Assembly (NCBI GenBank): GCA_903926465.1
Contig: CAIYJE010000065.1
Location: 1 to 41,233 of the forward strand
Source: an uncultured Planctomycetales bacterium
Lineage (GTDB): Bacteria; Planctomycetota; Planctomycetia; Isosphaerales; Isosphaeraceae
DNA length: 41,233 nucleotides
Reading direction: 5' to 3'
The position numbers and the translations under genes were made by a program. Below, piece by piece: positions 1 through 41,233 of this stretch; position 1 is the first letter of the stretch, and each line of letters begins with the position of its first letter. The notes under the pieces were generated by a model. That model was not told the origin of the DNA. It saw only the letters and a program-made list of their open reading frames with translations, and searched no databases.

Positions 1-24
1 GCGAGCAGACTTTGTTTTGGCCAT
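1..24 (-). CDS. Start of an unidentified gene running off the window
   Basis: On the minus strand an ATG at 24-22 opens a frame reading MAKTKSAR before the window ends. A good ribosome binding site, AAGGA, sits about eight bases upstream. Only eight codons are visible, so no family can be assigned. Its place directly after the abrupt end of a sulfatase frame suggests it belongs to an inserted element, possibly a transposase, but that is inference. Confidence 0.3.
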
Positions 25-115
25 GGCACGGATTCCTTGCGGTCGCGATAGTTTCTACCCTTGCTGTCCTCCAGGAAGCGGCAGAAATCACACCGGCACA
101 ATCATGCCAGATTAC

Positions 116-775
116 CTAGAATCGCGCAATCGCCCTGGGGGCCAGCGAGGCCACATAGAGAAACAGCGGTTTGGATGTATCGTGTTTTTGGATGAGATTG
201 ACGGCTTCGTTGCCGATCAGGTCTGTGTAATACCCATCTTCTTTCAAGAAGTTTCCGTTGCGCTGCCAGTCAATCACGCCGCCCCGCTCTTTGGTGAAGT
301 AGTCAACCTCACCCACAAGGTTTCCGTAGAACGAGTCGAACCCGCGGTTCTGGGGCCAGAATTTGCGGTCGGCATGACCAAGGTGCCACTTGCCAACCAT
401 GGCCGTCTGGTATCCCACTTCCTTGAGGGCCTGCGGCAAGGTCTTCTCATCGGTGGGCAGCCCATACTTGTGGTCAGGGAAGATCACCAGGGTTTGTAGG
501 CCGTAGCGCATCGGGTAGCGACCGGTCATCAGGGCCGCGCGAGCGGGTGTACACACTGGCAAGCCGTAATACGATTCTAGTCTCACGCCACCCCTGGCCA
601 GGGCGTCAATGTTGGGCGTCCTGATATCACTGCCCCGGTAGCCGAGATCGGCATTACCAAGGTCGTCTGCCACGATGATCACAATATTCGGCTTTTCAGC
701 CGCTTCAACCGAGGCAACACGTCCGTTAAAGACGAGTAGGCCAAGGGTGGCCAAGGCCGCCATCTTGAAAGGCAT
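116..775 (-). pseudogene. Truncated sulfatase (arylsulfatase family), N-terminal half only
   Basis: The protein begins with a hydrophobic signal peptide (MPFKMAALATLGLLVFNG), followed by the sulfatase metal site KPNIVIIVADDLG and the formylglycine motif VCTPARAALMTGRYP. The Cys of CTPAR would be converted to formylglycine. The substrate is unknown. The start is taken as the ATG at 775 because it opens the signal peptide; a TTG further upstream is less likely. Sulfatases of this family are usually 430-550 residues, while this frame stops after 219. It breaks off just after LFLYVASLAP, where a His-containing metal/substrate motif would normally follow. Neither other frame continues the family downstream, so a foreign sequence rather than a point frameshift probably ends the gene. 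It is divergent from the gene at 1062. Confidence 0.75.
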
Positions 776-1061
776 GGTCGCAATCTCTGGTAGGTTCTGG
801 TTCAGCAAAATTCGTGGTTATGTGTAACCTATGTCTTAACAGATATCGTGCATGATAGGATTGGCCAGAGATTGACGCAACTCTTTGCATGGTTAAGTGC
901 TGCCGAGCTCGGTCGTTGTTGAGCGTCTGATGGATCATTCGTGAAACGGATCTCAGGGTTGTAGCCGCCGCCAGGGTTCAAGCTTAACTCGAGCGACAAA
1001 TCCCGATTCGTTGATGATCCGTAGGCTGATGTCCCTGGAAACTCAAGCTTTCGTAACCGTC

Positions 1062-3356
1062 ATGAATCCTCACATATTCTTAAAGTTTCTGGTGTTCACG
1101 CTTCTCGCGTCTGTCGCGCATGGGCAGGAGTGGAAGGTCACGTACCCGAAACCATTACCTGAAGTTGGCTGGCTGAAGACGCACCAGCGTGCTTGTTTTG
1201 CGGTCGACGAGAGAAATCTTGAGCAGGCAATGGCCGATGGCGTGAACGTGGCCATTGGCGGTACGAACGCGGGTGGACCCAACGGATTCGCGGGCGGACA
1301 CTGGGTGTTGAACCAGGCTGGGGACGGGTTCGTGGCCATTTTGACCGGTGAACCGATGGAACCGGCCAACATGGAGCGAATGAAGCAGAATGTGAGGGCC
1401 GTTCACGCACGCGGCGGGAAGGTGCTCAGCGAAGCCATTCGGATGAATATGGTCCCCTGGGTCCAGGTTGAGCATCCTGAGTGGCAAGATATGAACCAGC
1501 CGGGCGGCACCCCGGTGAAGCCTGAAGAGTTGCCGGCAACGCGGGTCCTTGGTTGCTGGAATTCGCCTTACGGAGACTTTTTTATCCGGTCGCAAGTTGC
1601 GCTGCTCAAGACGTTCGACTTCGATGGGTACAATCTTGATGGATTCGGCTGCTGGTCTCAGTGTTATTGCCCGAGCTGTAAGCAGAGTTACAAGGAAGAC
1701 ACGGGTCGTGAGATCCCGGTAGGTTCCGATGTGAACAACTCGGAGTGGCGACATTATCTCAAGTGGCGGCTCTGGCGATACACTGCGTTTATCCAGCGCT
1801 GGACTGCGGCCCTGAAGGAGGTAAAACCAGACTTTGTTGCGGCCCCCTGGACCACCGGTCCAGGTCGCTGGTGGCACTGGATGGGGGCACCGGCCGTGGA
1901 GGGAAGCGATGCCATGCACCGTGTGCTCGACGCCCCGTTCCTGGAACTGCTATGGGACTTCCCGCCCGACCAAGGGAGCAATCTGCTGCCATCGTTCACG
2001 GTCCGTTACTACCGGGGCCTGACGGGCGACCGACCCGCCTGGGTGTTGCCCTACCTATGCGAACAGGGGCAGTTTGGCATGCAGGCACCCCCTGCTGAGT
2101 GCGACCTCCGGAATATGACGGTGATCACCAATGGTTGTCTGGCTGCGCAAGGGATCTGGCAGCAGAGCGAGGAGGCCAACCTCAAGCGGTTCAACCAGCA
2201 AATCGAGGAACGCGAGCCATACACGGCGGGTGCGAAGTCGCTGAAGTGGGCCGCCATGTTTGTGGGTGAAAGTAGCCGGTTACTCTACGGCATCAACGGT
2301 GTTCGTAGTGAAGTGCCGCTGGGGAACTGGATAGGCAGTGGCGTGGATTCAGGCCGGCTTGGGGCCTCATTGCCTGGTGAACGCAGGATGCCCGCGCACA
2401 TGGAGAGCGCCGTGGGGGTGTTCCGAGCGATGATGGAAGACCATCTTCCGCTGGATCTGATCATTGAGCCCGACCTTGAGAATTATGACACACTCAAGCA
2501 ATACCAGGTTCTGATCTTACCGAACTCTGCCTGCCTGAGTGAGCAGATGAATGCGAATGTGACCCGGTTCGTGAAAGACGGGGGTGGCCTGGTGGCCATG
2601 CATGAGGCATCAATGGCCAACGAGTTTGGCGATCAGCGGCCCGACTTTGGATTGGCCGATATTTTTGGGGTGCATTTCAAGGGAACCAGTGACCACTCGG
2701 CCCGCTGGCCGAACTATCCCAACTGGGTTCAGGTGGCGTTCAACGTGTTGAAGCCAGAGCATCCAATCGCCGACCATCCCCAGATGCGCCATAATATCAG
2801 GGGCGGAGACCGCGTGGAGTATATTGGCTGGATGACGAATGTGGAGCTGGTGACCGGTACCCAGAAGGTGGGGCGACGATTGACGACCTCGATTGAGTGG
2901 CCGTTCATTGCCATCAATGAGGCGAACCCCGGGCGGTCGGTCTACTTTGCCTGCGATATCGGTCAGGCTTATTTCATTGCCCCTTACCACTACCAGGGGC
3001 GATTGATCAGCAACGCCGTTCGCTGGGCCGCCAAGGATGCGCCGCCTCCGTTTGAGATCAAAGCCCCTATGGCCGTGCAGGCTGCGTTCTACACCCAGAA
3101 CGACGGGAAACGGACGGTGGTGCATCTGCTGAACGAACTTAACAGTACGGCTAACCGCGCACTCCCTGAGAATAATCCGTCGATGCGAATGGAGGTGATT
3201 CCGATCCATGACATCCAGATCAATGCCAGGGGCGTGAAGCCGGCCCGAGCCCTGCTGGTGCCAGGCAACCAGGAACTCCCGATCACTCAGACAGCCGAGG
3301 GAGTGACCGTCACCGTTCCCAAGCTCATGACCCATGCCATGGTGGTGTTTGATTGA
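1062..3356 (+). CDS. Secreted glycosidase-like protein (GHL6-type barrel plus trimerisation-like domain)
   Basis: A 764-residue protein with a clear signal peptide (MNPHIFLKFLVFTLLASVAHG, cleaved before QEW), which decided the start at 1062 over in-frame TTG/ATG codons at 1011 and 1014. The first roughly 400 residues look like a TIM-barrel hypothetical glycosyl hydrolase (GHL6 style). They include FDGYNLDGFGCWSQCYCPSCKQ, with an acidic residue at a strand end and a Cys cluster. Around residues 450-650, DTLKQYQVLILPNSACLSEQM and RFVKDGGGLVAMHEAS resemble the beta-galactosidase trimerisation (GATase-like) domain. Substrate and activity are not shown, and no ordinary GH42 catalytic pair was identified with confidence. 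It would act outside the cytoplasm. It ends 26 bases from the convergent formate dehydrogenase operon, with no obvious terminator between. Confidence 0.7.
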   Translation: MNPHIFLKFLVFTLLASVAHGQEWKVTYPKPLPEVGWLKTHQRACFAVDERNLEQAMADGVNVAIGGTNAGGPNGFAGGHWVLNQAGDGFVAILTGEPMEPANMERMKQNVRAVHARGGKVLSEAIRMNMVPWVQVEHPEWQDMNQPGGTPVKPEELPATRVLGCWNSPYGDFFIRSQVALLKTFDFDGYNLDGFGCWSQCYCPSCKQSYKEDTGREIPVGSDVNNSEWRHYLKWRLWRYTAFIQRWTAALKEVKPDFVAAPWTTGPGRWWHWMGAPAVEGSDAMHRVLDAPFLELLWDFPPDQGSNLLPSFTVRYYRGLTGDRPAWVLPYLCEQGQFGMQAPPAECDLRNMTVITNGCLAAQGIWQQSEEANLKRFNQQIEEREPYTAGAKSLKWAAMFVGESSRLLYGINGVRSEVPLGNWIGSGVDSGRLGASLPGERRMPAHMESAVGVFRAMMEDHLPLDLIIEPDLENYDTLKQYQVLILPNSACLSEQMNANVTRFVKDGGGLVAMHEASMANEFGDQRPDFGLADIFGVHFKGTSDHSARWPNYPNWVQVAFNVLKPEHPIADHPQMRHNIRGGDRVEYIGWMTNVELVTGTQKVGRRLTTSIEWPFIAINEANPGRSVYFACDIGQAYFIAPYHYQGRLISNAVRWAAKDAPPPFEIKAPMAVQAAFYTQNDGKRTVVHLLNELNSTANRALPENNPSMRMEVIPIHDIQINARGVKPARALLVPGNQELPITQTAEGVTVTVPKLMTHAMVVFD

Positions 3357-3381
3357 GGCGGGTCATCAGCCTACGGCCAGA

Positions 3382-4374
3382 TCATTCTTTGTCGGGATCG
3401 CCTCCCTGAACGAACCCATAACCGAACCGCCCTTTGATGCACAGGTTTCCGTGGGTAACCTCAACGTCCAGGGGAGAGGTTACCTTCACAATCTGGTTAT
3501 CTTGAACGTGCAGAGAGAGGGTGCATCCCACGCCGCAGTACGGGCAGATGGTATCGGTTTTGGTCTGGCGGGCTTCATCCCACTCACCACGTTGGCGCAA
3601 ATCGTATTCGCTTTTGAACATCAATGCGCCGGTAGGGCACACGCCAATGCAGTTGCCGCAGTAAACGCAGGCGGAATCTGGGAGCGGGATGTTGTCCTCG
3701 GTTGAGATTCGAGCATCGAACCCGCGCCCAGCCACGGCAATGGCGAACGTGTTTTGGGCATCAGTTCCGCACGCTTCCACGCATTTGTAACACAGAATGC
3801 ATTTGCTGTAGTCACGCACGTAGAGGTTATTGTCAATCTTGACCGGCTGGGCCACGGTCTCGGCATGCAGGCTGCCAGGTGGGTGGTGGTGGCCTGGTTC
3901 GCGGGCGTCTCGCTCTCCAGCAAGGGCGGCTTCTTTTGCCGGTCCGTAGCGACCGGCGTTAGCGCCATAGCGGCTGGAGTACTCCAGGGCGGTGGGGGCG
4001 GTGGAGAGATCGACCGACGACCCCAGGAATTCCAGGACCATCTTGCGTGAGAGTTGAACACGCGGTGAGTTGGTCTGAATCTCCATTCCGGGCTCAACCC
4101 GTCGAGAGCAGGCAGGGACCAGGGTGCGAGACCCTTTGACCTCAACCACGCAAACCCGGCAAACGTTCACGGGGGTGAGCGTTTCCAGGTAACAGAGGGT
4201 GGGGGTATCAATCCCGATCGACCGGCAAGCATCAAGGATGGTCGCCGTGTCGGGCACGGCCACCGCCTGTCCATCAATCGAGATCTCAACGCGGGGCGTC
4301 TCAACGGGGGTTGGAGCGATGGGTGGATGACTGGGGCGTGGAGGCGGGCGGAACCAGAGAGAATCGTCGCTCAT
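3382..4374 (-). CDS. Formate dehydrogenase iron-sulfur subunit carrying the detached Fe4S4 domain of the large subunit
   Basis: This 330-residue protein is an electron-transfer module. Residues about 28-110 form a [2Fe-2S] ferredoxin-like domain (C61, C72, C75, C89). Residues 185-255 hold two 4Fe-4S motifs (C192/195/198/202 and C236/239/242/246). Residues 273-320 are the molybdopterin-oxidoreductase Fe4S4 domain (ICPYCGVGC, C277/280/284, and C312 in GNLCIKGRFG). In FdsA-type enzymes this whole module is the N-terminus of the catalytic subunit. Here it ends at GFVQGGDPDKE and is a separate gene, third in the operon. The His-Cys3 cluster normally found after the 2Fe-2S domain (NuoG/FdsA) is absent around residues 115-170. 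The start at 4374 overlaps the stop of the preceding gene (ATGA), which implies translational coupling. Confidence 0.88.
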   Translation of the reverse strand: MSDDSLWFRPPPRPSHPPIAPTPVETPRVEISIDGQAVAVPDTATILDACRSIGIDTPTLCYLETLTPVNVCRVCVVEVKGSRTLVPACSRRVEPGMEIQTNSPRVQLSRKMVLEFLGSSVDLSTAPTALEYSSRYGANAGRYGPAKEAALAGERDAREPGHHHPPGSLHAETVAQPVKIDNNLYVRDYSKCILCYKCVEACGTDAQNTFAIAVAGRGFDARISTEDNIPLPDSACVYCGNCIGVCPTGALMFKSEYDLRQRGEWDEARQTKTDTICPYCGVGCTLSLHVQDNQIVKVTSPLDVEVTHGNLCIKGRFGYGFVQGGDPDKE

Positions 4375-6206
4375 CGAATCTGTGCTACCTTTGGCATTGG
4401 GTTCAACGTGGCAAAGGCAGATTCCACTGCATTTGAGGCGGCTTGCCCCAGGCCACAAATTGAAGCATCTCGCATCACTTGCCCAATTTCCTTGAGCAAT
4501 TCCAGTTCGTCGGCGTAACTACGCATTGGCTTGCCCGATCGCAGTCGGTGCAGCAACTCTTCCTGCCGCACGGTCCCAACCCGGCAAGGAACACACTGGC
4601 CACACGACTCATCGCGGAAGAAGGCGGCGATGCGGAGCAAGATATCCGCAAGATCGACCGACTCGTCAAACACTAGCACAACGCCTGAACCCAGAGACGC
4701 GCCGGCCGCCCGGGTTCCCTCGAAACTCAGAGGGATATTCAGCTGATCGGGGCCGACGAACGAGCCAGCGGCTCCGCCAAGCAGTACCGCACGAATCGCT
4801 TTGCCACCCGCCACGCCGCCCGCTTGCTGAATTAACTGACCCAGGGTGATCCCAAAATCAACCTCATACACCCCCGGCCGAGTGACATGGCCAGACACGC
4901 AGAACAGCTTGGGGCCGGCCGATCCGGCCGTTCCAATCCGCGAATATGCCTCGCCACCGAGCGCAAGAATTTGCGGGATATTGACCAGCGTTTCCACGTT
5001 GTTGATCACGGTTGGCTTGCCAAACAGCCCGACATGCACAGGGAATGGTGGCTTGTTTCTGGGCTCACCACGCTTCCCCTCAATGGAGTTGAAAAGGGCG
5101 GTTTCCTCACCGCAAATATACGCCCCGGCCCCGCTGCGAAGTTCGATGTCAAAGCTGAAACTTGAGCCCAAGATCTTGGGGCCTAGCAGATGTGCGGCCC
5201 TGGCGGCTTCCAGGGCGTGCTTCAAGCGTTCGGTGGCCTGCGGATACTCACCACGAATATAGAGATACCCCTGCTCGCTGCCCGTGGCCAGGCCGGCGAT
5301 GGTCATCCCCTCGATCACGGCAAACGGATCTCCCTCCATGAGCACACGATCTTTGAAGGTACCGGGTTCCGATTCATCGGCGTTGCAAACCACATAGTGG
5401 GGTCGGGCAGGGGCCTTGGCCACCGCCTCCCACTTCCGCCCGGTCGGGAACGCTGCGCCACCGCGACCCATCAGTTTGGAAGCCATGACCTCGGCAATGA
5501 CAGCCTCTGGGCCCTGGAGAATCCCCTTGGTGAGCGCCGAATAACCGCCTGAGGCCTGATAAGCCTCCAGGCTGCAAGGATTAACCCTGCCCACCCGGCT
5601 CAGGAGTCGCAAGTTATCAGAGCCAAACTGAGGGACCGACGCACGGATGGATTCTCGCGTATCAGCCGAAGCGGGAAGGTCTGCGGCACGAGCCGCCAGC
5701 AAAGACTGGGAATTTGCCGGGGCCACGGAAGTTGCCGAAGGGGTCTCTCCAGCCCTGACCACAAGCGCGGCGGGGGCCCGTTCGCACTGGCCCAGGCACG
5801 GACTCCGTTTCCAGCCCTCGGCACCGAGGGCGTGCTGGAGTTCCGTACATAACCCTTCAGACCCCTTGATCCGACAGGCCACGTCATCACACACGTGAAC
5901 CACGGTTGGCGGCGTGGATTTGAGCGTGAACATGTGGTAGAAGCTAGCCACGCCGTGGGCCTCGGCCGGCGGAACCGAGAGCCGCCTGCAGATATAGTCC
6001 ATCGCGCCTGGCGGAATCCAGCCGAAGCGATTCTGAACCGCATGGAATGCCGGCAGCAGTTTGCTCCGCTGCACCAGTGAGTGGTGGCCCTCATCCCTTG
6101 TGATCCTCAGTCCGCCAGGCCCTTCCGAAGGGGGCAAACCCAGAACCGAATCCACAACAGATCGTTCGGTCAGCGTTGCATCTGGGCCGTGGAAGTGAAG
6201 GTCCAT
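4371..6206 (-). CDS. NuoE-NuoF fusion, NAD/FMN-binding diaphorase subunit of formate dehydrogenase
   Basis: The roughly 610-residue protein joins a thioredoxin-like [2Fe-2S] domain (NuoE/FdsG type) to a NuoF/FdsB flavoprotein. The NuoE part has VCDDVACRIKG and SPCLGQCERAP, the four cluster cysteines. The NuoF part has the NAD/FMN loops GRGGAAFPTGRKWEAV and GAGAYICGEETALFNSIEG, and the 4Fe-4S motif ESCGQCVPCRVGT with a later SICGLGQ. It takes electrons from the Fe-S subunit and reduces NAD(P)+ in the cytoplasm. The ATG at 6206 lies five bases after the catalytic-subunit stop and has GGAG upstream. A GTG at 6236 would give a longer, overlapping product. The acidic and Pro-rich linker near residues 170-200 joins the two halves. 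Confidence 0.9.
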   Translation of the reverse strand: MDLHFHGPDATLTERSVVDSVLGLPPSEGPGGLRITRDEGHHSLVQRSKLLPAFHAVQNRFGWIPPGAMDYICRRLSVPPAEAHGVASFYHMFTLKSTPPTVVHVCDDVACRIKGSEGLCTELQHALGAEGWKRSPCLGQCERAPAALVVRAGETPSATSVAPANSQSLLAARAADLPASADTRESIRASVPQFGSDNLRLLSRVGRVNPCSLEAYQASGGYSALTKGILQGPEAVIAEVMASKLMGRGGAAFPTGRKWEAVAKAPARPHYVVCNADESEPGTFKDRVLMEGDPFAVIEGMTIAGLATGSEQGYLYIRGEYPQATERLKHALEAARAAHLLGPKILGSSFSFDIELRSGAGAYICGEETALFNSIEGKRGEPRNKPPFPVHVGLFGKPTVINNVETLVNIPQILALGGEAYSRIGTAGSAGPKLFCVSGHVTRPGVYEVDFGITLGQLIQQAGGVAGGKAIRAVLLGGAAGSFVGPDQLNIPLSFEGTRAAGASLGSGVVLVFDESVDLADILLRIAAFFRDESCGQCVPCRVGTVRQEELLHRLRSGKPMRSYADELELLKEIGQVMRDASICGLGQAASNAVESAFATLNPMPKVAQIR

Positions 6207-6210
6207 GGAA

Positions 6211-8124
6211 TCAATTCGCTCCAATGCGGTCAACACGAATGGCGGCCGCTTTGAATTCGGCAGTGCCCGCCTTGGGGTCGGTAGCGTCTATGGTCAGGAT
6301 ATTGGTCGCGACCTCATCCTGGAAGTGGGGTGTCATGAACGCTAGGCCAGGTCGAAGCCTCTCGTCGATCCACACTGGCACCTCAACATGCCCCCGACGT
6401 GAGGAAACTCGAACCATCTCTCCACTGCAAACTCCGAGCCGAGTGGCATCATCTGGAGAAATATCGATCGTTTCACCTCGCCTCAGCGGTGACGAGAAGC
6501 CCGAGGTCTGAACGCCTGTATTATAGTCGTCTAGCCGGCGGCCGGTGGTTAGCCGGAGCGGAAATTCCGGGGTCAACCGTTCCACGGGCGGGTCGTCTTG
6601 CACCGGCTGAAATGCAACCTGGGGTCCGTTCAGCGGTTGTTCCCAGAGCCGGCTGTGCAGGAATAATTCGCCGGGGTCATTTTCGTCATAGCAGGGCCAC
6701 TGAAGGCCGTGCGAGGCTTCCAGGCGGGCGTAGCTCATGCCGGTGTGGGGCGGGCTGAGTGCTCTCAGTTCGTCCCAGATCTGTTCGGAATTGGGTTGGC
6801 CCCAATCGTGGCCCAGCCGCTTGGCCAGGTCGAACAGAATTGCCACGTCATCACGGGCGCCTGGCGGTGGATTCACGGCCTTACGAACGCGCTGAACCCG
6901 CCGTTCGCTGTTGGTCACGGTTCCGTCAGACTCACACCAGCCGGCTCCAGCCGGCAAGACCACGTTGGCCATCTGGCCCGTGGCGGTCAGGAACATGTCT
7001 TGAACAATCATGAAATCCAGGTTTTCCAGGCGGCGGCGTGCCAGAGCCTGATCGGCTTCAGACTGGAGCGGGTTCTCACCCAGCACATACAGGGCTTTGA
7101 GTTCGCCATGCTCCATGGCCTCAAACATCTGGGTCAGGTTCCAGCCCCGTTTCGGCGGAACTTTCACGCCCCAGCGTTGGTCGAATTTGGCGCGAAATTC
7201 CTCGACCTCCACGTGCTGGAAGCCCGGGAGCCGGTCTGGCAAGGCGCCCATGTCTCCGCCCCCCTGCACATTGTTTTGACCCCGCAATGGATTCAGGCCG
7301 GAGCCGTAGCGTCCAACATGGCCGGTGAGCAAGGCCAGGTTGATCAGGGCGAGCACGTTATCCACGCCGTTGTGATGCTCGGTAATTCCCAGGGTCCAGC
7401 AAATCATGGCCCGTTCCGCTTGGGCGTAGGCGTGCGCCATCTCGCGGATCGCCTGGCGGGGAACACCGGTCACCTGTTCGGCACGCTCAAGCGTGTACGG
7501 CTCGACGGCCGCCTTGTAGGCCTCAATTCCGGTTGTGGCGTGGCCAATGAATTCGCGATTTTCCAGACCGGCGGCAAGGATCTCTCGCCCCACCGCGTTG
7601 GCCAGCATGATGTCGGTACCCACGTCCAGGCTCAGCCAGACGTCCGCCCAGCGCGCGGAGCTGGTCTGGCGGGGGTCCACCGTGAACAGGCGGGCGCCGT
7701 GATTGATTCCTCGCAGCAGGTGGTGGAAGAAAATGGGATGGGTTTCGCGCGCGTTGGATCCCCACAGCAGGATGACGTTCGTTTCTTCAACTTCGCGGTA
7801 GGAGTTTGTTCCCCCACCAGCTCCGAACACGGTCGCCAGACCGGCGACACTCGGAGCGTGTCAGGTTCTATTACAGCTATCGATGTTGTTACTGCCGATC
7901 ACGGCGCGAGCAAACTTTTGCGCGGTGAAATTCAACTCGTTGGTGGTCTTGGAACAACTGAACAGACCGAACCCGGTGGGCCCGTACTGAGCCTTGGTGG
8001 CAAGCAGCCCGGCTGCCGCGTGATCGAGAGCCTCATCCCAGGAAACCGGTTGCAGTTCGCCATTCTTGCGGACGAGCGGCTCCCGTAGCCGGACGTAGCG
8101 ACCGGATCTGGTCTTGGATCTCAT
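6211..8124 (-). CDS. fdhA: Selenocysteine-containing formate dehydrogenase catalytic subunit
   Basis: Read through the in-frame TGA at 7863-7861, this is a 637-residue molybdopterin formate dehydrogenase. The frame reads NNIDSCNRT-U-HAPSVAGLATVFGAGGG, matching the Sec-His site of E. coli FdhF (U140-H141). Sec is residue 88, and the catalytic Arg of NPLRGQNNVQGGG is residue 281, a spacing of 193. That equals U140 to R333 in FdhF. The downstream portion contains the MGD-binding domains (VILLWGSNARETHP; MGALPDRLPGF) and the C-terminal molydopterin-dinucleotide domain (LRLTTGRRLDDYNTG). It oxidises formate to CO2. The N-terminal Fe4S4 domain is missing: the protein starts at YVRLREPLVRKNGELQPVSWDEAL, and that domain is found in the gene at 3382-4374. 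An in-frame TAA lies just upstream of the ATG at 8124. It is the first gene of the operon. A gene caller would split it at the TGA. Confidence 0.92.
7820..7863 (-). promoter_or_regulatory. Bacterial SECIS hairpin directing Sec insertion at UGA
   Basis: Immediately after TGA (7863-7861) comes CAC, then a hairpin. The lower stem GCTCCGA (7857-7851) pairs perfectly with TCGGAGC (7826-7820). A small internal loop (GT opposite CGTGT) follows. The upper stem GTCGCC (7848-7843) pairs with GGCGAC (7837-7832), closing the five-base loop GGTCT (7842-7838). The loop starts 18 bases after the UGA. E. coli fdhF has a SECIS element with a GGUCU apical loop at comparable distance, the site bound by SelB. 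The stem also encodes the conserved HAPSVAGLATVFGA peptide. Confidence 0.9.
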
Positions 8125-8258
8125 CTGTCGTACCCGTTATGCCGGAGGAAGGAGTTCCGCTAGAATGCGGATAAGCAGTATTGTACGCGAACCGCAACCG
8201 GACTCAAGGTCCGGTCTCGGCCAGCCCGGCCAAACCGGGTCCACACCCCAAAATACCC

Positions 8259-9077
8259 ATGAATTCACCGCAAGATTTAGAAACGGTCTCGTACCCAGTT
8301 GAGTTTTTAGCCGGCAGAGAGGCAGGCCGGAAGCAGGATGATCTTGCCGTGGAGGCCCCCCTGGAGGTCCGGTTCCATGGTCGGCCCATCACCGTACTTA
8401 TGCGCACTCCTGGCCACGATGAAGACCTGATTCGCGGATTTTTGTTCAGCGAAGGGATTATTCGCCAGGCTGAAGAACTCGCGAGCCTGGTCCGACCCGA
8501 AGGGCTGGCGGGCGACGATTTCGGCAACGTGATCGACGTTCATTTTCAGGCGGGACACCGACACCCGGGCCTGGGCCGGTTCTTCTACCGCAGTGCCAGT
8601 TGTGGAGCCTGCGGCAAGAACTCAATTGCTTCCCTTGAGCTGAAAGCCGCCCCCCTGGCTTCCAACCTTGAGGTCCAGAGTGCGGTCCTTGGCAGGTTGC
8701 CAGACCTGCTCAGGTCGGCCCAGCCTACATTTGCGAGGTCAGGCGGCGTGCATGCGTCGGGGCTATTCACGCCAGACGGTCAGCTGGTGGCCGTGCGAGA
8801 AGACGTGGGCCGACATAATGCGCTCGATAAATTGATTGGATGGGCACTGGCCGAAAACCTGGTGCCGCTTCAACAGTACCTGCTGCTGGTCTCCGGGCGC
8901 GTGAGCTATGAGCTGGTTCAAAAAGCCGTGGTTGCGTCCATTCCCATTCTGGCGGCGGTGGGGGCGCCATCCTCCTTGGCGGTTGAGCTGGCAAGCCAGT
9001 TTCAACTCACGCTGGTGGGGTTTCTGCGCCCATCGACCATGAATCTTTATGCTCACTCCTGGCGAGTCCGTGCCTGA
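8259..9077 (+). CDS. fdhD: FdhD, sulfur carrier required for formate dehydrogenase activity
   Basis: A 272-residue FdhD homologue. Known FdhD transfers sulfur from a cysteine desulfurase to the molybdenum cofactor of formate dehydrogenase. The diagnostic motifs are SASCGACGK (the sulfur-carrying Cys pair), GGVHASGLFTPDGQLVAVRE and DVGRHNALDKLIGWAL, followed by LVSGRVSYELVQKA. The ATG at 8259 begins MNSPQDLETV; the longer frame from a TTG at 8181 adds a Pro-rich leader that is probably untranslated. It is divergent from the formate dehydrogenase operon across about 134 bases, so the two may share a control region. This is the expected partner of the Sec enzyme. Confidence 0.93.
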   Translation: MNSPQDLETVSYPVEFLAGREAGRKQDDLAVEAPLEVRFHGRPITVLMRTPGHDEDLIRGFLFSEGIIRQAEELASLVRPEGLAGDDFGNVIDVHFQAGHRHPGLGRFFYRSASCGACGKNSIASLELKAAPLASNLEVQSAVLGRLPDLLRSAQPTFARSGGVHASGLFTPDGQLVAVREDVGRHNALDKLIGWALAENLVPLQQYLLLVSGRVSYELVQKAVVASIPILAAVGAPSSLAVELASQFQLTLVGFLRPSTMNLYAHSWRVRA

Positions 9078-9127
9078 TTCGCCCTGGAATCTGATCGTTT
9101 TTGATTTCTCTTTCAGGATCCTGTCTC

Positions 9128-11602
9128 ATGCTTCGTGCCTGGCCCCGTTTGCTCTTGGTGGTTTTCTTGACGTTGCTTTTGACAGCTTCGTGCCAGGCTC
9201 AGGAGGCCAGCCTCAAGGTGCAGGCCGATCAGGTGTTGCACAGAATCTCGCAGTACCTGACGGGTGCATGCATTGAGGATGTGAATCATGAAATCTATGG
9301 CGGCATTTATAGCCAGATGATCTTTGGCGAGAGTTTTCAGGAGCCACCGCCATCGCCACCGATACCTGGATTCAAGGCTTACGGCGGCCAGTGGCGGGTT
9401 GAGGGGGGCGAGGTCCGTGTGCAGGCGACCGATGGGCCCAAGCTTGTCAGCCAGCACCCCAGCTTTGGTGACGGAGAGGTGGGGGTTGAGCTGAAGTTTG
9501 ATGAAAAGACGGGAATCAATGCGGGGCTGGTGGTTCGGCTCGAAAATCCGGGCATGGGCGCCGACCGCTTTCATGGCTATGAGGTTTCGCTGGAACCGGT
9601 CAGCCAGAAAGTGATGATTGGCCGGCATCGGGGCAACTGGGAACCGATCAAGGATGCGCCTTGCGAGGTGGCAATTGGGCGCTGGATTCCGTTGAAGGTG
9701 AAGTTGCAGGGAGCCACGCTTGAGGTTTTCGTGGATGGAAAATCGGTTTTGCGCCATGAGGATGACGATCGAGCCTTGCTCAAAGGGGGAGTTTCGTTGC
9801 GGGCCTGGCACAGCCGGCCAGCGTATCGAAACCTTTGGATCAAGACCGGTGACGCCGTTGAGCCGTTACCGTTTGAGCAGCCGGCATTGGTGAGCGAGAT
9901 CAGTGGCATGTGGCGAGCGGTTCAGGCTGGCACGGCAACGGGCCAATTTGGATTGAGCCGAGACAAATCCTTTGTGGGCGGGCAGTCTCAGGTGTTGGCT
10001 TTCAAGGGTGGTTCCGGGCGCTGGGGGGTTGAGAATCAGGGGTTGAACCGCTGGGGACTGAACTTGGTGGCGGGCAAGCCTTACCAGGGGTACGTCTGGG
10101 TTCGGTCCGAGAGGCCAGCAAAGCTGTTTGCAAGTCTTGAAAGCAAAGATGGATTACACAGCTATGCGGAAGTGACCCTGGCCGTAGCCGCGGGAGACTG
10201 GCAACGCCTGGATTTTACGATGATCCCAACGGCCAGTGACACAGGCGGGCGCTTTGCCCTGACCCTAGGCGAACCTGCCACCGTTGAGCTGGGCCACGCG
10301 TTCCTTCAGCCTGGAGAATGGGGTCGATTCCAGGGGTTGCCGGTACGCAAAGACGTGGCCGAGGGGCTGATCAATCAGGGAATCACCGTGTTGCGATACG
10401 GCGGTTCGATGATCAACAAGCCGGGCTATCTCTGGAAGAAAATGATTGGTCCTCGGGACCGCCGTCCCCCCTATGATGGCACCTGGTATGCATATTCGAC
10501 GAATGGCTGGGGGATCATTGACTTCATGAATTTTTGTGAGGCGGCCGGCTTTGAGTACATTCCGGCGTTCCACATGAACGAGACGCCTCAGGATATGAGC
10601 GACTTCATGGAATACGCCATGGGTCCTGCGGATAGCCCTTGGGGTCAGAAGCGGGTGGCCGACGGCCATCCCGAGCCGTACAAACTCCGTTATCTCGAAC
10701 TGGGGAACGAAGAGCGGGTCGATGAAGCCTATGCCGCCAAGTTCGAGGCGCTAGCGAAAGCGATCTGGGCACGTGACTCCAAGGTTACCTTGGTGGTGGG
10801 CGATTTCGTATATAGCGACCCGATCACCGATCCGTTGAAGTTCACAGGGGCGGCCAGTGGAATTACCAGCCTGGCCGGTCAGCACAAAATTCTTCAGCTT
10901 GCCAAAACGCACGGGCGTGAGGTTTGGTTTGACCTTCACATTGCGACCGACGGGCCCGGCACCAGCCGAGACCTGGCTGCGTTGCCCACGTTCATTGATG
11001 CCCTGGCCAAACTGGCCGACGGTGCGAAGCATAAGGTGGTTGTGTTTGAGTACAACTCGGGCAATCACTCGCAGCGCCGGGCGTTGGGGAACGCCCTGGC
11101 AACCAACGTGATTATGCGTGATGGGCGGCTGCCAATTGTGACCTCGGCAAACTGTCTGCAGCCGGACGGCCAGAATGATAATGACTGGGATCAGGGGTTG
11201 TTGTTCCTGAACCCTTCGCAGGTCTGGCTCCAACCTCCCGGCTATGTAACCCAGATGCAGTCCAGGAATTACCTTCCCGATCTTTTGAAGTGCGAGGTCT
11301 CTGGTGGTCAGGGCCAGCTCGACGTGGTGTCGACCCGAAGTGAAGATGGGAAAACGCTGGTACTGCAAGTTGTGAATCTGAGTGCCGACCCCATCACCAC
11401 CGAGATCCAGATTGCTGGATTTGTACCTGGGAAGTCCGTGGCACGGGTTGAGACCCTGAGCGGCCCCCTGACCGCCAAGAATACGGCCGAGCAGCTTGGT
11501 GCCATTCTTCCGTTCTCTACGGAATGGCCGCATGGCATCCGTGATGGGAAGACCCGGTACACCTTCCTGCCGCACTCGTTCACCGTGCTGCGTCTGGAGT
11601 GA
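9128..11602 (+). CDS. Secreted GH51-like alpha-L-arabinofuranosidase-type glycosidase
   Basis: An 824-residue exported protein. The start at 9128 opens a signal peptide (MLRAWPRLLLVVFLTLLLTASCQA); the TASC could also be a weak lipobox. Residues roughly 80-240 form a beta-sandwich/LamG-like insert (GDGEVGVELKFDEKTGINAGL). A carbohydrate-binding-like domain follows to about residue 415. The catalytic barrel has LRYLELGNEERVDEAY, where the Glu after Asn fits the acid/base of GH51, and VVVFEYNSGNH, a candidate nucleophile. A C-terminal beta domain closes the protein. Removal of arabinofuranosyl units from plant or algal polysaccharide is inferred from the family; other GH51 specificities are possible. 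It starts 50 bases after fdhD, but no functional link is implied. Confidence 0.8.
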   Translation: MLRAWPRLLLVVFLTLLLTASCQAQEASLKVQADQVLHRISQYLTGACIEDVNHEIYGGIYSQMIFGESFQEPPPSPPIPGFKAYGGQWRVEGGEVRVQATDGPKLVSQHPSFGDGEVGVELKFDEKTGINAGLVVRLENPGMGADRFHGYEVSLEPVSQKVMIGRHRGNWEPIKDAPCEVAIGRWIPLKVKLQGATLEVFVDGKSVLRHEDDDRALLKGGVSLRAWHSRPAYRNLWIKTGDAVEPLPFEQPALVSEISGMWRAVQAGTATGQFGLSRDKSFVGGQSQVLAFKGGSGRWGVENQGLNRWGLNLVAGKPYQGYVWVRSERPAKLFASLESKDGLHSYAEVTLAVAAGDWQRLDFTMIPTASDTGGRFALTLGEPATVELGHAFLQPGEWGRFQGLPVRKDVAEGLINQGITVLRYGGSMINKPGYLWKKMIGPRDRRPPYDGTWYAYSTNGWGIIDFMNFCEAAGFEYIPAFHMNETPQDMSDFMEYAMGPADSPWGQKRVADGHPEPYKLRYLELGNEERVDEAYAAKFEALAKAIWARDSKVTLVVGDFVYSDPITDPLKFTGAASGITSLAGQHKILQLAKTHGREVWFDLHIATDGPGTSRDLAALPTFIDALAKLADGAKHKVVVFEYNSGNHSQRRALGNALATNVIMRDGRLPIVTSANCLQPDGQNDNDWDQGLLFLNPSQVWLQPPGYVTQMQSRNYLPDLLKCEVSGGQGQLDVVSTRSEDGKTLVLQVVNLSADPITTEIQIAGFVPGKSVARVETLSGPLTAKNTAEQLGAILPFSTEWPHGIRDGKTRYTFLPHSFTVLRLE

Positions 11603-11699
11603 ACCATCTGAGGAACCAGGCCCTGGGATCCGAACGAATCGATCGTACGTTCACCGGGGCCCTTTTTCACGTTTGGTGGCAGCTTGGGGGGAGCCAGTG

Positions 11700-12359
11700 A
11701 TGCGCGAAATTGCGACCGAGCTCTGGCTGTTTTCCGGATTTCCACCCAATGCCGTCAATGTGTATCTAGCTGCGGATGTGCTGATTGATGCGGCAACTCG
11801 GTGGGGAAAACGGCGGCTCTTGAAACAGCTTGGCAATCGTTCGCTCTCGCTGGTTGCACTCACGCACGTTCATCCCGACCATCAAGGCTGCGCAGCGATG
11901 CTTTGCCGTCGGTACCAGGTGGGGTTGGCGTGCCATGAGGCCGACGTGGCTACCATGCAAGGGGAGCGGCCCATGCAGCCCCCCAACGCGATCGTTCGAA
12001 CGGCGTCCAGATTCTGGGCCGGCCCACCTTACCCGGTTTCGCCAGTCCTCCATGAAGGGGACTCGGTGGCCGGCTTTCGGGTGATACACGCCCCAGGCCA
12101 CACGCCAGGCCACATTGTCTTGTTTCGGGACCAAGATCGAGTGGCGATTGTGGGAGATGTTCTCAATGGAATGAATATCTTCACGGGCCTACCGGGTTTG
12201 CACTTGCCTCCCTCGGTATTTTGTACGGATGAGGAAGAGAATCGCCGCTCGGTACGTCGCCTTGCCGAGCTCGAACCCCGTATCTTGTGTTTTGGGCATG
12301 GCCCGCCGCTTCGTGATAGGAAGGCTTTCGACCGATTCTTGAAGCGGATTGCACTCTGA
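11700..12359 (+). CDS. Metallo-beta-lactamase-fold hydrolase
   Basis: A 219-residue MBL-fold protein with the full set of metal-binding motifs: THVHPDHQG (HxHxDH), the third His in HAPGHTPGH, the bridging Asp in VGDVLNG, and a last His in CFGHGPPL. Two metal ions, probably zinc or iron, are expected. The substrate cannot be told; the group includes glyoxalase II-like and lactonase-like enzymes. The start at 11700 is supported by the GGGGGGAG purine run eight bases upstream; the frame extends further 5' but overlaps the preceding gene. No signal peptide is seen, so it should be cytoplasmic. Confidence 0.85.
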   Translation: MREIATELWLFSGFPPNAVNVYLAADVLIDAATRWGKRRLLKQLGNRSLSLVALTHVHPDHQGCAAMLCRRYQVGLACHEADVATMQGERPMQPPNAIVRTASRFWAGPPYPVSPVLHEGDSVAGFRVIHAPGHTPGHIVLFRDQDRVAIVGDVLNGMNIFTGLPGLHLPPSVFCTDEEENRRSVRRLAELEPRILCFGHGPPLRDRKAFDRFLKRIAL

Positions 12360-12652
12360 CTTGGCTACTCTGTTAGGAAAATTGCCATAACAGGGCAAAA
12401 AACGAATTGGGCGACGCTCGGGTCGAGCTCTGCTTTGGGAGGGCGGTTTGCAGGTGCTGGCCGAGAGTTTTGAAACGGACCGGGAATCTTGGACTGGCAG
12501 CTGAAAACCTGTGGAAACCTGCCGCCTATCTCGTCATTCTAAATGACGTTCCCTGCTCTTGGCATCTCTCTTGTTATGTTTAGCGGGGTTTATGTTGTTG
12601 ATTCAGTGTTTTGATTGGGCTGGGTGTCAAGTAACTAAGGAGATTTTCCCTC

Positions 12653-14425
<1,773 letters not shown>

Positions 14426-14448
14426 GATCGCTTGACCGGTCTGGTTGA

Positions 14449-14489
14449 TGCCGTGGCGGTTGGTGCAATGCCGACCGTCACGGCATTAT
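14449..14489 (+). terminator. Rho-independent terminator after the sulfatase
   Basis: TGCCGTGGCGGT (14449-14460) pairs with ACCGTCACGGCA (14474-14485), with a single mismatch in the 12-bp stem. It is followed by TTATTT. It sits 24 bases after the sulfatase stop. Confidence 0.55.
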
Positions 14490-14610
14490 TTGCAAATTGG
14501 TCTCTCGCACTTTGTGGGCCCGACTTTTGGCTGGTGAGTGGGTTGACAACTTTCAATTCAAGTGACCGGTCGAGGCCCTTTTCTTGTCCTGAACCACAAG
14601 GGAATGTGTG

Positions 14611-15327
14611 ATGAATGGAAATTCGCGCCCCACTCGCCGTGATTGTCTGGTGGCCGGTGCCGCACTGACGATTGCTGGGCTTTCTCATCCGGCAAGAGCA
14701 CTGGCAAACACGTGCGATGATGAAAAACCGCCCGTGAATGGCGAGGAAGCCTTTCGGCGATTGAAAGAGGGTAATCAGAGATTCGTGAGGGGAGAGGTGC
14801 GTCATGCCCATCAGGCGGCGGCCTGGCGAGAGCACCTGAACGACGGACAGCAGCCGTTTGCGACCATTCTGGCATGCAGTGATTCACGGGTACCGCCGGA
14901 GCTGGTTTTTGACCAGGGCTTTGGAGACCTGTTCGTCATTCGCGTGGCTGGTAATGTGTATGCATCGGACGTGGTTGGCAGTATGCAGTATGCCACGGCC
15001 CACCTGCACACACCTCTCTTCCTTGTGATGGGCCATGAAGGGTGCGGGGCCGTGACAGCCGCCATAGAGGCACTGGAAGGCCGTGGTACGGAGCCGAAGT
15101 ATATCAAGTCGTTGCTGGATCGGATTCACCCGGGGCTTACCAAGCTTCCAGACTCGCTGGATGGAAAAGACCGGGTTCATGCGGCGGTTGAGGCGAATGT
15201 GCGATGGACGATGAAGCAGCTCAGGGAGATTCCGGAGGCGAAGCCCCTGCTGGAACGCAAGGCGATCATCCTGGTGGGTGCCGTTTATGAGCTGAATACC
15301 GGCGTGGTTCGGTTTCTCAACGATTAG
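14611..15327 (+). CDS. Tat-exported beta-class carbonic anhydrase
   Basis: A 238-residue beta-carbonic anhydrase that interconverts CO2 and bicarbonate. The zinc and catalytic motifs are ILACSDSRVPPELVFDQ (Cys and Asp-Arg dyad) and MGHEGCGAV (His and Cys). The N-terminus is NSRPTRRDCLVAGAALTIAGLS, a twin-arginine leader, so the enzyme probably works in the periplasm. The ATG at 14611 is preferred over the adjoining GTG at 14608; AAGGGA lies upstream. The length is normal for the family. Confidence 0.9.
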   Translation: MNGNSRPTRRDCLVAGAALTIAGLSHPARALANTCDDEKPPVNGEEAFRRLKEGNQRFVRGEVRHAHQAAAWREHLNDGQQPFATILACSDSRVPPELVFDQGFGDLFVIRVAGNVYASDVVGSMQYATAHLHTPLFLVMGHEGCGAVTAAIEALEGRGTEPKYIKSLLDRIHPGLTKLPDSLDGKDRVHAAVEANVRWTMKQLREIPEAKPLLERKAIILVGAVYELNTGVVRFLND

Positions 15328-15427
15328 AGCTTCGGCTCCAGTGCCCGAGTAGTCCGTTTTAAATGACTGAGGATTGAGGGTGTGTGCGGGCGATCAGGTA
15401 TAGTCGGCTTCTGAGTTGGTGATGCGT

Positions 15428-15453
15428 GGCCCGGAGTTTCTCCGGGCCATTTT
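15428..15453 (+). terminator. Rho-independent terminator
   Basis: GGCCCGGAG (15428-15436), loop TTT and CTCCGGGCC (15440-15448) form a perfect nine-bp stem, followed by ATTTT. It is about 100 bases downstream of the carbonic anhydrase stop and probably ends that transcript. Confidence 0.75.
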
Positions 15454-15698
15454 GCATTGGCTCATGACGTAGACGAAGGCCCCAAGCTCGCTCGAATCCG
15501 CTTGGCGGCAAACCCACCTCTAGCGGTTCACCTTTGCGTTGCACACAGATTGAGCGTTTTTCCTGGTGTGCCTTTTCCGAATGTACCTCTGTCTTGTACA
15601 AGCTAAATCCCCGATTTTTTTGCGGTGACGTTAACCCGTTCTCGCTTTCTTCTGACTTCGCATCGAGAGACGCGGAATGAGTGCGCAGAGCGAACCCC

Positions 15699-15738
15699 GG
15701 TCTGGCGGGAGCGGTGCCTGCTCCGATCCCGCCAGACC
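15699..15738. repeat. Perfect 12-bp inverted repeat hairpin
   Basis: GGTCTGGCGGGA (15699-15710) is the exact reverse complement of TCCCGCCAGACC (15727-15738). The 16-base loop can pair further (GGAGC with GCTCC). It stands in the gene-free stretch next to a longer hairpin and may be a dispersed palindromic repeat. Confidence 0.7.
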
Positions 15739-15783
15739 CAAGTCTTCTGAGTAGATTCTTCCGTGGGCGCGTTCGCCCTTTAC

Positions 15784-15851
15784 CCCTCCCGCCTTCACCC
15801 GCGCCTCGCCCGCACAAGAACTGGGGCGAGGCGCGGGTGAAAGCGGGAGGG
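15784..15851. repeat. 28-bp inverted repeat (one mismatch), MITE/REP-like
   Basis: The arm 15784-15811 pairs with 15824-15851 over 28 bases with a single mismatch, around a 12-base loop. The GC-rich arms contain CACCCGCGCCTCGCCC. No T-run follows, so a simple terminator is unlikely. It lies about 40 bases from the end of the IS110 transposase remnant. Confidence 0.8.
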
Positions 15852-15893
15852 AGATCCCTCCTGTCGAGCCAGAGCTGAGCCTGTGTCCTTGCG

Positions 15894-17343
15894 TTACACA
15901 CAACCCGTTGCCGGAGTTGCTTTCCCTCTTGGCACGATCCGAGACTGATCCAGTTCAGTAACGAAGTCTTCGACTCCGAACTCTCGAACCGTTCGCTTGT
16001 CCCCTTCAGTCAAGGGTTGCCGGATGGGTATTCCCTGACGGGTGTAGACTTCATCAAGCGAATGGATCTTCCGGCTTCCGCCGGTCTCCAGTTTCGCCTG
16101 GGCCTTGGTCCCCTTGGGAGTCCCTCCCTTACGCTTCTCGCCGGTGGCGCGAACACGCAGTTTCGCCAGCTTGCTCTCCGTTCGCTCCGGCAAGGCGTAG
16201 CGATAAGGTTCCTGGTTCTTGATCATGTACCAGGCAATCGTGACCAGCTTGCGAGCCGTCGCCACCACGGCAACATTGCGATTCCTCTTCTTTTCTAACT
16301 TTCGGAAGAACGCCCCCAGGGGTCCAGGGTTGCGGCCCACGCTCTGCGCTGCCTGGATCAACAGCCAGCGTGTCTGGCTCGATCCAGCCTTGGTGATAGG
16401 GCCGTGGTAACACTTGTCCGCCGATTGCTTGACGCTCGGTACCAACCCCAGGTAGCTCGCAGCCTTGTCTGGATTTGGAAATCGTGAGACGTCCGCAAGA
16501 GTCGCCTTCAGTGCATGTGCCGTGGTGTAATCCAGTCCGGGCAAGGTCATGAGTAAAAGAATAGCAGGATCATCATACGAATCTCTGATAATAAGCGCAT
16601 CAATCACCTCACTTTGTCGGGCGAGCGCCTCTAGTAACATCAGAGCGGCATCGATCAGGCTGCGATCCAGAGGATCAAGCGGCACCTCTCGAACCCAGGC
16701 CAGCCCTGCGTCGGTGAACAATCCGCCTGTGGGGGCGGCAATTATCCGTCGCGTCAGTACGGCATGAATTCGGTTCCGGATGGCGGTCCGCTGACCAACC
16801 AGGGCTGTCCGTCGCGCGGCCAGGGCGTGGCTGTTTTCAATTGACGGCATGGGTGTCCAGACCGATGGTAGGTAATCGCACCGCAAGAGTTGAGCCAGAA
16901 CCTTGGCATCAACCTTGTCGGTCTTGATGCTGGCCTCGGCAATCGCCTTGGTCTTCATCGGATTGGAAACCGTGACCTTGGCCGCGTGGCTTTCGACCAG
17001 TCGAACAAAACCCATGTGTTGCTGGAGACCTCAACCGCCAGTTTGTCGGCGGCTCGAAGTTTTTGGGTAGGGAACCTTTGAATCGCCTCAGGGGTGACAT
17101 CAAAACGGCCCTGTTCGAGACTTTTCCCTTTGGCGTCAACGATGTGGAACGTGGCAATTTGCTTAGAGGCAATTTCAAAACCGGGACAGGCACCTCGCGG
17201 ACTCGGAGCCAGTCCCGGTTTTGAAACGGCTTCTTATGCAAATCGACGCCTACGAATCGAGGCGGGGAAGGCGTGTCGGCCGGTGGGGCCGAGTCAGCCT
17301 GAGAACGGCCGCTATTTTTCCTTCCTGTTTTGACTCTACTCAT
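15894..17343 (-). pseudogene. Decayed IS110-family transposase, three-frame remnant
   Basis: The pieces together make an IS110 DEDD transposase. The N-terminus starts at the ATG at 17343 and reads PPRFVGVDLHKK (first Asp). A second frame continues IASKQIATFHIVDAKGK and AADKLAVEVSSNTWVLFDW. A third frame, open from 17015, gives RLVESHAAKVTVSNP, KTDKVDAKVLAQLL (the Asp pair), LPGLDYTTAHALKATLADVSRF and the C-terminal domain. The first break coincides with a palindrome of 15-bp arms (17173-17226). The second lies at TGGGTTTTGTTC near 17010, where one more T would restore SNTWVFVRLVE. The longest remaining frame (373 residues) lacks the N-terminal catalytic Asp and Glu, so the element should be inactive. 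Confidence 0.85.
17173..17226. repeat. Palindromic element inserted in the transposase
   Basis: TTTCAAAACCGGGAC (17173-17187) and GTCCCGGTTTTGAAA (17212-17226) are perfect 15-bp inverted arms around 24 bases that contain a GGCACCTCG / CGGAGCC near-repeat. It interrupts the conserved DLHKK region of the IS110 transposase and shifts its frame. This is what a small mobile palindromic repeat would do. Confidence 0.75.
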
Positions 17344-18105
17344 TGCTATACTCAAGAGAGCGTTTCCCCGGGGGGTAGACTCCTTGTGCCGTGAGCACGC
17401 CCAGGAGCCCGGTGGGCCGAATCGGCAACTACCTCTTCGAGCTCGTAACTCAACCGGATTGGTCGTAAGGGCGCTCAGATAGGACAGCGGGCTCATGGCC
17501 CATACATTACGTCGAGCGGCCCTAAGTTGATCGGTCCCCGTGGGAACGCCGTGTTCGAGACGAAAAGACGTACGACACAACAAGATCGTCTAACCCAGGT
17601 CCGATATGATCTATGATCGACAAGGCCTGGGTTATTCGACAAGAGTCAGGCAGATAGAGGAGAAGACGCATGCCGCAGTTCACCTGCTCGCCTGGGCTCC
17701 ATCTGCATGCAGAGTGAAGCCGTCGCATCATAACATCCGTGTATACGGCTGTCAGACCTCTGGAACCACGGTGAGCCTCAACTCGCGTCGTTCCGGATTA
17801 AAGAGCATACCGGGTACGACAGCCGCCCTCGGCTGTCTCTGACTTTCTGGGCCATCACTGAAGATGACAGCCGAGGGCGGCTGTCCTACAACGAACGAAG
17901 ATCAAGACACTGAGGCCTGAGTCTCAGCATATCCCTGTCGTGTGCAACCCGATCGTGAACCGCGATAACGGCACTCTTAGCGTTATGATGAGAGTGGGGC
18001 TGGCGAGAATCTGTCTGCACGATTTCCTTTGGGAAAACCATGCGGGTTTGGTCTGTAGGGCTTGCTTCATTCACCGGCTGAGTTGTTCGAGCGGAGCGTG
18101 TGAGA
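17344..18105. other. Non-coding stretch upstream of the IS110 remnant
   Basis: No protein gene is supported in these 762 bases. In IS110-group elements, the stretch upstream of the transposase (here about 17344-17590) encodes the bridge RNA, so a decayed bridge RNA region may lie there. This is inference only. A hairpin with AACCCAGG/CCTGGGTT arms (17591-17632) and the nested repeat at 17818-17885 are the visible structures. Confidence 0.45.
17818..17885. repeat. Nested REP-like inverted repeat
   Basis: The 20-base arm at 17818-17837 is the exact reverse complement of the arm at 17866-17885. Each arm is itself a hairpin (GACAGCCG, four bases, CGGCTGTC). The 28-base centre is unrelated. The pattern is that of a small mobile palindromic repeat. 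Confidence 0.8.
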
Positions 18106-18873
18106 ATGTCAGACTTTGGTCACCAGACGCCTGGCCTTACCTGGGGATGCCTGTTTTTATGGTCCATGGCGTTCTTTCTGTCCCTGGGCTATCCAAGGCT
18201 TTCTCTGGGGTCTTGCGCTGAAGACCAGGTCCAAATTGAAGGGTTGGTGACCTATGATGGCTCGATCCCCAGTCCGATCCCAATTGCCGAAGCTGCAACG
18301 GAACGGAATCTGATCGAAGTCGATTCCTTGACCAAAGGGCTCAAAGACGCCGTGGTCTGGCTGGAAGGACTGGACAAGCCCTTATCCTCGGACGTGCAGA
18401 CGCTCGATGAAGTGGTGGTGATGGATCAGCAGAACTTCTTCTTCCTTCCGCATGTTCTGGCGATCAATTCTGGCCAGAAAGTTGAGTTCAGGAACAGTGA
18501 TGTGGCCAATCATGGAGTGAACGCAACCTCCATTGAGCCCAGGAACCAGTTCAACGTGGTCACTCCGCCTGGCGGGCAGTATGTGCATGCCTTTGTTCGG
18601 TCCACGCATCCCGTGGCCATTGGCTGCCCCGTTCATCCGGCGATGGCCGCCTGGGTCTTTGTGTTTGATCACCCGTACCATGCTGTGGCAGACGAGAAGG
18701 GCCACTTCAAATTGCCGGTCATTTCCGCCGGCCAGTACACGCTCAAAATCCAGCATCCAGACGGCCGTTTACGGAAAAGCGAGCCGCTTTCCCTGGCAGC
18801 CGGCAAGCCCGTGCGGTTACGTGTTGAGTTTCATGAAGCCGATCGGAAAACGGCCCCGGCCAAACCCGATTGA
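18106..18873 (+). CDS. Exported cupredoxin-like (blue copper) protein
   Basis: A 255-residue protein with an N-terminal hydrophobic export segment (GLTWGCLFLWSMAFFLSLGY). Its central domain is plastocyanin-like, and the likely type 1 copper ligands are visible: His in VANHGVNA, then Cys, His and Met in IGCPVHPAMAAWVF. FFFLPHVLAINSGQKVEFRNSD is the usual strand before the first His. A small beta domain follows (KGHFKLPVISAGQYTLKIQHPDG, carboxypeptidase-regulatory-like). A role in periplasmic electron transfer is inferred. The start at 18106 has GGAG nine bases upstream. The yhiI-rbbA-yhhJ-like genes follow after 224 bases, but a shared role is unproven. Confidence 0.8.
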   Translation: MSDFGHQTPGLTWGCLFLWSMAFFLSLGYPRLSLGSCAEDQVQIEGLVTYDGSIPSPIPIAEAATERNLIEVDSLTKGLKDAVVWLEGLDKPLSSDVQTLDEVVVMDQQNFFFLPHVLAINSGQKVEFRNSDVANHGVNATSIEPRNQFNVVTPPGGQYVHAFVRSTHPVAIGCPVHPAMAAWVFVFDHPYHAVADEKGHFKLPVISAGQYTLKIQHPDGRLRKSEPLSLAAGKPVRLRVEFHEADRKTAPAKPD

Positions 18874-18932
18874 AGACTGGGTTAACACCGCGATTCAATT
18901 CGAGGGTGCAACAATTCCTGGTCGCCATCTGG

Positions 18933-18938
18933 TATAAT
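18933..18938 (+). promoter_or_regulatory. Candidate -10 box upstream of the HlyD-rbbA-permease genes
   Basis: A perfect TATAAT lies about 160 bases before the HlyD-family gene. No good -35 box is visible at the usual distance, so this is a weak prediction. Confidence 0.35.
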
Positions 18939-19097
18939 GGTTCAGGTTTGCAGGGAATTTTGGAGTTGATTCAGGATTCCATGGCCTTGTTGAGCGTTGA
19001 TCCCCTTGGCCTCATAAGGCATCTGCTTTGGTAGGCCGTACCGATGGGTATCGACCTGGATGACTGGCCTTTTCGAGGATGCGGGAGTCTTTGAGTG

Positions 19098-20192
19098 ATG
19101 GCGCAGAACTGGATCAATTCGATCGTTCGCAAGTTGTTGCTGGGAGCCATGCTGGTACTAGGCGTGGGGTCCGCGACCTATTTCGGCTGGCAAGCTTACC
19201 AGAAGAAAATGGCGCTTGCCTTGCCGGCTGGAATTGCGTCCAGCAATGGCCGGATCGAGGCGATCCAGGTCGATATCTCGGCCAAGGAGCCGGGCCGGAT
19301 TGCCAGCATCCTTGCCCGTGAAGGGGACCTGGTTGAACCTGGTCAGATCGTGGCTCGCATGGATCTCTCTACGCTTAACGCCGATCTTGCCAAAGGCAAT
19401 GCCAACGTGGCCACTGCCGAAGAGCAAGCCACGGTGACCAAGTCGAGTATCCTGCGCCGAGAGAGCGAACTCAAACTGGCCGAGACCGAATACACCCGCG
19501 CCCGAACTTTGTTCTCTCGTAACGTGATTGCCAGAGAAGAATACGACCAGAAGGAAGCCTCGCTGAAGACGGCCCAGGCAACGCTCGAAGAAGAGAAGGC
19601 CAAACTCAACACCGCGCTTCAGCAAGTCGAGGTGCGGAAGGCGGAAGTTAACCAGACCCAGACCCGGATTGATGACTCGGTTCTGAAGTCGCCCGTGAAG
19701 GGGCGAGTTTTGTACCGGCTCGCCGAGGAGGGAGAAGTGCTCCCCTCTGGCGGTAAAGTGCTCACGCTCATCAATCTCATGGATATTTACATGGATCTGT
19801 ATCTGCCGGCTCAGCAGGCCGGACGGATCAAGTATGGCGACGAGGCCCGCATCAAACTCGATCCGGTCCCCGATCGAGTGGCCCCTGCGCGGGTCACGTT
19901 TGTTTCGCCAGAGGCACAGTTCACACCGAAGCAGGTTGAGACCCGCAGCGAACGCGATAAACTGATGTTTCGGGTCAAGATCCAGATCCCGGCCGAACTG
20001 ATCTTGCCCTTTATTGATCGTGTGAAAACCGGTATTCGCGGTGTGGGCTACGTGCGGTACGACAATGCCGTGGCATGGCCAGACTTCCTCAAAAGCTCGG
20101 TCCCGCTACCTCCACTCTCCGTTCCGCCGAGCGAGAGCGCCAAGCCAGAGCCACAGCTCAAATCCACGGATACTCAGACAATTCCGGGCTGA
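19098..20192 (+). CDS. HlyD-family membrane fusion protein (YhiI-like)
   Basis: A 364-residue periplasmic adaptor. An N-terminal membrane anchor (KLLLGAMLVLGVGSATYFGW) is followed by a biotinyl-lipoyl half-motif (GRIASILAREGDLVEPGQIVARMD). A long alpha-helical hairpin rich in Ala, Glu and Lys spans about residues 95-200. The second lipoyl half is DSVLKSPVKGRVLYRLAEEGEVLPSGGKV, and a beta-barrel domain follows. It would link an inner-membrane ABC exporter to the outer membrane. GGGAG precedes the ATG at 19098. It is first of three genes in the order yhiI-rbbA-yhhJ known from enterobacteria. Confidence 0.88.
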   Translation: MAQNWINSIVRKLLLGAMLVLGVGSATYFGWQAYQKKMALALPAGIASSNGRIEAIQVDISAKEPGRIASILAREGDLVEPGQIVARMDLSTLNADLAKGNANVATAEEQATVTKSSILRRESELKLAETEYTRARTLFSRNVIAREEYDQKEASLKTAQATLEEEKAKLNTALQQVEVRKAEVNQTQTRIDDSVLKSPVKGRVLYRLAEEGEVLPSGGKVLTLINLMDIYMDLYLPAQQAGRIKYGDEARIKLDPVPDRVAPARVTFVSPEAQFTPKQVETRSERDKLMFRVKIQIPAELILPFIDRVKTGIRGVGYVRYDNAVAWPDFLKSSVPLPPLSVPPSESAKPEPQLKSTDTQTIPG

Positions 20193-20228
20193 ACGGCCGA
20201 TTGATTGCTCAAGCCCCAGGTGTCTGCG

Positions 20229-22994
20229 ATGTCTCTTGAATCTGAACCGGCGGTTGTGGTCAAGGATGTCAGCCATCGCTATGGCCGTACCCTTGCATTA
20301 AACAAGATCTCGCTTGAAATTCCGGCCGGCAAAATGGTGGGCCTGATTGGCCCAGACGGGGTTGGGAAGTCCACTCTGCTGGGGTTGATTGGTGGTGCCA
20401 AAAAGCTTCAGCAAGGGAGTGTTTCGGTTCTGGGGGGCGATATCGCCGACCCCAGACACCGCAGCCTGGTCTGTCCACGGATTGCCTACATGCCACAGGG
20501 GCTAGGCAAGAATTTGTATTTTGAGCTGAGTGTTTACGAGAATATTGATTTCTTCGCGCGACTGTTTGGTTTGCCGGCCGCAGAGCGGAAGCAGCGCATT
20601 GGCGAGTTGCTGGAAGCCACGGGTCTGGGCCCGTTCCCAGATCGTCCGGCCGGCAAGCTGTCGGGCGGCATGAAGCAGAAGGTCGGGCTTTGCGGAGCAC
20701 TGATTCATGATCCAGACCTCTTGATCCTGGATGAACCGACCACCGGGGTTGACCCGCTGTCTCGCCAGCAGTTCTGGGCGTTGATCGACAAAATTCGCGC
20801 AGGTCGGCCAGAGATGAGCGTTTTGATCTCCACCGCCTACATGGATGAGGCGCAACGCTGGGACTGGATTGTGGCGATGAACGCTGGCCAGGTGCTGGCA
20901 ACCGGTACACCCAAGGAACTGGTCGAGCGTACGGGAACTCGGAACCTGGAAGAGACGTTTGTGGCGCTTTTGCCCAGCGAATTGCGTGGCGATCGGCAAG
21001 AACTGGTCATCCCGCCCCGTGTCGATTCCGGCGGCGAGCCGGCGATTACCGCAACCCATCTCACCCGTAAGTTTGGCGACTTTGTGGCCGTGAACGATGT
21101 CACGCTCACGATCGAGCGGGGCGAGATCTTTGGGTTCCTGGGTTCCAATGGTTGCGGTAAGTCCACAACCATGAAGATGCTGACGGGGCTTCTGCCTGCC
21201 AGCGAGGGAGAGGCCCTGCTGTTCGGCAAGGCGATTGACGCCAAGAGCCTGGAAACCCGGATGCGCGTCGGTTACATGACTCAGGCCTTTTCGCTTTACG
21301 GCGAATTGACCGTGCGTCAAAACCTGACGCTCCACGCCCGGTTGTACCACCTGGAACCCAATGCGGCCCGCGAACGCATGGACTACCTGGTGAAGCGGTT
21401 CGGGCTTGTACCCCACCTCGACATGCTGGCCGAGCAACTACCGATGGGGCTGAAGCAGCGGCTTTCGCTGGCCGTCGCCGTGCTTCACAAGCCCGATATG
21501 CTGATTCTGGATGAGCCAACTTCGGGGGTGGATCCCATTGCACGTGATGAGTTCTGGGAACTCTTGATCGATCTTTCCAGACGTCAAGGCGTGACCATCT
21601 TCGTTTCGACCCACTTCATGAACGAGGCGTTGCGCTGCGATCGAATCTCGTTGATGCACGCCGGGAAAGTGCTGGCCTGCGACACTCCCGCTGCGCTCAT
21701 GAAAGCGCGCGGGACCGAGGATTTGGAGCAGGCGTTTATTGCCTACATTGAGGATGCCGCCGGTGAGGCGGGGCAGGTGGCCAAGGCTAAAACGGCCGAT
21801 GCCGAGCTTGGCCAGCAGATGGAAGTTGCCAAGCCTGTCAGCCGTTCCGCCCTAGCCCAGAAGTCTTCGTTCAGTCTCGGAAGGCTGCTGGCCTATGCCC
21901 ACCGGGAAACGAAGGAGATTCTTCGAGACCCGGTCCGGCTCGCATTTGCGTTTGTAGGTTCCGCCATCATGATGTTCGTCTTCGGCTTCGGGATCACCAC
22001 CGATGTCGAAGACATCAGGTTTGCCAGCCTGGACTTGGACCAAACGCCGGATAGCCGCGACTATCTCAAGGCCTTCTCTGGCTCCCGATATTTTCTGGAG
22101 CAATCGCCGATTTATACGCCCGACCAGGAAATGCTCCGCTTGCGGGCGAATGATATTTCGATGGCGATTGAGGTGCCGCCCATGTTCGGGCGAGATCTGC
22201 GCCGGAACGCTCGGCCGGAAATCTCGGTTCTGATCGATGGGGCGAACCCGCAACGGGCCGAGACGATCAAGCAATATGCTACCGGTGTGCATGGCGTTTT
22301 CTTGCGAGACCCGCAGCGAGGGCTGGGCGGTAGGCGTTCCACTGTGAACACGGCCGATATTGAGTCTCGATTTCTGTATAACCCCACGTTTGAAAGTATC
22401 TATGCCATCGTTCCCAGCGTACCGGCCATCTTACTTGTGCTCATTCCAGCCATTTTGATGGCCGTGAGCGTGGTCCGAGAGAAGGAACTAGGTTCGATCA
22501 CCAACTTTTATGTCACGCCCACCACGCGGTTTGAGTTTTTGCTGGGCAAGCAGATGCCTTATATCGTGATTGGGATGATCAATTATGTGATGCTGACAAT
22601 CATGTCGATTTTGGTGTTTGGCGTGCCGATCAAGGGTTCCGTGCTCATGCTCACGCTGTGCGCATTGCTGTATGTGACAGCCACAACCGGGATCGGGTTG
22701 CTGATCTCCACGTTCACCTCCAGCCAGGTTGCCGCCGTTTTCATTACCTCGATCATGACCATTCTTCCCACCACTCAGTTCTCTGGCTTGCTCCAGCCGG
22801 TATCAACCCTGCAAGGCAATGCCCGTGTGTTTGGCTCAATCTGGCCGACCACGTATTACATGCACGCCAGCGTTGGAGCGTTTACCAAGGGGCTTTCCGC
22901 CCAGTTGCTGCTGGGAGACGCCCTGGCCTTGGCCTGTTTCATTCCCATCCTTATCGCTCTGGCCGCCCTGGCCCTACAGCGTCAGGAGAAGTGA
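20229..22994 (+). CDS. rbbA: RbbA-like ABC transporter: two ATPase domains fused to an ABC-2 permease
   Basis: A 921-residue fusion. ATPase domain 1 (about residues 10-245) has Walker A GPDGVGKST, signature LSGGMKQK and Walker B LLILDEPTTGVD. Domain 2 (about 270-500) has GSNGCGKST, a degenerate signature PMGLKQRLS and MLILDEPTSGVD, followed by the switch His in STHFMNEA. The C-terminal third is an ABC-2 permease: one early membrane segment (FAFVGSAIMMFVFGFGI), a soluble loop, then five hydrophobic segments. E. coli RbbA has been described as ribosome-associated, but the family architecture and the adaptor and permease neighbours point to an exporter. The start at 20229 gives MSLESEPAVVVKDVSHRYG; a TTG at 20205 is less likely. 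Confidence 0.9.
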   Translation: MSLESEPAVVVKDVSHRYGRTLALNKISLEIPAGKMVGLIGPDGVGKSTLLGLIGGAKKLQQGSVSVLGGDIADPRHRSLVCPRIAYMPQGLGKNLYFELSVYENIDFFARLFGLPAAERKQRIGELLEATGLGPFPDRPAGKLSGGMKQKVGLCGALIHDPDLLILDEPTTGVDPLSRQQFWALIDKIRAGRPEMSVLISTAYMDEAQRWDWIVAMNAGQVLATGTPKELVERTGTRNLEETFVALLPSELRGDRQELVIPPRVDSGGEPAITATHLTRKFGDFVAVNDVTLTIERGEIFGFLGSNGCGKSTTMKMLTGLLPASEGEALLFGKAIDAKSLETRMRVGYMTQAFSLYGELTVRQNLTLHARLYHLEPNAARERMDYLVKRFGLVPHLDMLAEQLPMGLKQRLSLAVAVLHKPDMLILDEPTSGVDPIARDEFWELLIDLSRRQGVTIFVSTHFMNEALRCDRISLMHAGKVLACDTPAALMKARGTEDLEQAFIAYIEDAAGEAGQVAKAKTADAELGQQMEVAKPVSRSALAQKSSFSLGRLLAYAHRETKEILRDPVRLAFAFVGSAIMMFVFGFGITTDVEDIRFASLDLDQTPDSRDYLKAFSGSRYFLEQSPIYTPDQEMLRLRANDISMAIEVPPMFGRDLRRNARPEISVLIDGANPQRAETIKQYATGVHGVFLRDPQRGLGGRRSTVNTADIESRFLYNPTFESIYAIVPSVPAILLVLIPAILMAVSVVREKELGSITNFYVTPTTRFEFLLGKQMPYIVIGMINYVMLTIMSILVFGVPIKGSVLMLTLCALLYVTATTGIGLLISTFTSSQVAAVFITSIMTILPTTQFSGLLQPVSTLQGNARVFGSIWPTTYYMHASVGAFTKGLSAQLLLGDALALACFIPILIALAALALQRQEK

Positions 22995-22996
22995 CC

Positions 22997-24121
22997 ATGC
23001 AATCTCTGGTCAATATCTTCTGGCTCGGTACCAAAGAGTTTCGCAGCCTTCAGCGCGACATGGTCATGGTCGTATTCGTGATCTACGCGTTCACGCTCGC
23101 CATTTACACGCAGGCCCGGGGAACTTCGTCTGAAGTCAACAACGCGTCGATTGCATTCGTAGATGAGGATCAGTCTCAGCTCTCCATGGAAATTGTGAAC
23201 GCGTTTTACCCACCGCGGTTCAAGACTCCACAGAAGATTGCAGCCCGAGACGTTGATACGTTGATGGACAAAAGTGAGTACATGTTCGTTGTGGTGTTGC
23301 CACCTCGGTTTGAGGCTTACCTGAGAGCCGGCCGAAAGACGGAAATTCAGGTCAACATTGATGCCACGGCCATGCAGCAGGCGAGCATCGGTGCCTCTTA
23401 TATCCAGAACATCATCAATGATCGGATCTCCAGTTTCCTCTCCCGAACCGATTCCAGGGCCACGCTTCCTGTCAGGCTTGTGGTTCGCAAGGCATTCAAC
23501 CCCAACGGTGATACGTCCTGGTTCACGAGCATCGTGGCCATCATTAACCAGGTCACCATGCTCACCGTCATTCTCACCGGGGCGGCCCTGATTCGCGAAC
23601 GGGAGCACGGCAACATCGAACACCTGCTTGTGATGCCATTGACCGCATTTGAAATTGCCATGGCCAAGGTCTGGGCCAATGGTCTGGTGATCTTGGTTGC
23701 CGTAACCGCGTCGCTGTTTCTGGTCATCAAAACCGTGCTCGGTGTGCCGATTGCCGGCTCGCCTGCACTCTGGCTCTTTGGGGTGGTTCTTTACCTCTTC
23801 TTTGCCACCGCACTGGGTGTATTCCTGGGCACGGTGGCACGCTCGATGGCTCAGTTTGCGCTCTTGATCATCTTGATCATCATCGTGCTTCAGCTTCTGT
23901 CGGGTGGTACGACCCCGGTGGAAAGCCAGCCTCTGTGGCTTCAGTGGATCACCTTTTTCTTGCCGTCACGCCATTTCGTGAGCTTTTCTCAGGCGATCAT
24001 CTATCGAGGGGCAGGCCTGTCGGCCGTCTGGCCAAACTTTCTGGCTGTTGCCATCATCGGCCTGGCGTTCTTCGTTTTCAGCCTGCGTCGGTTTCGGGAA
24101 TCGATCGCCGTCACGAAGTGA
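22997..24121 (+). CDS. yhhJ: ABC-2 type permease (YhhJ-like)
   Basis: A 374-residue membrane protein. It has an N-terminal membrane segment (VMVVFVIYAFTLAIYTQ), a periplasmic domain of about 140 residues and five C-terminal membrane segments, including LLIILIIIVLQLLSGGTTPVES, the ABC-2 signature region. REREHGNIEHLLVMPLTAFEI is the conserved coupling loop. It begins two bases after the rbbA stop, with AGGAG upstream, and is the second permease half of the exporter. The exported substrate is unknown. Confidence 0.9.
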   Translation: MQSLVNIFWLGTKEFRSLQRDMVMVVFVIYAFTLAIYTQARGTSSEVNNASIAFVDEDQSQLSMEIVNAFYPPRFKTPQKIAARDVDTLMDKSEYMFVVVLPPRFEAYLRAGRKTEIQVNIDATAMQQASIGASYIQNIINDRISSFLSRTDSRATLPVRLVVRKAFNPNGDTSWFTSIVAIINQVTMLTVILTGAALIREREHGNIEHLLVMPLTAFEIAMAKVWANGLVILVAVTASLFLVIKTVLGVPIAGSPALWLFGVVLYLFFATALGVFLGTVARSMAQFALLIILIIIVLQLLSGGTTPVESQPLWLQWITFFLPSRHFVSFSQAIIYRGAGLSAVWPNFLAVAIIGLAFFVFSLRRFRESIAVTK

Positions 24122-24188
24122 GGGGGGGGGAATCAGGTTTCACTCGTGGAATCTGGTGCCGAATTGCCAATCTGTGGAAATGGCAGGG

Positions 24189-26186
24189 TTACCGGGAGGG
24201 AATGAAAATATTCCCCTCTAAGCTTTGTTGCCCCTGGCGAACATTCAGCACCCGGCTGGAATGAATGACCTGGGTTGAACCGGCATGTGTCACCACACGC
24301 ACCTGATATCGCCCGGTTCGCAGTCCGTCTTTGACGGCAAAGGCGTACTGCCCGTGGCCGTCTGTCCGTTTGGTTGCCGCCACGGTCTGAGTGGTCAGGT
24401 CAAACAACTGAACTGTTTGATGAGGAACACCAGGACCGCACGTGTCGTTTGATGCTTTGCAGTGAGACAGAGTCCTGACTGTGCCCGAGATGGCGGCCCG
24501 GAAGTAGAACGGGTTGGCCTGCAGGTTTGTAAGATTAGTATCCCTGCGCAGGATGTCGGTGAGGGTGGTGTTCTCGATCTCGCTGAGCATGGAGCCCTTG
24601 AATGCTCGCTGGTACCAGAACCGATCCCCGTCTCGAAGTCTGGTGAACTGGTTGGCGATAATGGCTCGAAAGGTTGGGCCAATACTGGACCCTGGCGCAT
24701 GGGTTTCGGCCAGGCCGGCAACCCAGAGGTCCAGGTTATTCACAGAGCCATACACGTGCTTCAGTCTGGCCTGGAGGCCAGAATCGCTGGTGATCTGCGC
24801 GAACGAGGTTACTCTGGGCAGTCCGTAAGCGTGCCGTACGGTGTTGTAATCGGCCAGGCCGTGGTCTCGGCCGCGCTGGATGTTGAGGCTGACGAGATCG
24901 AGCCCACCTTGACCAGGCATGCCGAACAGCATATTCCGCAGGCTGTCTACCACCTTGGTATCGAGTGAGGACGCCGGATCGGAAGCGAGGTATTTCAGGA
25001 GCGGTTCGATTCCGTTCTGTTCGACGAGGCCTGGGTTGGAGAATGCCTGATTGAGTGACACCGAATCGCGGATGGATAAGCCGTTGTTGTTGAGAAACTC
25101 CACGTCGTTGCCAAGTAGGCTGTGCCCAAACCGGAACGCAGCCGTTGAGAATTCGTTGCTGATGCTCGGGTTCACCTTGGGCTGATACCCAGCGTAAGGG
25201 GCCATTGCGTGCGTGCCCAAAAGGGCAGGGAGCCACTGGTTGTAGGTGATGGATTGGATCTCAGCGATCACGACCGATCGGGCCTGCTGGTAAATCCATT
25301 CGTCACTCATGCCTGGATTCTTGCCGGCAATCTGCTGGGCCCAGAAATTATGCTCACGCAAGAACAGGGTTTGGAGGGCCGTCAGCTCGATATTCTCATT
25401 GGCTCGAACGTCGCCGGCCGCAAAGAGCTCGCTCTCGGGCACGCGCTGAGCGTCATTGGCCATCGAGAGCGTGCCGCCCGGAAAGGTCTGGATGTTATCC
25501 AGTGGCAACAAGTTCCCTGCGCTGGTTTTGAGCATGCCATTCTGAAAGGTCCGGAGCGCATTGGCACGGCCCAGGTCTGATCCGTAGATCATCGACCCAT
25601 CTAGCCATGTGCTGATCGTGTTGACCTGCTCTCGTGGCGTGGTTGCGCCAGAGAGTGGATCGGCAGCCGAGCGATTGAGCGAGATCGTTTGGGTGCCGGT
25701 CCCTTTGGGGTCAAACCAGGGGTCTCCGGTTGGAACCACGATGTTGAATGGCTGGGAAGCGGTTGCGCTGGGGGTCAGGCTCAGGTCGTGGTCAATGAAC
25801 TGGCCCCAGGCATAGAACATGGCGGAAAGGCCCCGGTTGTCTACCGGATAGGTTGTCCCCTGGTCAAAAATGGAATAGCTGATCTGCCTCGCGTTGGGCC
25901 GGCTGGGCCCAGACGGAGTTGAGAGTCCATCGGCATAGGCGGCCGGTGCAATCCTGATCAGATCGGTATTGGCGGCACCCCAGGTCGGGAACGCGAGGTT
26001 GTTATTTGTGCCATCAACGCTGTAGCCAGAGACAAGTGCGGATTGCGTGATGAGCGCAGGAGCCGAGGCAACGGTGAGCAGGCATCTGGATTCAAGTGGA
26101 TTCAGTTCCATTACGACTCGACGACGTCTTTTCAAGATCGAATGTCCAGGTTTGGAAGTGATCAGCGTGTTTTTGATAGTGACCAT
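24189..26186 (-). CDS. Secreted animal-type haem peroxidase with LEPR-XLL-like N-terminus
   Basis: A 665-residue protein of the peroxidase-cyclooxygenase superfamily. The distal His is in WGQFIDHDLSLTP (H133, with flanking Asp residues that bind calcium in relatives). WLDGSMIYGSD, an Arg-containing LREHNFWAQQ and the proximal His in FRFGHSLLG follow, then LNIQRGRDHGL. The N-terminus RRRRVVMELNPLESRCLLT matches the planctomycete LEPR-XLL signal, found on surface or exported proteins. The last 100 residues form a Cna-B/regulatory-like beta domain (GQYAFAVKDGLRTGRYQVRVV). Oxidation of halides or phenols is the family activity; the substrate is unknown. It is convergent with yhhJ and divergent from the DUF1501 gene. 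Confidence 0.88.
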   Translation of the reverse strand: MVTIKNTLITSKPGHSILKRRRRVVMELNPLESRCLLTVASAPALITQSALVSGYSVDGTNNNLAFPTWGAANTDLIRIAPAAYADGLSTPSGPSRPNARQISYSIFDQGTTYPVDNRGLSAMFYAWGQFIDHDLSLTPSATASQPFNIVVPTGDPWFDPKGTGTQTISLNRSAADPLSGATTPREQVNTISTWLDGSMIYGSDLGRANALRTFQNGMLKTSAGNLLPLDNIQTFPGGTLSMANDAQRVPESELFAAGDVRANENIELTALQTLFLREHNFWAQQIAGKNPGMSDEWIYQQARSVVIAEIQSITYNQWLPALLGTHAMAPYAGYQPKVNPSISNEFSTAAFRFGHSLLGNDVEFLNNNGLSIRDSVSLNQAFSNPGLVEQNGIEPLLKYLASDPASSLDTKVVDSLRNMLFGMPGQGGLDLVSLNIQRGRDHGLADYNTVRHAYGLPRVTSFAQITSDSGLQARLKHVYGSVNNLDLWVAGLAETHAPGSSIGPTFRAIIANQFTRLRDGDRFWYQRAFKGSMLSEIENTTLTDILRRDTNLTNLQANPFYFRAAISGTVRTLSHCKASNDTCGPGVPHQTVQLFDLTTQTVAATKRTDGHGQYAFAVKDGLRTGRYQVRVVTHAGSTQVIHSSRVLNVRQGQQSLEGNIFIPSR

Positions 26187-26480
26187 AGGTTAGCAGGTAG
26201 AGACTCAACTGGGTGAACCTGAATCAGTGTGCCTTTGTTCCCTTCAGTGTCCAACGGTTTGAACTCATTTTAAAGTCTCGTGACAGAAATCAAGCCTTAG
26301 CGAGCGGCTTTCGGGCCCAGCATGCCGTTGACCATCGTTCGGGCAAGAAGTAGATTTAATGTTTAACATGAGTGATGTCCGGCGTGCCGGGTGCGCCTCT
26401 TTAGAGCTTGATGATCATTTTTGGGCATTGCCTGCCAGGCTGCCTTTGATTTTGGTGGATCTCGAACCGAAAGCGAATTG

Positions 26481-27812
26481 ATGTTGCGAACAACTCGCCC
26501 GTCTCGCCGAGGGTTTCTGAAGATCGGTGCCCTGGGGCTTGGTAGCCTGGACCTATCCACGTTATTGCGTGCTGAGGCCAAAGCGGGAATCCGATCGTCA
26601 ACCAAGTCTGTCATTCTCATTTACCTGGTGGGTGGTCCGCCCCATCAAGACATGTTCGATCTCAAGCCCAAGGCCCCCGCCGAAATTGCCGGTCCCTGGA
26701 GACCGATTGCAACCAATGTCTCTGGAATCGAGATCTGCGAGGCCTTTCCGCTGATGGCGCGTATGATGGATAAATTCACCATCATTCGGTCGCTGGTGGG
26801 AAACCAGGCCGATCATGACGCCGTTCAGGTTTTTAACGGACGTGATCCCCGTAAGCCCAAACCTGGCGGCGGTTGGCCACAGATCGGTTCCGTGGTTGCC
26901 CAGTTGCAAGGGGCCGTTGAGCCGGCCGTACCGGCGTTCGTGAGCCTGTGTTATCCCTGCACTCATCCGCCTTACAACGAGCCCGGACCAGGGTTCCTCG
27001 GAACGGCACTTTCCCCATTCCGACCGATCGACCCCGGCAAAAAAGAGCTGGGGGTGCGGGAAATTGGCGTGGATCGCCTCATGGACCGCAAAACGCTGCT
27101 GGGAAGCATGGATGCCGTCCGTCGCCATGCCGACCGGCGTGGCATGATCCGGGCCATGGATACCTTCAATGAGCAGGCCTTTGCCTTGCTAACTTCATCG
27201 AAGGTGGCCACGGCGCTGGACCTCTCTAAAGAGGATCCGAGAACCGTGGATCGCTACGGCACGGGCGATCCCAAGGTATTCATGGACGAAAATGGCGCTC
27301 CCAGGGTACCGCAAAGCTTGCTCATGGCACGTCGGCTCATTGAGGCCGGGGTGCGGGTAGTGACCCTGAACTACAGCAAGTGGGACTGGCACGGTGGAGC
27401 TGGAAATTCCATCTTCAAGCGTGAGAAGGAAGACTTTCCCGCGCTCGACCAGTGCCTGAGTGCGTTGGTGGAAGACCTGCATGTCAGGGGTCTGAGTGAT
27501 GATTGCACGGTGGTGGTAATGGGAGAATTCGGGCGCACGCCGAAGATTAACAACCAGGTGGGGCGCGATCACTGGCCAAATGTTAACTGTGCTGTGTTGG
27601 CGGGGGGTGGGATGAAAACCGGGCAGATTATTGGGGCTACCGACCGGATGGCTGGTGAAGTGGTTTCCAGACCGGTCACGTTTGGAGAACTCTACGCCAC
27701 CATTTACCGCAACCTGGGAATTGATGTTGAACAAACCCTGGTGCAAGATCTTGAAGGCCGGCCGCAAACCCTGGTCGAGCATAACTCTCGGCCAATCGCA
27801 GAACTGATCTGA
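26481..27812 (+). CDS. Tat-exported DUF1501 protein
   Basis: A 443-residue DUF1501 protein, a family very abundant in planctomycetes and related to the alkaline phosphatase/sulfatase fold. The twin-arginine leader is PSRRGFLKIGALGLGSLDL. Core motifs include SVILIYLVGGPPHQDMFDLKP, DKFTIIRSLVGNQADHDAVQ, a late VVVMGEFGRTPKINNQVGRDHWP and VTFGELYATIYRNLGID. The Asp/His residues in these motifs resemble metal ligands, but no activity is established. The start at 26481 is chosen because it places the Tat motif at residues 6-12; the frame is open further upstream. Confidence 0.88.
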   Translation: MLRTTRPSRRGFLKIGALGLGSLDLSTLLRAEAKAGIRSSTKSVILIYLVGGPPHQDMFDLKPKAPAEIAGPWRPIATNVSGIEICEAFPLMARMMDKFTIIRSLVGNQADHDAVQVFNGRDPRKPKPGGGWPQIGSVVAQLQGAVEPAVPAFVSLCYPCTHPPYNEPGPGFLGTALSPFRPIDPGKKELGVREIGVDRLMDRKTLLGSMDAVRRHADRRGMIRAMDTFNEQAFALLTSSKVATALDLSKEDPRTVDRYGTGDPKVFMDENGAPRVPQSLLMARRLIEAGVRVVTLNYSKWDWHGGAGNSIFKREKEDFPALDQCLSALVEDLHVRGLSDDCTVVVMGEFGRTPKINNQVGRDHWPNVNCAVLAGGGMKTGQIIGATDRMAGEVVSRPVTFGELYATIYRNLGIDVEQTLVQDLEGRPQTLVEHNSRPIAELI

Positions 27813-28216
27813 GAGCTTTGCGACTTTGCTGGACCGCAGGCCGTGCCGGTTTCCTGGCTTTATTCAGGGTGGGGATGTTGCACGACGGCCAATTCCGTGG
27901 TTGGCTAAACTGTTTTACTGAGCCGTTGGACGGTAAACTAGACCAAGTAGCTGGCAAAGCGTCTTGTGCCTCCCGTTCGAGGAATGGGGCTGCAGGGACC
28001 CGGAAGAAGAAGTCAGGGTTTCATTTCTCTCTAAATGTCTTGGATCTGCAAAACGTGTCACACGGCGTCTCGTCAAAACGGGGCACCGTTTCATTTTCAA
28101 AATCATGGTTATACAGGCGTAGGGTAATCAAGGCGTTTCCTCCTGGGTTGATTCGTGGCCCAGGCAGATATCTATCAAGCGACCTACCCGGCGACCTGGT
28201 TTGTTGAGACGAATCC
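27813..28216. other. Intergenic stretch with no recognised feature
   Basis: About 400 bases separate the DUF1501 gene from the IMPase-like gene. A short frame spans much of it but shows no motif, signal peptide or convincing ribosome binding site. No strong hairpin was seen. Confidence 0.5.
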
Positions 28217-29287
28217 ATGCATCAAGCACCGATCAAAGACAACTCGGCTCAACATCAGGTTCCATCCCCATTTGGGTCAAGAACGTCCGGGAGTCGATCT
28301 GGCCGTCTCTTTCGATCGGAATTTCTTCGGTGCCTGGAGAGTTTAGACCGCGAGGAGCTTCCGTTTTCTCCGCACGTGGTGGAAACCGCCCGGCAGGTGA
28401 TTCAGGCTGCAGACAGGGCCTTGCTTGAAGTTGCCAATGAACGGTCTCAGACAAGCGCTGGTGAAGGGAGCAATTCTGAAACGAACGCTCCAAAAAGTGC
28501 TTCCCAGAGCAACCCTAGCGGGATCAGCGAAAAGTCGGTTGGAGACTTTGTCACGGCCTTGGATCTGAGCTTGGATCGGCATTTGACCCAAGCCTTATCG
28601 TTCATCAAAGAGATTGTGATTGTCTCTGAGGAAGGCTCGGTTTCGCATGACCTCGGTTCACTTCCCGAGGCCTGGCTTGTGGACCCACTGGATGCTACAA
28701 CCGCCTATATCTGCGGCGAAATGAGTTTGTGCGGTCCGATGGTTGCCTACCTCCAGCACGGAGTTCCAATCTTTTCGGTCATGTTCACTCTGGATGGAGC
28801 AACCCTTGCCATTGCCGAACAGGGAAAAGGGGCTGGCCTGCTGAACGTCTCGGAGACCAACAGTCGGTGGTCGTTGGCCAGTGATTTCCATGAGATCCAG
28901 AGCTTGAAGGATGGCTGTTTGCTCTTCAATCCCCAGAGTGATCGGTCTCGATCTCACGCGGCCTTTGATGCACTTCAGTTCGAGATGAGAACCGGTGCGC
29001 ACGCGCTGGCGGTTGAGAGCCGGATTCCGCATTCCATGGCGGCCCTTGCGCTTGGTAAGCACCGCCGCTTGGCCGTGGTTCATGACAACTGCGCGGAGTT
29101 TCCCAAGCAGATGGCCTGGGATGTCTTGCCTGTTAAGCTCTGGGTCGAAGAGCGGGGCGGTGTGTACTGGGGCATTGATGGGGAACCCTATGATATTCTT
29201 CGCCCCATGCCGATCATTGTCGCAACCCGTCCCGATATCGCGCGGCGGTTAATTGGACTGTCCAAGAAAGCGGATCAGCTTTCCTGA
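28217..29287 (+). CDS. Inositol monophosphatase-family phosphatase
   Basis: A 356-residue IMPase-superfamily protein. The metal-binding motifs are GDFVTALDLSLDRHL, IVSEEGS (the Glu pair), WLVDPLDATTAYICG (usual form DPIDGTxN; here Gly is replaced by Ala) and the C-terminal WDVLPVKLWVEERGG. The substrate could be inositol phosphate, 3'-phosphoadenosine 5'-phosphate or a sugar phosphate. A Ser/Asn-rich insert of about 30 residues (around 75-105) and an unstructured N-terminus are unusual. The start at 28217 is an ATG, but a start further in cannot be excluded because the first 40 residues carry no motif. Confidence 0.75.
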   Translation: MHQAPIKDNSAQHQVPSPFGSRTSGSRSGRLFRSEFLRCLESLDREELPFSPHVVETARQVIQAADRALLEVANERSQTSAGEGSNSETNAPKSASQSNPSGISEKSVGDFVTALDLSLDRHLTQALSFIKEIVIVSEEGSVSHDLGSLPEAWLVDPLDATTAYICGEMSLCGPMVAYLQHGVPIFSVMFTLDGATLAIAEQGKGAGLLNVSETNSRWSLASDFHEIQSLKDGCLLFNPQSDRSRSHAAFDALQFEMRTGAHALAVESRIPHSMAALALGKHRRLAVVHDNCAEFPKQMAWDVLPVKLWVEERGGVYWGIDGEPYDILRPMPIIVATRPDIARRLIGLSKKADQLS

Positions 29288-29331
29288 GAGAAGCAGGGAT
29301 TGCACCCTGGATTTATGGCCAGACAGACGGC

Positions 29332-30477
29332 CTAGCCGTGCTTCGATTCAGGCACTGTTCGGTCCGATCCAGAAAGCCGGCCCGGAGAAAACGCGGTGAG
29401 GTCCATTCCAGGATCGTGACCGATGATCAGGTTTGCAATGACCTCTGCGCTGGCAGGTGCAAGTTGCAAGCCTGCCCGTTTATGGCCGGTTGCAACCCAG
29501 AGATTGTCATATTCGGAAATGAGCCCCAGATAAGGCCGCGTATCCAGGCTTCCGGGCCGTAGCCCGGCCCAGCTTTGCTCAACCTTGGCCTGGGCCAGAG
29601 CCGGGCAGATTGTGAGAGCCTGGCCGATCAGGCTCTGCTGACCCTCCTGGGTCGTTCTGGTATCAAAGCCTGCGTCTTCTTCCGTGGCCCCCATCAAGAT
29701 TCGCCCATCCATGCGCGGCACAAGATACATCTTCCCTCGCTCGATGATTCTGCGCACAACCGCATGGTCATGCTGAAATAAGACCATCTGTCCCTTGAGC
29801 GGTGGGGTTGGCAACTCAATGCGTAGCTCTTTCAAGAGCCCGCCCGACCATGCCCCCGCAGCCACCACAACCTGGCCACAAGACAGCCGACCGTTCTCGG
29901 TCTCAATCGAGATAACACGGCGGCCCTGAACATTGAGCCGATGGACCAGCAGATCTGGGATAATTTCAACGCCAAGGCTTCGGTTGGCTGCCTCAAGAGC
30001 ACGGAGATGCCAGGGGTTGCGAATCTGAGCCCGGTCTGGAACCAGGAACGCATGCAGGCAGGAGGGATTCAATGCAGGTTCCAGGTTCTGGAGATCCTGG
30101 GCAGCAAGCCGCTCATAACGAATACCTTCCACACGCCAGCGTCCAGCCGCCGTCTTGATCTCTTGGACCTCCGCGGGCTCAAGCGCAATCTCAATCGATC
30201 CACAGACCCGATAGCCGTTATCCTGCCCGGTCCGTTCCCGCAGTTCCGCCGACCATTCTCGATAAAGTACGGCCGACCACGATCGGAGTTCGACCATCGG
30301 ACTGATCGGGTTGCGGCACAGGAACGGCGGCAGCATTCCGGCCCCGGCCCAAGACGCCCCCCGGCCCATCCCCTGGCGATCCAGAACGGTGGCCCGAATC
30401 CCGCGCTTGGCAAGAGAGTACGCGATTGATAGCCCAATCACTCCGCCGCCAATCACAACAAGATCAGTGGATTTCAC
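29332..30477 (-). CDS. FAD-dependent amine oxidase, glycine oxidase ThiO-like
   Basis: About 381 residues. The FAD-binding Rossmann motif is DLVVIGGGVIGLSIAYSLAKRG, right at the N-terminus. GRGASWAGAGMLPP and MVELRSWSAVLYREW follow, as in ThiO, and the C-terminal motif is EQSWAGLRPGSLDTRPYLG with LWVATGHKRAGLQLAP. ThiO oxidises glycine to iminoglycine for the thiazole of thiamine; a D-amino-acid oxidase role is possible. No ATG fits: the start is taken as GTG at 30477, with a TTG at 30507 as the alternative. No other thiamine genes are in the window. Confidence 0.8.
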   Translation of the reverse strand: MKSTDLVVIGGGVIGLSIAYSLAKRGIRATVLDRQGMGRGASWAGAGMLPPFLCRNPISPMVELRSWSAVLYREWSAELRERTGQDNGYRVCGSIEIALEPAEVQEIKTAAGRWRVEGIRYERLAAQDLQNLEPALNPSCLHAFLVPDRAQIRNPWHLRALEAANRSLGVEIIPDLLVHRLNVQGRRVISIETENGRLSCGQVVVAAGAWSGGLLKELRIELPTPPLKGQMVLFQHDHAVVRRIIERGKMYLVPRMDGRILMGATEEDAGFDTRTTQEGQQSLIGQALTICPALAQAKVEQSWAGLRPGSLDTRPYLGLISEYDNLWVATGHKRAGLQLAPASAEVIANLIIGHDPGMDLTAFSPGRLSGSDRTVPESKHG

Positions 30478-30715
30478 AGTAGACCATGCGTTGAGCGATG
30501 CCAGCAATCCTTGAGATTCTTGCTACATCGGTGGGGCCAGGCAATTTCCTGGCTTGGAATATGTCCAGAGTACCTTCTGCTCCCCTTTCGAAGGAAGAGA
30601 CGCCGGGTGGTAGAATGGAACATCTGCTCCATTTCAGGGCCTGGTCGGGAATTTGGCCAAGTTACGCCCTTCCCCTTGCAATAGGTTGCCCTCCAGATTC
30701 CTAAGGACGGTCACG

Positions 30716-32038
30716 ATGCCCGAGCGAATTCAAGCTGAAGAGGATCGCCAGGCTGCCGGAGCAGGGGCGATAAACGAGCCGCTCCATGAATTGACTTTGG
30801 GTCGGTCTCTTGCAAAGCCAGCGCCGTTACCGCCACGGCCGCCCAGCGCTCTCCCCGCTGTTGATGAGGGGCTGGAACTTCTGGTGCGCCATTGCTATGA
30901 GAAAGCCGAGGCAGCCCGCTGGGCCGCCGAACGCCAGCGGAGGATTCTGGAGCGAGACAATGATCTAGACGAGTTTGTAACGGCCAGCTTGGCGCTGAAA
31001 GAATGGGCTGAAAAGCTGACCGACGCTTACTACTGGGCCTGCACGGGTGGTTCAGGCGGCTCTGCTGAGCTTTCCAAACTTGATGACGTTGGTGGGTGCT
31101 TTGAGACGCTTGCGGAATCGCTCAGGCTGCTGCTTAGCCCGAAGGCGCGGCGGGCTGGGTTGGAAAAAGCACTGGCGCTGGTGGCTGAATCGCAGTCGGC
31201 GCTCCGGCTATCGCTTCAAAGGCTCGGGATTCAGGGCGACCCAGATCAACTGTCCTGCTATGACCACGTGCGAGAGACCGCCGCCGCTCAGCGCATTTTT
31301 CTGAAGCGATTCATGCGTGCGGATGAACTCGCAGAGCCGGGCCACTGGCCGGGCCTGCTTGCGCGGATTGAAGGGCAACTTGGCGGCGGGACAATTTCCA
31401 CGCAGCAGCAGGCTCAACTGGCGACCCTTGCTTCGCTCTGTGAGCAAAGCGAAGCGGAACTCACAGCCGAGTCCTGGTCTGAAATTGTTGGGATGGTTGA
31501 GCGCTTGGTTTCAGCGGGCCTGCCGCCCAGCAACCGCGAGCTTCGAGAGATCTTGATGCCTGTTCTGGACCAGCTCCCCGGTGAGCTGCTGATTCCGCCG
31601 GAACTCACACGCGTGGTCCAGGAAATAGACCGCTTTCTGGCAAGCCGTGCCACGGGGGCCGGTCTGGTTGAGGCTCACGAAGTCTCCGAGGAGGTTCGCC
31701 GAGCCGCCAGGCTGCTGGCAGGCCGAACCGCCGTACTGATTGGTGGGATTCGCCGACCCCAGGTTCAGGAAATACTCAGGGCTGGCCTGGGGCTAAGAGA
31801 GCTTGTCTGGATTGGTACCCGAGTGCACCAGTCTGTCCGTACCTTCGAGGCCGCCGTTTCTCGCCCTGAAGTGGCTGTAGTTCTACTGGCAATTCGCTGG
31901 TCAAGTCATTCGTTCGGTGATGTGAAGCAGTACTGTGAGCGTCATGGGAAGCCCCTGGTCAGGCTTCCCGGCGGGTATAACCTTTCGCAGGTTGCGGCCA
32001 AGATTTTGAGCCAGTGCAGTGAGCAATTGGATCACTGA
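30716..32038 (+). CDS. DUF2325-like protein with a helical N-terminal region
   Basis: A 440-residue protein, not recognised as a whole. The last roughly 100 residues (RTAVLIGGIRRPQVQEILRAGL to PGGYNLSQVAAKI) look like DUF2325, a small alpha/beta domain of unknown role. The first 300 residues are predicted helical and rich in Ala, Leu, Glu and Arg, with a charged segment EKAEAARWAAERQRRILERD that may be a coiled coil. No signal peptide or membrane segment is present. AAGGA eight bases before the ATG at 30716 supports the start. No role can be assigned from neighbours. Confidence 0.65.
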   Translation: MPERIQAEEDRQAAGAGAINEPLHELTLGRSLAKPAPLPPRPPSALPAVDEGLELLVRHCYEKAEAARWAAERQRRILERDNDLDEFVTASLALKEWAEKLTDAYYWACTGGSGGSAELSKLDDVGGCFETLAESLRLLLSPKARRAGLEKALALVAESQSALRLSLQRLGIQGDPDQLSCYDHVRETAAAQRIFLKRFMRADELAEPGHWPGLLARIEGQLGGGTISTQQQAQLATLASLCEQSEAELTAESWSEIVGMVERLVSAGLPPSNRELREILMPVLDQLPGELLIPPELTRVVQEIDRFLASRATGAGLVEAHEVSEEVRRAARLLAGRTAVLIGGIRRPQVQEILRAGLGLRELVWIGTRVHQSVRTFEAAVSRPEVAVVLLAIRWSSHSFGDVKQYCERHGKPLVRLPGGYNLSQVAAKILSQCSEQLDH

Positions 32039-32127
32039 TGGGCAGAGGGCCAGGCACGCCTCGGGCCAGTTGAAACCCAACCCGCAGGCAGCCAGCCGGA
32101 ATTACCTCTCGTCGGTCGGAACCTGAT

Positions 32128-32796
32128 TCAATCCACCAGCAAGCTGGACCGCCCTCGCTGAAGCTGAATTGCACGCATCAACATCCCCAGCGCAAGGGTG
32201 GTACCCATCAGCACCGATCCCGGTTCGGGGACCGTTACAATCCCCGTCACGATATTGCTCATTCCCGTGTTAATCGATTCCCCACCCGTCGCCGTCCAGC
32301 GCAGGGTTTGAATCGCCACGTCTGAGGTAATCCCCAAGAATCCGACCACATTCCCCGGATGATCCAGCGTGTAGCTTCCAAGCCCTCCACTGGCCCCAGA
32401 GAGACCGATACTTACAGGGCCCAGGCCGTTCAGGTAGGTGTCAAATCCAACGGCGTGAACCGGAACGTCAAACGTGAGACTGAAATCTTCATTGCCACTG
32501 ACTGCAAGCACGTATCCCGCTCGATCAACCGTCCAGGATGAGCCGTCATTGGAAACCGAAATTCCAAACGCTCCCGAATAGCTCGTATAAGTGATTCCAT
32601 GACGCATGAACGGATTTGAAGCAAGTAAGCCCGTGGAAAAGCTGAAATCTTCCACGAGCTGGGTTTGTGTAACCGCTTGAAAATCCCTAAGGCTGGTGTA
32701 GAAAACAGGGCCAGCATCGGCCGACCGAGACGCCATCCAGATGGCCAGGAAGCTATAAGTTAATCTTTGGCAAAAAGCACAGAGTGAAGCATTCAT
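32128..32796 (-). CDS. PEP-CTERM sorting-signal protein
   Basis: A 222-residue exported protein. The N-terminus is a signal-like segment (LTYSFLAIWMASRSADA). The body is Gly/Ser/Thr-rich beta sequence, and the C-terminus is VPEPGSVLMGTTLALGMLMRAIQLQRGR. That is the Pro-Glu-Pro motif, a membrane segment and a basic tail, as read by exosortase. The exosortase would be encoded elsewhere. The function of the mature protein is unknown; relatives are often extracellular or biofilm-associated. The start at 32796 is an ATG. Confidence 0.85.
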   Translation of the reverse strand: MNASLCAFCQRLTYSFLAIWMASRSADAGPVFYTSLRDFQAVTQTQLVEDFSFSTGLLASNPFMRHGITYTSYSGAFGISVSNDGSSWTVDRAGYVLAVSGNEDFSLTFDVPVHAVGFDTYLNGLGPVSIGLSGASGGLGSYTLDHPGNVVGFLGITSDVAIQTLRWTATGGESINTGMSNIVTGIVTVPEPGSVLMGTTLALGMLMRAIQLQRGRSSLLVD

Positions 32797-32870
32797 GGGT
32801 GGATCTCTTGCCTGGAGTCTCTGCGAAACTGGTTCGTCTCCCGAACCGTGCCCAGTATAACGGCAAAGGA

Positions 32871-32899
32871 TTGACTCCTTCCTAGGGTAACACTATATT
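32871..32899 (+). promoter_or_regulatory. Promoter of the arsenic operon
   Basis: TTGACT (32871-32876) and TATATT (32894-32899) are separated by 17 bases, a near-consensus sigma-70 type promoter. The arsR ATG is only 11 bases after the -10 box, and no Shine-Dalgarno sequence lies between them, so the transcript may be nearly leaderless. Confidence 0.7.
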
Positions 32900-32910
32900 C
32901 GCTATTCAGA

Positions 32911-33288
32911 ATGCAAAGCCAACGGGAAACACCACCTGGATTGGAAGACTCGACCCGGATGCTGAAGGCATTCGCCGATCCTGTGCGGTTGCGTTTGCTG
33001 AATTTGCTCAATGGTGACCGTGACGAGGTCTGTGTTTGCCACCTGTTTGCTGCCCTGGAAATTCCTCAGCCAACGGTCTCGCGTCACCTGGCTTATTTGC
33101 GGAAGCATGGCCTGGTGTTGGGGCGCAAGGATGGGCTTTGGGTTTACTACCGGCTGGCCAAACCCAAGGCCGGTTTGCACAAAATCTTGCTTGGCTGTTT
33201 GGGTAACAGCCTGGGAGACCCTGATCTCTTCCGTAAAGACCAGCAGCGTCTGGCTCTAGGAATTTCTTGTTGTGGTGGAGAGAGTTAG
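32911..33288 (+). CDS. arsR: ArsR-family arsenic-responsive repressor
   Basis: A 125-residue winged-helix regulator. The metalloid-binding motif EVCVCHLFAAL (ELCVCDL in classical ArsR) lies just before the recognition helix PQPTVSRHLAYLRKHGLV, followed by the wing GLWVYYRLAKP. The C-terminus ends in ISCCGGES, which adds two more cysteines. It would repress its own operon until arsenite binds. The stop and tail of the gene form the start of the tandem duplication at 33277-33488. An alternative start at 32959 would remove 16 residues. Confidence 0.9.
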   Translation: MQSQRETPPGLEDSTRMLKAFADPVRLRLLNLLNGDRDEVCVCHLFAALEIPQPTVSRHLAYLRKHGLVLGRKDGLWVYYRLAKPKAGLHKILLGCLGNSLGDPDLFRKDQQRLALGISCCGGES

Positions 33289-33488
33289 CCTTGTCACTTT
33301 TTTTGTCCCATTGTATTCGCTTGGACGGATATTGTGGGAGGAGTGGATGATGACCGAGCCTCTTGCTGCCTGTCCTTCCAAGCGGCGGAGAGAGTTAGCC
33401 TTGTCACTTTTTTTGTCCCATTGTATTCGCTTGGACGGATATTGTGGGAGGAGTGGATGATGACCGAGCCTCTTGCTGCCTGTCCTTC
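33277..33488 (+). repeat. Tandem duplication across the arsR-acr3 junction
   Basis: The 102 bases 33277-33378 are identical to 33387-33488, giving a period of 110 bases. Each copy contains the arsR tail with its stop, a short spacer, a ribosome binding site (GGGAGGAG) and the first codons of acr3 (MMTEPLAACPS). The first copy's ATG at 33347 therefore opens a decoy frame of 37 codons. Its TGA (33458-33460) overlaps the second ATG (33457-33459). Confidence 0.9.
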
Positions 33489-33541
33489 AAAACAAACTGG
33501 TCGGCTTGCATTTCTGGACCGTTATCTGACGCTTTGGATAT
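33457..33541 (+). pseudogene. N-terminal fragment of ACR3 (out of frame with the rest)
   Basis: The frame from 33457 reads [28 protein letters not shown] in two overlapping parts, the usual start of ACR3 permeases. It breaks after TGGATA near 33540, inside membrane segment 1. The permease resumes in another frame at [12 protein letters not shown]. About four codons of the segment are missing, so a small deletion rather than a base-calling slip is likely. Confidence 0.7.
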
Positions 33542-34561
33542 GTGCTGGGGGTGGCGCTGGGGAATGTTGCTCCAGGCCTGGTGGAGAGTCTTACCCGAAT
33601 GTCTGTGGGGACGACATCGATTCCGAGTGCCTTCGGGCTGATCTTGCTGATGTATCCACCGCTGGCGAAGGTTCGGTATGAGGAGTTGCCTCGCGTCTTT
33701 CGCAACACGAAGGTGCTTGGGATCTCGCTTTTGTTGAACTGGGTGATTGGCCCGTTGTTGATGTTTGGGCTTGCCCTGATCTTTCTGTCAGACAGGCCCG
33801 AATACGCCATCGGGCTGATTCTGATCGGGCTGGCTCGCTGTATTGCCATGGTCATTGTGTGGAACGATCTGGCAAAAGGGGACACGGAATATGCGGCGGG
33901 CCTGGTGGCCTTCAACTCGCTGTTCCAGGTGTTCTTTTTCTCTGTGTATGCCTATGTCTTCATGAGAGTGTTTCCGTCGTGGATTGGTCATGACTTTGGC
34001 GAGGTCGACCTGTCTGCGATCACCATTTCTGCAATTTCGCAGAGTGTGTTCATCTACCTGGGGATTCCGTTCCTTGCAGGGATGCTCACGCGTTTAGTTT
34101 TGGTGCGGCTGCAAGGGCGAGATTGGTATGAGGGGACATTCATCCCGGCGATCAGCCCGATCACGCTGATGGCGCTCTTATTCACAATTGTGGTTATGTT
34201 CTCACTTCAGGGTCAGAACATCGTTCGCATTCCGTTGGATGTGGTACGCATTGCCATCCCGCTACTGATCTACTTCGTGGCCATGTTCCTGGTTTCGTTC
34301 TGGATCGGGCGGAAGCTCGGGGCCGATTACTCCAGAACTACCACGCTGGCGTTCACTGCGGCCAGCAATAATTTTGAACTCGCCATTGCCGTAGCCGTGG
34401 CGGTATTCGGGATCAACTCAGGGGCAGCCTTTGCGGCCGTGATTGGCCCTCTGGTTGAAGTTCCGGTGATGATCGCCCTGGTGAATGTGGCGTTTTACTT
34501 CCAGAAACAGTACTTCGGAACTGCCGGTCTTACTTCCAATCCCGAGGGAACCCGCTCATGA
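33542..34561 (+). CDS. acr3: ACR3-type arsenite efflux permease, 5' end damaged
   Basis: A 339-residue frame (starting at GTG 33542) covers nearly all of an ACR3 arsenite exporter. [62 protein letters not shown] (with the conserved Cys of membrane segment 4) and [16 protein letters not shown] are family-typical. The true N-terminus lies in another frame from 33457. If translation begins at 33542 or 33599, the protein lacks membrane segment 1. Whether it works is uncertain. It overlaps the next gene by four bases (ATGA). Confidence 0.75.
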
Positions 34562-35556
34562 GAGTGCGAAAACCGATCTGTTGGATTGCCCCAGCTTTGC
34601 TGCTTGTGGCTCCACCCACCTACGGCTTAGTGGGTGATGACGTGGGGGGGCTGGTTCGGTCTCTCTGGCTGGTTCAGCGTTTCGGTACCGCCGAATCGGT
34701 GCTGCCACAAAACGATCAGAGAACCAAGGGCAGGCTCACCAAGGCGCTCGGCAAAGAAGGGGTTCTCAATGCTGCAGGCTCGCAAGCACTGATTGACCCT
34801 AAGATCTTCGCAAAACTGGCTGGCGACGATGCCCGGCTCGATTCCCTAGAAATCAAAACACTCATCGAGGCCAACATGCCCGAATCTCGCAAGCAGCTTA
34901 ACCCAGGTATTGCCGCCCATGCCGATCTGCTGACAACCTCGTTCGACATGATTGATGAGGTTCACCGGGACGCCGGCGAAAAGCTGGTGAACTGGATTGT
35001 GGAAAACTACAAGCCGGGGGAACCGCTTAACGTTACCACCGTTTGCACCGGCAACAGCCGCCGTAGTATTCTGACCTCAACGATGGGCAACATTGCGAGC
35101 GTCTATTACGGGATGCCCGAGATCCGGTTTCATAGTGGCGGCACGGCCCCCACGGCCTTTAACCCTCGTACCATTGCTGCCTTGAAAGAAATAGGTGTAG
35201 AGATTGAGCCAACCGGCAAGGAAGCACCCCGAGGTGAGCCCAAGACGGCTAACCCAATCTATACGGTGCGGTGGGGTACGGGGTTGGAGGCTATCGAGTT
35301 TTCCAAGACCTACTTTGATGCCGCCAACCCTCAGCAAGGCTTTGCGGCACTGATGGTTTGCAGTGAGGCCGATGCCGGCTGCCCGTTCGTGAAGGGGGCC
35401 TCTGTGCGAATCTCGATGCCGTACCTGGATCCCAAGATCTATGATGATAGCAGGTATGAATCAATCAAGTACGCGGAACGGCGGGATGACATTGGCCGGT
35501 TGATGCTCAGTGTGATGATGCAGGCCAGGCATCGCCTCAACCTGCCCGGACGTTGA
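34558..35556 (+). CDS. Exported arsenate reductase-like protein (low-molecular-weight phosphatase fold)
   Basis: A 332-residue protein with an N-terminal signal peptide ([19 protein letters not shown]) and about 130 residues without a recognised motif. The ArsC-like phosphatase domain follows. Its P-loop is [12 protein letters not shown], a Cys-x5-Arg site (C163, R169), and a second Cys pair [15 protein letters not shown] (Cys-x6-Cys) matches the redox pair of thioredoxin-coupled arsenate reductases. The catalytic and redox cysteines are thus all present. Its position after arsR and acr3 supports reduction of arsenate to arsenite, apparently outside the cytoplasm. A GGTAIN-like [18 protein letters not shown] motif is also typical of the family. 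Confidence 0.8.
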
Positions 35557-35655
35557 TCCGTCACTCTCTGCACGCCCTTGGGTACGGTGAGGCTTTGGCT
35601 TGGATACGTAATGACGACAAGCCCATGCTCGCCACCCCTACGCCAGTCAAGTGAG

Positions 35656-35694
35656 CCGGCGATACCGATCTGACAGAAGGATCGGTATCGCCGG
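35656..35694 (+). terminator. Perfect 15-bp hairpin after the arsenic operon
   Basis: CCGGCGATACCGATC (35656-35670) and GATCGGTATCGCCGG (35680-35694) pair perfectly with a nine-base loop. The following ATGCTTTCTTTA is only moderately T-rich. A terminator for the arsenic operon is likely. Confidence 0.5.
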
Positions 35695-35710
35695 ATGCTT
35701 TCTTTACGCC

Positions 35711-35917
35711 ATGCCTCTGAAACGGCAATCCGTTGCCCCTGGGCATGACGTTATCAGCGATGCCGCCGAAGAATCTCGCAAGCTGGTCTTGGACCATCCG
35801 TTCCTGTCAAAATCGCTGGTCGACGATGACAGGCAACGATGGATGTTGGAGTGCCTGTGTTTAGAACTTTCGGGCATCGAATGTCAGGGCCAGGAACCGG
35901 CTACTGACGCCTCATAA
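35711..35917 (+). CDS. Small hypothetical protein (uncertain)
   Basis: A 68-residue frame from the ATG at 35711 begins MPLKRQSVAPGHDV and has no recognisable motif or signal peptide. It touches the end of the histidine kinase on the other strand by a few bases. It could be a chance frame. Confidence 0.2.
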   Translation: MPLKRQSVAPGHDVISDAAEESRKLVLDHPFLSKSLVDDDRQRWMLECLCLELSGIECQGQEPATDAS

Positions 35918-37360
35918 CCCCGACTTCGGGGAGCTTTCATCAAACCGTTTGCCTGCCAATGTGCTTGCAGGTTCACCGGTGGCCAGGGGCAGTTGGACCT
36001 TGAAGGTTGAGCCGGATGCTTCGGTGCTGGTAGCATCAATCGAACCACCATGCGACGCCGCAATCCACTGGCAAATACTGAGGCCGAGCCCCGTGCCGGT
36101 GGACGAGCGGGAGGGATCGGCCTGATAGAATCTGTCAAAAATGTGGGCGACATGCTCTGTCGGGATGCCAATCCCCGTGTCATCAACGGTCAATTCGCAC
36201 GCCTGGCCTATCTGATGGATGCTCATTGAGACCGAGCCGCCCGCTGGTGTGAACTTGATCGCGTTATCGATCAGGTTGGTCACAAGCTGGCGGAGCCGCT
36301 GGGGGTCGCCCAGCACGGTCACCCCTGCGCCACACTGCCAGCGGAAGCGGATTTCACGCTCCTCGGCCAGCGGTTCATACATCTCAGCCGCTTCCTCAGC
36401 CAGCGCAGAGAGGTTGACTGGCTCATGCTGGACGTGAACTTGGTTGGCATCCACGCGTGCCAACAAAAGGAGCCCGTTGACGAGCGCTGTGAGCCGCTCA
36501 CATTGCTCGCCCAGGGATACTAAAACCTCTCGATAGTCGTTGGCCGTCCTTGGCTGCTGAAGTGCAACCTCCACAGAGGCCCGCATGGCGGCGAGCGGGC
36601 TTCTTAACTCATGTGACGCATCGGCAGTAAAGCGAATGATTTGCGAGTGGTAGGCCGCCAGCCGATCGAGGAGTCCGTTGATGGTTGCGGCCAGCTCATC
36701 CAGTTCGTCGCCCGAGTCGGTTCTGGGCAAACGTTCTGAGAGGTCGCCTGGATCAAGCCGCCGGGCGGCGGCAATGCTCTCTGCCACCGGCCGTAGTGCT
36801 TGGGCTGAAAGTAATCGGCCGCCGGCCACGGCCAGTACGAGGAAGGCGAACGCCCCACCCGCCACCCAGCGGTCGAACTCCGCCAGCGTGGTCTCGGTCC
36901 CTGCGAGTGAGATGGCCAGAATGAGTGAAAGCCCCTGCGCGTTTGGTGGTGTTGCGAGCACCCGCAGCCGAGGTCGCTTGTCTGGTATCGGCAGGGTTAC
37001 CGGCGTACCTGGTTGAAGTGCCAGGTTGGTAAGTTGTTGGGAAATCTCTCCGTCGGGGGTCGCCACAACATGTTTTGGCTCCACGACAAGAATCACCAGG
37101 CCCTCATCCTCGTAGGCCTCCACTTCACGCTCAATTTCCTCTTCAAGGGCCTCCCGCCCGCCAGGCTGCTGGGATACAAGCGATGCGAGCAGTTCGGCAG
37201 CCTTCTGGTGCAAGAATGCATCGTTTCTGCCCTCCAGCACCCTGCGCAGGCCGTGATGCACCCACCCGAATCCGACTCCGAGCGAGGTTGCCAGCACAAG
37301 GCTTGTCCAGAGGGTGAGCCTGGTACGTAGTCCCAGGGGTCTACTCTTCCCGAAGGACAT
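35912..37360 (-). CDS. Sensor histidine kinase
   Basis: About 482 residues from the ATG at 37360. Membrane segment 1 is RLTLWTSLVLATSLGVGFGWV, a periplasmic domain of about 120 residues follows, and segment 2 is FAFLVLAVAGGRLLSA. A HAMP domain leads to the H box RFTADASHELRSPLAAM, the N box LVTNLIDNAIKFTPAGG, and the G boxes DDTGIGIP and GTGLGLSIC. The stimulus is unknown; the architecture resembles heavy-metal-type sensors. The start overlaps the end of the regulator gene by 20 bases, so the two are co-translated; a longer frame further upstream lies inside the regulator gene. Confidence 0.92.
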   Translation of the reverse strand: MSFGKSRPLGLRTRLTLWTSLVLATSLGVGFGWVHHGLRRVLEGRNDAFLHQKAAELLASLVSQQPGGREALEEEIEREVEAYEDEGLVILVVEPKHVVATPDGEISQQLTNLALQPGTPVTLPIPDKRPRLRVLATPPNAQGLSLILAISLAGTETTLAEFDRWVAGGAFAFLVLAVAGGRLLSAQALRPVAESIAAARRLDPGDLSERLPRTDSGDELDELAATINGLLDRLAAYHSQIIRFTADASHELRSPLAAMRASVEVALQQPRTANDYREVLVSLGEQCERLTALVNGLLLLARVDANQVHVQHEPVNLSALAEEAAEMYEPLAEEREIRFRWQCGAGVTVLGDPQRLRQLVTNLIDNAIKFTPAGGSVSMSIHQIGQACELTVDDTGIGIPTEHVAHIFDRFYQADPSRSSTGTGLGLSICQWIAASHGGSIDATSTEASGSTFKVQLPLATGEPASTLAGKRFDESSPKSGL

Positions 37361-38012
37361 AGCCAACTCCCCGGAGCGTGTGAATGAGCGGCCGGTCGAA
37401 ATCTCGGTCCACCTTGTTCCTGAGCCGGTTGATATGCACGTCCACCACGTTCGTAAGTCCGTCGAAATCAAAATTCCAGACGTGCTCCTGAATCATTGTG
37501 CGGCTAATCACCTCGCAAGAATGGCGCATGAGGTAGTGGAGCAGGGCAAACTGCTTGGGTGTCAGGTCAATTCGCTGACCGGCCCGCTCAACCACCCGTG
37601 TGGCTGGGTCCAGAGAGAGATCGGCCACTCTTAGCGTTGAGGGTGCGGGATCATTACCCCGCCGTAATACGACCCGAATGCGGGCAAGCAGCTCGGCGAA
37701 CGAGAACGGCTTGACGAGGTAGTCATCGGCCCCGGCGTCTAATCCCTCCACACGGTCTGCAATGGCACTTCTGGCTGTGAGAAAGATGGCGGGGGCCGTT
37801 ACACCTACCGAACGCAAGCTACGTAAGAGCTCTAGCCCCTCGCAACCGGGCAGCATCCGATCAAGGATGAGCAGGTCGTAAACCCCATTTGTGCCATAGG
37901 TGTACGCATCTCGCCCGTTGACAACCAGGTCAACCGCGAATCCGTGCTCACGTAGGCCCTGCTCAAGCCGCGTACCCATGTCTGGATTGTCTTCGACTAC
38001 AAGCACACGCAT
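37341..38012 (-). CDS. OmpR-family response regulator
   Basis: A 223-residue regulator. The receiver domain has acidic pocket LVVEDNPDM, phosphoacceptor LLILDRMLPG, LTARSAIADRV and the conserved Lys in DDYLVKPF. The winged-helix DNA-binding domain reads RIDLTPKQFALLHYLMRHSCEVISRTMIQEHVW and ends GVGYVLREE. The start at 38012 is the ATG before RVLVVEDN; the frame extends upstream without motifs. It is divergent from the DUF1559 gene, which it may regulate (inference). Confidence 0.93.
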   Translation of the reverse strand: MRVLVVEDNPDMGTRLEQGLREHGFAVDLVVNGRDAYTYGTNGVYDLLILDRMLPGCEGLELLRSLRSVGVTAPAIFLTARSAIADRVEGLDAGADDYLVKPFSFAELLARIRVVLRRGNDPAPSTLRVADLSLDPATRVVERAGQRIDLTPKQFALLHYLMRHSCEVISRTMIQEHVWNFDFDGLTNVVDVHINRLRNKVDRDFDRPLIHTLRGVGYVLREE

Positions 38013-38174
38013 GAACAACCCAAAAAAGGGTCCTCGGTTCAACCGACAGCAAACCCATTCTAAAGGCGGACGGGGAGCGGCCGTCAAACATTACAGGGCT
38101 GTCATCTTGGGGTCACGTCGCTGCAATGTTCTCTGGGTACAGTATCCGGACGGTCAAACGACCGGAGGTGCTCA

Positions 38175-39101
38175 ATGAATAGGATCGACCGCATGAGGAA
38201 TCGTCACCGGGCGTTCACACTGATCGAGCTTCTGGTGGTGATCAGTATCATTGGCTTGCTGATCGCCCTGTTGCTTCCGGCCGTCCAGTCTGCCCGAGAG
38301 GCGGGGCGCCGGGCTCAATGCGTGAACAATCTCAAACAGCTCGGTGTGGCCCTTCACGCTTACGAGGGGACTCATCAGACCTTCCCGCCTGGCTACGTCT
38401 CGAATTTCAAGCCCGACGGTACAGACACTGGACCGGGCTGGGGTTGGGCGTCAATGCTGCTACCTCAAATGGAGCAAAAGCCCCTATTTGACACCATCAA
38501 TTTCAATCTTCCCATCGAGGGTCCTGCCAACCTGACCTGCCGAGTGACCACCATCTCCTCGTTCCTCTGCCCGTCAGACACGGTCAAACCCACATGGTGG
38601 GCAATGGTTCGCGACATCAGCGGCATTCCCACCCAGCGCATTTGTGAGGTTGCTCCGTCCAACGTGGTGGGCGTGTTCGGAACCAGCGACCCAGGCATTA
38701 ATGGTGACGGAATCTTCTTCCGGAACAGCCGTGTGGCGCTTGGCAGCATTACCGACGGCCTATCTAACACGCTTGCCGTGGGTGAAAGATCTCATCAGCT
38801 TGGCGAGGCGACCTGGACCGGCTCTGTTACCAATGCTGTACTCTTTCCGGCCGATAATGATGGGGTTGGCTACCCAAGGCCCGAGGATGGGCCCGGCATG
38901 ATCTTGGGGCACGCGGGAGGCCGACTTGGCCCGGGCGACCCGAACGGAGAGGTTAACCAGTTTCACAGCCGTCACCCGGGTGGTGTCAATTTTCTGTTCG
39001 CCGACGGTCACGTCGGATTTCTCAAAACGTCCATGCCTTACAAGACGTTTCGGGCCCTGGCCACTCGTGCCGGGGGCGAAACCATCTCTGGAGAATTCTA
39101 G
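38175..39101 (+). CDS. DUF1559 prepilin-like protein
   Basis: A 308-residue planctomycete DUF1559 protein. The type IV prepilin leader is RHRAFTLIELLVVISIIGLLIALLLPAVQSAREAG, written here in two overlapping halves. It would be cleaved before the Phe, and the hydrophobic helix anchors the protein. The C-terminal H-X9-DG signature is HPGGVNFLFADGHVGFLK. A perfect GGAGGTG lies just before the ATG at 38175. The family is large and its function is unknown; a structural pilin or pseudopilin role is assumed. Confidence 0.92.
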   Translation: MNRIDRMRNRHRAFTLIELLVVISIIGLLIALLLPAVQSAREAGRRAQCVNNLKQLGVALHAYEGTHQTFPPGYVSNFKPDGTDTGPGWGWASMLLPQMEQKPLFDTINFNLPIEGPANLTCRVTTISSFLCPSDTVKPTWWAMVRDISGIPTQRICEVAPSNVVGVFGTSDPGINGDGIFFRNSRVALGSITDGLSNTLAVGERSHQLGEATWTGSVTNAVLFPADNDGVGYPRPEDGPGMILGHAGGRLGPGDPNGEVNQFHSRHPGGVNFLFADGHVGFLKTSMPYKTFRALATRAGGETISGEF

Positions 39102-39102
39102 G

Positions 39103-39372
39103 ATGAAGAAGCTTCTGAGCCCATTGGCATTGTTCGCACTGTTCTGTGGTTGTGAGAACGAGCCCAAGGCCGATCAGGTTGTGCCCCTGGACCAGGTGCC
39201 GCCAAACCTGCTGGAAATTGCCAAGAAAGAGCTTCCAGGCTACACCTTTGACACGGTTTACAAGATGAAAGTTGACGGCAAAGACGCCTATGAAATTCGG
39301 GGCAAGAACAAGGACGGCAAAAGCCGCGAGGTCGAGGTTTCGATCACGGGAGAAGTGCTTGAGGTTGAGTGA
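39103..39372 (+). CDS. Small PepSY-like lipoprotein
   Basis: An 89-residue protein starting one base after the DUF1559 stop (TAGG ATG). The N-terminus MKKLLSPLALFALFCGC ends in a lipobox with the lipid-bearing Cys. The rest, VPPNLLEIAKKELPGYTF to GEVLEVE, fits the PepSY-like fold (small alpha/beta repeat). A periplasmic or inner-membrane role is likely, but its partner is unknown. It probably shares a transcript with the DUF1559 gene. Confidence 0.75.
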   Translation: MKKLLSPLALFALFCGCENEPKADQVVPLDQVPPNLLEIAKKELPGYTFDTVYKMKVDGKDAYEIRGKNKDGKSREVEVSITGEVLEVE

Positions 39373-39459
39373 GTTCCAAGGTTGATCACCACAGGGTTCG
39401 CGTTTGGGCCAGGGAGGGGAGCCTGGCCAGTTCACTCGGAAACCTCGCCGTAAGCCGGG

Positions 39460-39486
39460 CCATGATCTCTCGTTTTGAGATCATGG
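39460..39486. terminator. Hairpin between convergent genes, likely bidirectional terminator
   Basis: CCATGATCTC (39460-39469) and GAGATCATGG (39477-39486) pair perfectly with a seven-base loop. It lies between the PepSY-like lipoprotein gene and the convergent ACP-FGE gene. Confidence 0.5.
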
Positions 39487-39562
39487 TTCTTGATCACCGG
39501 TTTTCTCTCCTCCACATCATTCGGGCAATCATGGCCCAGATTCGGACTTCGCGGGCAGATTC

Positions 39563-40837
39563 TCACGGCAACAGATCGACGGGGCTAATGCAACGGAACC
39601 CTAAGCAGCGACCACGGGCATCCGGAACTCGTCCACGTCGGTACGTGGTGCGACACAACTCGATTGGCCCGACCCAACTGCCACCACGTTCGCTACGGAC
39701 GCCCGTTTCAACGGTGTTCACGGGATTGGGCGCTCGTGATTCAGGACGTTGATAGAAGTCTTCAGCAAACCAGTCTTGGCACCATTGCCAGACGTTTCCT
39801 GCCATGTGATGCAAGCCGAACGATGATAGCCCGATTGGATGGTGAACGGGTGCCATCTGCATCGTGCTGGCCCCGTAAAGGGTGCCTCGCTCATGCTGGC
39901 CGAATACGAGTGTTGGATCGTCTGAGTCGAATGAAGCTGGTTCGCGGTTTGCCCCCTGAGCGGCATACTCATATTGAGCCTCCGAGGGAAGAAACCCAGC
40001 TTGAGTTTGATACTGCTTCCATTCTGATCCGTTGGCCCAAAGCGAATACGCATTGGCTCCGAACCAAGAAACCAACACCATCGGTAAGGTTTCGGCCCCA
40101 ACGACCGGGCGCCATCCATTGTCTGACAAAACCACAGGCATCTGAGCAATTCGGTCGTCGGCTGGATTGAGTTGGAACCAATCGAGCAGTACTGATTCTG
40201 TTGCCTGAACCGAATTCAGGAACCGGCAATAGGCCGTGGTTGATACCGGCTCGGCATCAACCAAGAATGAATCGAGGTGAATCATGTGGACGGGTTGTTC
40301 ATCCGGCTGAGCATCGGAACGATCGCTCCCAATTCGGGTCTCAGCGGCAGGAAGTTGCAAACAACGCATTCCGTCTGAGCGTCTGCGAAACTGGCGAATG
40401 CCGATTTCTGATCCCAGTGGCTCAAACAATGAATATGTTAGATGGGAGGAATCCATTTGCCAATAACCGCCGAGTTGACTGAATGGTATTGTTGCGTAAT
40501 CAAAATCCGGCAGCTTCGTCTGTCGCCCACTTGTGCGTTCCGGCTTACCGCTCCCTTGCTGTAAATATACGATCTCTGCAAGGTCACCGAGGCGAAATGG
40601 CTGTCGGGTAAAGACAGACTTTCCCACCGGATTGTTGGGTTCGTTTGGAATCGTTACGAGGAACTCATCCTCCAATTCCATGAGAAGTTCCACCAGGTCA
40701 AGGCTGTCACATCGGAGGTCTTCGATCAACCGACTTGATGGCAAAACCTTATCGCGTGGAATACCGAGTTGCGCGGAGACAACATTGCAGACACGCTGCT
40801 CAATAACGCTTAATTCCAGTCGAGTATCGTTTGCCAT
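39563..40837 (-). CDS. Acyl-carrier domain fused to an FGE-sulfatase-like domain
   Basis: A 424-residue fusion. Residues about 8-95 are an acyl carrier protein domain with RLIEDLRCDSLDLVELLMELEDEF, the Ser of DSL being the phosphopantetheine site. The C-terminal roughly 240 residues are an FGE-sulfatase/SUMF1 domain: HMIHLDSFLVDAEPVSTTAYCRFLN, GFLPSEAQYEYAAQGA, HHMAGNVWQWCQDWF, RSERGGSWVGPIELCRTTYRRGRV and GFRCIS. In true formylglycine-generating enzymes two Cys flank a five-residue span in the SWxxx site. Here the first is Gly (SWVG) and only the second Cys remains, so sulfatase activation is doubtful. The start at 40837 is an ATG. No signal peptide is present. Confidence 0.8.
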   Translation of the reverse strand: MANDTRLELSVIEQRVCNVVSAQLGIPRDKVLPSSRLIEDLRCDSLDLVELLMELEDEFLVTIPNEPNNPVGKSVFTRQPFRLGDLAEIVYLQQGSGKPERTSGRQTKLPDFDYATIPFSQLGGYWQMDSSHLTYSLFEPLGSEIGIRQFRRRSDGMRCLQLPAAETRIGSDRSDAQPDEQPVHMIHLDSFLVDAEPVSTTAYCRFLNSVQATESVLLDWFQLNPADDRIAQMPVVLSDNGWRPVVGAETLPMVLVSWFGANAYSLWANGSEWKQYQTQAGFLPSEAQYEYAAQGANREPASFDSDDPTLVFGQHERGTLYGASTMQMAPVHHPIGLSSFGLHHMAGNVWQWCQDWFAEDFYQRPESRAPNPVNTVETGVRSERGGSWVGPIELCRTTYRRGRVPDARGRCLGFRCISPVDLLP

Positions 40838-41168
40838 GGCTGATATTCTTACTCGTAAGAAGTCACCCTGTCAAAGAGACGATTTGCCCACTCGTACCAA
40901 GGACTGTGGCGATCAACGGTGTTATCAGTCCCTGCTCACGAAGTTCGATTGGCCTATGGCGTTTCTGCTTCGTTGAATCGGGAAATCCCTCATTTTTCCG
41001 TAAGCTAGGAGTTTTGGACGATTCACCTCTCACTCAATTGTAGATTAACCATGAACAGATCCAACAAAAAAAGGGTTCATCCGGCTAAAGCTCGCGCCGG
41101 TTTGCAAGTAGTGGACATGCGGATTCTAATTGGAGTTGCAAAAAGAGGCTCCAGGTTAGGAGGTCCGC
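40838..41168. other. Intergenic stretch before the ISL3-like element
   Basis: No gene is seen here. The end of the insertion sequence is probably near GGGTTCATCCGG at about 41074, which follows an A-rich run (CAACAAAAAAA), as expected for ISL3-family targets. Confidence 0.4.
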
Positions 41169-41176
41169 ATGTCCAC
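41111..41176 (+). promoter_or_regulatory. Hairpin masking the transposase start codon
   Basis: GTGGACATGCGGA (41111-41123) is the exact reverse complement of TCCGCATGTCCAC (41164-41176), which contains the ATG at 41169. The ribosome binding site AGGAGG (41158-41163) directly abuts the stem. A transcript entering from upstream would fold and hide the start. Confidence 0.7.
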
Positions 41177-41233
41177 CAGTTTGTTGTATCACGCTTTCGG
41201 CATTCGCGGCTATCAGTACGTCAAAACAGATTA
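41169..41233 (+). CDS. Start of an ISL3-family-like transposase, cut by the window end
   Basis: The frame begins MSTSLLYHAFGIRGYQYVKTD and continues past the window edge. MSTSLLYHAFG-RGY is the usual N-terminus of ISL3-family transposases in planctomycetes, as I recall it; a search would confirm. AGGAGG at 41158-41163 precedes the ATG by five bases. Confidence 0.6.
   Translation, partial: MSTSLLYHAFGIRGYQYVKTD

Follow-up and report, generated by a model that had tools for sequence, protein, structure and literature searches.

What does a bacterial protein do that joins an acyl carrier domain to a domain of the FGE-sulfatase family? The question is raised by a gene, here called ACPFGE, at one end of a 41,233-nucleotide stretch of DNA from an uncultured Planctomycetales bacterium (the window). 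The window is a complete contig (C65) of a genome of 6.9 Mb in 207 contigs (G000, the own genome in the following), so the start of ACPFGE lies 396 bp from the contig end. The original prediction, made from the letters of the window, described an acyl carrier protein (ACP) domain fused to an FGE-like domain in which one active-site cysteine is lost, and doubted a role in sulfatase activation. We judge it fairly probable that ACPFGE is an accessory part of RNA repair in bacteria of the class Planctomycetia. The basis of this reading is the architecture of the gene, its conservation and its repeated placement among RNA-repair genes.

The fused gene and its distribution

The predicted fusion is borne out: ACPFGE is one open frame in which Pfam recognizes both a PP-binding domain (E 1.9e-6) and an FGE-sulfatase domain (PF03781, E 5.2e-34), each above its gathering cut-off. 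The coordinates of the gene and its features are collected in Table 1. NCBIfam models of ACPs match the N-terminus and models of EgtB, GldK, PvdO and SenA match the C-terminus, all under their cut-offs. The protein is probably cytosolic.

Table 1. Features of ACPFGE in the window
Feature	Position	Strand	Basis or conservation
ACP-FGE fusion gene (ACPFGE), 424 aa, ATG start	39563..40837	-	single ORF; Pfam; orthologues
Possible sigma-70-type promoter directly upstream of the start codon; weak	40845..40874	-	3 such sites in scanned stretch vs 1.4 expected in shuffles
ACP-like region, ~aa 9-95 (Pfam PP-binding aa 14-64; conserved run to ~aa 95)	40553..40813	-	profile matches, conservation
Ser45 of DSL motif, expected 4'-phosphopantetheine site	40703..40705	-	Ser in 30/30 orthologue rows
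FGE-sulfatase domain, ~aa 150-417 (Pfam aa 160-417)	39587..40390	-	Pfam; HMM alignment to human FGE
Cys204, near-specific to the ACPFGE family (Cys in 1/23 other domains aligned there)	40226..40228	-	30/30 orthologues
Cys353 in GNVWQWC motif, common in the superfamily (44/47 domains, query and duplicates included)	39779..39781	-	30/30 orthologues
Gly390, place of the first catalytic Cys of FGE	39668..39670	-	alignment; Gly in 30/30 orthologue rows
Cys395, place of the second catalytic Cys of FGE	39653..39655	-	alignment; Cys in 30/30 orthologue rows
Cys411, near-specific to the ACPFGE family (Cys in 3/43 other FGE-family domains)	39605..39607	-	30/30 orthologues
Cys416 in GFRC motif, common in the superfamily (26/47 domains, query and duplicates included)	39590..39592	-	30/30 orthologues

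A gene-calling error joining two genes had been named as a possible objection. It is ruled out because the fusion is conserved: 30 of the 397 genomes of the class (own included) have a match at E ≤ 1e-60, and 29 of these matches are full length. The candidate of two joined genes was rejected on the same ground. The exception, G689, is a piece of 136 residues at a contig end. The full-length orthologues are 49-66% identical to the window protein (own genome apart), and a further one is found in Candidatus Laterigemmans baculatus (L038). Within the family, full-length matches occur in 5 of 45 genomes, own included. Among 392 sampled members of the phylum, all 10 full-length matches (own included) belong to the same class, and the remaining matches (E ≤ 1e-18) are confined to the FGE part. 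A scan of genome contigs, which detects close relatives only, returned one full-length relative and eight ACP-only matches. In viral contigs, none of 14 pattern matches was confirmed, and plasmids gave no match at E ≤ 1e-20.

Conservation was assessed in an alignment and tree of 30 rows, made of 29 class genomes and Laterigemmans, with the partial G689 left out. The alignment contains 80 invariant positions. Most of them (69) fall in the FGE part, which spans ~275 positions; the ACP part, up to aa 95, has 8 and the linker 3. Ser45, Cys204, Cys353, Gly390, Cys395, Cys411 and Cys416 are among them. In seven close pairs, dN/dS ranges from 0.16 to 0.21 for the gene as a whole, from 0.08 to 0.39 in the ACP part and from 0.12 to 0.19 in the FGE part. 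Both domains are kept by selection, since each has invariant positions and a dN/dS below 0.4. In the gene tree, the own-genome row, of family f1, clusters with two rows of family f3, G383 and G452 (support 95/88), apart from the other f1 rows. This conflict with the genome families, together with the patchy distribution, suggests horizontal transfer.

The cysteine positions of the FGE-like domain

An HMM alignment to wild-type human FGE (1y1e) places Gly390 on the first cysteine of GGSYMCHRSYC and Cys395 on the second. These human residues are the catalytic cysteines, usually numbered 336 and 341. An alignment of this site across homologues, which had been proposed as a check, gives the same picture, with Gly390 and Cys395 each in 30/30 rows. 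The Cu(I)-binding pair of catalytic cysteines known from FGE is therefore not present at its canonical place in ACPFGE.

In order to place this state within the superfamily, 56 loci of other FGE-family matches were read in six frames and 68 domains were aligned. A C-terminal motif filter was passed by 47 of them, which leaves 43 other non-identical domains after removal of the query and three duplicate readings. Both cysteines are present in 12 of the 43, the second only in 11, neither in 20 and the first only in 0. The claim of one lost active-site cysteine thus stands in so far as the first position is invariably glycine; the word 'lost' is overstated, since a lone second cysteine, found in 11 of 43 other domains, is an ordinary state among FGE-like proteins. 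Nor is the missing cysteine a peculiarity of the window gene, as all 30 orthologues share it with these 11 domains. A recent loss was also considered and rejected, because glycine is found in 30/30 rows and the state is common in the superfamily. Elsewhere in the own genome, three tandem FGE-family genes (G000:C170 13146-16076; L113-L115) include two alignable ones, both of which keep the second cysteine only.

Compared with formylglycine-generating enzyme (SUMF1; human 1y1e, T. curvata 5nxl/6s07, S. coelicolor 2q17), ACPFGE has the FGE-sulfatase domain in full length, the GGS and GFRC motifs and the second cysteine. Unlike them, it has glycine for the first catalytic cysteine, the family-specific Cys204 and Cys411, and an N-terminal ACP; its neighbours in the linked genomes described below are RNA-repair genes, not sulfatases. 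The superfamily also includes members that do not act on sulfatases. PvdO, EgtB, SenA and GldK have the same domain and give the best NCBIfam matches of the FGE part, but ACPFGE stays far under the equivalog cut-offs of these models (62 vs 360, 62 vs 350, 51 vs 500 and 50 vs 420 bits), and the models, as matched here, include no ACP domain. An AlphaFold2 model computed on a two-row alignment (window protein and the Laterigemmans orthologue) has a mean pLDDT of 31.4 and a pTM of 0.24.

Could a one-cysteine FGE nevertheless activate sulfatases? The PF03781 domain itself points this way. The two sulfatases that had been noted in the window are real (119-808 on the reverse strand, with 174 of 301 profile positions matched, and 12653-14425 on the forward strand), and in G377 a sulfatase starts 277 bp from ACPFGE. 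Across all loci, however, a homologous sulfatase-type gene (by clustering) lies within 10 kb in only 4 of 31, Pfam-confirmed only in G377, and sulfatases are abundant in these bacteria anyway. In addition, a canonical two-cysteine FGE is encoded elsewhere in the own genome (G000:C35, L112). This separate enzyme and the constant glycine at the first position make sulfatase activation by ACPFGE extremely unlikely, and the earlier argument against it, drawn from the absent first cysteine, is upheld.

A second alternative gives up catalysis altogether. The FGE-like domain would then be a non-enzymatic ligand binder of the C-type-lectin fold, for instance a sensor or a binder of toxins or damaged factors, and the ACP arm would couple it to lipid or acyl-carrier metabolism or dock partners; a role in RNA repair or conflict would be kept. 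The absence of the canonical cysteine pair is in line with this idea, and the covered part of PMC7159879 describes FGE-type domains as binders in diversity-generating and conflict systems. Against it, the domain is strongly conserved rather than diversified, as its invariant positions and low dN/dS indicate, and this includes the FGE active-site loop. The hypervariable C-terminal region of DGR/FGS variable binders has no counterpart here: the C-terminal loop of ACPFGE is near-invariant in the 30 rows. We regard a pure binder as possible but somewhat unlikely.

RNA-repair genes around ACPFGE

Bacterial RNA-repair operons combine ligases, kinases/phosphatases, methylases and nucleotidyltransferases. 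Systems of Pnkp, Hen1 and RNA ligase, and those of RlaP, repair RNAs cleaved by ribotoxins. The original prediction had suggested a look at the neighbouring genes in other genomes. There, RNA-repair genes recur beside ACPFGE, an association which is not visible in the window.

In four of the 30 genomes ACPFGE sits inside same-strand runs of RNA-repair genes. The order is Hen1-HEAT-ACPFGE-Rnl-HD/kinase (HD/AAA_33)-(small ORF)-Pnkp in G001 and Hen1-HEAT-ACPFGE-unknown gene-Pnkp in G030. In G643, which belongs to another family, one strand carries Rnl-HD/kinase-Hen1-RlaP-R2K ATP-grasp-RlaP-ACPFGE-Pnkp. The packing is tight here: 23 bp separate the end of RlaP from the ACPFGE frame, and Pnkp starts within ~13 bp of the ACPFGE stop, so that neither gap exceeds ~25 bp. 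The fourth run, RlaP-RlaP-EF-Tu paralogue-R2K ATP-grasp-Macro-ACPFGE, is found in G646, a genome with no Pnkp-ligase match. In terms of known systems, ACPFGE thus lies within runs of the Pnkp-Hen1 or Pnkp1-Rnl-Hen1 type with RlaP and R2K accessories in G001, G030 and G643; the G646 run has RlaP and R2K only. As a separate observation, the latter run (L165 2530-10780) has a divergent microbial PARG gene as its neighbour, and its second RlaP is interrupted by a transposase-like ORF.

Looser linkage is seen in further genomes. G452, a genome with no Pnkp match, has two RlaP genes 1.4 kb downstream of ACPFGE, beyond an opposed ORF. In seven genomes of genus g23, which form one clade on the tree, Rnl-HD/kinase-Hen1-Pnkp follows on the same strand, starting 2.3-6.4 kb downstream of ACPFGE. 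Within the same genus, the RNA ligase of G092 is 16.6 kb away, G113 has ACPFGE and no Pnkp match, and G225 keeps the repair cluster without ACPFGE. In G022, RlaP is ~13 kb from ACPFGE on the same contig. Altogether, an RNA-repair gene lies within 10 kb in 12 of the 30 tree rows. The other 18, the window and Laterigemmans among them, have none of the tested RNA-repair genes within this distance. In the own genome, Hen1-Pnkp is located on contig C91, and the sole RlaP match, with a TAG inside, on C145.

The comparison with other genes of the same family was made in 20 of the 30 genomes, which were hand-picked and include all 12 linked ones. The control genes come from 150 of 201 FGE-family matches listed, 11 of which are ACPFGE and 139 others. 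For ACPFGE, a distance of at most 15 kb to Pnkp or RlaP is found in 12 of the same 20 genomes; among the matches listed, 0 of the 139 other genes come as close as this, and 2 of 139 come within 50 kb. If shared ancestry is ignored, 12/30 rows against 0/139 among the matches listed corresponds to a Fisher p of ~1e-10. Well-supported branches of the tree force at least five changes of linkage (gains or losses). The chance of five independent placements near repair genes is roughly 1e-6 to 4e-5 under assumed locus numbers and genome size.

Co-occurrence across genomes points in the same direction. A Pnkp ligase (E ≤ 0.001, partial matches included) is found in 20 of 30 ACPFGE genomes vs 93 of 367 others (p 7e-6, ancestry ignored); counted by genus, the association is weak (10/17 vs 53/168, p 0.03, ancestry likewise ignored). 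RlaP (E ≤ 1e-15) occurs in 24 of 30 ACPFGE genomes vs 32 of 80 ACPFGE-negative ones (p 2e-4, ancestry ignored), the 80 being picked by handle number from the 367. At these thresholds, 10 of the 30 ACPFGE genomes have no Pnkp-ligase match and 6 have no RlaP match. The association is not obligatory, because four ACPFGE genomes (G113, G383, G666, G706) have neither.

These data also bear on the possibility that ACPFGE tailors a metabolite bound to an ACP and is functionally unconnected with RNA repair; the neighbourhoods would then result from shared variable regions and horizontal transfer. The patchy distribution (30/397) and the tree conflict of the own-genome row would fit, as would the varying neighbours of unlinked loci. 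Furthermore, the slot between Hen1 and Pnkp accepts other, differing genes as well (the 305-aa unknown of the own genome, HEAT proteins and others) and may therefore be a site which gathers passengers. Shared variable regions do not easily account for the count of zero among the other FGE-family matches listed within 15 kb of Pnkp or RlaP, for linkage in several separate lineages or for the position of ACPFGE inside tight gene runs in G643 and G646; moreover, the scanned neighbourhoods showed no biosynthetic gene cluster. A tailoring enzyme of this kind is, in our estimate, unlikely.

Two genes of these neighbourhoods deserve mention in their own right. The 305-aa gene between Hen1 and Pnkp in the own genome (C91, L103 5463-6380) has no Pfam match, and relatives occupy the same slot in G092, G225 and G576. 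Pfam likewise has no match for a 241-aa gene of G030 (L079 7596-8321), whose relatives lie next to RNA-repair genes in G000, G181, G282 and G343.

A different association was noticed post hoc. In three loci, all unlinked to RNA repair, Mch or FhcB-like C1 genes are found near ACPFGE: Mch (PF02289) precedes it by 33 bp on the same strand in G644 (L163 4977-5936), and genes that we take to be FhcB-like, with a weak Pfam match, are ~2 kb away in G466 (L153 12350-13642) and G498 (L159 12679-14055). They would suggest a part in tetrahydromethanopterin-linked C1 metabolism. However, these are few of 31 loci and come with no control, and C1-pathway genes are several and scattered in these genomes, so we consider such a part very unlikely.

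The carrier arm and the remainder of the window

If the preferred role in RNA repair is correct, what would the carrier domain contribute? Like the type II fatty-acid acyl carrier protein (AcpP), ACPFGE has the DSL serine and the helix after it. Unlike AcpP, its carrier part is fused and contains a conserved FTRQPFR insert ahead of the last helix, and its score falls short of the cut-offs of the NCBIfam ACP models (61 vs 71 bits). Ser45 is followed by leucine in 30/30 rows and preceded by aspartate in 29 and glutamate in 1. An ACP-like ORF of the own genome (C168) is 47% identical to ACPFGE over aa 12-69, and the genome has two matches to phosphopantetheinyl transferases (ACPS, PF01648). This ORF, the two transferase matches and the conserved DSL serine make the loading of Ser45 plausible at the level of sequence. 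The invariant Ser45 also accords with the original suggestion that the FGE domain may act on a carrier-bound substrate.

In the mechanism that we propose, a cellular phosphopantetheinyl transferase would load Ser45, and the ACP arm would hold a group, or dock partner proteins, next to the FGE-like domain. The carried group might be acyl or aminoacyl and destined for RNA or a translation factor; alternatively, the arm would be a docking or sensing device. The FGE-like domain, presumably incapable of the canonical two-cysteine Cu(I) chemistry, retains the invariant C-terminal loop ERGGSWxGPxxLC...RRGR...GRCLGFRC and may modify or bind a substrate during the repair of damaged RNA or translation factors. 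The most specific version is a carrier-dependent chemical step, in which a group on the ACP arm is processed by, or handed through, the one-cysteine FGE-like enzyme to damaged RNA or a translation factor. RlaP and the R2K ATP-grasp ligase would work alongside, joined in G646 by the EF-Tu paralogue and the Macro domain. We put forward this step as a speculation of low probability.

A 2016 review by Burroughs and Aravind is said to be the main one on such RNA-repair operons. In the part of the open-licence PMC literature that was covered, no ACP-FGE fusion and no FGE or ACP part of RNA repair was found; the 2016 review may mention one. The known parts, according to the covered sections of two papers, perform end healing and sealing, lost-nucleotide addition and 2'-O-methylation (PMC4411300; PMC7824862). 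The covered section of a third (PMC4431377) treats R2K ATP-grasp enzymes as predicted peptide ligases; they would act on proteins, among which may be translation factors. Neither an ACP nor an FGE part of known RNA-repair systems appears in these sections of PMC4411300, PMC7824862 and PMC4431377.

A carrier arm fused to an FGE-like domain would suggest a step of repair or signalling beyond what the known parts explain. If true, the carrier-dependent step would bring a new chemistry to RNA repair and add a new function to the FGE superfamily. In addition, the large group of FGE-family proteins with no cysteine pair would gain a concrete, testable pathway. As far as the covered literature goes, new here are a putative, undescribed accessory of RNA-repair systems and an FGE subfamily with its own architecture.

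The remainder of the window contains several features of separate interest. At gathering thresholds, Rfam has no match anywhere in it. Positions 3382-9077 encode a formate-dehydrogenase-type cluster composed of a 2Fe-2S/molybdopterin Fe4S4 protein, a NuoE/F-like protein, a molybdopterin oxidoreductase and FdhD. On the reverse strand, an IS110-type transposase gene is located at 15894-17015. The same strand encodes, at 24189-26186, a haem peroxidase of animal type (PF03098, E 2.6e-162), in which a C-terminal stretch weakly resembles SdrD_B. Lastly, positions 41130-41233, at the contig end, hold the first part of an ORF (MSTSLLYHAFGIRGYQYVKTD), which we take to resemble a planctomycete transposase and which may be the reason for the contig break just upstream of ACPFGE.
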